Position numbers and translations under genes: made by a program
In this document: piece by piece, positions 1 through 39,583 of the stretch
Position numbering within the stretch: position 1 is the first letter of the stretch
Layout of the letters: every line of letters begins with the position of its first letter
Notes under the pieces: model-generated
Told to the model about the DNA's origin: nothing
Database searches by the model: none
Seen by the model: the letters and a program-made list of their open reading frames with translations, nothing else
Virus record (IMG/VR): IMGVR_UViG_3300035459_000066
Location: 1-39,583 of that record
DNA from: a virus
Length of the DNA stretch: 39,583 bases
Direction: 5' to 3' (one strand)

Positions 1-123
1 ATGATATTGCCAATAGCCCCATTGTGTATAGCGATTTTTACCGCTAATTTCAAGCATTCAAGTTTTAGATTAATTGCTGAAGATATTGGAGTATTTGTTC
101 CAACTCCACCGCTATTTGTTGAC
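1..123. repeat. Terminal direct repeat, left copy (circular join)
   Basis: These 123 bases are identical to the last 123 bases of the window. The gene that enters the window here continues in frame into the sequence preceding the right copy, which is what an assembled circle (or circularly permuted linear genome) gives. The unit genome is therefore about 39,460 bp. A true short terminal repeat of the virion DNA cannot be excluded from sequence alone. Confidence 0.9.
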
Positions 124-584
124 GGCGGGGTTTTCGGATCCGGTATCGGCATTGGCACGGTCTGATACCGATACCCGAATTCATTCTGGTTCCATTTCGT
201 CCATACATCATCATCACTTATCCAGACCAAATCTACATTACGGAAAACAGGGATAGAGGGAAAATCATTGACATTATCATCGGCATTTAAAACTGCCGTG
301 TCGTCATATAAAAGAATATGGGTTTTGGATTGAAATTTAACTTTCCACTCATCCGGGATCTGGTCCCAAGTTTGGCGGTGAATGCCAATGGTAGGCATCC
401 AGCCACCAGCATAATGCGGTAACAGTTTCAGAGCGCCGCCAATTTCATCAATCTTTGCATTCATTTTGCCAATATCTGCAAAATCCTGGGTATGCACCAT
501 TTGCAGATCGTAGGCCATGCCCAAGTCATCAGGCACAAAATAAAACTTACCATTTGATTTAATCAATTTACCTTTACGTATCAT
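1..584 (-). CDS. Hypothetical phage protein, N-terminal 194 codons (continues at 39460-39397 across the join)
   Basis: This frame starts at ATG 584-582 and stays open to base 1. Joined across the circular repeat, it continues to a TAA at 39399-39397 and gives a 215-residue protein. The start overlaps the stop of the upstream gene as ATGA, and a GAGGTG Shine-Dalgarno lies 6-8 bases upstream. The N-terminal two thirds are rich in Trp, Tyr and Asp; a Pro/Thr/Gly-rich linker follows at roughly residues 145-165; the last 50 residues look like a short amphipathic helical domain (LKLECLKLAVKIAIHNG, then DPITQLADKFNNYLIKK). I do not recognise the family. It lies between the P1-led genes and the virion block. 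A structural or regulatory role is possible, but nothing in the sequence decides. Confidence 0.8.
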   Translation of the reverse strand, partial: MIRKGKLIKSNGKFYFVPDDLGMAYDLQMVHTQDFADIGKMNAKIDEIGGALKLLPHYAGGWMPTIGIHRQTWDQIPDEWKVKFQSKTHILLYDDTAVLNADDNVNDFPSIPVFRNVDLVWISDDDVWTKWNQNEFGYRYQTVPMPIPDPKTPPSTNSGGVGTNTPISSAINLKLECLKLAVKIAIHNGAIGNI

Positions 585-958
585 TTTTTCACCTCTGGAT
601 ATTTTTTGAGTAGATCTTGATACTCTTCATAAGACGATTCATACCAAGTTGGTTTATCACTACCATCATCTAATAAATCCTCAATCGCCTTAGCAAGTTT
701 ATCTGCACACTCTCTCCAATCCTTGACCTGTTGGCGAAGGGATAATAGTTCTTTCGCCACGATAGAAATTCCAGTATTCAAAACTGGGGCAAGATTAATT
801 ATTGCCTTCAAATAATCATCTGATAATATTGTGGATTCGATTGCCAATTTCTTTGTAGACATAAAATCATTTAATGTCATTTTTGGTGTTGCCATACTCG
901 AATATGTCGAAACTTGCAAATCTACTCCATGCAATATTGGGTCTTTTGTTTTTCCCAT
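581..958 (-). CDS. Hypothetical protein, 125 aa
   Basis: The ORF is tightly packed: its TGA overlaps the ATG of the next gene, and it starts three bases after the stop of the upstream metalloprotease-like gene. A GGAG Shine-Dalgarno precedes the start (GGAGATAATGGATG). The protein is mostly helical and charged. The central part (about residues 45-70) is hydrophobic with Ala/Leu/Ile, and residues 70-95 could form a short coiled coil. The C-terminus is rich in Glu, Tyr and Lys. There is no signal peptide, metal-binding motif or family I recognise. It belongs to the four-gene run behind promoter P1. Confidence 0.75.
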   Translation of the reverse strand: MGKTKDPILHGVDLQVSTYSSMATPKMTLNDFMSTKKLAIESTILSDDYLKAIINLAPVLNTGISIVAKELLSLRQQVKDWRECADKLAKAIEDLLDDGSDKPTWYESSYEEYQDLLKKYPEVKK

Positions 959-961
959 CCA

Positions 962-1366
962 TTATCTCCTTTTACTTTTACAGATAATAATTGTTTCACC
1001 ATTTGCTTGAATTTCAGGGTCACAAGTCTTTGTCAGTGAATAAAATTTTACGTATGGCCACGGCACATTTCCCTCGAATATCGCGTAAAAATTGGCATAG
1101 GCTTCTGAATATTTTTCACCAGGGCCAATTGGTATTTCTGATAATTCCGGTATTTCATCCATGGCCTTTCTGAATTCAATGCCCTTGCTTGGAAAACCTA
1201 ACTGCCAATCCAGTCTATGCGCTTCTTCGTGAAAACAGGATTCTTCTGTAGTGCAGTAGATAAAATCCATGGGTGGAGGAAAATAAAATCCGATCGGCAA
1301 ATCCAACGAATTTAATATTATAAAAATAATAAGTAAGATGATGATTGCAATAATTACTTTTTTCAT
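962..1366 (-). CDS. Membrane-anchored HExxH metalloprotease-like protein, 134 aa
   Basis: Residues 1-22 form one strongly hydrophobic segment after Met-Lys-Lys, either a signal anchor or an uncleaved signal peptide. Residues 46-50 read HEEAH, a match to the zincin HExxH motif. About 38 residues later comes SEAYANFYA (E88), which resembles the third zinc ligand of minimal phage and lethal-factor-like zincins, whose pattern is HExxH followed by (S)EAFA. By family logic it would be a small zinc protease held at the membrane with its catalytic part outside the cytoplasm; this is inference. Cys38, Cys44, Cys115 and Cys129 could form disulfides, in keeping with export. It overlaps the upstream 67-residue gene by ATGA, so the two are translationally coupled. 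Possible roles are superinfection exclusion, host envelope processing or help with lysis. Confidence 0.75.
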   Translation of the reverse strand: MKKVIIAIIILLIIFIILNSLDLPIGFYFPPPMDFIYCTTEESCFHEEAHRLDWQLGFPSKGIEFRKAMDEIPELSEIPIGPGEKYSEAYANFYAIFEGNVPWPYVKFYSLTKTCDPEIQANGETIIICKSKRR

Positions 1367-1566
1367 CTTCCCATCTCCGCAACTGTCACGCCAAATAATT
1401 GTTTTTGTAATGCTATTAACTGAGGATAATCAATATGAGTAATAATCGGTTGATCTTTTCTTGCACTCTCTGTACCGATCCTCTGCGTCAAAGACAGTTC
1501 ATATTTTTTTAGTTCCTGGCGTTTGCCCCGGAATAACCACTTACCATCAATTCTTTTGATTATCAT
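1363..1566 (-). CDS. Small hypothetical protein, 67 aa, first gene behind P1
   Basis: The ATG at 1566 lies about 16 bases below the predicted start of transcription from P1, with the conserved AGGGCAAAA leader in front. The protein is basic at its N-terminus (IIKRIDGKWLFRGKRQELKKYELSL) and has no cysteines or membrane segment. No family is recognised. Its stop overlaps the start of the metalloprotease-like gene. A first gene behind a strong promoter is often a regulator or host-takeover protein, but the sequence does not show that here. Confidence 0.75.
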   Translation of the reverse strand: MIIKRIDGKWLFRGKRQELKKYELSLTQRIGTESARKDQPIITHIDYPQLIALQKQLFGVTVAEMGR

Positions 1567-1581
1567 TTTTATTTTGCCCTA

Positions 1582-1631
1582 TGCTTAAATATTACTACAA
1601 GGACATTGGTTTGTCAAGCGAATTTACAAGA
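1582..1631 (-). promoter_or_regulatory. Promoter P1, sigma70-like
   Basis: On the minus strand there is TTGACA (1617-1612), a 17-base spacer, then TAATAT (1594-1589). Upstream of the -35 box is TTGTAAATTCGC, a block shared with P2. Downstream is a CATAGGGCAAAA leader shared with P2 and P3. Transcription should start near 1582 and run into the 67-residue gene. The perfect -35 box and spacing make this a confident call. Confidence 0.85.
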
Positions 1632-1641
1632 TGGTTTTTAG

Positions 1642-1836
1642 TCATTCTTTATTTTTATTGCCAAATATTGTTATGTTTATTATCTTTGTTGGTTTATTAA
1701 CAAGTTTTTCCAGTAAGACAGAAATATAGATCAACATCTTAGCTGAAAAAATTGTATCGCCGGCAACGCCACTTTTTACTTTACTCCATTTATTTATTGC
1801 ATCACTCGAAGATTTAATTAAATTATCGTTTTTCAT
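1642..1836 (-). CDS. Hypothetical protein, 64 aa, last gene before P1
   Basis: The small ORF starts one base after the stop of the upstream gene and ends just above promoter P1. It is Lys- and Ser-rich at the N-terminus, with a hydrophobic stretch around residues 33-45 (AKMLIYISVLLEKLV) that may be an amphipathic or weak membrane helix, and a short basic tail. I recognise no family. A GGAGG-type Shine-Dalgarno lies in the preceding AACTGGAGGAAAAATAAA. It looks like the last member of the long early operon, since no hairpin terminator separates it from P1. Confidence 0.65.
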   Translation of the reverse strand: MKNDNLIKSSSDAINKWSKVKSGVAGDTIFSAKMLIYISVLLEKLVNKPTKIINITIFGNKNKE

Positions 1837-1837
1837 T

Positions 1838-2140
1838 TTATTTTTCCTCCAGTTGTTTCATTAGGTCTTCGTGTGATTTCTTATAGGATTGCGCTTGCTC
1901 CATAGCAATAACAGTATCTTTATGGGGATCCATTTCCGCAATTAAATCTACAAAAAATATTGCTGTTTTATTATCCTCTTTCAGCAGTCTAATTGTTTCG
2001 GCTTGATTGGCTAATTTAGAGGTTGTCCGTACATATTCAATATCATCATCGTTTATCCTATCCTCACACCAAGTAGTTTCACCGTTCGGATTAGGATCAA
2101 ATTGCAAATAAATTACTTTGGGTGGTTGTTTGCCTGTCAT
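1838..2140 (-). CDS. Hypothetical acidic protein, about 100 aa
   Basis: A longer reading starts at 2161, but the internal ATG at 2140 is preferred. A GGAAGG Shine-Dalgarno stands 9 bases before it, and that ATG overlaps the stop of the 21-residue ORF upstream. The protein has an N-terminal strand-like segment (PKVIYLQFDPN), an acidic middle, and a helical C-terminus rich in Glu, Lys and Gln. Family unknown. It lies in the run of small genes downstream of the VRR-NUC nuclease. Confidence 0.7.
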   Translation of the reverse strand: MTGKQPPKVIYLQFDPNPNGETTWCEDRINDDDIEYVRTTSKLANQAETIRLLKEDNKTAIFFVDLIAEMDPHKDTVIAMEQAQSYKKSHEDLMKQLEEK

Positions 2141-2202
2141 TTCTTTTGTCCTTCCTTCCATGCTTTATAGGCTTGTCCTTTAGTCAAATGCAACTTTATC
2201 AT
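2137..2202 (-). CDS. Micro-ORF, 21 aa
   Basis: ATG at 2202 follows a GGAGG Shine-Dalgarno with 7-base spacing. It overlaps the TGA of the upstream 93-residue gene as ATGA, and its own TGA overlaps the ATG at 2140 in the same way. The product MIKLHLTKGQAYKAWKEGQ plus Lys-Lys is basic and amphipathic. The double coupling and strong ribosome site argue that it is translated. It could be a real peptide or a coupling device for the next gene. Confidence 0.6.
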   Translation of the reverse strand: MIKLHLTKGQAYKAWKEGQKK

Positions 2203-2480
2203 TTCTGTTCCTCCATTAACTGATCGTAAATATTTCCAAATTTATATTTCAATAATTCAATAAATCCATCAGGATTAATAATCCCTCCTCCGACTTCTTT
2301 AGCAAATGCTTTCCATTTTTTATCAAGTTCAATAACTATACTTTTTAATCCCGCATTGGTTTTCACATTTCTTAGTTTGGTAATTGATTTGATTTCCAAT
2401 ATAAAATCGCGACCTATTTCCACTAATTCTTTATCCGTAGGATTATCAATATACCGTTTAGCGTAATCTTTGGCTTTCAC
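2199..2480 (-). CDS. Hypothetical helical protein, 93 aa
   Basis: It starts with GTG at 2480, preceded by a GAGGA Shine-Dalgarno at 7 bases. The protein is largely alpha-helical and charged, with about half its residues Lys, Glu, Asp or Ile, and contains a WKAFAKEVGGGI turn. It has no cysteine cluster, nucleotide-binding motif or membrane segment. I do not recognise it. It is coupled by ATGA to the micro-ORF downstream. Confidence 0.7.
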   Translation of the reverse strand: MKAKDYAKRYIDNPTDKELVEIGRDFILEIKSITKLRNVKTNAGLKSIVIELDKKWKAFAKEVGGGIINPDGFIELLKYKFGNIYDQLMEEQK

Positions 2481-2483
2481 CTA

Positions 2484-2603
2484 TTAATCCTCAGTAAAAT
2501 CTGTGAAATTGTTTTGATCTGCTCGCTCATTGAACAAGGCGATAATAAACGCAATAAATATAATGACACAAATCCTAAGTAGCCAATTAAATATTTGTGG
2601 CAT
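2484..2603 (-). CDS. Single-pass membrane microprotein, 39 aa
   Basis: ATG at 2603 is served by AAAGGA five bases upstream. The protein has one hydrophobic span at residues 5-24 (FNWLLRICVIIFIAFIIALF), then a polar acidic tail. It is one of four comparable one-helix microproteins lodged between early genes of this phage. It ends three bases before the GTG of the next gene. Function unknown; small membrane proteins of this sort in phages often act in exclusion or envelope effects, but that is only a possibility here. Confidence 0.7.
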   Translation of the reverse strand: MPQIFNWLLRICVIIFIAFIIALFNERADQNNFTDFTED

Positions 2604-2605
2604 TA

Positions 2606-2854
2606 TTATCCTTTGCTTTCTAACCTAAGTGATAATTGTTTTTCTATGGGATGGCAATCGAGATAAATTTTTTCATCTGTCATCCGTTCTATTTCAGATT
2701 CCGGTAATAATTTTCCTGTGTTGAAATAATAAAGAATCTGCATGAATTTGCTATTATGAAAACTGCACAACGGTAGATTATCCGGCCCGTAAACATCTCC
2801 ATCTTCAAGAGGTGCGCCGCAAAATGTACAATGACCAAGAATTACAGTTTTAAT
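2606..2854 (-). CDS. Zinc-finger-like protein, about 82 aa, apparent ATT start
   Basis: A clearly protein-like frame begins right after the TAA of the VRR-NUC gene and holds HCTFCGAPLEDGD, then LPLCSFHNSKF, a CxxC plus CxxH arrangement that could bind zinc. The CxxC occurs nine codons into the frame, and no ATG, GTG or TTG precedes it. The best initiation codon is therefore the ATT at 2854, which has an AGAGGA Shine-Dalgarno five bases upstream. Starting at the first ATG (residue 38) would remove the whole metal site. The C-terminus is helical and charged. It may be an HNH-like or other small zinc protein, but no nuclease core is visible. Confidence 0.6.
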   Translation of the reverse strand: MKTVILGHCTFCGAPLEDGDVYGPDNLPLCSFHNSKFMQILYYFNTGKLLPESEIERMTDEKIYLDCHPIEKQLSLRLESKG

Positions 2855-3238
2855 TTAGTCCTCTGGTACTATATCCAACGGTAAATCAAAATACTGACAA
2901 ATTATCCTGGCTGCTTCAAGCCACGAATAACAGACATGATCCGAGTAACCGAAATTATGGCAATCATCTAAAAATTGTCTTTGGTCCGGCGTGGGTTTAT
3001 TTTTACCGACTTTCATTTCGATAATGCACCCATGAAACCCGTGCATTGGCACCAAAATCAAAATGTCACTTACTCCTGGTTTAACGCCTTCAGCTTTTAA
3101 TCGCATGGCTGTTGAAATGTGCCTAAAACCGCCGTTGGGAACATGGAAGGGGAACTTTAATAATTCATATTTATTTTCTAATCTCCGCATCCAATTGAAT
3201 AAAGAAACCTGCTCATCATGCTCTGAAGGATTTTTCAT
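2855..3238 (-). CDS. VRR-NUC domain nuclease
   Basis: This 127-residue protein is a stand-alone VRR-NUC nuclease of the PD-(D/E)xK superfamily, common in phages. The expected elements are present in order: HDEQVSLFNWMRR at residues 7-19, VPNGGFRH and an AMRLKAEGVKPG segment leading to the catalytic Asp58 (GVSDILIL), IIEMK with Glu74 and Lys76, then TPDQRQFLDD with Gln86. In this family the domain cuts branched DNA, and in phages it is proposed to act as a Holliday-junction or flap nuclease. It overlaps the DUF5131 gene by four bases and sits just downstream of the replisome-organiser-like gene, consistent with a replication or recombination role. Confidence 0.9.
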   Translation of the reverse strand: MKNPSEHDEQVSLFNWMRRLENKYELLKFPFHVPNGGFRHISTAMRLKAEGVKPGVSDILILVPMHGFHGCIIEMKVGKNKPTPDQRQFLDDCHNFGYSDHVCYSWLEAARIICQYFDLPLDIVPED

Positions 3239-4014
3239 TTTGGGTATTCATTCCATTCTCGACCACGCAATAATCGAGATTTATTGTTTCCCATCTTTTT
3301 AAAAAAGAATGGCGTTTTAGTATCTTCACATTGCGAGAGAATGTGCAATGCCCATAGAGGATTCATTGGCCTTGCGGATTGACCTGTCTCACCGCCCACA
3401 ATAACCCAATCAATTCCATCAAGCCATGTCGGATGACTACCAATTAAATGTTTAGAATCATATAAATTAATGGGTTCAAGTAATGGCTCACAACTTATAA
3501 ATCTAACTTTCGCTGGAATACTCAAAAGAATAGGGATTCTTTCATCGGCGGCTTTTTGATTTTCAACAGTAATCCCGAGCCAGAGACACGGATCAGGATA
3601 TGGCGCGGACACGTATTCGCTTTGAGATTCACCTGGCGCGTGATAATGCCAGAACTTCTCCTGATTGGATAATACCCATGTTTTCATACGCTCCGGACGC
3701 TTTGTCAGAATCATGTAAATATGTCGCCGGTTATGGAATATCACATCAAATACCTGGGAGATAAATTCATCCGGAACTTCATCGTGAAATAAATCACTCA
3801 TTGAGCAAACAAAAATATTTCGGGGATTTCTCCAATGAGACGGCTCCATTAATTTTTCTGGAAAACAATTCACTTTTCTAAATGATTGCCCGGGATGAAA
3901 TCTTTCGTAGATTCTTTTTGCGTAGCAGTTTTTACAGCCCTCACTAACTGGTGTACAACCGACAACCGGATTCCAAGTGGCGTCCGCCCATTCGATTTTT
4001 GTTTTATCGCCCAT
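3235..4014 (-). CDS. DUF5131 / phage Gp37-Gp68 family protein
   Basis: The start is taken at ATG 4014, which overlaps the stop of the preceding gene as TAATG with AAGGTG upstream; a longer reading from 4050 adds 12 unlikely residues. The 259-residue protein opens with the family signature IEWADATWNPVVGC, then SEGCKNCYAKR, giving Cys20, Cys27 and Cys30, a likely iron-sulfur cluster site. Further marks are FVCSMSDLFH, ILTKRPERM, LWLGITVENQ, RFISCEPLL and WVIVGGETG. The family is widespread in phages and resembles radical-SAM or photolyase-like TIM barrels, but its reaction is not established. It lies between the organiser-like gene and VRR-NUC. Confidence 0.9.
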   Translation of the reverse strand: MGDKTKIEWADATWNPVVGCTPVSEGCKNCYAKRIYERFHPGQSFRKVNCFPEKLMEPSHWRNPRNIFVCSMSDLFHDEVPDEFISQVFDVIFHNRRHIYMILTKRPERMKTWVLSNQEKFWHYHAPGESQSEYVSAPYPDPCLWLGITVENQKAADERIPILLSIPAKVRFISCEPLLEPINLYDSKHLIGSHPTWLDGIDWVIVGGETGQSARPMNPLWALHILSQCEDTKTPFFFKKMGNNKSRLLRGREWNEYPK

Positions 4015-4808
4015 TATTGCACCTTTTGTCTTTCCTGAAGTCTTTTCCAATCGTCATATCCATTGCCTGAAAAGAATTTGATCCTGGCTTCTCTTGTGTT
4101 TAGATTTGGCATTTTAGGGTTATCAAAATCCCGGATACATTTTTCCACCGCAATAACAGCTTCGCCTAATATCATGCCTTTTTTGGCAGCCCATTCAAAA
4201 GCTCTTTTTACCCTATCCGAGAAATACACATCAATCATTGCTTTTATCGTTTCAAATTGGGTTGGATTCATTATCTCATTTGGAAAATAATTAGGTAATG
4301 ATAAATCTTCAAAAGAATAATTACTGTGATTTTTGTTTAGTGATGATGGTTCTTTCTCTATATCTATATCTGATTCTATATCTGTATCTATATCTGCGTT
4401 ACGATTCGTAATTTGTCCGTTATTATTTAAGTTACGTTTCGTAGTCGTATAGCCATTATCATAAGATTCTTTTGCCAGTCTTTCACGATAACCTCGCTGC
4501 CGATCGGCACCAGATATTTTCGCCTGACGTTTCTCAAAATTCTTTATTTTAAATCTATTGTTTTCTTTGACAATTATCGGCTTTCTTAGTTTCATCAATA
4601 TATTTAAAACGGATTCAATGTCTTCCGTTGTGGTCCTAAGTTTCCAAGCCATTTCTGCGGGTGTTGGAAGGAATCCACCTTCATTTTCCATTCCGGCAAT
4701 CAAAAGTATCTCCACAAATCTTCGCCAGGTATGATCATCGAGAATTTGAACTTTTGGATCATTCAAAATATCAAACCACAATTTAAGCCAGTAATAAGTG
4801 AATCCCAT
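4014..4808 (-). CDS. Replisome organiser-like protein
   Basis: The N-terminal 100 residues (YYWLKLWFDILNDPKVQIL, then LPTPAEMAWKLR) match the winged-helix domain of phage replisome organiser and DnaD-type replication proteins. A low-complexity Asn/Asp-rich linker follows at about 118-160, written in DNA as repeated tatatc/tgtatc-like triplets. The C-terminal part (residues 165-264) is helical and ends in GNGYDDWKRLQERQ. By family logic it binds the phage origin and recruits the host helicase loader; no helicase, primase or polymerase is seen in this genome, so such recruitment would be needed. A Shine-Dalgarno AAGG lies 8 bases before the ATG. Confidence 0.8.
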   Translation of the reverse strand: MGFTYYWLKLWFDILNDPKVQILDDHTWRRFVEILLIAGMENEGGFLPTPAEMAWKLRTTTEDIESVLNILMKLRKPIIVKENNRFKIKNFEKRQAKISGADRQRGYRERLAKESYDNGYTTTKRNLNNNGQITNRNADIDTDIESDIDIEKEPSSLNKNHSNYSFEDLSLPNYFPNEIMNPTQFETIKAMIDVYFSDRVKRAFEWAAKKGMILGEAVIAVEKCIRDFDNPKMPNLNTREARIKFFSGNGYDDWKRLQERQKVQ

Positions 4809-4810
4809 GT

Positions 4811-4942
4811 TTAAGACCTTAATAACAAAATCCCTCGGATGGATATTCCTACCTGGAAATCACGCTCAGTCATAAGCGCGGCAGGAATACCCACCAAAGA
4901 GATTTTATTAATAAAAATAGACTGATTGATAATGATTTCCAT
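4811..4942 (-). CDS. Small hypothetical protein, 43 aa
   Basis: An open frame from ATG 4942 to TAA 4811 fills the gap between two genes. The product MEIIINQSIFINKISLVGIP, then AALMTERDFQVGISIRGILLLRS, has hydrophobic strands but no clear membrane span. No convincing Shine-Dalgarno precedes the ATG, so expression is uncertain. It is supported mainly by codon-like composition and by filling an otherwise empty slot in a tightly packed operon. Confidence 0.4.
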   Translation of the reverse strand: MEIIINQSIFINKISLVGIPAALMTERDFQVGISIRGILLLRS

Positions 4943-4954
4943 AGTGATATTGTA

Positions 4955-5152
4955 TTACTTTTTTACTATGTTTTCAATAATCCCGATCTTGGTAATTTCG
5001 CCCTTTGAGTTCCTGACAACGGCTACTGGAAGATCAATGTCTATTCTTAATTTATTCTCAAAAGCATTAGCCTCAAAATTTATTCCATTCCTTTCAAGCA
5101 TCAAAAATATCATATCCAAAACAACTTGATTCATAATCGCGTCTTTACTCAT
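4955..5152 (-). CDS. Hypothetical protein, 65 aa
   Basis: A longer reading begins at 5173, but ATG 5152 has a GGAG Shine-Dalgarno at 6 bases and overlaps the TGA of the upstream gene, so it is the likely start. The protein has an N-terminal helix (MSKDAIMNQVVLDMIFLML) and two or three strands ending in KGEITKIGIIENIVKK. No family recognised. Its place between the ParB/DUF3102-like gene and the organiser gene suggests a DNA-metabolism accessory. Confidence 0.65.
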   Translation of the reverse strand: MSKDAIMNQVVLDMIFLMLERNGINFEANAFENKLRIDIDLPVAVVRNSKGEITKIGIIENIVKK

Positions 5153-5750
5153 TCCATACTCCTTTTTTGGCATCTTTATATTCCTTTATAGACGGAAAAT
5201 TATCTGTCTGTTTTTCATAGAACATTAATACCTTATTAAAATCCTCAAATAAATGCTCAGCTACCCTTTCCCAATTCGCCATAATTACAGGCCTCATAAT
5301 TTCCTGATCATTAAATTTGTCGCGGATCTGTTTACGTAAGTCGGTCTTGCTTAATGTCCTGGCATCCGCTAATAATTCCTGGGTAAGTGCGGGTTGTTGA
5401 ACTATGTACTTACGGATGATGTCCAATTTATCCTGGCCAATCTGAATTAATTGGTCAGTTTGGATGGACTGATTTAATATCAAATCTTTATAAATTCCTT
5501 TAAGTTTATAAGCGGTCGATCTGGCAATCCCTACTTCTGGATCGGCTAAATAAGCATTAAAAGATTTGTAGCCAAGATTTTCATAAAGTTTTTGCTCTTC
5601 CATTTCGTAAAGAGCTTTGGCCAACGGCAAACTCAATCTTTCAATCTCAAAATGACATTGCCGGATTAATATATCGGTTTGATAGGCTTGATCTTTTTGT
5701 TTTTCAATCGTATTACTTTCAACGGGAACCATTTTTGTTGATGACATCAT
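5145..5750 (-). CDS. Helical phage protein with DNA-binding-like region, 201 aa
   Basis: The ORF starts at ATG 5750, overlapping the methyltransferase stop (ATGA), with GAGG about 8 bases upstream. The middle (about residues 45-80) reads like a helix-turn-helix: YKSFNAYLADPEVGIARST and AYKLKGIYKDL, similar to the DUF3102 or ParB-like proteins often found beside phage replication and methyltransferase genes. The C-terminal half is helical and charged. A DNA-binding role in replication or regulation is the best guess; there is no catalytic motif. Confidence 0.65.
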   Translation of the reverse strand: MMSSTKMVPVESNTIEKQKDQAYQTDILIRQCHFEIERLSLPLAKALYEMEEQKLYENLGYKSFNAYLADPEVGIARSTAYKLKGIYKDLILNQSIQTDQLIQIGQDKLDIIRKYIVQQPALTQELLADARTLSKTDLRKQIRDKFNDQEIMRPVIMANWERVAEHLFEDFNKVLMFYEKQTDNFPSIKEYKDAKKGVWNE

Positions 5751-6448
5751 ATATTTAACCTCATCTGTTGGTTGGCATCTCTTATCCGTTTACAGGCAAT
5801 ATCGAAATACTTTGGGTCTATTTCTATTCCTATGAATTTGCGTCCTGTTTGAATACAAGCCACGCCTGTTGTGCCAGAACCCATAAAGGGGTCAAAAACA
5901 ACATTATCCGCGTCTGTCCATTTATCAATAACCATTTCTATAATTGCGGTTGGTTTTTCGGTTGGATGACTCATATCATTTGGATTAACCTTGCCAATTT
6001 CCCAGACACTTCCGTTTCTTTTTCCTCTGATTTTTGCACTGCCTTTATGACATATCAGGATTAGTTCATAGTCTGTTGACAGACTATGAACTAAGTCACC
6101 GATACCCCCCCCGCCTTTATTCCAGACAATGCAGTTTTTAATTTCAAATTCTTTTTGGGCTTCAATGTAATCAACCGCATAATTTTTAAATGATGCAAAT
6201 TCAGCAAACACACTATCAATTTTCATAACCCTAAAAATATATTGAAATGATTGAAGTCGTGAATCATTATTATCATTTTCCAATATGTCAAACTTCTCGG
6301 ATCGCACTCTCATATTGGACTGATAATCTAGCCCATACGGCGGGTCTGTAATCACCGCATCAATAGATTTGTCAGGGATAGATTTCATAACCTCTAAACA
6401 ATCACCCAAATATAAAACACAGTCACCAATAATTACAGGTTTACTCAT
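5747..6448 (-). CDS. Beta-class DNA methyltransferase (N6-adenine type), 233 aa
   Basis: The catalytic motif TDPPYGLDY (DPPY at 35-38) comes first, and the S-adenosylmethionine site DPFMGSGTTGVAC comes near residue 188, the beta-class order seen in N4-cytosine and N6-adenine enzymes. DPPY favours adenine methylation. The target-recognition region between them is short, as in stand-alone phage enzymes. HPTEKP before the SAM motif is also typical. Likely roles are protection of phage DNA from host restriction or marking of DNA for replication. The specificity cannot be read from sequence. It is coupled to its neighbours by short overlaps on both sides. Confidence 0.92.
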   Translation of the reverse strand: MSKPVIIGDCVLYLGDCLEVMKSIPDKSIDAVITDPPYGLDYQSNMRVRSEKFDILENDNNDSRLQSFQYIFRVMKIDSVFAEFASFKNYAVDYIEAQKEFEIKNCIVWNKGGGGIGDLVHSLSTDYELILICHKGSAKIRGKRNGSVWEIGKVNPNDMSHPTEKPTAIIEMVIDKWTDADNVVFDPFMGSGTTGVACIQTGRKFIGIEIDPKYFDIACKRIRDANQQMRLNI

Positions 6449-6812
6449 TATGCAATACCGTCCAGATTCCTATTTTTCCAATCAGTTCAATTTTTGAATT
6501 CTCCGACAATCTTGACATGCAATAATATTTCTCAAACGGTTTAAAAAGTTTCCTTATCTTTTTTTGCTCTTGAATATCCAACTTTTTAAATGCACTAACT
6601 ATCGCTAATCTTTCCTGGTTAGCCGGCGAGAATTTATAAATCTTGCCTTCCTCGTTTTCGTAAAGGAGTAAACCCTTTGCCTCAAAGCCGGCAAGCATGG
6701 TCTGCGAGGCAATGTTTTCGTTTTCAATTCCAATGGCAATTTCTTTTTTGGAATAACCTCTGCCAATAACCATGTGATTGTAAAAGTCGACTATCTTTTC
6801 AGCATGATCCAT
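6441..6812 (-). CDS. Hypothetical protein with possible HTH, 123 aa
   Basis: The start at ATG 6812 follows AGGG at 8 bases and immediately follows the TAA of the microprotein gene. Residues 15-45 (IGRGYSKKEIAIGIENENI, ASQTMLAGFEAKGLL) look like a winged-helix or helix-turn-helix segment, with a short beta hairpin afterwards (LLYENEEGKIYKF). The C-terminal half is helical with basic patches. No family is assigned. It ends by overlapping the methyltransferase start. Confidence 0.65.
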   Translation of the reverse strand: MDHAEKIVDFYNHMVIGRGYSKKEIAIGIENENIASQTMLAGFEAKGLLLYENEEGKIYKFSPANQERLAIVSAFKKLDIQEQKKIRKLFKPFEKYYCMSRLSENSKIELIGKIGIWTVLHNE

Positions 6813-6920
6813 TTAGATACCCTGAATTAGTCGAATAATCAAAATTATCAATATCCATAAAACTACTGAAAATAAAATCATATTGAAACATCCTCTTGCT
6901 TCGCTATTATTATTTTTCAT
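6813..6920 (-). CDS. Single-pass membrane microprotein, 35 aa
   Basis: ATG 6920 follows GGGAG at 7 bases and overlaps the end of the upstream HTH gene by 11 bases. The polar N-terminus MKNNNSEARGCFN is followed by one transmembrane span (MILFSVVLWILIILIIRLI). The stop is immediately followed by the ATG of the next gene. Same architecture as the microproteins at 2484, 7649 and 8228. Function unknown. Confidence 0.7.
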   Translation of the reverse strand: MKNNNSEARGCFNMILFSVVLWILIILIIRLIQGI

Positions 6921-7224
6921 TCATTATCTCCCTATGATTTAATAAATACAAAACTTCACTTGGTTTTAGGTCGTCTAAATGGCGATAAGTTTTGGGCATA
7001 TCTTTTATTTGTCTTTTGCATGTCTTACAAATCTTTTTTAATCCCAATTTTGCTCTAATTTCAGGATTGGTTGGCTCTATTCCATGAACCGCGTAATTGA
7101 ACACATAACTCGGATTTATTCCAATTTCATCAGAAATCTGACGCCAAGTCAATTTGTCAATTTCATGGCGCTTTAAGAGCTTTTTCGGATTTAACCCATA
7201 ACTTATCAAGTATGATGCTTTCAT
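6910..7224 (-). CDS. HTH protein with CxxC, 104 aa
   Basis: A helix-turn-helix is visible at about residues 22-50 (LTWRQISDEIGINPSYVFNY), of the type that reads DNA in small phage regulators. A CKTCKR motif at about 67-72 may be half of a zinc site. The C-terminus is short and charged. The start is ATG 7224, overlapping the upstream gene by four bases. Likely a DNA-binding accessory or regulator within the middle operon; no named family. Confidence 0.75.
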   Translation of the reverse strand: MKASYLISYGLNPKKLLKRHEIDKLTWRQISDEIGINPSYVFNYAVHGIEPTNPEIRAKLGLKKICKTCKRQIKDMPKTYRHLDDLKPSEVLYLLNHREIMNEK

Positions 7225-7652
7225 TTTGTTAAAACATTTAACAAGCCCAGCGGCGCGAGTTTATTGCCATATTCTCTAATGCCCAAAACTAACTCGGGTT
7301 GTATCGGGATAACTAGTTTTTTCTCTGCTGATTTTTCCATCGCCCTTACCGTCTGACTTAAATCAGCAAGTCTGGCACCAATTTCCTGTTGAATAAAATT
7401 ATTGAATTCATCCATCGTTTGAATCATGTAATATCCATGAGGTTTAGCCGTGGAAGCTGAACCGATTAGACAACCATCTTTTCGCGCTGAACTAATTGCC
7501 CTACGAATTTCAGCCTCGGTACATGTGATTCTATAATCACGATAAATATTGTCAATTAAATATTGACATAGGATTGTGTTCTGTCTGCCGATATGACCAT
7601 TATCAATCAGTTCCTTTACTATAATGGTTTTTAATTCATCTGTTTTATTCAT
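7221..7652 (-). CDS. Winged-helix-like phage protein, 143 aa
   Basis: A reading from 7715 adds 21 residues that are really the shadow of the membrane microprotein gene. ATG 7652 has AAGG five bases upstream and overlaps that gene's TGA, so it is the preferred start. Residues 20-75 look like a winged helix (GRQNTILCQYLIDNIYRD, then TEAEIRRAISSARKDGCLIG) followed by a beta wing (KPHGYYMI) and a helical tail (ADLSQTVRAMEKSAEKK). Such proteins are common next to phage replication genes. Probably DNA-binding; exact role unknown. Confidence 0.75.
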   Translation of the reverse strand: MNKTDELKTIIVKELIDNGHIGRQNTILCQYLIDNIYRDYRITCTEAEIRRAISSARKDGCLIGSASTAKPHGYYMIQTMDEFNNFIQQEIGARLADLSQTVRAMEKSAEKKLVIPIQPELVLGIREYGNKLAPLGLLNVLTK

Positions 7653-7750
7653 TTTCGCCTTCTTATTAATCTCACAATAATTATTATTCCAATACAAACA
7701 AGAACGGTAACCCAACCAAAGATTATGAAAATTAAAATTAATTTATCCAT
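7649..7750 (-). CDS. Single-pass membrane microprotein, 33 aa
   Basis: The ORF runs from ATG 7750 to a TGA that overlaps the next ATG (ATGA), and it overlaps the end of the upstream gene by 8 bases. Residues 4-28 are a continuous hydrophobic span (LILIFIIFGWVTVLVCIGII), closed by the basic tail RLIRRRK, so the positive-inside rule puts the C-terminus in the cytoplasm. The Shine-Dalgarno is weak, so translation probably depends on coupling. It resembles the 8228-8332 product, which ends in RRRI. Confidence 0.65.
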   Translation of the reverse strand: MDKLILIFIIFGWVTVLVCIGIIIIVRLIRRRK

Positions 7751-8231
7751 TAATATTTTTCACTTCACCATCAATCATGTCATCGTTCAAATTAGCGGGG
7801 ATTGCTTTATATAAATTCAAATCTATTTCTGCCATTGTCAAGGGCAATCCTTCATCATTGATAACCGTAGGAATTTCAAGGAAACCAAATAAAGCGTCTG
7901 GTTGAACCTCGGCGGCTGTAAGAATCGCCTTGATGAAATAAACCGCGATCCTACCCATTTGATAACGGGCTTGCTCGGTTGCAGGTCTGCTTTTCCCGCC
8001 AAATTTAACTATTCGTTTTGGGTTCCTGCATAACATTGGTACAAATGTAAATCTATACGGCTTTCCGTTCCAGTGAAAACGAACCAACAACGCCGCTTTT
8101 CCATCGCGCGCAGCCTGAGATACCTGGATATTCTCAATTCCAAAGTTTTCAAGCAATGCCATAATTTCACCCTGACTTTTGGAAGGATGAACCGTAGTCA
8201 ACCAATAATTAAAATCTTCTGCATATCTCAT
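7743..8231 (-). CDS. Conserved-looking hypothetical phage protein, 162 aa
   Basis: ATG 8231 overlaps the stop of the upstream microprotein. The protein has a compact alpha/beta pattern: AEDFNYWLTTVHPSKSQGEI, then LVRFHWNGKPYRFTFVPM, then a basic loop, then QARYQMGRIAVYFIKAILTA. I recall similar hypothetical proteins in other phages and bacterial genomes but know no function. No metal or nucleotide motif is visible. It sits between small zinc and winged-helix genes in the middle operon. Confidence 0.75.
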   Translation of the reverse strand: MRYAEDFNYWLTTVHPSKSQGEIMALLENFGIENIQVSQAARDGKAALLVRFHWNGKPYRFTFVPMLCRNPKRIVKFGGKSRPATEQARYQMGRIAVYFIKAILTAAEVQPDALFGFLEIPTVINDEGLPLTMAEIDLNLYKAIPANLNDDMIDGEVKNING

Positions 8232-8332
8232 ATTCGCCTCCGCAATTCAATAATCATATAGATAAAGAGTCCTAAAATGGCTAATCCAATAATCCCCAAC
8301 CCAATTAATGCAAAAGATTCAAGATGGTTCAT
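8228..8332 (-). CDS. Single-pass membrane microprotein, 34 aa
   Basis: ATG 8332 has AGGA five bases upstream, and the TGA overlaps the next ATG. Residues 7-28 form one hydrophobic span (FALIGLGIIGLAILGLFIYM), ending in IIELRRRI, a cytoplasmic basic anchor. It has the same size and layout as the 7649-7750 product, suggesting a related family inserted at a second site, although identity is low. Confidence 0.7.
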   Translation of the reverse strand: MNHLESFALIGLGIIGLAILGLFIYMIIELRRRI

Positions 8333-8659
8333 TTAATTCCTATCCTTAAAGGATTTCAAGAATGACAAAAAGTTTTCAATCGCTTTATCAATATCTGGTT
8401 GGCATAAAAATGATGGGTAATCCCGATTACAAACATAGCAGAATAAAAAACCATTGTATTCACTCCAGGTCAACCTCTCATCGAAATTTCCGTTGGTTAT
8501 CATTTCATACTTACAAACCGGACAATGGTAACCAAGTTCGCAGGGTTGATCTATGGCCATCCCTTTATTAATTCTTAATCCTACAATATCCTCAATTTCT
8601 TTAGAATGTGGATATTCAATATTTTTAGGAATGTCATAAAGTTGGTTAAATGGTTTCAT
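8333..8659 (-). CDS. Zinc-ribbon protein, 108 aa
   Basis: Two cysteine pairs, CPVCKYEM at about residues 48-51 and CYVCNRDYPSFLC near 74-84, form a probable zinc ribbon around the middle of the protein. The rest is charged and helical. It starts nine bases below the SbcC stop and is likely co-transcribed with sbcDC. The binding partner is unknown; DNA, RNA or a host protein are all possible. Confidence 0.75.
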   Translation of the reverse strand: MKPFNQLYDIPKNIEYPHSKEIEDIVGLRINKGMAIDQPCELGYHCPVCKYEMITNGNFDERLTWSEYNGFLFCYVCNRDYPSFLCQPDIDKAIENFLSFLKSFKDRN

Positions 8660-8667
8660 GTTATTGC

Positions 8668-11262
8668 CTATTGATTAATTAGATTTAATACCGAACCTTC
8701 ATTGGTTTTCTCAACTTCAATACGCGAGGGAAAAGCATCTTTTAAATCTTCAAGATGGGTGATAACCAAAATCTTGCGAATATCAGAAACCAGTTCTGAT
8801 CCATTTCGATTATTTCCCATGACAAGATTAATGGCTTCGATTAAATGTTGCCGACCCTCACTATCCTGACTGCCAAAGCCTTCGTCAATTACCAGGGTTT
8901 GTAGTTTCGATCCTGCCCGCCTGGCTAAAGCGTAGGATAATGCCAACCTTATGGCAAAGTTAATCCGAAAGGCTTCTCCACCTGAAAACATTTCATAGGC
9001 ACGCGTACCTTCATTGTCACTAATTAGAATATCCAGTGTTTGAATTGCGCCTTCATCCTTTTTGCTTTTCCGTTCCCTTTGAGTGGCAAAACTCAATGAC
9101 ATTTTCCCCGATGATAATTGGTCCAAAATCTGGTTGGCTTTATTTTCGATATCCGGTAGTGCTTGTTCGATCAATAATGCCGGCAAACCATTTTTACCAA
9201 AGGCGCGCTCCAAAGATTCCAACTTTGAGATTGCTTTTGCTTTTTCTTCACGCTGATTAATTAATTCAGTTTTCTTTTCCTTCTTTGATTGAATGACGTT
9301 GATATTCTGTTCAGCGCGTGCAGTTTCAGTCCTTAATTCATTTTCCTCATTTCGGATTGACGCAAGTTCAGTCTCCATAATTGATAAATCGGGTAAATTT
9401 GAGGAAGCCAGATCATACTTTTGATTACTTTGCAAAACTATATCTATTTGTTTTTTTGTCTTCTCTTCCAAATCAATATTTTTCTTTGATAGTTCTTCTA
9501 TTTCTCTTTTTAATGGTTGTGTAGTGGCCTTTGCTTTTTCCAATAAATTAAAACGCTCTTCATATTGTTTGGCAGATATTTCATTTTGGATAATTTGTTC
9601 ATGCTTTTCTGCGTTATAACCCTGTAATCTTATAGAAACTTCGATCTCGGTCAATCTCCCGCGAGCATCCAACGCAAAATATTTTTTATTTATTTTTTCT
9701 TCCAGTCCATCTAATTGAGCGCCCCCGTTTATTTCCCAATCATCTTTTTCCTTAGCAATAATCTGATTATCTTTTTCCAAGGAAACCAAGTCCCTTAATA
9801 AAAATTGTTTCTTTTCCTCGTCTCCTTCCAAGAAGCCTATCTCTTCTTGCAGATTAATAATCAGAGCATTATTTTCTATAATGGTTTTTTCATTCTCACG
9901 GAATTTATTGCCATTGTTTTTTCCCTCGTTTTCCAATTCTATTAATATTGATGATTGATGTTCGGAAGTTAATTTTTGGCCACAAAGAGGACAATTAGCG
10001 GAAGCCGATTTAAGCTTCTCAATCTTATTTTTAATTTCCTCCATGGATAATCTTAATTGTTTATTCTCCGCATTGAGATCGGATTGTGATTTTTGAAATT
10101 CAAGGAGTTGTTTTTCCCTGATCGGTTTTTCCTTTATTCTTTCCATTAGGGAATTTAATTCCGCCTTATCGTAATCAATGCAATTTTTATTTTCTTCAAA
10201 ACCAATCAATAAATTATCCAGTCTTTGTTTTTTTTGTTTAAGATTAATTATTTCCTGTTCGATTCTTGCTTGTTCTGTTGCGATTAAAGACTCCTGCTCC
10301 AATCTTTGTTGGCTCAATAAATGGAATTGTTTTTCAAGCTTATTAAATTCTTCCAGATCCAAGCGCAAATGTTTAAGTTTATTATTATTTTCAATGATTA
10401 CTTTTTCATCGGACAAAATCTGCTCATAGTATTTAAATTCATCCTGTCGCGATTGGAGGATGGTTAAATTATCTAATTTTTGTTTCCTTAAATCATCTAA
10501 ATTGGCAGTTTGGGTTTTCAAAAGATTTTCATACTCTTTAGCCAGATTTATTTGGCGCCGTGCATTTTCTATTGACAATTCCTTTTCTCTTAAAATCTCA
10601 GATTTTTGTTTCAGATTTAACTTGGATCGATCCAACTCGATTAATAATTCCTTTTCCTTTTCCAATTCCTTATCAATCTCCAATAGCCAAGCATCAATGG
10701 ATATGACCTCATTTGAAATCTCGCGATTCTGTGCTGACACCAATTCTCGATAACTTTCCCAAATGCTAAGATTCAATATATTACTTAATATCTCTTTCCG
10801 CTTTCCTGCTGTCTGTTGAGCAAATTGATCCGCCTTGCCTTGCAAGAAGAAACAAGTATTAATAAATGTCTCGTAATCCATGTGCAGAATTTGTTCTATT
10901 TTCTTTTCGGTCTCACGCAAGGAGTGTTCGGTCATCACCGTCCATTTTTCTTCATGGTCGAGCATTCTTAATTCCAATGTGCTTGTTTTCCCTCGTTTTT
11001 TATTTCTTTGAATTTGATAATGGCCATTCTCATACTCAAATTCAAAAACGACCTCAGCCAAATCAAAGGAACTATTGATCAAGGCGTCATCTTCATTCTT
11101 CCTGGCTTGCCCGAATAATACCCAGGTGATTGCGTCCAATATCGAAGATTTGCCGGCTCCATTGGAACCAGAAATACAAGCTAAATCAAAATTGGTGAAA
11201 TCTAATTCAACGGTTTTTTGGTAGGATAGAAAACCACTGATCTTCAATTTGATGGGGATCAT
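8668..11262 (-). CDS. sbcC: SbcC/Rad50-type DNA repair ATPase, 864 aa
   Basis: Walker A is GSNGAGKSS at residues 32-40. Two long coiled-coil arms flank the zinc hook CPLCGQKL (Cys424 and Cys427). The ABC signature FSGGEAFRINFAIRL comes near 757, and Walker B LQTLVIDEGFGSQD near 790. This is the full Rad50/SbcC/T4 gp46 layout, at the short end of the bacterial range. With SbcD it forms an ATP-driven nuclease that opens hairpins and trims or frees DNA ends; in T4 and T5 the homologous pairs serve recombination-dependent replication or host DNA breakdown. The start overlaps the sbcD stop by ATGA. It takes 2.6 kb, the largest gene of the genome. Confidence 0.96.
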   Translation of the reverse strand: MIPIKLKISGFLSYQKTVELDFTNFDLACISGSNGAGKSSILDAITWVLFGQARKNEDDALINSSFDLAEVVFEFEYENGHYQIQRNKKRGKTSTLELRMLDHEEKWTVMTEHSLRETEKKIEQILHMDYETFINTCFFLQGKADQFAQQTAGKRKEILSNILNLSIWESYRELVSAQNREISNEVISIDAWLLEIDKELEKEKELLIELDRSKLNLKQKSEILREKELSIENARRQINLAKEYENLLKTQTANLDDLRKQKLDNLTILQSRQDEFKYYEQILSDEKVIIENNNKLKHLRLDLEEFNKLEKQFHLLSQQRLEQESLIATEQARIEQEIINLKQKKQRLDNLLIGFEENKNCIDYDKAELNSLMERIKEKPIREKQLLEFQKSQSDLNAENKQLRLSMEEIKNKIEKLKSASANCPLCGQKLTSEHQSSILIELENEGKNNGNKFRENEKTIIENNALIINLQEEIGFLEGDEEKKQFLLRDLVSLEKDNQIIAKEKDDWEINGGAQLDGLEEKINKKYFALDARGRLTEIEVSIRLQGYNAEKHEQIIQNEISAKQYEERFNLLEKAKATTQPLKREIEELSKKNIDLEEKTKKQIDIVLQSNQKYDLASSNLPDLSIMETELASIRNEENELRTETARAEQNINVIQSKKEKKTELINQREEKAKAISKLESLERAFGKNGLPALLIEQALPDIENKANQILDQLSSGKMSLSFATQRERKSKKDEGAIQTLDILISDNEGTRAYEMFSGGEAFRINFAIRLALSYALARRAGSKLQTLVIDEGFGSQDSEGRQHLIEAINLVMGNNRNGSELVSDIRKILVITHLEDLKDAFPSRIEVEKTNEGSVLNLINQ

Positions 11263-12509
11263 AATAGTTTCTCCGTTTTATTCGAACCATTATTATTTAT
11301 ACTTGCCATGATTTCCTCCGCCAATGGTTTTAATTCTTTGATCTCGGCTTCAGTCAAGCCTAAATTTTTCCAATAGAAATCAAGTTGATCCTGTGGTGTT
11401 TTATTTAATAGTGATATCTCGGTCGATACTTTATTCCCTATTTTAGATTGCGGATGTTTAACAAGATGGAATTCAAAAGCATCTTTTACATATTGTCGCA
11501 AGGCTTGTTCGTCAATAAAGGATTCCCATTCTCGCGGATAGGTAATTGTTAACCGACCGATGGCGTCTTTCATTTCTTTTTGAGTAGGTAATATTTGTTC
11601 CAATTTATTTTTGATATTCTCAGGAGAGGTCAGTTCCAATTTTCGATCAAAGAAATTGCGCCCAGTTAATTTTCGCAGTTCATATTTGGTCGCATTCTTT
11701 TCAATATTAGAAATCACAAAATATTTATCATCGTTGACTTCGCCAAAATCAACCCGTTCAATCGAACCAGGATAAATAACTGGGGGATAACTGTTTTCAT
11801 TTAAATCTTGAAATTTATGGATATGACCCAAAGCAACATAATCCAAGCGCGGATCACAAATAATTTGTTTGGGTAAAATCAAATCCTTGCCAAGCATTAC
11901 GCCACGTTCATTACCATAAATCGCGCCCTGTACTGAAGCATGTGCAGTTAATATCGTTGGCAATCCCGGGTCAAGTTGTTCAATAAAATTCTTTAATAAT
12001 TCGGTTAATCTTGACCCCAACTCCTCGTTTATATTTTTTAATTCTGTTAATTGATTTGCTATTAATCCTGATTGAGTTATCCAAGGTATGCCTATAATTT
12101 GAATTGGTAATCCAAACAATTCTTTGGAAGTTAATAAACAAGGTTTATTGATCACGCGGATATAGGGAACTTCCAAAGTTTCGTATTCCTGCAAGGCATT
12201 GGCTCTTCCGGTGGCGGGTGAAAGGTCGTGATTACCCACAACTAATAAAGTTGGTATTTTTGCGCATGATAACCGCATCATCCGTTTTCCCCATTCACGT
12301 TGAAAGGTGGGCGCGGGTGTGCGATCTCTGTAGGCATCACCGGCGAAAATAACCATGTCTACTTTTTCGTTGATAGCGGCATCTATGATTACATCTAACG
12401 ATTTCAGGAAGTCCACCACACGCATTGGCAAACCAGTTTCGGGATCATGCCGACCGAAACGAGCCATATCAATATGAGCATCCGCAAAGTGTAGTATTTT
12501 CATTTTCAT
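11259..12509 (-). CDS. sbcD: SbcD/Mre11-type nuclease, 416 aa
   Basis: Metallophosphoesterase motifs appear in order: FADAHIDM (Asp10, His12), FAGDAYRDR (Gly57-Asp58), VVGNHDLSP (92-98), TAHASVQG and ALGHIHKFQ. These bind the two manganese ions of Mre11-family nucleases. The C-terminal 130 residues are the capping and SbcC-binding region. It pairs with the SbcC encoded directly downstream with a four-base overlap. Together they are predicted to process double-strand ends or hairpins during phage replication and recombination. The gene overlaps the 69-residue ORF upstream by four bases and so belongs to the operon behind P3. Confidence 0.95.
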   Translation of the reverse strand: MKMKILHFADAHIDMARFGRHDPETGLPMRVVDFLKSLDVIIDAAINEKVDMVIFAGDAYRDRTPAPTFQREWGKRMMRLSCAKIPTLLVVGNHDLSPATGRANALQEYETLEVPYIRVINKPCLLTSKELFGLPIQIIGIPWITQSGLIANQLTELKNINEELGSRLTELLKNFIEQLDPGLPTILTAHASVQGAIYGNERGVMLGKDLILPKQIICDPRLDYVALGHIHKFQDLNENSYPPVIYPGSIERVDFGEVNDDKYFVISNIEKNATKYELRKLTGRNFFDRKLELTSPENIKNKLEQILPTQKEMKDAIGRLTITYPREWESFIDEQALRQYVKDAFEFHLVKHPQSKIGNKVSTEISLLNKTPQDQLDFYWKNLGLTEAEIKELKPLAEEIMASINNNGSNKTEKLL

Positions 12510-12715
12510 TTCCCTATCCTTGAGAATTCATAATAAGCAAATGGGGTTTGAAGGGTAACTGGCTTTCCATCCTTCAAAAGCTGTGTTTCTATTTCGTTGA
12601 TTGTTCCGTGCGTATAATAGCCACGATCTTCTAGTAATTCAATTGCTTTATCGCGCAAAATTATTTCCTTTTTGCCGCCATTGCCCCTCCAAGTTTTAGT
12701 GATTTTTATTCTCAT
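12506..12715 (-). CDS. Small hypothetical protein, 69 aa, first gene behind P3
   Basis: The ATG at 12715 follows the shared AGGGCAAATAAA leader of promoter P3. The protein is basic in its first 25 residues (RIKITKTWRGNGGKKEIILR) with a short helix and strands after. It may be a small DNA-associated factor; no family recognised. Its TGA overlaps the sbcD ATG, so it leads the sbcDC operon. Confidence 0.7.
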   Translation of the reverse strand: MRIKITKTWRGNGGKKEIILRDKAIELLEDRGYYTHGTINEIETQLLKDGKPVTLQTPFAYYEFSRIGK

Positions 12716-12977
12716 TTTATTTGCCCTATGCTATTAATTATATCTATTTATTGCCTTTCCACAATGCCCCGTTTTGGTCGGATAGGTCCAGTAGTTTTTG
12801 AGCGGGATTGGTGCCATATCTTGATTGAATACTATTTCTTTATATGACCTTTAACCTATCGCCTCCACTCACTATGAGCGGGCATATCAAAGGCTTTGTC
12901 CAAATCAATTGTAAAAGTTCTCTTGGGGTGAGGAAGTCCGCTTACCCCACCCCAATAAAAAAGGAGGGGAACAAATA
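12716..12977 (-). other. Intergenic region with hairpin upstream of P3
   Basis: This 262-base stretch holds P3 at its downstream end and a hairpin at 12925-12948 (stem GGGGTAAG with CTCACCCC, one wobble pair, 8-base loop). A T6 run on the minus strand lies just before the hairpin rather than after it, so it is not a standard terminator. Short protein-like fragments occur in two minus-strand frames (for example a 27-codon ATG frame near 12820) but lack a Shine-Dalgarno and are broken by stops. I see no supportable gene. Confidence 0.5.
12728..12765 (-). promoter_or_regulatory. Promoter P3, weaker sigma70-like
   Basis: On the minus strand, TATAAT lies at 12742-12737 with a poor TTGTGG -35 element 16 bases upstream. 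It is followed by a GCATAGGGCAAA leader almost the same as behind P1, and the 69-residue gene starts about 15 bases after the predicted transcript start. The perfect -10 box and shared leader support it; the -35 match is weak, so an activator may help. Confidence 0.6.
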
Positions 12978-14045
12978 TTAATTAGGTGGTATGTGTTCCT
13001 TTATTGCCAAATATGCTTTTTGAAAATCACCACCACATTCCTTCAAAATATTAGTGGCAATTTCTTTTTCTATCCTGGCTCTGTTAGCTGTCTGCCAAAA
13101 TGCGGTCGTGATATCCCTTTCCGATAATTGATCAAGATCAGGATACGAGCCGTGTTTTTTCTCAGGAATTATTTCACCCTCGGTGAAATCACCATCATCC
13201 TCTTCTTCACCCAAATCTTCTGACAGGGGAATAGCATCCCATTTATTGCCAGCTGCTTTTACGCCCGGAGTTAACTTTTTATAATCCGTATTTTCGATGA
13301 ATTGTGTTTTCTTTTCATGGTCCAAAAGTTGACCAAACCATGCCGGATTGATTTCAATATCGACAAGCCATTTTGTACGCCTAACCTTTTGTCCGGTTTT
13401 AGCATCCGGGCAACTGATTTCACGAGGCTTTCTTGTTAATATTAATGGGATTGATGAAATACGATATGGCATCTGTGTTAATGTGGCGATTTCTGATGAC
13501 AGGTTCATGCAATCATATTTAGAACCGGTCATAAACATCAACCACGCGGCACGGCGAAGTTCAGGAATTACAATCCTGATCCTACCGACTGGCTTACAAT
13601 AAATAGGCATTTCCTTGCCAGTCTTTTGACTGGTATAGTAACCGCTTGGTTCTTTGGGATTATAGGGATATGTCTTTCCCTTCTGATCGACCAATTCGCC
13701 ATTTTGTACAAGCACATTATTATTTTTGGTATCAATCAGATAATGATAAATTTCACCGTCTGATCTTGCGACCATTCTTCCAGCGGTATAAGCCTCAAGC
13801 CAAAACGATGCCACATCTTCAAGTGTTTCGCTGGGGGGTAAATGGAAGTTTATTGATTGTGGCTGATCGCCATATATTGATTTAAATAGTTCAGCACTTG
13901 CTGATTCATTCAAATCAAAATCCAAACGAAAATAGGTGAGATCTTCACCAGGTCTATTCTCATTTTCTTTTTTCTTGGCCCCCTTGCGGATCTTACCGAT
14001 CATTGGGAAGGCCATTCCCCTATCTGTCAAACCTAATATAGGCAT
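12978..14045 (-). CDS. Gp3-like / recombination directionality factor-like phage protein, 355 aa
   Basis: The protein opens with MPILGLTDRGMAFPMIGKIR, the typical start of a widespread actinophage and Gram-positive phage family often labelled Gp3-like, recombination directionality factor-like, or hydrolase/metal-binding protein. Other shared elements are DLTYFRL, YCKPVGRIRIVIPELRRAAW, SSIPLILTRKPREIS and KWLVDIEINPAWF. The C-terminal 80 residues are acidic, then helical. A few members steer serine integrases, but no integrase occurs here, so a general DNA-binding or replication role is more likely. It lies downstream of the XRE and zinc-ribbon genes of the P2 operon. Confidence 0.75.
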   Translation of the reverse strand: MPILGLTDRGMAFPMIGKIRKGAKKKENENRPGEDLTYFRLDFDLNESASAELFKSIYGDQPQSINFHLPPSETLEDVASFWLEAYTAGRMVARSDGEIYHYLIDTKNNNVLVQNGELVDQKGKTYPYNPKEPSGYYTSQKTGKEMPIYCKPVGRIRIVIPELRRAAWLMFMTGSKYDCMNLSSEIATLTQMPYRISSIPLILTRKPREISCPDAKTGQKVRRTKWLVDIEINPAWFGQLLDHEKKTQFIENTDYKKLTPGVKAAGNKWDAIPLSEDLGEEEDDGDFTEGEIIPEKKHGSYPDLDQLSERDITTAFWQTANRARIEKEIATNILKECGGDFQKAYLAIKEHIPPN

Positions 14046-14060
14046 TTCATTTCTCCTTTA

Positions 14061-14360
14061 TTAATATCCTAATTCTTTTAATAATTGATCATTGGTTTTT
14101 TTCTTATGATCAGGAATAATGATATCAGCCAGGAATTTATTAAACAGTATTTTTTCTTGAACAGAATTATTTAATTGTCGCTCTACGAAATAGTTGGTGA
14201 CAAAACCATTACTGCCACAATTTTTAGCACAACTTACCAACCACGTCTTGTTTTGCCAATCATAGAAGATTTTCAATCTTCCCCAACAACCAGCACAACG
14301 ATAATTCTTCTCAAAGTCCTTGGCTAAGGTCTCATTAATTACCTGTGGTTCCTGCAACAT
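14061..14360 (-). CDS. Zinc-ribbon protein, 99 aa
   Basis: Cysteines in CAGCWGRL at about residues 18-21 and SCAKNCGSNGF at about 43-48 form a probable four-Cys zinc ribbon with aromatic strands between them (KIFYDWQNKTWLV). The C-terminal half is helical (SVQEKILFNKFLADI). The ATG at 14360 shares its base with the stop of the XRE gene. Similar small zinc proteins precede Gp3-like genes in other phages. Probably nucleic-acid binding. Confidence 0.75.
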   Translation of the reverse strand: MLQEPQVINETLAKDFEKNYRCAGCWGRLKIFYDWQNKTWLVSCAKNCGSNGFVTNYFVERQLNNSVQEKILFNKFLADIIIPDHKKKTNDQLLKELGY

Positions 14361-14623
14361 TATTTATTCACCTCCAAGATGTTATTAATTTGTTCCGCTA
14401 AATCGCGGATCCATTTTTCTTTATTCTGGCTCATTAACATTAATGATGCCCGCCCAGGTACGGCAATCCCTTTTTCCCATTGATAAATGGACTGCCGAGA
14501 ATAATACAAATCATTACCGGATATTTTTTTACCAAAGTCTTCTTGGGTAATATTCATTGACTTGCGCGTTGACTTGATAATTTCGGCTATTTTAAAACGC
14601 TTACTTTCATTAATTGAAGACAT
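14360..14623 (-). CDS. XRE-family helix-turn-helix regulator, 87 aa
   Basis: A single helix-turn-helix of the lambda-repressor/XRE type spans roughly residues 10-65: IAEIIKSTRKSMNITQEDFG, then YYSRQSIYQWEKGIAVPGR. It is a stand-alone DNA-binding protein without a dimer or cleavage domain, so it is more Cro-like or middle-gene regulator than CI-like. Its targets might be the P1/P2/P3 promoters. It is transcribed from P2 with the pentapeptide-repeat gene two bases upstream. No opposing lysogeny gene is seen. Confidence 0.85.
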   Translation of the reverse strand: MSSINESKRFKIAEIIKSTRKSMNITQEDFGKKISGNDLYYSRQSIYQWEKGIAVPGRASLMLMSQNKEKWIRDLAEQINNILEVNK

Positions 14624-14625
14624 TA

Positions 14626-15450
14626 TTATTTTTCCTTATGCAAATCAACAATCTTCACCAATTCCAACCGCCCACAACGTGCCTTCCCATCAGTATTGTA
14701 CGGGACTACCACATCAGGCAAATCTTCCCAACGGATACGGCATAGCCATAAATCAGCATTGATGTAATTACTTTTGCACCAGTCGAGGGTCCCGAAATTT
14801 ACACCACAGGCACAAGCTACAGTCGGCAGTGGATTGACAACCTCTTCCAAGAATGCACCTTTTTTAATCTCCCAGTATTCAGGCGGGTTGCAGTTTGTTT
14901 TATTGGCTCCAATGCGTTTATAGACCAAGAAACCTAACTTATCTTTTTTGAAATTACCCATAAACTCTCGGGCAGTAATTAAATTTTTGGCGTCTGAGAG
15001 ATTGGCGTCTGAGAGATTGGCGCGTAAGAGATTGGCGTCTGAGAGATTGGCGCGTAAGAGATTGGCGTCTAAGAGATTGGCGTCTGAGAGATTGGCGCGT
15101 AAGAGATTGGCGTCTGAGAGATTGGCGCGTAAGAGATTGGCGCGTAAGAGATTGGCGTCTGAGAGATTGGCGCGTAAGAGATTGGCGCGTAAGAGATTGG
15201 CGTCTGAGAGATTGGCGTCTGAGAGATTGGCGCGTAAGAGATTGGCGTCTGAGAGATTGGCGTCTGAGAGATTGGCGTCTGAGAGATTGGCGCGTAAGAG
15301 ATTGGCGTATGAGAGATTGGCGTCTGAGAGATCGGCGTCTGAGAGATCGGCGCCCCATTCAAAAACAGCCCTATTCCCACCTGGTTGACCATTTATCCAT
15401 TCTAGGTGTTTCTCTAAAATTTCTTTAATCATTTCTTTTGTGTATTTCAA
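14626..15450 (-). CDS. Pentapeptide-repeat protein, 274 aa
   Basis: The start is TTG 15450 with AGGAGG at five bases; the ATG seven codons later has no such site. After a 34-residue helical leader come 24 perfect or near-perfect pentapeptides (about residues 36-155), mostly LSDAN or LLRAN, which fold as a right-handed quadrilateral beta helix. About 120 residues follow, with WEIKKGAFLEEVVN and two Cys at 'CACG', a separate domain. Pentapeptide proteins such as MfpA and Qnr mimic DNA and bind gyrase, but family members have varied roles, so that link is only possible. The repeats are nearly identical in DNA too, a sign of recent expansion. Confidence 0.92.
   Translation of the reverse strand: MKYTKEMIKEILEKHLEWINGQPGGNRAVFEWGADLSDADLSDANLSYANLLRANLSDANLSDANLSDANLLRANLSDANLSDANLLRANLLRANLSDANLLRANLLRANLSDANLLRANLSDANLLDANLLRANLSDANLLRANLSDANLSDAKNLITAREFMGNFKKDKLGFLVYKRIGANKTNCNPPEYWEIKKGAFLEEVVNPLPTVACACGVNFGTLDWCKSNYINADLWLCRIRWEDLPDVVVPYNTDGKARCGRLELVKIVDLHKEK
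14986..15350 (-). repeat. 24-unit 15-bp tandem repeat encoding pentapeptides
   Basis: Read on the plus strand, the unit is gattggcgtctgaga or gattggcgcgtaaga, two forms mixed in an irregular order, with three single-base variants. Each unit codes one pentapeptide. As 15 is a multiple of three, the array is open in several frames on both strands, which explains long spurious ORFs here. Near-identity between units suggests replication slippage or recombination. Confidence 0.95.
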
Positions 15451-15459
15451 AATATCCTC

Positions 15460-15756
15460 CTAAGCATTGATTTCCTTTTCACAATATTTACAAATTCTAA
15501 TAGTCTCTATCTCGGCCCCATTTTCAACATAATAACGATTTGATTCCGGCGGTCTTAAAACAACAGGATTTCCATATTCGTGTTTTCCATTCGGAGACAA
15601 TAAACATTCTTTCAATGGTCGAGTTTGATCACAGGTTGAACATCTTTCTATCTGTACCCCCTCTTTTTCGCCATCATTAACCCAATTATGGCCATGCTCC
15701 TGACAATAAGTTTCAGGGTCTTCCAAGTCTATTATCGAATTTGATTTTATATTCAT
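15460..15756 (-). CDS. Zinc-binding protein, 98 aa, first gene behind P2
   Basis: Two metal-site-like clusters are visible: CQEHGHNW with CSTCDQ (residues about 18 and 38-41), and CKYCEKEINA at the C-terminus (about residues 90-93), with HEYGN between. The protein is likely a small double zinc-ribbon or treble-clef domain. It starts 17 bases after the predicted transcription start of P2 and is the first early gene. Early zinc proteins in phages often bind host RNA polymerase or nucleic acid, but nothing specific identifies this one. Confidence 0.75.
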   Translation of the reverse strand: MNIKSNSIIDLEDPETYCQEHGHNWVNDGEKEGVQIERCSTCDQTRPLKECLLSPNGKHEYGNPVVLRPPESNRYYVENGAEIETIRICKYCEKEINA

Positions 15757-15772
15757 AAATTTGCCCTATTTA

Positions 15773-15821
15773 TGGTTAAATATTACTACGACAATTTCAC
15801 TTTGTCAAGCGAATTTACAAA
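15773..15821 (-). promoter_or_regulatory. Promoter P2, strong sigma70-like early promoter
   Basis: On the minus strand, TTGACA (15808-15803), a 17-base spacer and TAATAT (15785-15780) form a near-consensus promoter. The block TTGTAAATTCGCTTGACA is identical to P1, and an ATAGGGCAAA leader follows. It stands just downstream of the late terminators and drives the early operon. Confidence 0.88.
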
Positions 15822-15834
15822 CTAGTTTTAGAAT

Positions 15835-15862
15835 AAAAGCCAACCCCGATTAAGGGGTTGGC
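15835..15862 (-). terminator. Rho-independent terminator, minus strand
   Basis: A nine-pair perfect stem (GCCAACCCC with GGGGTTGGC, six-base loop) is followed on the minus strand by TTTTATTC. It lies directly upstream of P2 and insulates the early promoter from late transcription or from the candidate RNA at 15835-16020. Confidence 0.88.
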
Positions 15863-16020
15863 CATAATTTAATCCCGTCAACAAAAAATAAACAGGGAAT
15901 GCTTTTGATATTGCATTAAACAATCTATTTTTTGGTCATTTACGGAGTAAGACGGGCGCAAAACTCCGATTGACTTTGAATGTGCCTCTCGGTTATCAAG
16001 CCTACCCACGCACTCAAATA
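15835..16020 (-). ncRNA. Candidate structured non-coding RNA between two terminators
   Basis: This gene-free stretch lies between the terminators at 16045-16076 and 15835-15862. A TATAAT box lies at 16027-16022 on the minus strand, though its -35 is poor. Helices can be drawn: TTTGA-GTGC (16018-16010) with GCAC-AT-TCAAA (15985-15975), CGGAGT (15968-15963) with ACTCCG (15948-15943), and the terminator stem. The predicted transcript would be about 180 nt. No ORF with a ribosome site is present. It could also be a replication origin or late mRNA tail. Confidence 0.35.
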
Positions 16021-16044
16021 TATTATACAACAAAACAATTTTAG

Positions 16045-16076
16045 AATAAAAACAGTCGGTAGGGCACCGACTGTTT
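16045..16076 (-). terminator. Rho-independent terminator, minus strand
   Basis: An 11-pair perfect stem (AAACAGTCGGT with ACCGACTGTTT, loop of five) is followed on the minus strand by a TTTTTATT run. It is the second terminator behind the late operon. On the plus strand only a short T run follows, so it is mainly minus-directed. Confidence 0.85.
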
Positions 16077-16081
16077 ATTAT

Positions 16082-16165
16082 GGATGGAAGCTACAAAGTC
16101 CATCCGATCAATTTCATTATAGCATAAATTAAATGATAGGTGGTCGGTTCACCATTCCGACCACC
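16082..16165. other. Two further hairpins in the late/early boundary region
   Basis: A seven-pair hairpin (GGATGGA with TCCATCC, at about 16082-16105) and a nine-pair perfect hairpin (GGTGGTCGG with CCGACCACC, 16139-16165, nine-base loop) lie between the terminators. Neither is followed by a good T run on either strand. They may be RNA-processing or stability elements, protein-binding sites, or part of an origin. A plus-strand AAGGAGG at about 16171-16177 has no start codon after it. Confidence 0.6.
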
Positions 16166-16210
16166 AACCAAAAAGGAGGAACGAAGAAAACGTCCATAAT
16201 TATTATATAT

Positions 16211-16244
16211 CAAAATAAAAGAGGCCGCATGATTACGACCTCTT
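16211..16244 (-). terminator. Rho-independent terminator of the late operon
   Basis: An eight-pair stem (AGAGGTCG with CGGCCTCT, one G-U pair in RNA) is followed on the minus strand by TTTTATTTT. It begins about 30 bases after the stop of the last late gene (16276), the natural end of the virion-lysis transcript. Confidence 0.85.
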
Positions 16245-16275
16245 CTTTAACAGCCTAGAAAGGTTAGGTTGTTAA

Positions 16276-16965
16276 CTACTTCTTGGCTACTTCGTCAGTT
16301 CCGACAGCAGATTGAATACTCTTATAAATGCCGGTTACAAATAATCCAATCGCGGTAGCATTAAGAATAATACTTGTGATCTGCAGCAGGGTAAATGTAG
16401 CGTTAGGCGGCAAAACGGCTATCTGGGTCGGGATCGCAAACAGAAACGATAAGCCGAAACCGAGCGCGGTTAATTTTCCGCCACTCAACCATCCGATTTG
16501 TTTCACATACGCCAGGATTCCAGAAATGAATCCCATCATCACAACATTGGCAGCAACAAAAGCCAAAGCGTTCATAAATAATTTTACAACATCCATTGTA
16601 TTCTCCTCATAGTTGGGTTCTATTTTTTCAACCGTGGCATTTTGTTTAATAATAGGCGCCAAGGTCGATTTAATAATTTTAGTCGGTTTTAAAGTTGCTG
16701 TGGGTTTTGGGGTTATTGTAGATTTTACGATTATTGCCGGTTTTGATGTCGGCATATTTTCCATCGGCACAACTTCTACCGCAGAGATAGGCGCCACGAT
16801 TTCAGTAGTCGCCTCTGGGATAATTGATGTTATTGGTTTATTGCGATAAGATGAAATTGCACTTATCCATAATCCAACAAATAACAAAACCAGTAGAACT
16901 ACAAAAAAGTAATTCTTCGCAAATACTTTTATTTTCTCAAATGCACCACTAAAGAATTCTTTCAT
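16276..16965 (-). CDS. Membrane protein with holin-like C-terminal domain, 229 aa, internal start at 16596
   Basis: Full-length start at ATG 16965 has AAGGAG at four bases. Residues 18-38 form one membrane span. Residues 45-118 are a Pro/Thr/Lys/Ile-rich linker (TPKPTATLKPTKIIK). The C-terminal 105 residues contain about three membrane spans, as in holins. Inside the ORF, Met124 (ATG 16596-16594) has its own GAGGAG Shine-Dalgarno six bases upstream and would give a separate 106-residue holin-sized protein. The gene may therefore make two products, or represent a fusion of an anchored linker with a holin. It is the last gene of the late operon, behind the lysin. Confidence 0.75.
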   Translation of the reverse strand: MKEFFSGAFEKIKVFAKNYFFVVLLVLLFVGLWISAISSYRNKPITSIIPEATTEIVAPISAVEVVPMENMPTSKPAIIVKSTITPKPTATLKPTKIIKSTLAPIIKQNATVEKIEPNYEENTMDVVKLFMNALAFVAANVVMMGFISGILAYVKQIGWLSGGKLTALGFGLSFLFAIPTQIAVLPPNATFTLLQITSIILNATAIGLFVTGIYKSIQSAVGTDEVAKK

Positions 16966-17015
16966 ATTACTCCTTTTTAATATTGGATTTAATTATTATT
17001 CGATAAGCACCTCCT

Positions 17016-17264
17016 TTATTTTAATATGCGTGGCAATATGAGATTGGCCAATAGAGTAATTAAGATAGCGATTTCTATACCCATCATTTTAGCATATCCT
17101 TTTTTTACTTCTTTTACATCGGCACACAATCCATCGTCAAGATTTTTACCGTAAACTGTATCTCTTACCTGGCGTATCATTTCGTCATAGCCTCCTTTCT
17201 CTTTATGATCAATTAAATGTTGATCAATTTTAATATCGATGTTTTGCAATGTCATTTTTCCCAT
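17016..17264 (-). CDS. Holin/XhlA-like membrane protein, 82 aa
   Basis: The first 55 residues are a charged, helical and possibly coiled-coil region. The last 22 (GIEIAILITLLANLILPRIL) are a single membrane span. This is the XhlA/hemolysin-type holin accessory layout in Gram-positive-type phages. It lies between the GH25 lysin and the larger membrane protein, so it belongs to the lysis cassette. An orphan AAAGGAGGTG ribosome site overlaps its stop and has no start codon in range. Confidence 0.7.
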   Translation of the reverse strand: MGKMTLQNIDIKIDQHLIDHKEKGGYDEMIRQVRDTVYGKNLDDGLCADVKEVKKGYAKMMGIEIAILITLLANLILPRILK

Positions 17265-17276
17265 GTTCTCAATCCT

Positions 17277-18173
17277 TTACTTTGGTTTAATGTACATACC
17301 TTGCTCGCCCTCAAATGCCGCAAACGCACTCGGATATTTCTTATATTGGAATTCTACCCAGCGATTATTAACAATTCTTATTGCCTTAATCTCATTGTCT
17401 TTGTAGAGTTGACCTAAAATCTTAAACTCAGTTCCCCCACCGGTTCTCACATTTAAAACGCTGGCGGTAACAATACCAATATCACCCGCTTTCAATTTTG
17501 GCGATGCTGGTTCCGGCTCAGGAACGATGACAGGAGCAGGATTATTGGCCAATGCCAATAATTCATCCATAGACCGTAACCAGTAATTACCATCCATTGC
17601 GGGTAGTCCTGGTAGTTTCAATTTATCCGTGTATTGCCATATGATCACATTCGGCTTGATTTTTGGGGATAGGTCACCAATGGTCTGCGCGTATCGGGCG
17701 ATCCAAAATAATGTACCCATTGGCCAATCAGGATTACCCGCCTGATTAACCAGAAATCCATTACGAGAATAAACAATAGGATTACGACCAATTCGTACCG
17801 CAACCTCATTAATGAACGCCAGAAGTTGCCTGCCAACTTCTTTAGGGGGCAATCCGTCCGTGTCCTCGCAGTCAACTATGGGGGGTAAATCAGGAGGATT
17901 TTTTGAATAAATTTCAGCATAATGTCGCGCTTGTTTGGATGCCCCCGCTGAAGGATGGAAATAATAATAATCCCCGCAGATAATTCCAACTCTTTTTAAT
18001 TCTGAAATATTACGGTCATGCAGTTCATCCTTCACGCACGGTTTTAGAAATTTATGGATATAAACTTCACCGGCTTTTACGATTGCAAATTTAATATTAT
18101 TGGTTAATAATTTTTCAACATTGACCAATGCCTGCCAGTGACAGAAATCAGCACCTGGTATATTTGTTGTCAT
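17277..18173 (-). CDS. Endolysin: GH25 muramidase plus SH3 domain, 298 aa
   Basis: The GH25 barrel opens with PGADFCHWQ (Asp9) and carries the catalytic pair in PPIVDCEDTDG (Asp101, Glu103), with YYYFHPSAG, FWIARYA and IIWQYTD as further family marks to about residue 205. A Pro-rich linker (PVIVPEPEPASPKLK) leads to a bacterial SH3 domain (about 228-298; VLNVRTGGGTEFKILGQL). It would cut the glycan of peptidoglycan and bind the wall, releasing progeny. No signal peptide is visible, so export should depend on the neighbouring holin genes. Confidence 0.93.
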   Translation of the reverse strand: MTTNIPGADFCHWQALVNVEKLLTNNIKFAIVKAGEVYIHKFLKPCVKDELHDRNISELKRVGIICGDYYYFHPSAGASKQARHYAEIYSKNPPDLPPIVDCEDTDGLPPKEVGRQLLAFINEVAVRIGRNPIVYSRNGFLVNQAGNPDWPMGTLFWIARYAQTIGDLSPKIKPNVIIWQYTDKLKLPGLPAMDGNYWLRSMDELLALANNPAPVIVPEPEPASPKLKAGDIGIVTASVLNVRTGGGTEFKILGQLYKDNEIKAIRIVNNRWVEFQYKKYPSAFAAFEGEQGMYIKPK

Positions 18174-18182
18174 TTTTATCCT

Positions 18183-18875
18183 TTATTTTTGCATGTGTGC
18201 AATTGCTTTATAAGGTTGATAAGGTTTTGTTGGTACAGCAAAATCGCTCGTCCAACTTCCCACATCTTTTGAGAAAAAGAGTTCCTGTCCATAACCGACA
18301 TAATAGCGCGTGTAATTTTGGTCTTGCCCAAAATAAACTCTTGCATTCAAAGCCGTAACTGTAGTTGCTGTTGTTCTAGTCGCCTTTGATATTCCACCAA
18401 CATAAATAGTCCAAATATTCCCATATCTAACCAATGCGATATGAACCCAATTATTTGTATTAATCAATGATCCAGCAGTTAAGAGCATTGGAGTAGAACT
18501 GCTGTATTCGTAAATATAAAAAGCTAAATCGCCGGCACTGGTATTACTGGTTAATAATGACCACATTCCCGTTCCAAAAGCCCCTGGCGATTTACTAATC
18601 AGCGTAGCATAAGCAGTTGTTTGAGCAGTTTTAAACCAACCAGCCAACCTAAAATTGGCTGAACCTAAATCAAAATCTGTATGATAAGGTGTGTAAATTC
18701 CACCCGCATTAAATAATCCAGATGACCCATTCCACTTTGATTGAGCGGTAGAAATTTTAGCGTCACCTGTTGCTGTCCATGCCTTGCCGCTTTCATCAAT
18801 AAATGTTGTAGCGTTATTAACCCCGTTCATGGAGACTAATGATTTTGTGTCTTTATTCGGTATTCGCCAAGTCAT
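18183..18875 (-). CDS. LamG / concanavalin A-like lectin domain protein, 230 aa
   Basis: The protein is almost wholly one beta-sandwich of the laminin-G/ConA-like type: GSSGLFNAGGIYTPYHTDFD, then FRLAGWFKTAQTTAYATLIS, WVHIALVRYGNIWTIYVGG and ARVYFGQDQNYTRYYVGYG. Such domains bind carbohydrate in phage receptor-binding proteins. It follows the tail fiber genes and precedes the lysin, where receptor-binding proteins usually lie. AGGTGATTT precedes the ATG. Confidence 0.85.
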   Translation of the reverse strand: MTWRIPNKDTKSLVSMNGVNNATTFIDESGKAWTATGDAKISTAQSKWNGSSGLFNAGGIYTPYHTDFDLGSANFRLAGWFKTAQTTAYATLISKSPGAFGTGMWSLLTSNTSAGDLAFYIYEYSSSTPMLLTAGSLINTNNWVHIALVRYGNIWTIYVGGISKATRTTATTVTALNARVYFGQDQNYTRYYVGYGQELFFSKDVGSWTSDFAVPTKPYQPYKAIAHMQK

Positions 18876-18882
18876 AAATCAC

Positions 18883-20109
18883 CTAAGTCAAAAACTCGTA
18901 GCGCGATGGTAAAACATACAATGTTCCGTAAAAATCAATGGCATTGGTCGTCTGGATTGCATCTGCATCTAAAGTAATCTTATCACCGAGAGCCAAAACA
19001 GATCCGTTATCAGCAGTAAAAGGAGTCGGGGAAGAAGCAACTGTTGTAGCCAATGTTGGTTTGGTCGTGAACATGGTCGCGCCGTTTTTGTTGATATCAA
19101 CGGTTGTACTATTGGTCGTACCTGCTGTACCTACTTGTAAATCTGCGCCTAAAACTTTCATCGGCTCTTCGGCATAGCGAGCATTGCAGAAATCCGCTTC
19201 GACCGCGCCGATATTCCCAGCTCTGGCAAACTTCCACGCAAAGGCTTCAGCGCCAACGATTCCGTATTTTAATGAACCTGCGTCTATACTGGTCATTGTG
19301 TCGCCAATGATGGTTACAGTGGTATTCGGCGCCCCATAGGTAGACGGAATAGAAACCATCCCGAATTTAGTCACACCGCCTTCTGCCCATTTAATAATTA
19401 ACCCTTTTGCTATTTTAGTTGTGTAATCTCCGGTTACAGTAAAAGTGGTATTTCCAGTTCTGACTGGTGTGCCAAGCATTGTTTTCCAAAATCTACCCGC
19501 AATAGCAAGTTGGTCCGGCGCGATTACCTTCGCCGCTTCTGTACCCGCATTAATCTCAGCAGCCGTAGCATAAGTTAAAGCCCCTCCCCCACCCCCCGAC
19601 ACAAATACAGTTGTCCCATTCGAGTAACAAATCAATGCACCCTGTGAGAAAGTAATATCCGCCCCACCAGAACAGGAAATATTACCTGTGCCGTGTTTAA
19701 TAGTTAAAGTATCGGTGCCAGGGTCGGACATATACAGGATGACTACCTGTCCAACCGCAAGACCGCTAATGGTCTTTAGTTCATCTGTTGTGCCTGTTTG
19801 AGGTTGTAATTTATGCGTACCTTGAGTAACCGTAATGGCGTCTGTGGCTAAAGTTAATTCAGTAGCGGCCAGAAGTCGTAAAATATCAATACCGGTATCA
19901 TTTATTTCAGAATCAAGGGCATCAACACCGTCCTCGAGGTTTTGCATTTTAGCGGCGTCAACGGTCGATCCAACAGTAGTAATTCCAGTGGATAGATTGA
20001 TTTGAACATCTTCGTAAATTGGGACGCCGTCATCATCCAAAATATCGAAACGCTGGTCACCGGCAAGGACTTCATCTGTCCAAGTTGCTTTTGTATATAT
20101 TTTGGCCAT
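18883..20109 (-). CDS. Tail fiber / baseplate protein, 408 aa
   Basis: A longer frame begins at 20163 but overlaps the upstream gene; ATG 20109 with AAGGA at 10 bases is preferred. The N-terminus (KATWTDEVLAGDQRFDILDD) and the segment AAKMQNLEDGVDALDSEIND are typical of phage tail fibers that begin with a baseplate-binding domain. A beta-rich, Gly/Thr-rich shaft follows with SGGGGGALTYATAAEINAG, the familiar repeat-like fiber element. The C-terminal part resembles siphovirus fiber caps. Host recognition or baseplate structure is likely. Confidence 0.8.
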   Translation of the reverse strand: MAKIYTKATWTDEVLAGDQRFDILDDDGVPIYEDVQINLSTGITTVGSTVDAAKMQNLEDGVDALDSEINDTGIDILRLLAATELTLATDAITVTQGTHKLQPQTGTTDELKTISGLAVGQVVILYMSDPGTDTLTIKHGTGNISCSGGADITFSQGALICYSNGTTVFVSGGGGGALTYATAAEINAGTEAAKVIAPDQLAIAGRFWKTMLGTPVRTGNTTFTVTGDYTTKIAKGLIIKWAEGGVTKFGMVSIPSTYGAPNTTVTIIGDTMTSIDAGSLKYGIVGAEAFAWKFARAGNIGAVEADFCNARYAEEPMKVLGADLQVGTAGTTNSTTVDINKNGATMFTTKPTLATTVASSPTPFTADNGSVLALGDKITLDADAIQTTNAIDFYGTLYVLPSRYEFLT

Positions 20110-20122
20110 TGATTTATATTCC

Positions 20123-20944
20123 TTATGCAAGACCGTATAAAGATGCAACAGAGTCGGTATCAAAATTATCAGATGCAGGAATTACAGTTATGCGATTAAT
20201 AGCATTAGAACTTCTCCAAAATCCAGATATGTTATAACAATATAAATTTCCGGAAGAAGTTCCTACTTTAAATGATGACAAAGAATTTAATACTTTATTA
20301 AAGACTGTATTTCTGTAATCGCTTATTGTGAATTGTATGTGACCTGATAAACCAGCGCTACACAAAGACCCCGCAATACCTCCAAGAACAACATGCACTT
20401 GACTTAAACCTTCGCCACCGCCGCCGGTTCCACCAACAGCGGACAATATTTCATAATCATAATTAGCACCACTATCATTATTAAATATTGCATAAACAAA
20501 GTCCAATGTTGTCGCTTTAGTGCCACGCGCATTAATTATTAATTGAAGATTCCTATAGGTAGTGGGTATTGAAGTAAAATCAAAATTTGCCGCAGGAGAA
20601 GCCAGCACTTTTTCTTCAATTAATGTCATTCCACCATTGCCCCATTCTGGCAATGTCCCGCCACTATTCATTTTTAATGTTTGCCCTGCTGTTCCTTTAG
20701 CTAACCTCGCCAATGCCGTTGCGGTATCTGCATAGAATAAATCACCAGTAGTTTGTCCAGTTATTAATGCTTGTACCGCTGTCTGTGTGACCAATTTAAC
20801 TAAATCAGCGTATGTAATTGCTTTTACTTGTTTAGCAAGTAATGGTTCGCTGATATCGTGTATAAGAATAAAATCACCTGGCGCCGGTGTTGTTATTACT
20901 GTAGTAGGATCCGCTTCCAAAGTTGTGAATTTTTTATTTGCCAT
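20123..20944 (-). CDS. Tail fiber protein, 273 aa
   Basis: The N-terminal 50 residues carry the adaptor motif PGDFILIHDISEP and KAITYADLVKL seen in many tail fiber and spike proteins. The shaft region has QALITGQTTGDLFYAD and TAGQTLKMNSGGTLPEWG. The C-terminal domain begins with TYRNLQLIINARG, a widespread beta-sandwich receptor-tip fold. It lies between the baseplate protein and the second fiber gene. The adaptor motif also appears in the much smaller gene at 38909. Confidence 0.82.
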   Translation of the reverse strand: MANKKFTTLEADPTTVITTPAPGDFILIHDISEPLLAKQVKAITYADLVKLVTQTAVQALITGQTTGDLFYADTATALARLAKGTAGQTLKMNSGGTLPEWGNGGMTLIEEKVLASPAANFDFTSIPTTYRNLQLIINARGTKATTLDFVYAIFNNDSGANYDYEILSAVGGTGGGGEGLSQVHVVLGGIAGSLCSAGLSGHIQFTISDYRNTVFNKVLNSLSSFKVGTSSGNLYCYNISGFWRSSNAINRITVIPASDNFDTDSVASLYGLA

Positions 20945-20953
20945 GATTGCCTC

Positions 20954-22312
20954 TTATAAAATATATTGATAACGCCTGAAAGCGTTTTGTCTGGTTAAAT
21001 CCGTACCGCAAAGTGCCACTCCCACGCGAGGTCGCCGATAATTAATAGATTCAATCCCGAGTATATCGACTTTTGAAAGATAACCACCCGTCAAATTCAT
21101 ATCCATTTTTTGAACAGTGGCCAATATCTTTTTTTGATAGAGTGTGCTGGTAAAAACAATATCACTGGTCTTGACTGCGGATGGTAATAATAAAATGTTC
21201 TGAAAATAACGTTGCCGGTAATAATCTCGGACATTATTTAAAACTATTTGGGCGTTATCAGCGCTTACCATTGTTGCCTCAGAAATTGTCAATGTGTTCT
21301 TGTTTGCAAATTCTGAGACGCCTGTTTCATTGAAAATAAAAGAACGTTTGCTATCCAACCAAGGATATCCGGTAATTGTGATTGTTCCTGGCGTGGTCAT
21401 TTCCAGATACAGGCAGTTCGGACCAAAGATATATTCACCACCAACTTCAAAATTCTCATCGTCTTCAGTGACAAAATAATCATCATCTTCCATTGCAAAA
21501 AGTGAGGGTGCATAACCAGGCCCATTAACCACGATATTGTAGTAAGGCTTTTCAAAAATAATCTTATGCGAACCTATCTCGAGATATTTCTCAAAGATAT
21601 TTTCTAATACCTCGCCCTGTGTGTAATTATGGGAAACCAGTTCGATATTAGTTACCAGTGGCAGTAATTCCAACGGTTGAACTATGCCTTTATTGGCGTC
21701 CGTGATTTCAGATTTATAAAATACGGTTGGTACTGTGATTGGCAGGATATTTAATAGTTGGCTTCTTGCAGTTGTTGCAATTGCGCCTGCACTAAAACAT
21801 ATTTGTTTTAATGCCTCTCGATAATCGCTGGGAGGTATCCATCCCGAAATTTCAACATCTTTTATAGAATCATCAACCGAATATAAAACGTTGATTGGAT
21901 TTAATACCGAGACTAAAATTGTTTCAAGTGTTGTTGGCACTGACCAAAAGCCACCATCGTATTCAGTGGCAGCCATGACGCCGATAATATCAACTGCCTT
22001 GAATTCGAATTCGTGTTCGCTTATATTTTTCCACTTTTCCAGATAATACTTACCGATAAAACTATTAATGCCATCAATATTTTCATAGACTAAAACAGGT
22101 AGTCTCTCTGAAAGTAACTGGAAATATTGACCTGAAAACATCGAGAAGGATTCATCTAAAGTTAATATCTTGAATTCAATAGTTCCAATGGGAATTTCTG
22201 CACTGATCGGATTTACTTCCTCGATCAGATTGGCTGATATGACTTTAGTACCCGAAAATTCAAAGACTGTGCCACCGATGGTTAATTGGATAACAGGATA
22301 AGTGATACTCAT
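20954..22312 (-). CDS. Tail-associated baseplate protein, 452 aa
   Basis: The protein is beta-rich and starts with YPVIQLTIGGTVFEFSGTKV, with LLSERLPVLVYENIDGINSF and KYYLEKWKNISEHEFEFKAVD, the pattern of tail-tip/baseplate hub proteins of Gram-positive siphoviruses, placed directly after the distal tail protein. The middle (IPPSDYREALKQICFSAGA) and the end (INYRRPRVGVALCG) agree with the family. No peptidase or lysozyme motif is visible, so it is probably structural. The start overlaps the next upstream gene by ATGA. Confidence 0.78.
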   Translation of the reverse strand: MSITYPVIQLTIGGTVFEFSGTKVISANLIEEVNPISAEIPIGTIEFKILTLDESFSMFSGQYFQLLSERLPVLVYENIDGINSFIGKYYLEKWKNISEHEFEFKAVDIIGVMAATEYDGGFWSVPTTLETILVSVLNPINVLYSVDDSIKDVEISGWIPPSDYREALKQICFSAGAIATTARSQLLNILPITVPTVFYKSEITDANKGIVQPLELLPLVTNIELVSHNYTQGEVLENIFEKYLEIGSHKIIFEKPYYNIVVNGPGYAPSLFAMEDDDYFVTEDDENFEVGGEYIFGPNCLYLEMTTPGTITITGYPWLDSKRSFIFNETGVSEFANKNTLTISEATMVSADNAQIVLNNVRDYYRQRYFQNILLLPSAVKTSDIVFTSTLYQKKILATVQKMDMNLTGGYLSKVDILGIESINYRRPRVGVALCGTDLTRQNAFRRYQYIL

Positions 22313-22680
22313 GCGGCGGGTTCCTTCGCTATGAAATTGACCGTCAATCCCTTCCAGTAATTAGTTGAGTTTTTGGTTTTCCTTAATTCATCACCGACAT
22401 TGGAAAAATAAGCCGTGAATGTATAAGGGGTTCCGGTTTCATCTGGAACTGTCACAGTGTGAAATTCGACCGCCTCGACTAATTTGGCCCACAATGCCGC
22501 ATATTCAGAAGTGTTGGTCGTGGCTCCCAATTGCAATTGATAATTAAAATAAACACCGATCAATTCCCGGTGTAGAATTCCATCGACTGTACGCTCAGCA
22601 TACTTATCCAGAAATTCGGCTTTTCTTTTAAGTGAAATTACCGGAATATCGTAGGTTATGCTGTCGATAATAATACTCAT
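22309..22680 (-). CDS. Distal tail-like protein, 123 aa
   Basis: A small beta-rich protein placed between tape measure and baseplate hub, where distal-tail or tail-adaptor proteins lie. It has an Asp-rich opening (IIIDSITYDIPVISLKRKAEF) and YWKGLTVNFIAKEP near the end. The family match is by position and general pattern; a distinct motif is lacking. Start and stop overlap both neighbours by one to four bases. Confidence 0.7.
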   Translation of the reverse strand: MSIIIDSITYDIPVISLKRKAEFLDKYAERTVDGILHRELIGVYFNYQLQLGATTNTSEYAALWAKLVEAVEFHTVTVPDETGTPYTFTAYFSNVGDELRKTKNSTNYWKGLTVNFIAKEPAA

Positions 22681-24299
22681 TATGACGCCCCGTTTTTGAT
22701 AAGACTATTACCGATACGTACATTTTCCTGATCAATGTAAGGTTTTAATTCACGGACAAGGGAAGCCAGTGATCCAGTAAAGTTTATTGAAACTTCTGTT
22801 TTTATGCTTGGGAGTTCTTCTTGAATGATTTGTCTGATTAATGCTTCCGGCGCCTCGATATTTCTACCCGAAGTTTGATCGCCTACCATTGCAAGATAAG
22901 CAGCATTAGGCGGAATCACGGCACCAGTCGCTAAGCGCGGGATCTGTGGTGTTGGCACATTTGGCAGATTTACCCCCCAAACATTGCCACCGATAAGCGG
23001 GACCCATTTAGGAATAGTTACCCTGATTGTATTAAGAGCATTAATAACAGCATTCAATCCGGTGGCAATGGCGCGGATCATCATATTAATAAAATCGATC
23101 ACCGTATTTACTACACCTTTAACAATGGCGCCGATGCTCTCAAATATGCTTTTGAAAATTGTTTTAATGCCTTCCCAAGCTAATTTCCAATTACCAGTAA
23201 AAACTCCGGTAATAAATTGAATAATCCCGCCAAGTTGCGTGATAATCGCGCCTACAATTCCAGCAATCATTACAAATGCGTTTCCAAAAACAGAGATGAC
23301 GAAATCAAAACTTGATTTAATATTATTGGCAATCATCGTCATTGCGCCCCTGATAATTGGCCATAAATAAGCAATGAACCAGTCAGTGAATGGTTTTATG
23401 AAACCGTTATACATTTGTTGGCCATTTTCTATCATTAATTTAATTAACCATGCCAACTTTTCAGCAATGGGATCGATTACATTTGTTTTAAACCAAGGCG
23501 CCACTACATTCCAGATACCGATAATCCATGCCCACGCCTCAGTAAAACCCGCTACCAATGGGTCAAGCACCCATGTTTTAAACCAAGTGCTTACATCTTT
23601 CCACGCCTGTTGTATCCATATCCATGCGTCCGCGAACCATTGTTTAATCTTATTGACCGTTTCCAATATTCCGGCGGTTATTGGCACTTCCTTAAATTGC
23701 ATGACACCTTCGCGAATATTGCCCGCCTCGGCATTGTCAGCAGATTCTTGTTGGAGGACATTTATTTCATCGAAGGCAGCAAGCGCGCCTTTAGCAGCTT
23801 TACCGACCTTGTTTGTTTCACCAGCCAATCTTCCTGTGGCAGTCGCAGCAGTCGCGGCACTTCCAACAATATATTGCATGACTGTTTTTTGCCCGAGTAG
23901 CGCAGCAACAATCATGCTGATTTTATTTAACATACTTGTCAACCAATTTACGATCATAATAATAATTGGAAGTGCGGCAGAGATTAAAGGTGAAAATGCG
24001 GCGTAGATCGCACCTTTTAAATTAGCAAATAAAACTTCCAGTTGGGCTATTTGCTTTCCATATTCAGAAGTCCGACTGATTGCCTGTGACATTGCTCTGA
24101 TTAATAAGAATCCAAAAATTACAGCCGCACTTATTGCAATAAATATTTTTCCGACTGCAATTGCAATTTTAAGCATTCCCGTGGCAACCCCTACAATCGC
24201 ACCCTTTATTGATTCACCAAGTTTAGCCATGCCTTGATTAAATGATTTATCATCAATTTTCGTATCAATCTTAATGGATCCGTCATATCCACCAGCCAT
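22680..24299 (-). CDS. Tail tape measure protein, 539 aa
   Basis: The protein begins with GGYDGSIKIDTKIDDKSFNQ, typical of siphoviral tape measures. It contains hydrophobic helices (residues 45-75, 105-135, 325-375) and amphipathic Trp-rich repeats (WIWIQQAWKDVSTWFKTW). By the usual rule of about 0.15 nm per residue it predicts a tail near 80 nm. It would set tail length and be ejected during infection. It lies just after the Gp15-type chaperone. No lytic domain is fused to it. Confidence 0.9.
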   Translation of the reverse strand: MAGGYDGSIKIDTKIDDKSFNQGMAKLGESIKGAIVGVATGMLKIAIAVGKIFIAISAAVIFGFLLIRAMSQAISRTSEYGKQIAQLEVLFANLKGAIYAAFSPLISAALPIIIMIVNWLTSMLNKISMIVAALLGQKTVMQYIVGSAATAATATGRLAGETNKVGKAAKGALAAFDEINVLQQESADNAEAGNIREGVMQFKEVPITAGILETVNKIKQWFADAWIWIQQAWKDVSTWFKTWVLDPLVAGFTEAWAWIIGIWNVVAPWFKTNVIDPIAEKLAWLIKLMIENGQQMYNGFIKPFTDWFIAYLWPIIRGAMTMIANNIKSSFDFVISVFGNAFVMIAGIVGAIITQLGGIIQFITGVFTGNWKLAWEGIKTIFKSIFESIGAIVKGVVNTVIDFINMMIRAIATGLNAVINALNTIRVTIPKWVPLIGGNVWGVNLPNVPTPQIPRLATGAVIPPNAAYLAMVGDQTSGRNIEAPEALIRQIIQEELPSIKTEVSINFTGSLASLVRELKPYIDQENVRIGNSLIKNGAS

Positions 24300-24877
24300 T
24301 AACGACCTCCATTAACTAACTGCAAGAATTCAAATTCTTTCTGACGCTCTTCGGGAGTTCGTAAATCCGGTTGAGGTATATCGAAAATGTCGCCCATTTC
24401 ATCTGCTACTTGTTTTTCTTCTTTTGTAGCGGTGCCATCATAGACACGTTTACGTAAACCTAAAAGGTTGCAAAAGGCAGTATTGCTTCCTAAATCCATG
24501 AATAGAGATAAAAATTCCCACCAGTGCAATTTCTCATTTTGCAAATTGATATTGTGGGTTTGTTTGAATGCCGAAAAAATAAGGTTACTGTCTTTAGAAA
24601 ATAAATATAGGCGTGTTGGAACATTTTCATCATTGGGTTCATTGTCTTTTCCGCCATTTAAAAACTTTGTTCCTTGCTTAAGTGCTTCCTCGATATTTGC
24701 AGGGATTATTGGATATAGTGTTTTTAGCATGATTAATTGTTTTTCGTAATCAGTCAAAGTGTCATCCTCAAAAGCCATGATGATACGAAGACAGGAACGG
24801 AAATCAGTATTGAGCGGATATTCGACACCGTCAATTTCTACGGCAGTCGGCAAGGTATCGACAATGATGTTACTCAT
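24299..24877 (-). CDS. Phage Gp15-family tail assembly protein, 192 aa
   Basis: The N-terminus LPTAVEIDGVEYPLNTDFRS, then CLRIIMAFEDDTLTDYEKQ and ALKQGTKFLNGG match the phage Gp15 family, a tail assembly chaperone in A118-type phages. It occupies the second chaperone slot before the tape measure. The stop-start overlap with the upstream gene (ATGA) suggests coupling rather than the -1 frameshift seen in many siphoviruses; no slippery heptamer was found at the overlap. Confidence 0.88.
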   Translation of the reverse strand: MSNIIVDTLPTAVEIDGVEYPLNTDFRSCLRIIMAFEDDTLTDYEKQLIMLKTLYPIIPANIEEALKQGTKFLNGGKDNEPNDENVPTRLYLFSKDSNLIFSAFKQTHNINLQNEKLHWWEFLSLFMDLGSNTAFCNLLGLRKRVYDGTATKEEKQVADEMGDIFDIPQPDLRTPEERQKEFEFLQLVNGGR

Positions 24878-25320
24878 CTCATCAATGCCCGTTTTCCTTT
24901 CCCGGTGGTTTTCGTAGGTATGTATTGGGCTATTTTTTCTTCCCTGGTTACTTGGATAAATGGGGTTATCCCACTAAAAAATTGTTCGAACATATTCAAA
25001 TTCAAAGCATCACCGAACACTTTTTTGCTTGTTCCTTTTCCAAACAGAACATCAATCTTTTCCTTAAGAAACTCGCAGACCTCACGGATCAATGCCAATC
25101 CTTCGGGAAGATTATTAGGAATACCATTTTCATCTTTGCCGGTAATTTTTTCAATTTCAAGGCTTCGAACTTCATACTCTTTTTGTTTGATCTCAAAATC
25201 CTTGATAAGTTGGTAAAAACGTTCAGCAAAAACAACATCGGATGGATTGAATTCAATAAACTCCGGGCCGTCATTTATTTGAATTCTTTTTATTCCGGTT
25301 TCAACACGGATAGAATCCAT
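24874..25320 (-). CDS. Tail assembly chaperone, first slot, 148 aa
   Basis: This helical, charged protein (IEFNPSDVVFAERFYQLI, KDFEIKQKEYEVRSLEIEKI) sits between tail tube-related genes and the Gp15-type chaperone, the position of the first tail assembly chaperone. The C-terminus is basic (TKTTGKGKRALMR). Its function is assigned by context and general composition. It is joined by one- and four-base overlaps to both neighbours. Confidence 0.75.
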   Translation of the reverse strand: MDSIRVETGIKRIQINDGPEFIEFNPSDVVFAERFYQLIKDFEIKQKEYEVRSLEIEKITGKDENGIPNNLPEGLALIREVCEFLKEKIDVLFGKGTSKKVFGDALNLNMFEQFFSGITPFIQVTREEKIAQYIPTKTTGKGKRALMR

Positions 25321-25508
25321 TATTCCTCCCTCTTCCGATTAAGTAAATTATCAAATGCGCTTTTTTCTTTTGGGGCGGGTGTATCTTCAGATTCCCTTGA
25401 TTTTTTTGAAGTTGCTACATTTTCAACTTTGACATATCCGGCATGGATAAAAAACACAACCTTATTTTCAGGTACATCAATAATATCGTTTCCACGTTTT
25501 AGTTTCAT
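25320..25508 (-). CDS. Small tail-operon protein, 62 aa
   Basis: A short beta-like head (MKLKRGNDIIDVPENKVVFF, IHAGYVKVE) is followed by a charged unstructured tail. It recalls the product at 29427-29657, which has the same layout of a small N-terminal domain and a disordered Pro/Lys/Glu tail. Such small proteins follow the tube and capsid genes in several phages and may be assembly accessories. Function not established. Confidence 0.65.
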   Translation of the reverse strand: MKLKRGNDIIDVPENKVVFFIHAGYVKVENVATSKKSRESEDTPAPKEKSAFDNLLNRKREE

Positions 25509-25528
25509 AATATGCTCCTTTCAATATT

Positions 25529-25556
25529 TCCCGCCGTTAAATCAAATACGGCGGGA
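25529..25556 (-). promoter_or_regulatory. Hairpin after the tail tube gene
   Basis: A nine-pair GC-rich stem (TCCCGCCGT with ACGGCGGGA) with a ten-base AT-rich loop lies about ten bases after the major tail protein stop. No T run follows on the minus strand, so it is more likely an mRNA 3'-end stabiliser or partial terminator than a full terminator. A comparable hairpin follows the major capsid gene. Confidence 0.65.
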
Positions 25557-25567
25557 TTATGAATTAT

Positions 25568-26056
25568 TTAATTAGCGTAAAAAGAATTGCTTGAAACGTT
25601 AAATCTTCCAGATAAGCCATTACCAACATAGTTAAATGTGAAACTAATTTTTGCAGGGGAACCACCATCACCACCGGGACCATCCTCAATTGAGATAGCT
25701 ACGCTCTGTTTCTCAGCCGGGTAACCACTGGTATTTGAGGATTGATAATAGTTCACGTTAACAATGTCCGTTACCGCATCATCCAATACTGCTCTATTTT
25801 GGCGTAGATTATCAATGTAATCAAAAATGGGTTCGCCTGCATGGGCCGTCATTTCAATAGGCAAAGTCGGCGCATAGGACTCTACTATTTTTGTTGCTGA
25901 ATCCTCGTGAATGTATGTTTCCTCGGTTATCTTTGGGTTCATCGCGACCTTACCGGTTACAACACCCACACCGAGTAACTGATATGACGCGCCAGTGGTC
26001 GAGGATGTATTTACAAAAGTCGCAATTTGTGAACGCTTTACTTTAACATTTTTCAT
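25568..26056 (-). CDS. Major tail (tube) protein, 162 aa
   Basis: A compact beta-rich protein with a basic start (MKNVKVKRSQIATFVNTSST) and a YQLLGVGVVTGKVAMNPKITEE, YIHEDSATKIVES pattern typical of tail tube proteins of A118-type phages. Its position before the chaperones and tape measure agrees. It has a good ribosome site (AAGGAGTAATAAAATG) and a stem-loop after its stop, both consistent with abundant expression. It should form the hexameric rings of the tail tube. Confidence 0.85.
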   Translation of the reverse strand: MKNVKVKRSQIATFVNTSSTTGASYQLLGVGVVTGKVAMNPKITEETYIHEDSATKIVESYAPTLPIEMTAHAGEPIFDYIDNLRQNRAVLDDAVTDIVNVNYYQSSNTSGYPAEKQSVAISIEDGPGGDGGSPAKISFTFNYVGNGLSGRFNVSSNSFYAN

Positions 26057-26077
26057 TTTATTACTCCTTGTCTAAAT

Positions 26078-26818
26078 TTATTTTACAATTTCATGGGGCG
26101 GTTCGCCCGTCCCAATAACAGTTGACACATAATCCCACGTGAAAAAATCGGCGGCCGACGTTGGAATATCACCAACCAGATGGCCCATCACACAGGAACG
26201 ATCTACGTAAGCATCAAATCCAGCCAGTTTTGCATGTTGATAAAAATTACGATCTTCACCTCCACCTTCAAAATCATCATCCCATTTGAACCATGCGCCT
26301 TTATTCTCTTTGTGCATTTCCGTCAAAACCGAACGATGGATCAATACACATGATGTCGATGTAAAATCAACATTTACAAGGGCATCATCAGGGCGTGGAT
26401 CGATAACAAATGGATCTCGCCTTCCCATATATTCGGCGTGTTTTTTGAACCAAGCGCGCGTGTCTTTTATTCGTGGGGACATGATCGAATCATCTTTTGG
26501 ATATGCTTTCCAGATATGAGGCATGACCGGCCAAGTTCGCATGAAAATTAATGCTGAGACCAAGGGTTTATCCCAAGATAAAAGGCGCATCAAGGTTTTA
26601 GGATCGCCCACGACATCACTATGCCAGGATAAAAGCCAATCATCACCGCTATTAAGAAATTCAGCCACCGCCATATTCCACGAATATTTGACGTTGTTGG
26701 GACCCGTTCTCTTTAATCTCAATTTGATATTGTCTGGCGTTTCTAGGTCCCACCACGATTGAACGCATGGCCAACGCGCGGAACTATCGGCAGACGGTAT
26801 CCATAATGTTATTTTCAA
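26078..26818 (-). CDS. GT-A-type glycosyltransferase, 246 aa
   Basis: The protein has a GT-A nucleotide-sugar fold signature: MKITLWIPSADSSARW, VKYSWNMAVAEFLNSGDDWLLSWHSDV with the DxD-like acidic site (Asp68), then later VDFTSTSCVLIHRSVL and GGGEDRNFYQHAKLAGFDAYV, the ED motif that holds the acceptor base. It lies between the tail terminator and tail tube genes, an unusual place for an enzyme. It may glycosylate a virion protein during assembly, or modify the host surface. The sugar and acceptor cannot be read from sequence. No membrane segment is seen. Confidence 0.85.
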   Translation of the reverse strand: MKITLWIPSADSSARWPCVQSWWDLETPDNIKLRLKRTGPNNVKYSWNMAVAEFLNSGDDWLLSWHSDVVGDPKTLMRLLSWDKPLVSALIFMRTWPVMPHIWKAYPKDDSIMSPRIKDTRAWFKKHAEYMGRRDPFVIDPRPDDALVNVDFTSTSCVLIHRSVLTEMHKENKGAWFKWDDDFEGGGEDRNFYQHAKLAGFDAYVDRSCVMGHLVGDIPTSAADFFTWDYVSTVIGTGEPPHEIVK

Positions 26819-26820
26819 AT

Positions 26821-27246
26821 TTATGGCTCCTGATCATAAGTTAATTTACATTGAATAGAATATATACCAGTTTCCGATTGACCTTGCTCATATAAAAAAG
26901 CGTGGTCCAATGCTTCTATTTTTTCTGCTGTTCGTCCTGTACCGAGAGAGGTTGGTAAAACACCAGCAAGTGTTTGGCTTTCCAACCAATCTGCAAGTGC
27001 TTCCAATGCACCTAAATTTTCAAGTCTGGTTGCATCATCGGCAGTTGAAAACATTACTTGAATTGCAAAAGGAAATTCACGTTTGCTACCGCCATTAATA
27101 TATTGCTCGACTATCTTAGCGCCTGGCAAAGAAACGATGGAATAACCGACTGGATCAGGCCCAAGAAAATCAATTAATACCGGCGCATTGGTTGCTAAAC
27201 TACCATAAGTTTTTATATAGGTTTGTATAGATTCGAGAATGCTCAC
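26821..27246 (-). CDS. Tail terminator-like protein, 141 aa
   Basis: The protein fits the tail terminator/minor capsid slot between the tail completion protein and the tube. Residues SILESIQTYIKTYGSLATN, LIDFLGPDPVGYSIVSLPG, KREFPFAIQVMFST and LEALADWLESQ are of the type found in A118-like minor proteins (Gp12 slot). It would cap the tail for joining to the head. Assigned by position and pattern, not by a catalytic motif. Confidence 0.78.
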   Translation of the reverse strand: MSILESIQTYIKTYGSLATNAPVLIDFLGPDPVGYSIVSLPGAKIVEQYINGGSKREFPFAIQVMFSTADDATRLENLGALEALADWLESQTLAGVLPTSLGTGRTAEKIEALDHAFLYEQGQSETGIYSIQCKLTYDQEP

Positions 27247-27641
27247 GCAGTACCTCCAGCAATCTTTCGCGCACCCGCGATAATTGTTTGTCCACTTACT
27301 GCCTTCATGCGCTCAAACCAGTGTGGACCACGGAGCGGACCTGTCTGCGATCCTGGTGCGCGGGGACTGTAATATTGGCGATGACTATATGGAGCTATCC
27401 ACATTACAACCCCACTGCCAATATCCGTACCTAAAATGCCAGACTTTATCATCATGCCAGTTAAAAGTGGGGTATATGGCTCGCAAAGTCTTAACACTTC
27501 TGAATCAACGAACTTTTGCGCATTGGAATAGTGCGATTGCCATTTAGGTTGAAAATTTGGATCCCAAATCAATTGAGCCTTCATATTTGGCTCATTAATG
27601 ATAATCTTGCCCCTTGGGGTTTCAATAATAGGTCCGGTCAT
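27243..27641 (-). CDS. Head-tail completion/minor capsid protein, 132 aa
   Basis: A reading from 27662 is possible, but ATG 27641 overlaps the upstream stop as TAATG and is the natural start. The middle has the motif of HK97 gp10-like and minor capsid proteins: VLRLCEPYTPLLTGMMIKSG, then APGSQTGPLRGPHWFERMKA. It should sit at the head-tail junction. The start choice is supported by coupling; a GAG-type ribosome site is about nine bases upstream. Confidence 0.8.
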   Translation of the reverse strand: MTGPIIETPRGKIIINEPNMKAQLIWDPNFQPKWQSHYSNAQKFVDSEVLRLCEPYTPLLTGMMIKSGILGTDIGSGVVMWIAPYSHRQYYSPRAPGSQTGPLRGPHWFERMKAVSGQTIIAGARKIAGGTA

Positions 27642-28090
27642 TACTGTGCGCTCACTTTCCAATGTTGCAAAGCCAGTGATCCCATATCAAAAGTATCTAC
27701 CGATTTTATCGTTACCACATCATCATAGAGTGCTTTTAGATTTGTCATGGTAAACGCGGGAACTGCCGGTGGACCCACAATCGCATCATGGATTTCATCC
27801 GTCACTAAACCTTTGACAATTACATCACCAACTGCCAGTGTCCATTTTCCAGTTTTGGTTGTTAATGCCAACCATGCTTTAGGATTAAGATGATTAGAAC
27901 CTTGCGCAAAAGTGATATAAACCACAACGCTATCAGCAGCCAGCAAACCTGATTTAATTACATTACTTGCCTTCCGGTTTTCCCACTCGACACTAAAACT
28001 ACCCAACGCACCGATTTGTGTACGTTGATATTTTTCTGATCCGTTTAATATGTATTTATTATAAATAGTTAAATTCGCATTAGTCCTCAT
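27641..28090 (-). CDS. Head-tail connector-type minor protein, 149 aa
   Basis: A beta-rich protein in the third connector slot (YQRTQIGALGSFSVEWENRK, AADSVVVYITFAQ, WTLAVGDVIVKG). The pattern is that of small head-closure or stopper proteins of siphoviruses, but individual family membership is uncertain. It overlaps the upstream adaptor gene by 11 bases. Confidence 0.72.
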   Translation of the reverse strand: MRTNANLTIYNKYILNGSEKYQRTQIGALGSFSVEWENRKASNVIKSGLLAADSVVVYITFAQGSNHLNPKAWLALTTKTGKWTLAVGDVIVKGLVTDEIHDAIVGPPAVPAFTMTNLKALYDDVVTIKSVDTFDMGSLALQHWKVSAQ

Positions 28091-28499
28091 CTAATTCACC
28101 CCCATATTCGCCGCTTTCAAAGCCAGTGAACATTAATCCAGTATTTCCAAGATAAAGTTTTGCGGCTTTAGATAATTTAACTTCATCCAATAATGTTGCT
28201 TTGGCGCCATCTATATAAGTGACGGAATTACTACCGATCGATTCTGATTTTATCCCGCCACCATTACTACCACTGGCATCGTTTTTCTGTATTTCTTCGG
28301 CCACTGCGCAAGTGGCCTTTTTTATTAAATCAATAGTTGCTGTTTCAGTGTTTGCCAGGATGATCGCAGCAACTCTATCGAATGTGATTTGATCTATTAC
28401 TGCGGATGCACGTAAAGCCAATTGCGCAAAATCAGTAGAAGCAATGAGTGTTCCGAGATAAGTAGCCGTGTAATAGGTATAGTCTGCGTATGCACTCAT
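28080..28499 (-). CDS. Head-tail adaptor protein, 139 aa
   Basis: The N-terminal helical region (YADYTYYTATYLGTLIAS, LRASAVIDQITFDRV) and later KKATCAVAEEIQKNDAS resemble gp6-type adaptor proteins, which form the ring under the portal. It follows the beta-helix protein in the operon. The C-terminus is acidic (GFESGEYGGELDED). Position and helix pattern support the call. Confidence 0.78.
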   Translation of the reverse strand: MSAYADYTYYTATYLGTLIASTDFAQLALRASAVIDQITFDRVAAIILANTETATIDLIKKATCAVAEEIQKNDASGSNGGGIKSESIGSNSVTYIDGAKATLLDEVKLSKAAKLYLGNTGLMFTGFESGEYGGELDED

Positions 28500-28527
28500 T
28501 GCTTCAAAATCCTTTTAACTTCCTAAA

Positions 28528-29427
28528 CTAACCAGTATAGGCCGATAAACCGGCGATGTAACTTTGTGAAATTATTGCCGTGCTGGTTCCTGGGGTGGCC
28601 GCTAAGTTATGGCAATGCTTGATTAAAGAACTGGCGGCATCTACACCACCAATTTCCATTCCAACACTACAAGATGGAAGGATGGTCACATCATCATAAA
28701 GGTCATTCGATGTGCCGACATTGTAAATTGCCTGATACGCCGTTCGACCGATGACAATGCGCTTGAATACGCAAGAATATGAGGCTCCCAGAATTCCTTG
28801 ATTAAGTCTTTTTGCCCCAGAAGTATTTCCTGAAATGAACAAGTCAGAAAAACAACTTCGAGTTGGTACAGTAGTAAATTTAATCCCCTGCCCTTCAGCG
28901 TCATCGCCACCATTCTTAATAATGGCGAGATTGCGCAGAACAGATTGCGATGGAGCTGAGCCACTATATTCAATGCCTTTCGTTGTTCCTATGCCGTTCA
29001 TATAAAGCACCAGATTTTCAATGAGGGTTTTAGCTTTCGTGACATTGACGACTGAGACGGCTTCGCCAGTGCAGGTGATATTTGAATTACCACCGCCCAT
29101 TAGGTTATTCCACAGGGTTGATCCTATTAGCGCCGTTCCCCATTTATTGAGCAAAATTGGAACAGTGATTGCCCACTCTCCGATCACATACACCGCATCG
29201 CCGCGGTTGGCCAAAGTTGCATCAATAGCCGCTTGAATGGTATTATGAACTGCCTTGCTTCCGTCCAGATAGGTCACATCGTGGGATTCCATGAATTTAT
29301 CATAGAATGCTTCTGTGGCTTGGATGGCGAAGTAGGCATTGCCAACGCCACCATTTAATTCTTTGAAATTATCTCGAATGTCATTGAGCCAATCACTGCC
29401 CTCAATAGGTTTTAAATCATTGCTCAT
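28528..29427 (-). CDS. Right-handed beta-helix protein in the head operon, 299 aa
   Basis: After a helical N-terminus (SDWLNDIRDNFKELNGGVG) comes a pectate-lyase-like start (VHNTIQAAIDATLANRGDAV) and coils of a right-handed beta helix (ALIGSTLWNNLMGGGNSNIT, ENLVLYMNGIGTTKGIEY, FSDLFISGNTSGAKRL). Such folds are usual in tail spikes but this gene is between the capsid and connector genes. It might be a capsid decoration, a head fiber, or an enzyme acting on surface glycan. The stop-start overlap TAATG couples it to the upstream 76-residue gene. Confidence 0.82.
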   Translation of the reverse strand: MSNDLKPIEGSDWLNDIRDNFKELNGGVGNAYFAIQATEAFYDKFMESHDVTYLDGSKAVHNTIQAAIDATLANRGDAVYVIGEWAITVPILLNKWGTALIGSTLWNNLMGGGNSNITCTGEAVSVVNVTKAKTLIENLVLYMNGIGTTKGIEYSGSAPSQSVLRNLAIIKNGGDDAEGQGIKFTTVPTRSCFSDLFISGNTSGAKRLNQGILGASYSCVFKRIVIGRTAYQAIYNVGTSNDLYDDVTILPSCSVGMEIGGVDAASSLIKHCHNLAATPGTSTAIISQSYIAGLSAYTG

Positions 29428-29657
29428 TATCCACCTCCGCGATTACCAAAGATTCCACCGGCGGGTTTTTCTGGTTGATCGCTTTTAACGTTCTCATCTT
29501 GATTCTCGACGGGCTTTTCAACCACTTCTTCCGCAGGTTTTGATTTTCCGAATGAGCCTGATTTCTCATCAAGTTCTTTATAGCCAGCGCGTTTCAATTC
29601 ATTGATGATTGTCTGACTTTCGGTAATTCTGACAATTCCATCTTTATACAATTTCAT
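29427..29657 (-). CDS. Small capsid-operon protein, 76 aa
   Basis: A short N-terminal domain (MKLYKDGIVRITESQTIINE, LKRAGYKEL) is followed by a disordered tail rich in Lys, Glu, Pro and Gly (EKPAGGIFGNRGGG). It has the same layout as the 62-residue protein at 25320. Such genes directly follow capsid genes in many phages and may be head-assembly accessories. Function unknown. Confidence 0.7.
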   Translation of the reverse strand: MKLYKDGIVRITESQTIINELKRAGYKELDEKSGSFGKSKPAEEVVEKPVENQDENVKSDQPEKPAGGIFGNRGGG

Positions 29658-29673
29658 GGTTTTACTCCTTATA

Positions 29674-29705
29674 TATTGCCATCCGGTATAGACTGGATGG
29701 CAATA
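29674..29705 (-). promoter_or_regulatory. Hairpin after the major capsid gene
   Basis: An 11-pair perfect stem (TATTGCCATCC with GGATGGCAATA, ten-base loop) lies 15 bases after the capsid stop and just before the next Shine-Dalgarno. It lacks a T run, so it probably protects the capsid mRNA from 3' decay or reduces read-through. The tail tube gene has a matching arrangement. Confidence 0.7.
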
Positions 29706-29720
29706 ATATTGATTTCTTAA

Positions 29721-30614
29721 TTAGGCTTTCTTGTGCAGATAAACGCCGCTGACCTTATTATCAAGGACAAAGGCATCGTGATAAATGGAATAATCGAACA
29801 GCCAATTATCCGAATTCTGCACTTCATCAGGACTGAAAATTTTGGTCAGTTCCTGTTTCTTGACCTGAATAACAGCCGGTGGATGGATAATCATAAAGTT
29901 AATATCCTTACCGCTTGCATTTTTAGAATAGTGTCCAGCGGCGGCAGCAGTGGCTCCGGCTTCAAGATCAATGATGGTATAGAAGCGGGTTTGCGGAACA
30001 GTGATGACCGGCATACTATCAAGAATAGTCACGAGTCGATTTACGGTATTGTCGTTACCCAACATGCGAGTAACCGCGGCTTCCAGATAACCTTGAACAA
30101 CATCGGAGACAAAGAGTAAGCATTCGTTCAGGGGACACTCGGCGGCACGAATAGCGGCTTTTCCCACATCAAGGGCAGCTAGAACTGTTGAACTTGAAAG
30201 AGTTGCGCCGGTGGTTGTGCCAATACTGGAAGTTGAAGCATATTTCGCAAAGCGGTAGGCATCAACTTCTGGGATTACTTTCGTGCGTAGGAATTCTCCG
30301 GCAACAGTGCCGAATGCCATGCCCAAAGTTTCTTCATCATCCATACGGGCGACCTTCAACTGGCGGGCGCGGGAAGCGGCTAAGGTCAAGGCTTCCCACG
30401 AACCGGCAATTTCCCCGGCAGGATAATCAGCACCACGAGCAAAGTTACCTAATCCTCCCATGGTGGTTTTGAATATCTTCACGGTATTTGCACCCGCGAA
30501 ATCAATTGGCTTGGATAGACTGTCCATACGTGCGGTCAGCGAATTTAATTTATAAATTTCATCCAGAATCGGTTGAAATTTAGTTACTAATGCAGCACTT
30601 AAATCTTGGGTCAT
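29721..30614 (-). CDS. Major capsid protein (HK97-type), 297 aa
   Basis: A 297-residue protein in the slot after the scaffold. It shows MTQDLSAALVTKFQPILDE, a long N-arm helix; PIDFAGANTVKIFKTTMGG, the E-loop region; AGSWEALTLAASRARQL; and the P-domain and A-domain pattern to INFMIIHPPAVIQVKK near the end. This is the A118/SPP1-like group of HK97-fold capsid proteins without a fused protease. It has a strong ribosome site (AGGAGAAAATAAAAAATG) and a stem-loop after the stop. It should form the icosahedral shell with the GP20-type scaffold upstream. Confidence 0.9.
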   Translation of the reverse strand: MTQDLSAALVTKFQPILDEIYKLNSLTARMDSLSKPIDFAGANTVKIFKTTMGGLGNFARGADYPAGEIAGSWEALTLAASRARQLKVARMDDEETLGMAFGTVAGEFLRTKVIPEVDAYRFAKYASTSSIGTTTGATLSSSTVLAALDVGKAAIRAAECPLNECLLFVSDVVQGYLEAAVTRMLGNDNTVNRLVTILDSMPVITVPQTRFYTIIDLEAGATAAAAGHYSKNASGKDINFMIIHPPAVIQVKKQELTKIFSPDEVQNSDNWLFDYSIYHDAFVLDNKVSGVYLHKKA

Positions 30615-31228
30615 TTTTTATTTTCTCCTTCGACCGGCAATCCAGCTGCTTTCCTGGCAGCGTCAATCACCGGATCACCAATAACAGTTTTATTATTTCC
30701 CCCGGCAACGATCTTGGGGGTTTTTCCATCAGTCTCGAATAGGTAATCTTTGGATTTTTTCAACGCGTCTAATTGTTCGGTTAATCCTACAAACTTTCCA
30801 TCATCACCCAACTTTAACATATCCTTTTTTAGATGAGGAATAACATCAGTCGGGTCTTTGACTTTTGCTTCTTTAAGGGAATCTGATAAGGCTTGGTCGA
30901 ACTTCATATCGGCAATTCTTTTGTCGGCTTCGGTTTTGGCTTCACCGGCTTTTTTCTCCCAGTCTTTGGCTTTTGTTTCCCAATCCTTGGAGGCTTGTTT
31001 AATTCCTTCCGGGTCAAGTTTTTTGAACCCTTCGATGGTCTTATTGGCTTCTGTAAGTTGACCTTGGACGGCCGTCAATTCGTCTTTGGTAGTTTGAAGT
31101 TCTGTTTTTTTGGCTTCAATGTCTTTGCCATGCAGGACAATAATTTCATCCAATATTTCAGGCTTAAGTCCTGCTTTTTCAAGAGCCTCGTCCGTAAATC
31201 CAAGTTTCTGCAAATCTTTCTTGTTCAT
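30611..31228 (-). CDS. GP20-family scaffold protein, 205 aa
   Basis: The protein matches the phage GP20 minor structural/scaffold family: MNKKDLQKLGFTDEALEKAG at the start, a central coiled coil (about residues 30-115, with KKTELQTTKDELTAVQGQL), then KDPTDVIPHLKKDM and a C-terminal capsid-binding tail. Scaffolds of this type guide capsid assembly and leave. It overlaps the capsid start by four bases. A structured leader and an AGG ribosome site lie upstream. Confidence 0.9.
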   Translation of the reverse strand: MNKKDLQKLGFTDEALEKAGLKPEILDEIIVLHGKDIEAKKTELQTTKDELTAVQGQLTEANKTIEGFKKLDPEGIKQASKDWETKAKDWEKKAGEAKTEADKRIADMKFDQALSDSLKEAKVKDPTDVIPHLKKDMLKLGDDGKFVGLTEQLDALKKSKDYLFETDGKTPKIVAGGNNKTVIGDPVIDAARKAAGLPVEGENKK

Positions 31229-31266
31229 TTTTACCTATTCCTTTTTTTTCGTATCTAAGTTATTTT

Positions 31267-31315
31267 AGGTGGTCTCTACCACCTGATGCCCGCGCCTTTT
31301 AGGTTTCGCGGATAA
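31267..31315 (-). promoter_or_regulatory. Structured 5' leader of the scaffold-capsid genes
   Basis: Two stem-loops lie between the terminator at 31321 and the scaffold gene. The first is CCGCG (AAA) CC-TAAAA-GG CGCGG; the second is a seven-pair perfect stem AGGTGGT with ACCACCT and loop AGAG (31284-31267). Neither has a T run, so they are more likely RNA regulators or stability elements than terminators. About 40 bases remain to the scaffold ATG. Confidence 0.5.
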
Positions 31316-31320
31316 CCAAT

Positions 31321-31359
31321 AAAAAAACCATGTCACTCAGGCTATCCTGAAAGACATGG
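31321..31359 (-). terminator. Rho-independent terminator inside the head operon
   Basis: The stem is CCATGTC with GACATGG, then a 2x2 internal loop and TCAGG with CCTGA around a four-base loop. It is followed on the minus strand by seven T residues. It stands after the tRNA-like gene and before the scaffold leader, so upstream transcripts should partly or wholly stop here. Confidence 0.85.
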
Positions 31360-31449
31360 CGTTTTCCCGTCCTATCTTATGATTTGCACCCCACCCAAAA
31401 GCGTGATGCTGTAATTATTTATTTATCTTAAAATTTTTATACTCTTTTG

Positions 31450-31520
31450 TTGCGGGAAATGGGGTTGAACCATTACCTTTGGTGTATGAAGCCAATGAGC
31501 TACCAGAGCTCCATCCCGCA
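31450..31520 (-). tRNA. tRNA-Met (CAT), initiator-like body, 71 nt
   Basis: A cloverleaf can be drawn in full: acceptor TGCGGGA with TCCCGCA (seven pairs), D stem GAGC with GCTC, anticodon stem TTGGC with ACCAA (four pairs and a C-A mismatch), loop TTCATAC with anticodon CAT, four-base variable loop, T stem AATGG with CCATT and T loop TTCAACC, discriminator A. CCA is not encoded. The GGAGC...GGTAGCTC D arm resembles initiator tRNA, but the pairs of the anticodon stem are not the three G-C of an initiator. The D loop is short and lacks A14. It may be a working tRNA, a tRNA-Ile2 precursor, or a decoy. Confidence 0.8.
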
Positions 31521-31578
31521 ATATAAATATTATAGCACTTTCGATGAGCATTTATTTGATCCGCACAAATTTAATTAA

Positions 31579-31836
31579 TTATTTTTTCTTTGCCATTACT
31601 GTTGTTGGTTCGGTGGATGGCGTCATCATGTAATCGGCAACAGTTTTTCCGCCATCATTCATAACATAAACTTTTCCATGGCTCACATGATATTCATCAA
31701 AAGATTTAACGCCAGGTTCCCAATAAGAAACGCGTTTGAAATAATTCGGGTTATCGTGATCAGGGGTAGCCATAATTGACTTAACCTCTTTGACAATCTG
31801 AACGCCGTCTTCGCCAATAATCTTAATCGTTAACAT
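31579..31836 (-). CDS. Hypothetical protein, 85 aa
   Basis: A small beta-rich protein (LTIKIIGEDGVQIVKEVKS, VKSFDEYHVSHGKVYVMNDG) with a basic C-terminal tail (TVMAKKK). The ATG at 31836 has AAGGAGC at 5-6 bases, a strong site. It precedes the tRNA-like gene. No family recognised; the small-strand pattern could be a capsid-associated or regulatory protein. Confidence 0.72.
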   Translation of the reverse strand: MLTIKIIGEDGVQIVKEVKSIMATPDHDNPNYFKRVSYWEPGVKSFDEYHVSHGKVYVMNDGGKTVADYMMTPSTEPTTVMAKKK

Positions 31837-31880
31837 TTTTGCTCCTTAGTCTGCTTCTATTGTGCGGATCAAATAAATAA

Positions 31881-31976
31881 CTATCTACTTTTCTTTACCT
31901 CGCGATCGTACCAAGCAATAAACTGCTTACAAAATGAATATATCAAGGACAGGAAAGAATTGAATTCTTTACTCAC
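31881..31976 (-). CDS. Possible micro-ORF, 31 aa (GTG start)
   Basis: A GTG-started frame overlaps the end of the upstream gene by eight bases and ends at TAG 31881. The product MSKEFNSFLSLIYSFCKQF plus a basic tail is amphipathic. The ribosome site is weak, and the gap could simply be untranslated. Listed because the operon is otherwise tightly packed. Confidence 0.25.
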   Translation of the reverse strand: MSKEFNSFLSLIYSFCKQFIAWYDREVKKSR

Positions 31977-32196
31977 GGTTTTTTCTTGACCGACGATGTT
32001 TTTTGAACATACCGCCGTTATTATGACCATTGGATTTATTATCTTCCCTGATCAAGGACGCACTACTTTTGATTACTATTCCGCCATTTTCGCCAGAACA
32101 AACCCATGCCGAGGGATGACTGGCCACCACATCCGCTTTTTTGATCACAGTATATTTTCCAAATTTCTTGCCGGTTAAATCATTTTGATCTTTCAT
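31969..32196 (-). CDS. Small basic protein related to the LTGKxFG phage domain, 75 aa
   Basis: DLTGKKFGKYTVIKKADVVA at the start is the opening of a small beta domain common in phage proteins, often before zinc or HNH parts. Here the usual Cys-rich end is missing; instead the protein ends in a very basic tail (MFKKHRRSRKNRE). It therefore looks like a trimmed version of that domain, probably nucleic-acid binding. ATGA overlap with the minor capsid gene upstream. Confidence 0.65.
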   Translation of the reverse strand: MKDQNDLTGKKFGKYTVIKKADVVASHPSAWVCSGENGGIVIKSSASLIREDNKSNGHNNGGMFKKHRRSRKNRE

Positions 32197-33299
32197 ATTT
32201 GTTCCCTTATTCGTTGTCTTTGTAAATCTGTTTGGTTAATAAATGATCTCATATTGGCTTGCCATTCCCTGATTTTGGCAATTTCAAATTCATTATTAAG
32301 TGCGGCCGCTTCCATGGCGCCAGCCTGCCGTTTCCAGTCGCGGATCTTGCGTTCAATCGATCGTTGTATTTGAGATGCATCATATTGGCTAATTTCTTTG
32401 CCATCTAATGTTACCTTTTCATTGGCCGTATTTTCACGATCAACTTTATTATAGGCATTTTCACTGATACCTTCAAAAAATGGGTAGAAACTATGCCGAC
32501 AATTAATCCCGCATAAACCATCGACTAATCCATAACCAGTTGACGAAACAAAATCAGGGTACTTTGAACTTGACCCGGATCGACTGAATACCCGCCCTTG
32601 CCAAATTTGATGTGTTGGTCGCGCTCCTGCGTGTGCGGAAGTCTGCACCAGGTCAACATTCATTTCATTGGCTCTTGTTAATTGGAGTTGGCCGGTTGTC
32701 TGTGCAACCCCTGTTAAAACTGTGCGCCTCATAGCCACATCCAATTTATCCTGTTTCCCACTGGCATAATCAATAATACTTAAACCATCACTGGCCACTT
32801 GTTTTACTGCGGATCTGATCGCCTGATCATAACTCATAGTGCCATTTGAAACTTGCATATATGCCAAGTCGGCAGCGTTAAGAAATGCTTCCTGTCCGCT
32901 CATGGCCGTTGTCATGGTTAGATTGCGAATAATGCCATCCGTTTTTTCCAATCCCGCCTTTAGCAAATTAATTGATGCAGGTGATAGATTCAAAGGCAAT
33001 GGATTTAAACCGACTGCTTTATAGATTGAATCATCAAATTTTAATGTCTTAACGCCGGCACTTTCAAATAATGATTGTAATTCTGCTTTACTTTTTCCAG
33101 TGACTTTACTCAATTCATCCAAGGCGTTTTCATAAACTTTACCCGATTCTGTTAATCTCTGCATTTGCCAAGCCGCAGTTGCAGTCATTGGCATCTTTGA
33201 TAATCTGCGGGCAATGTCATTTAAGACGCTTTGGATATACTGCTCATATAAGTTGACAATTGGGTTGCTTATGGCATCGAATTGGGCAAGAGTTAGCAT
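32193..33299 (-). CDS. Minor capsid protein 2 family (head morphogenesis), 368 aa
   Basis: The N-terminal part is helical (LTLAQFDAISNPIVNLYEQY). The C-terminal half holds the family signature: RRTVLTGVAQTTGQLQLTRA, VQTSAHAGARPTHQIWQGR, STGYGLVDGLCGINCRHSF and YPFFEG. This matches the phage minor capsid protein 2 family found directly after the portal in A118-type phages. It is a low-copy head protein, perhaps ejected with DNA. Order portal, micro gene, minor capsid, then scaffold agrees. Confidence 0.88.
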   Translation of the reverse strand: MLTLAQFDAISNPIVNLYEQYIQSVLNDIARRLSKMPMTATAAWQMQRLTESGKVYENALDELSKVTGKSKAELQSLFESAGVKTLKFDDSIYKAVGLNPLPLNLSPASINLLKAGLEKTDGIIRNLTMTTAMSGQEAFLNAADLAYMQVSNGTMSYDQAIRSAVKQVASDGLSIIDYASGKQDKLDVAMRRTVLTGVAQTTGQLQLTRANEMNVDLVQTSAHAGARPTHQIWQGRVFSRSGSSSKYPDFVSSTGYGLVDGLCGINCRHSFYPFFEGISENAYNKVDRENTANEKVTLDGKEISQYDASQIQRSIERKIRDWKRQAGAMEAAALNNEFEIAKIREWQANMRSFINQTDLQRQRIREQI

Positions 33300-33452
33300 T
33301 TAATGTTTTGGTTTGAGTCCATGTTTGACCGCTTCTGCTACACGATTCCATCGTCTAAAAGCCGCCTTGCTACGAAAAGTTTTACCTTTTCCAGTATTTC
33401 TGTTTATCACTCTGATCTTGCTGCCCTTTAATCTATGTACAGAATATGGCAT
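33300..33452 (-). CDS. Small basic protein between portal and minor capsid, 50 aa
   Basis: ATG 33452 overlaps the portal stop as TAATG, and its TAA is followed directly by the next ATG. The product (MPYSVHRLKGSKIRVINRNT, then GKGKTFRSKAAFRRWNRVAE) is highly basic with a beta-hairpin then helix pattern, like small phage proteins often found here. Missed by length filters, but its coupling on both sides makes it convincing. Possibly nucleic-acid binding or a head accessory. Confidence 0.75.
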   Translation of the reverse strand: MPYSVHRLKGSKIRVINRNTGKGKTFRSKAAFRRWNRVAEAVKHGLKPKH

Positions 33453-34882
33453 TAAGCACCTTGATTAAAAAATCCCGTTGGTTGTTCGACTGGAATTTCG
33501 GCAATTTTCTTCTTTGCGGTTTTTTCATCTTCGCCAAAATTACGCATTCTAAATTCAACTTTTCCAATAACCCCGGCTGTGACTAATCGTAAATCTTGTT
33601 GAAATTGAGCATCGGCATCTACAATTATAGAATCATCAAAATCATAAACGGTTTCATAATCTCCCTCTGGTGCGAGTTTTTCCAGTGTTGCCCAAATATC
33701 CATAGCGTAAATAAGTTGTTCTAACGCATCCTCGAGTGATTTTTGAGTATCGGTAATTGTGGCGTAGGAACGTTGTTGTCCGATTTTAAGTTCCGTGGCC
33801 GTCTTGTCAATTGTCTGCGGATTACTCAAAGTCCCATAAGCCAATCCGCAAGAAAATTCTATCTTCCGTAAAATGGCATCCAGGCCATTAAGGATATTAG
33901 TTTCACGTAAAGTCGGCGTCCATTCCTTGAATAAACCTTCTGGATTATCACCAATATTTGAGGTTCCATTCAAAGCACGATAAAGTCGTTTCGTGGGGAG
34001 TATTGATTTGCCATCTGTATCCTTTTTAAAAGCAGTAACATCGGCATATAAAGCACGTTCACCACTTTCGAATTCCCATAACAAGCGTGACCATTGTTCG
34101 TCGGCTTGTTGGATTAGGCATTTGCCATTAGTTCCAGAAATAGCTGCCCTGGCATAACAACTCACACCCAAAGGACTTGTAGTATCAATATTATTAGCCA
34201 AGGGGAATCTGAAATAGGCAAATAAAGGCTTATCAATCCCGGTAATGGTTGCTTCTGGTTCAAGGTCTTTCCATGCTTCAACGGAAGCCAGACTTACTTC
34301 ATTGCCCAATGAATCCCGGGAAGTTGACCGATATGCCTTATTTTTGATCACGCATCCATTCTCAATCATGGTATGAAATTCAAGACGCGTGTAATATATA
34401 TCGCCAATCTGTTTTTGATCGCTGAATACACAGGCAACAATATTTCCATTGGGATCAAAAGAAACTGGAAAGAAACAATCAGCTTGAACATAATCTACGC
34501 CGATATTATTACCCATGGGATAAGGTTTGATCATCAACCCGCCCTTGGCGCATCCATATTCCACTCTTTCGCGCATTTGTTTTAATACCTGTTCAAATTG
34601 AGAAGACAAATAATTGGCGCGCTCGGAACCGGAAATATCAACTTTCATTTCGATAGTAACTGCCCTGGCTATTTCACCGGCAATGGCAGCTGGTAGATCG
34701 AGACTGTGAATATCCTTGGATAGCCAATCCGCTTGATTTTGATACATCTTCGACCATTTTTGCAATGCCTCGGCCATTGATGCCGATAGGGCAATATCAA
34801 TGCGTAAAGCTTGTTTAACATTTGTTTGATTGATCATTTTATTAAGTTGCTCCCTTATCCATTGCAATATTTTCTGAAACAT
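33452..34882 (-). CDS. Portal protein, 476 aa
   Basis: The protein matches the A118/SPP1-type portal group: N-terminal helix, LPAAIAGEIARAVTIEMKVD, VEYGCAKGGLMIKPYPMGN, VDYVQADCFFPVSFDPNGNI, FAYFRFPLANNIDTTSPLG and late IDKTATELKIGQQRSYATI in the stem-clip helices. The dodecameric portal would sit at one capsid vertex and pass DNA. It follows the terminase gene, as usual. The C-terminal 30 residues are a short acidic-basic tail. Confidence 0.9.
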   Translation of the reverse strand: MFQKILQWIREQLNKMINQTNVKQALRIDIALSASMAEALQKWSKMYQNQADWLSKDIHSLDLPAAIAGEIARAVTIEMKVDISGSERANYLSSQFEQVLKQMRERVEYGCAKGGLMIKPYPMGNNIGVDYVQADCFFPVSFDPNGNIVACVFSDQKQIGDIYYTRLEFHTMIENGCVIKNKAYRSTSRDSLGNEVSLASVEAWKDLEPEATITGIDKPLFAYFRFPLANNIDTTSPLGVSCYARAAISGTNGKCLIQQADEQWSRLLWEFESGERALYADVTAFKKDTDGKSILPTKRLYRALNGTSNIGDNPEGLFKEWTPTLRETNILNGLDAILRKIEFSCGLAYGTLSNPQTIDKTATELKIGQQRSYATITDTQKSLEDALEQLIYAMDIWATLEKLAPEGDYETVYDFDDSIIVDADAQFQQDLRLVTAGVIGKVEFRMRNFGEDEKTAKKKIAEIPVEQPTGFFNQGA

Positions 34883-34940
34883 TTTAGTTACCCTGATTTA
34901 TAAGATCACTGCTTTTATTATTATACATTTATCTTAGCCG

Positions 34941-36746
34941 TTATTTTCCCCGGCGCCGCCAAATTAAATTAGTTGCATATCTTATGGCTGCCAAGGCGTC
35001 ATCCTTTTCACGTGGATAAGCCTCCAATATCTCGCCATCTTTCGTTCTTTCATAGGCATAATCTGTTAACTCTTCGTTTGTGTAAGGTGTCCTGGCGGGA
35101 TCAATAACAATGGTGGCCAAACTCTGCATCCATTTGATCGAATATTTTACAGAATCTTGTCCTTTTTCAGCTCCACGTGAGTTTGCCCCATATTCCCTGA
35201 AATCACTTACTGACTTGGGTTCTGCGGAATCACAGATGAGCAAGCGGTCATTGCTATAACCGTATTTGATCATAGCATCATACATATCCCGGTTTGATGT
35301 CTTCCACTTTCTGACTTCACCCAAAACATAAAGAATGTGTCTGGTTTCATCATAATGCACGATTGCGTAATGGGCCGGGTGCGGAAAAAAGCCAAAGTCC
35401 AAGCCATCCATAATATTATCGAATTGTTCTATTTCCTTGTCGGTTATCGCGCGGATCTGCAGGTTCTCGAATATCTGATCGCCCAAGCCATTGACTTCAC
35501 CCAGGTATTCATGTTCATAAGCGGGTAAGTTGGTTGCTTTTAAATGCTCGGCTTCTTCAATAAATACTTTGCCCAGCCATTCCTGAGGAACATTACGATA
35601 ATCCGATTTATGGCGGTATTGGTTTTCTTTTGGGATAAGCAGATATTTATTGATCCAGTTACCGGATGTGCGTGGCGGGTTCCAGGATTTGAAGATAAAT
35701 GCTTTATCTGTGCCACGGATAGCGCTTTGGGTAATATTACGGATTGCATCAGTTCCCCTGAATTCGCTGGTCTCTTCAAACCAAAGTATTGAAATTGCCC
35801 CAAACTTAGGCTTGACCGATTTTATCTTCATTGGGTCATCGGCGCCCCTAAAATAAATCTTTTGATCTGTTGGCAGATAGGTAATTTCCAACGGACTTGT
35901 CGTACATTTGAATTTATCGGTTAAACCCAAGATGTCAATTGCCCAATTGATTTGATCGTAAACACTGGTCCGCATCGTGTCTGCAACCTGCCTGACTGCC
36001 AATGCGTGGAATGTGGGATTATTTACCAAAAGGCATATCAATTCCAAACTGATAAAGGATGATTTGGTAGAGCCACGGCCACCATATTCCAAAAATTCGG
36101 AATATTTACCTGATAAGATGGCGCGGTGTGAAACCAGGAAATCAGGCGATATCAGCTCAGCCGGTAAATTCATTGCTATCGGAACCGGAACTTCCGCCGG
36201 TTCAACCTTTTCAGCAAATAAACGGTGATATTTACCGATCTTATCCAGTGCTGCTTGCGCGTCATGCAATTCAACTTCAACCCATTCCCCCTCCCATTCC
36301 TCGGCTTCCTTGCCACGCCCCTCGATATGGCGCTCGCGTTTTGTCTTTATTTTCTTGATCAGGTGTAAATTCTTTTGCGCTTCGGGATCAGCGAAATTGA
36401 AATAAATAAAGCCATCATCAGCCACTTTTATAAATGGTTGCTGAGTAGCTCTTGCCATTTGCCCTAAACGCGACAAAACTTCATCGGCTGACATGGCTTG
36501 TTCTTTCAGTCGCCTGGTTATTTCAGCACGCATGTTAGCCTTTGTAAAAATATTACATGCGTTTGTTTTTGCAGAATCGTAATTAGAATTCGGGTGGACT
36601 TTTAGGTAGGCCCGCGTCTGATTCATGTTCTCATCAAAGTACGCGTTGATTAATGCCCACTCGTCAACAGTAAACTCAATCTCGGTAAGGGAATCTCCGT
36701 CTTCGCTTTTTACCTTTATTTTGATTATCTTTTGTTTCTTTGGCAT
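34941..36746 (-). CDS. Terminase with fused small- and large-subunit domains, 601 aa
   Basis: The first 180 residues look like a terminase small subunit: TVDEWALINAYFDENMNQTR, AYLKVHPNSNYDSAKTNACN, FTKANMRAEITRRL, MSADEVLSRLGQMARATQQP. The rest is a large subunit: Walker A-like YGGRGSTKSS (221-230), Walker B ISILWFEE (319-325, Glu324/325), and the RNase H-type nuclease with GLDFGF (Asp450), CDSAEP (Asp506) and KDDALAAIRYA (Asp582/583). No separate small subunit is seen nearby. One protein would therefore recognise, cut and pump DNA. The start at 36746 overlaps the upstream gene by 71 bases in another frame and lacks a clear ribosome site. Confidence 0.88.
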   Translation of the reverse strand: MPKKQKIIKIKVKSEDGDSLTEIEFTVDEWALINAYFDENMNQTRAYLKVHPNSNYDSAKTNACNIFTKANMRAEITRRLKEQAMSADEVLSRLGQMARATQQPFIKVADDGFIYFNFADPEAQKNLHLIKKIKTKRERHIEGRGKEAEEWEGEWVEVELHDAQAALDKIGKYHRLFAEKVEPAEVPVPIAMNLPAELISPDFLVSHRAILSGKYSEFLEYGGRGSTKSSFISLELICLLVNNPTFHALAVRQVADTMRTSVYDQINWAIDILGLTDKFKCTTSPLEITYLPTDQKIYFRGADDPMKIKSVKPKFGAISILWFEETSEFRGTDAIRNITQSAIRGTDKAFIFKSWNPPRTSGNWINKYLLIPKENQYRHKSDYRNVPQEWLGKVFIEEAEHLKATNLPAYEHEYLGEVNGLGDQIFENLQIRAITDKEIEQFDNIMDGLDFGFFPHPAHYAIVHYDETRHILYVLGEVRKWKTSNRDMYDAMIKYGYSNDRLLICDSAEPKSVSDFREYGANSRGAEKGQDSVKYSIKWMQSLATIVIDPARTPYTNEELTDYAYERTKDGEILEAYPREKDDALAAIRYATNLIWRRRGK

Positions 36747-36945
36747 TATTATTAATTAATGATTCTGGTAATTCCCTTACTGTAATATTTAATCGTTTGC
36801 CAGTCAACATTAACAGTCTGACAGCATTGGGGGATATTTTAAGATTTACATTGAATTTTACTTGCAGTAAATCACCATCCCCACTAACCATTATAGCAGT
36901 CTGGATCGGCGGAAGATAAGCCTTGAATTCTATTTTTTGTGACAT
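36676..36945 (-). CDS. Hypothetical protein, 89 aa, overlapping the terminase
   Basis: A beta-rich N-terminal part (KIEFKAYLPPIQTAIMVSGD, LLQVKFNVNLKISPNAVRLL) is followed by a basic tail KGKKRRRRFPYRD. Its last 71 bases overlap the terminase in another frame. There is no clear ribosome site; a TATAAT box lies at 36957-36952, only six bases before the ATG, so a leaderless message is conceivable. Family unknown; the basic tail might bind DNA near the packaging site. Confidence 0.65.
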   Translation of the reverse strand: MSQKIEFKAYLPPIQTAIMVSGDGDLLQVKFNVNLKISPNAVRLLMLTGKRLNITVRELPESLINNNAKETKDNQNKGKKRRRRFPYRD

Positions 36946-36991
36946 TTATAAATTATATATCTTTTATTCCCCCGCACCTTAAATAAATCAA

Positions 36992-37156
36992 TTATTTTTC
37001 GTTATAATTCATGTACATGAACAAAATTATCATAAGCACATAAAACCACCACGGAATAGGACCTATATTTCTAATTAGGCCGGCTCCACCAAGAAACACT
37101 ATTGTCATAAATAGTGCTATGAATGCATTAAAAAGTGCTCTGAATATTCCTTTCAT
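36992..37156 (-). CDS. Two-span membrane protein, 54 aa
   Basis: ATG 37156 overlaps the upstream stop as ATGA. Two hydrophobic segments are visible: residues 7-27 (ALFNAFIALFMTIVFLGGAG) and 33-50 (IPWWFYVLMIILFMYMN), with a short RN loop and a polar end. AGGATAAG lies nearby as ribosome site. Function unknown; a small late membrane protein. The perfect 14-base palindrome TTCATGTACATGAA at 37008-37021 falls inside this coding region. Confidence 0.72.
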   Translation of the reverse strand: MKGIFRALFNAFIALFMTIVFLGGAGLIRNIGPIPWWFYVLMIILFMYMNYNEK

Positions 37157-37341
37157 TTATTCTTATCCTTTATTTCCGCTCTTTTTCTTGACTTCTTGGT
37201 CTTTGGGCAAACTTTTTCTTGGGGACCATGATAAGCATCCCATTTTCTATTACAGCAAAATCTGCACGGCCAGAAACCCATTTCTTTCATCTGTTCTGAT
37301 ATCGGAATTTGTTTTATTGTTTGAATGTTATCTTCATTCAT
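37153..37341 (-). CDS. Small zinc-finger-like basic protein, 62 aa
   Basis: A CRFCCNRKWDAYHG motif (about residues 26-38) and a later CPK give three or four cysteines plus His for a small zinc site, followed by a basic tail (KTKKSRKRAEIKDKNK). It looks like a nucleic-acid-binding microprotein. It follows the methyltransferase gene by two bases and is coupled to the membrane protein downstream. Confidence 0.7.
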   Translation of the reverse strand: MNEDNIQTIKQIPISEQMKEMGFWPCRFCCNRKWDAYHGPQEKVCPKTKKSRKRAEIKDKNK

Positions 37342-37343
37342 AT

Positions 37344-38912
37344 TTATATTTTAAATCTCATTTGTTGTTGTGATTTCTTTATTCTGTTATTGCTCATATC
37401 TATATACGCAGGATTAATATCACTGCCTATATAGTTCCTGCCATATTTCAAAGCCACAACTCCGGTTGTTCCCGCCCCATTGAAAGGATCGAGTATTACC
37501 CCCCCCTGTGGGCATCCAGCTAATACGCATGGTTTAATCAAATCCTCGGGAAATACAGCAAAATGCGCTTCCTTGAATGGTTTTGTGGCCACCCACCAGA
37601 CATCTCTTTTATTACGCATCATATTAGTTTCAATATCTTGACCGTGGTGCTGTTGATTATCTATTTGTTCTTTTATTTTAAATCCTCTCGTTAACCATCT
37701 GTTCCCCATTGGTTTATCACCTGTTTTTTGTGGACTACTTCTTAATTTTCTTAGTTCAGAATCATCCGTTCCATTCCAACTATTTTTTATTCTCTTGATA
37801 GCCGATAGTGTGGCGGGTTCTAATATTGCTTGATAATCATAATAATAATTTGCTGATTTCGTCAATAAAAATATGTATTCATGGTTTCGGGTAGGTCTAT
37901 CTTTCATCGATTCGGGCATGCAATTTCTTTTTGCCCAAATAATATCGGATCGTAAATACCATCCATCCTCAATCTTTTGTTTTGGTTCCTCTATCCAATT
38001 AGGTAAATCAAATTTTTCTCGCTGATTACATTTCTTTATTGATTCAAATAGAAATGCCTTTTTATCTTGAATATCCTTTGGAACTTTACCATCCATCCTT
38101 TGCTTATTCTTATGAATTACATCAAGTGTAAAAGCAAGACACGCCTGTTTGCGCTTTGCTATTAGATATGGATATATTGCCCTGATAACATTAATAGCAT
38201 CATTACCATCCAATCTCCACCCATAACTATCTCTGCGAGATACAATTCCCCTACCGTCAGTTGAACCCGCACTCTGTTTTAATTTAACATTTCCCTTTCC
38301 GGTAATTCTCACGCATTTTTCAAGTAATATAATGTCATTATTAGTTACTACCGTATAGGCAACAAATCCATCTTGATATATCTGTTTTTTCTCTTTCCTG
38401 TAAGAATCAAATCTGCGTATTCCGATGCAACCTTCTCCATCAAACATTGCTGCCAACCATGCTTTATCAACATCATTTTTTATACAGTCATGCAATATAT
38501 AAGGTTGTTGTAATGCGAAGGCGACACGCCAGGGGATTCCGATAAGGTCTTTATCTTTTAATCCATTTGCGTCTCTATCAAATACACCTTCTCTCGGTGT
38601 TCCAAACCCTGCCCTTCCTCCATTACTCGCCCTCGAACAATTGCTGGCGTAACTATCTCCCAAATTCAACCAAACCGTTCCATCATCTTTCAATACCCGC
38701 TTGATTTCTCGGAATAATTCAACTAAATGCTGGACATATAAATCAGGGGTTGGCTCTAATCCAAACTGACCGTCAACTTTATAGTCGCGCAATCCCCAAT
38801 ATGGCGGAGATGTGATCACGCAATGAATGGATTGATTCGGTAATGTTTTTGCAATTTCAATGCAGTCACCGGTATATAAGGTACAGCCATCACCAATAAT
38901 GGGATCATTCAT
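37344..38912 (-). CDS. DNA methyltransferase with internal LAGLIDADG-type insertion, 522 aa
   Basis: The methyltransferase is beta-class: catalytic TSPPYWGLRDY (Ser-Pro-Pro-Tyr at 35-38) first and SAM site DPFNGAGTTGVVAL (475-488) last. SPPY is common in N4-cytosine enzymes, though adenine enzymes also have it. Normally GIPWRVAFALQ runs straight to GWYLRSDIIWAKRN. Here about 180 residues (136-315) intervene, with AWLAAMFDGEGCIGIRR (151-167) as a LAGLIDADG motif and INVIRAIYPYLIAKRKQACL as its partner half. The frame stays open and motifs on both sides are intact. There is no intein splice pattern, so the insert is probably translated as part of the enzyme. Specificity unknown. Confidence 0.9.
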   Translation of the reverse strand: MNDPIIGDGCTLYTGDCIEIAKTLPNQSIHCVITSPPYWGLRDYKVDGQFGLEPTPDLYVQHLVELFREIKRVLKDDGTVWLNLGDSYASNCSRASNGGRAGFGTPREGVFDRDANGLKDKDLIGIPWRVAFALQQPYILHDCIKNDVDKAWLAAMFDGEGCIGIRRFDSYRKEKKQIYQDGFVAYTVVTNNDIILLEKCVRITGKGNVKLKQSAGSTDGRGIVSRRDSYGWRLDGNDAINVIRAIYPYLIAKRKQACLAFTLDVIHKNKQRMDGKVPKDIQDKKAFLFESIKKCNQREKFDLPNWIEEPKQKIEDGWYLRSDIIWAKRNCMPESMKDRPTRNHEYIFLLTKSANYYYDYQAILEPATLSAIKRIKNSWNGTDDSELRKLRSSPQKTGDKPMGNRWLTRGFKIKEQIDNQQHHGQDIETNMMRNKRDVWWVATKPFKEAHFAVFPEDLIKPCVLAGCPQGGVILDPFNGAGTTGVVALKYGRNYIGSDINPAYIDMSNNRIKKSQQQMRFKI

Positions 38913-39130
38913 TTAGTTATCGGCGCTCCACAAGCGCCACAATTACCGCGAACATCAAACTTGCCTCGAGAGCCACAATATTTACATGGGGTATTTTGAG
39001 CCAATCCTAATAAATTGGCAACTGTAATACTTTTGGCTTTATTGGAATTATCAGCATCAGCAATAATAACCAGATCGCCCAAAGACGGAATATATTTATT
39101 TTCCAAGTCTGATATTTTTGTCAATCTCAT
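38909..39130 (-). CDS. Fiber-adaptor-like plus zinc-ribbon protein, 73 aa
   Basis: Residues 1-45 (LGDLVIIADADNSNKAKSIT, VANLLGL) resemble the short adaptor motif at the start of the tail fiber at 20123 (GDFILIHDISEP, KAITYADLVKL). Residues 49-70 hold CKYCGSRGKFDVRGNCGACG, a four-Cys zinc ribbon. The combination is unusual. It overlaps the methyltransferase start by ATGA. It could be a small virion-linked or regulatory zinc protein. Confidence 0.72.
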   Translation of the reverse strand: MRLTKISDLENKYIPSLGDLVIIADADNSNKAKSITVANLLGLAQNTPCKYCGSRGKFDVRGNCGACGAPITK

Positions 39131-39196
39131 TGTTTTTTATCTTCCGTCATTCTTATACGTCTTTTCTTGCGATTAATATAATTGAATTATTCTTGC

Positions 39197-39361
39197 TCAC
39201 CATTTCTTATTTTTATCTCTGCGTAATTCTGCACGGCGCCGGCGTCTGCTTCTACGATTCATTCGCGTTGAGACTTTTACATAATTTATAAATGGCGATG
39301 CCGGATTTGATCCATCAATCACTTTAGTGCCGTCACTATTATATTTATTTGGCTTACTCAT
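39197..39361 (-). CDS. Small arginine-rich protein, 54 aa
   Basis: ATG 39361 has AGGGTG about five bases upstream. After 30 polar residues comes a strongly basic segment (STRMNRRSRRRRRAELRRDK), then a short end KNKKW. It looks like a nucleic-acid-binding microprotein. The basic end recalls the tail of the 75-residue protein at 31969. Too short for default ORF filters, but the composition and ribosome site support it. Function unknown. Confidence 0.65.
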   Translation of the reverse strand: MSKPNKYNSDGTKVIDGSNPASPFINYVKVSTRMNRRSRRRRRAELRRDKNKKW

Positions 39362-39396
39362 AATCACCCTATCAAATCAGTCCACCTGGCGGACTA

Positions 39397-39583
39397 TTAT
39401 TTTTTGATCAAATAATTATTGAACTTATCTGCTAATTGGGTAATCGGATCAACTTCCAAAATGATATTGCCAATAGCCCCATTGTGTATAGCGATTTTTA
39501 CCGCTAATTTCAAGCATTCAAGTTTTAGATTAATTGCTGAAGATATTGGAGTATTTGTTCCAACTCCACCGCTATTTGTTGAC
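39397..39583 (-). CDS. C-terminal part of the hypothetical protein crossing the contig join
   Basis: This is the last part (about 62 codons including repeat-shared sequence) of the 215-residue protein that begins at 584. It stops at TAA 39399-39397. Bases 39461-39583 duplicate 1-123, so the gene is present once on the circular molecule. The end is a helical segment DPITQLADKFNNYLIKK. See the entry at 1-584. Confidence 0.8.
   Translation of the reverse strand, partial: STNSGGVGTNTPISSAINLKLECLKLAVKIAIHNGAIGNIILEVDPITQLADKFNNYLIKK
39461..39583. repeat. Terminal direct repeat, right copy
   Basis: Exact copy of bases 1-123. It should be counted once when the genome is drawn as a circle. The repeat lies inside a gene with no stem-loop, cohesive-end pattern or other terminase-site feature visible. 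Confidence 0.9.

Follow-up and report, generated by a model that had tools for sequence, protein, structure and literature searches.

The window analysed here is an IMG/VR-type virus record 39,583 bases long. Its minus strand carries a run of structural genes in the order scaffold, capsid, small protein, head-slot protein, adaptor, DUF6751 and minor capsid, followed by completion, a predicted glycosyltransferase (GT), tube, two small tail genes, Gp15 and tape measure. The GT gene starts 2 nt past the stop of the completion gene and stops 21 nt short of the tube gene. The features at this junction are as follows.

26078..26818, minus strand: GT2-like glycosyltransferase (GT) gene, predicted; 246 aa, TTG start, also found in five other contigs
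26827..26831, minus strand: AGGAG ribosome-binding site of the GT gene, read from the sequence; within the 3' end of the upstream gene
26821..27246, minus strand: tail completion (terminator) gene, the upstream neighbour of the GT (phrog_3266, E 8.4e-31)
25568..26056, minus strand: tail tube gene, proposed substrate of the GT (phrog_3099, E 7.2e-35)

The tube family profile matches PDB entry 11ok_A, a solved 'Phage tail tube protein' (E 7.3e-10). A first-pass annotation had described an enzyme gene lying between the tail tube and terminator genes in the same orientation; this arrangement stands, and its coordinates, 26078-26818 on the minus strand, are exact. The ORF is a real gene and not a chance reading frame, because it is kept in five other contigs (64%–75% amino-acid identity to the window's protein) although synonymous change relative to the window is saturated (pN 0.17-0.24, pS 0.75-0.88). 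A search for a promoter of its own gave nine promoter-like sites against 11.1 expected, none above chance, and the gene order suggests that the GT would be expressed late, together with the structural proteins.

Small proteins are encoded both after the tube gene (25320-25508) and after the capsid gene (29427-29657), and a profile begun from the first of these matches both positions in relatives (after the tube in L097, after the capsid in L094). A lone tRNA-Met (CAT) gene lies on the minus strand at 31449-31520, upstream of the scaffold gene. The DNA methyltransferase encoded at 37344-38912 looks as if it had taken up an insertion: its middle, residues 146-286, matches a family of HNH endonucleases.

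The assignment of the product to the glycosyltransferases rests on remote similarity. Its PHROG matches are to a glycosyltransferase family (E 3.2e-5) and to an unnamed family (E 1.6e-4), and neither Pfam nor NCBIfam gave a match up to E 1. A profile built from five family members was run over 396 genomes belonging to the class of an Anaerolinea MAG and matched five of them (E 1.5e-5 to 7.5e-4); it also matched one bacterial genome among 13 records searched earlier. Five of these six matched proteins (four of the five, plus the one from the 13 records) are clear Pfam GT2 enzymes, and the sixth (L200), which has no Pfam match, aligns with the GT family at 96.3% in hhalign. Against the five Pfam GT2 proteins the GT family reaches 97.7% (E 1.8e-12) over residues 41-227, with the motifs in like order; these five were selected by the GT-profile match itself, and the independent fact is Pfam's GT2 call on them. 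Control alignments of the GT family with Che8 gp108-110 and with the Maf-like family described below gave 0.1-0.2%. A PDB sequence search with the profile returned chance-like matches only, and the AlphaFold model was poor (pLDDT 46, pTM 0.44); used as a query against the PDB, it gave no match reaching E 0.001. Three short motifs are invariant among the five aligned members.

26615..26623, minus strand: H-S-D, residues 66-68, occupying the D-x-D metal-motif position; H66 and D68 the same in all five members, aligned to N-P-D of the GT2 proteins
26252..26266, minus strand: GGGED, residues 185-189, ED motif; invariant in 5/5, aligned to ED of the GT2 proteins
26180..26185, minus strand: G-H, residues 212-213, possible late metal-binding His; invariant in 5/5

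By comparison with GT-A enzymes in general, GGGED would be the ED motif, and the His of the late GH may bind metal. The first-pass annotation was right as to enzyme type, though the relationship is remote; its 'GT-A acidic site' reads H-x-D rather than D-x-D and is accompanied by GGGED and the late GH. We accept the protein as a remote GT2-like glycosyltransferase of predicted activity. Phage DNA glucosyltransferases exist, and the window has DNA methyltransferases, which might suggest that the GT glucosylates phage DNA as the T4 enzymes do. We consider this extremely unlikely, as the GT sits among tail genes and no base-hypermodification enzyme was found among the window proteins scanned, a subset of the ORFs.

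Direct scans with the GT protein alone or the tube protein alone retrieved nothing from viral contigs. A search of 50,697 isolated-phage records with the GT was likewise negative, and tblastn matches there up to E 10 for two relatives were unusable. Relatives were reached through a capsid-alignment scan of viral contigs, which gave 80 loci, and further loci were added using the GT, the Maf-like protein and the tube as queries. A later GT scan gave four contigs, and the fifth (L121) came only through the tube scan, so the GT scans are not exhaustive. The resulting pool holds 199 loci, 161 of them with both flanking genes and 112 distinct by sequence; three loci from a motif scan were kept in the pool and enter no count. 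Among bacterial contigs with a related tube, 3 of 10, including the best match, come from Anaerolinea/Anaerolineales MAGs; the matches to contigs of Bacteroidota and Bacillota MAGs are almost as good. A search with phrog_34859 found no match in 101 genomes, nor in controls, and is uninformative.

The gap between the completion and tube genes is empty in 89 of the 112 distinct loci and exceeds 60 nt in 23. These 23 hold the GT (six), a Maf/sialyltransferase-like gene (ten, including two near-duplicate pairs), a homing endonuclease (one), an ORF of 112 aa (one), ORFs of 62-64 aa (three) or no clear gene (two); many of the enzyme-bearing loci came from enzyme-aimed scans, so these counts are not prevalences. 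In the first set, drawn mostly from the capsid scan, the GT occurs in 3 of 59 loci and the Maf-like gene in 4 of 59 (L062 included). In all six distinct phage loci that have it, the GT sits in the completion-tube slot. Seven junctions in the structural run were compared for additional ORFs of at least 100 aa. These are common in two, capsid-adaptor (65/81) and completion-tube (17/108), and number 0-3 in the other five. We no longer regard the completion-tube slot as reserved for sugar enzymes, given the homing endonuclease, of GIY-YIG type (L037, 3751-4533), and the small ORFs found there. GIY-YIG look-alikes, recognized by eye, lie at other junctions of the structural run (L140, 1147-1755; L153, 1077-1760; L044, 10576-11181), and two loci have tandem tube genes, the second of which is extended at the C terminus by ~90 aa (L032, 10626-11879; L039, 11167-12432). 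A literature search of open-licence papers found no report of this slot or of GT-tube co-inheritance.

The Maf-like gene is unrelated to the GT and in several of its ten loci abuts or overlaps the tube gene. Two of its proteins match PF01973 at 3e-6 and 0.002, below the cut-off (27.5 of 34.6 bits), and phrog_4603 at 3e-5 and 0.14; a fold search ranked thiamine pyrophosphokinase first and found the CstII sialyltransferase weakly. A scan with it gave 13 loci, in 11 of which the gene lies between completion and tube; one contig (L109) ends inside the gene and the other locus (L108) has it elsewhere. In L108, two tandem Maf-like genes (4989-6276) stand outside the tube slot beside head genes, with a weak major-head-protein match in the upstream gene (5e-5) and a weak head-protein match in the downstream one. 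Maf proteins glycosylate flagellin, which forms another helical tube.

We compared the distribution of the GT with trees of the tube and of six neighbouring genes. The trees include 92 of the 112 distinct loci; the 20 rows left out are distant phage, viral or genome records, fragments (among them the Maf-like L099) and near-duplicates. A more careful tube tree of 90 loci also leaves out two long rows (L018, L049), and the tube trees were computed without the columns of the candidate acceptor loop discussed below. In the 92-locus tube tree the six GT loci form one clade with support 99; in the careful tree the clade has support 99/95 and appears in 98% of 200 bootstrap trees, the bootstrap being not fully settled. 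The GT label requires one change on the tube tree, compared with five to six on the ADAPT, DUF6751, MCAP, TERM, G13 and GP15 trees, of which ADAPT and GP15 hold five of the six GT rows. Five to six changes for five or six rows is about what shuffled labels give, and well-supported branches force two or three, the six neighbour trees being poorly resolved (10-13 starred branches each). A single GT clade is rejected for TERM, the completion gene, which is adjacent upstream and nearer to the GT than the tube is (AU p 0.036), and is not rejected for G13, downstream (AU p 0.34). The Maf-like label behaves similarly, with two changes on the tube tree and four to six on the others.

In pairwise comparisons two contigs, L019 and L097, give the same picture. 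L019 is the closest relative by ADAPT, DUF6751, MCAP, TERM and GP15 (72%–83% identity to the window), yet lacks the GT. The first-pass annotation had taken absence of the gene from close relatives without other change to count against its proposal; this relative does lack the gene, but there is another change, since its tube is only 49% identical to that of the window while the four genes just upstream are 76%–83% identical. Its identity to the window is 64% for G13, 64% for MCP and 56% for the head-slot protein. At the nucleotide level, the match of L097 to the window's structural region is confined to a stretch that begins with the GT and ends ~110 nt beyond the tube (12767-14125 of the reverse complement). 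In L015, L073 and L096 the similarity continues through the completion gene that precedes the GT. The window's tube is 53%–65% identical to GT-linked tubes and 48%–57% identical to the unlinked tubes compared, ranges that overlap. We favour, short of proof, the reading that the GT and the tube have been kept together while their neighbours were exchanged, as an enzyme and its substrate would be.

Since the GT loci form a single tube clade, the association represents one event, and this bears on the view that the GT is neutral cargo, or has lost sugar transfer, and that its link to the tube marks where recombination happens to fall. The H-x-D in place of D-x-D and the similarity reaching beyond GT and tube in three of the four GT relatives compared point the same way. 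We nevertheless think it very unlikely, given purifying selection across saturated synonymous distances, the conserved motifs, and a second, unrelated family, the Maf-like one, that behaves alike. Another possibility is that the GT is a moron that entered the run at a permissive junction and modifies the host surface, for receptor masking or superinfection exclusion. Some phage GTs do act on surface sugars of the host, and a homing endonuclease and small ORFs occur in the slot as well, but the GT lies in a tight late-gene run with no promoter of its own above chance and follows the tube lineage, so we rate this as quite improbable. That the GT follows the tube and not six other neighbours, and that an unrelated sugar-transferase-like gene fills the slot elsewhere, partly supports the interpretation of the first-pass annotation in which the tube is the target.

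The capsid-adaptor junction, the other place where extra ORFs are common, normally holds the head-slot protein (28528-29427 in the window, without a Pfam match). By eye, head-slot proteins of many loci have a short N-terminal stretch like G-x-D/G-W-L-x-D-x-x-x-N-F and quite different C-terminal parts; perhaps they consist of a common head anchor and an exchangeable decoration. In some relatives this slot holds glycan cassettes.

L044, 8407-10579: glycan cassette in the capsid-adaptor slot
L046, 6124-8907: glycan cassette, same slot
L056, 8421-10584: glycan cassette, same slot
L060, 8419-11192: glycan cassette, same slot
L063, 1869-4679: glycan cassette, same slot
L193, 2231-4394: glycan cassette, same slot

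The cassettes contain a GT2, a methyltransferase, a nucleotidyltransferase in some, and a protein of 312-320 aa without a Pfam family. Pfam matches are PF00535 above the cut-off in L044, L046 and L060, Methyltransf_24 in L044 and L046, and NTP_transf_3 in L046 and L060; the cassette genes of the remaining loci were marked by profiles made from the Pfam-tested cassette proteins. L140 holds the end of another such cassette. The prophage-like contig L206, whose genome belongs to the class of an Anaerolinea MAG, is otherwise different and has another capsid gene. On its minus strand (8166-10923), this capsid gene is separated from the tail genes by a homologue of the window's GT and a GT-B-like gene (phrog_7162, 4.6e-6).

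These capsid-side genes bring up the reading that the GT acts on a virion protein other than the tube (the head-slot protein, the capsid or tail fibres, for example) and is linked to the tube only physically. The glycan cassettes of relatives adjoin the capsid gene, as does the GT homologue in L206, and the Maf-like genes of L108 are near head genes. However, the GT label is scattered on the head-side trees tested (ADAPT, DUF6751, MCAP), and L097 has the GT without a match to this capsid family, which leaves this reading unlikely in our estimation.

A candidate for the acceptor was sought in the tube itself.

25724..25741, minus strand: SSNTSG, tube residues 106-111, candidate acceptor loop; of all 6-residue windows, the one with the greatest Ser/Thr enrichment in GT-linked over unlinked tubes

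Tubes linked to the GT have 3.67 Ser/Thr at these positions, compared with 1.66 in unlinked tubes, and at least three Ser/Thr are found in the loop in 6/6 GT-linked, 7/7 Maf-linked, 13/74 unlinked and 0/5 other-insert tubes. The loop is longer in Maf-linked tubes (mean 7.9 versus 6.3). Each enzyme group is nearly one clade, so the enrichment amounts to two or three events and a paired test cannot reach significance. The Maf-like locus L062 has the same loop as the enzyme-free L085, and lies beside the enzyme-free L179 in both trees. We have therefore downgraded the Ser/Thr-rich loop, which had been considered strong evidence, in view of the near-single clade per enzyme and the loop common to L062 and L085; as an acceptor site, residues 106-111 are a hint only.

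Our proposal, to which we would give an even chance, is that the GT glycosylates the tail tube, as a variant of the virion glycosylation known from mycobacteriophages. The GT would be made with the late structural proteins and would transfer a sugar from a host nucleotide-sugar to Ser/Thr of the tube subunit encoded by the adjacent gene, before or during tail assembly, perhaps at the loop of residues 106-111, and the finished tail would be sugar-coated. Enzymatic activity, donor, acceptor residue and timing are all predictions, as would be any effect of the coat on adsorption or protection. More tentatively, and with the odds somewhat against it, the completion-tube junction may be a dedicated tail-coat slot, in which GT2-like or Maf-like transferases are swapped together with a matching tube lineage bearing a Ser/Thr-rich loop, and the second slot, behind the capsid gene, would hold whole cassettes for sugar synthesis. 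On this reading the head and the tail would each receive a coat from a separate exchangeable module, with enzymes specific for their own structural protein.

Virion glycosylation in phages is so far known from a few mycobacteriophages. If the proposal is true, an uncultivated, environmental phage lineage has it too, and its target can be named from genomes, as the enzyme and substrate genes are co-inherited while their neighbours are exchanged. The six GT-tube pairs and about eight Maf-like-tube pairs offer testable material for tube recognition by phage enzymes. It also raises the question of what use a sugar-coated tail has where no antibodies exist.

Compared with the bacterial GT2 glycosyltransferases (PF00535/PF13641), the window GT has a profile-profile match over residues 41-227 and the same motif order, and differs in having no Pfam match of its own, an H-x-D motif, a short length (246 aa) and a position in a phage tail module. 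The Maf-like proteins (PF01973, phrog_4603) are encoded in the equivalent slot and orientation, where their genes in several loci abut or overlap that of the tube, and are unlike the GT in sequence (hhalign 0.1%). As described in PMC12363180, mycobacteriophage enzymes (Che8 gp110, Corndog gp38, Myrna) glycosylate the capsid and tail tube. The window's GT family has no match to Che8 gp108, gp109 or gp110, compared as single sequences (hhalign 0.1-0.2%), and the Che8 genes lie near the right end of their genome whereas the window GT lies inside the tail run. What the two have in common is the role: the mycobacteriophage system consists of phage-encoded glycosyltransferases acting on capsid and tail tube, and a like role, on the tube, is proposed for the GT of the window.
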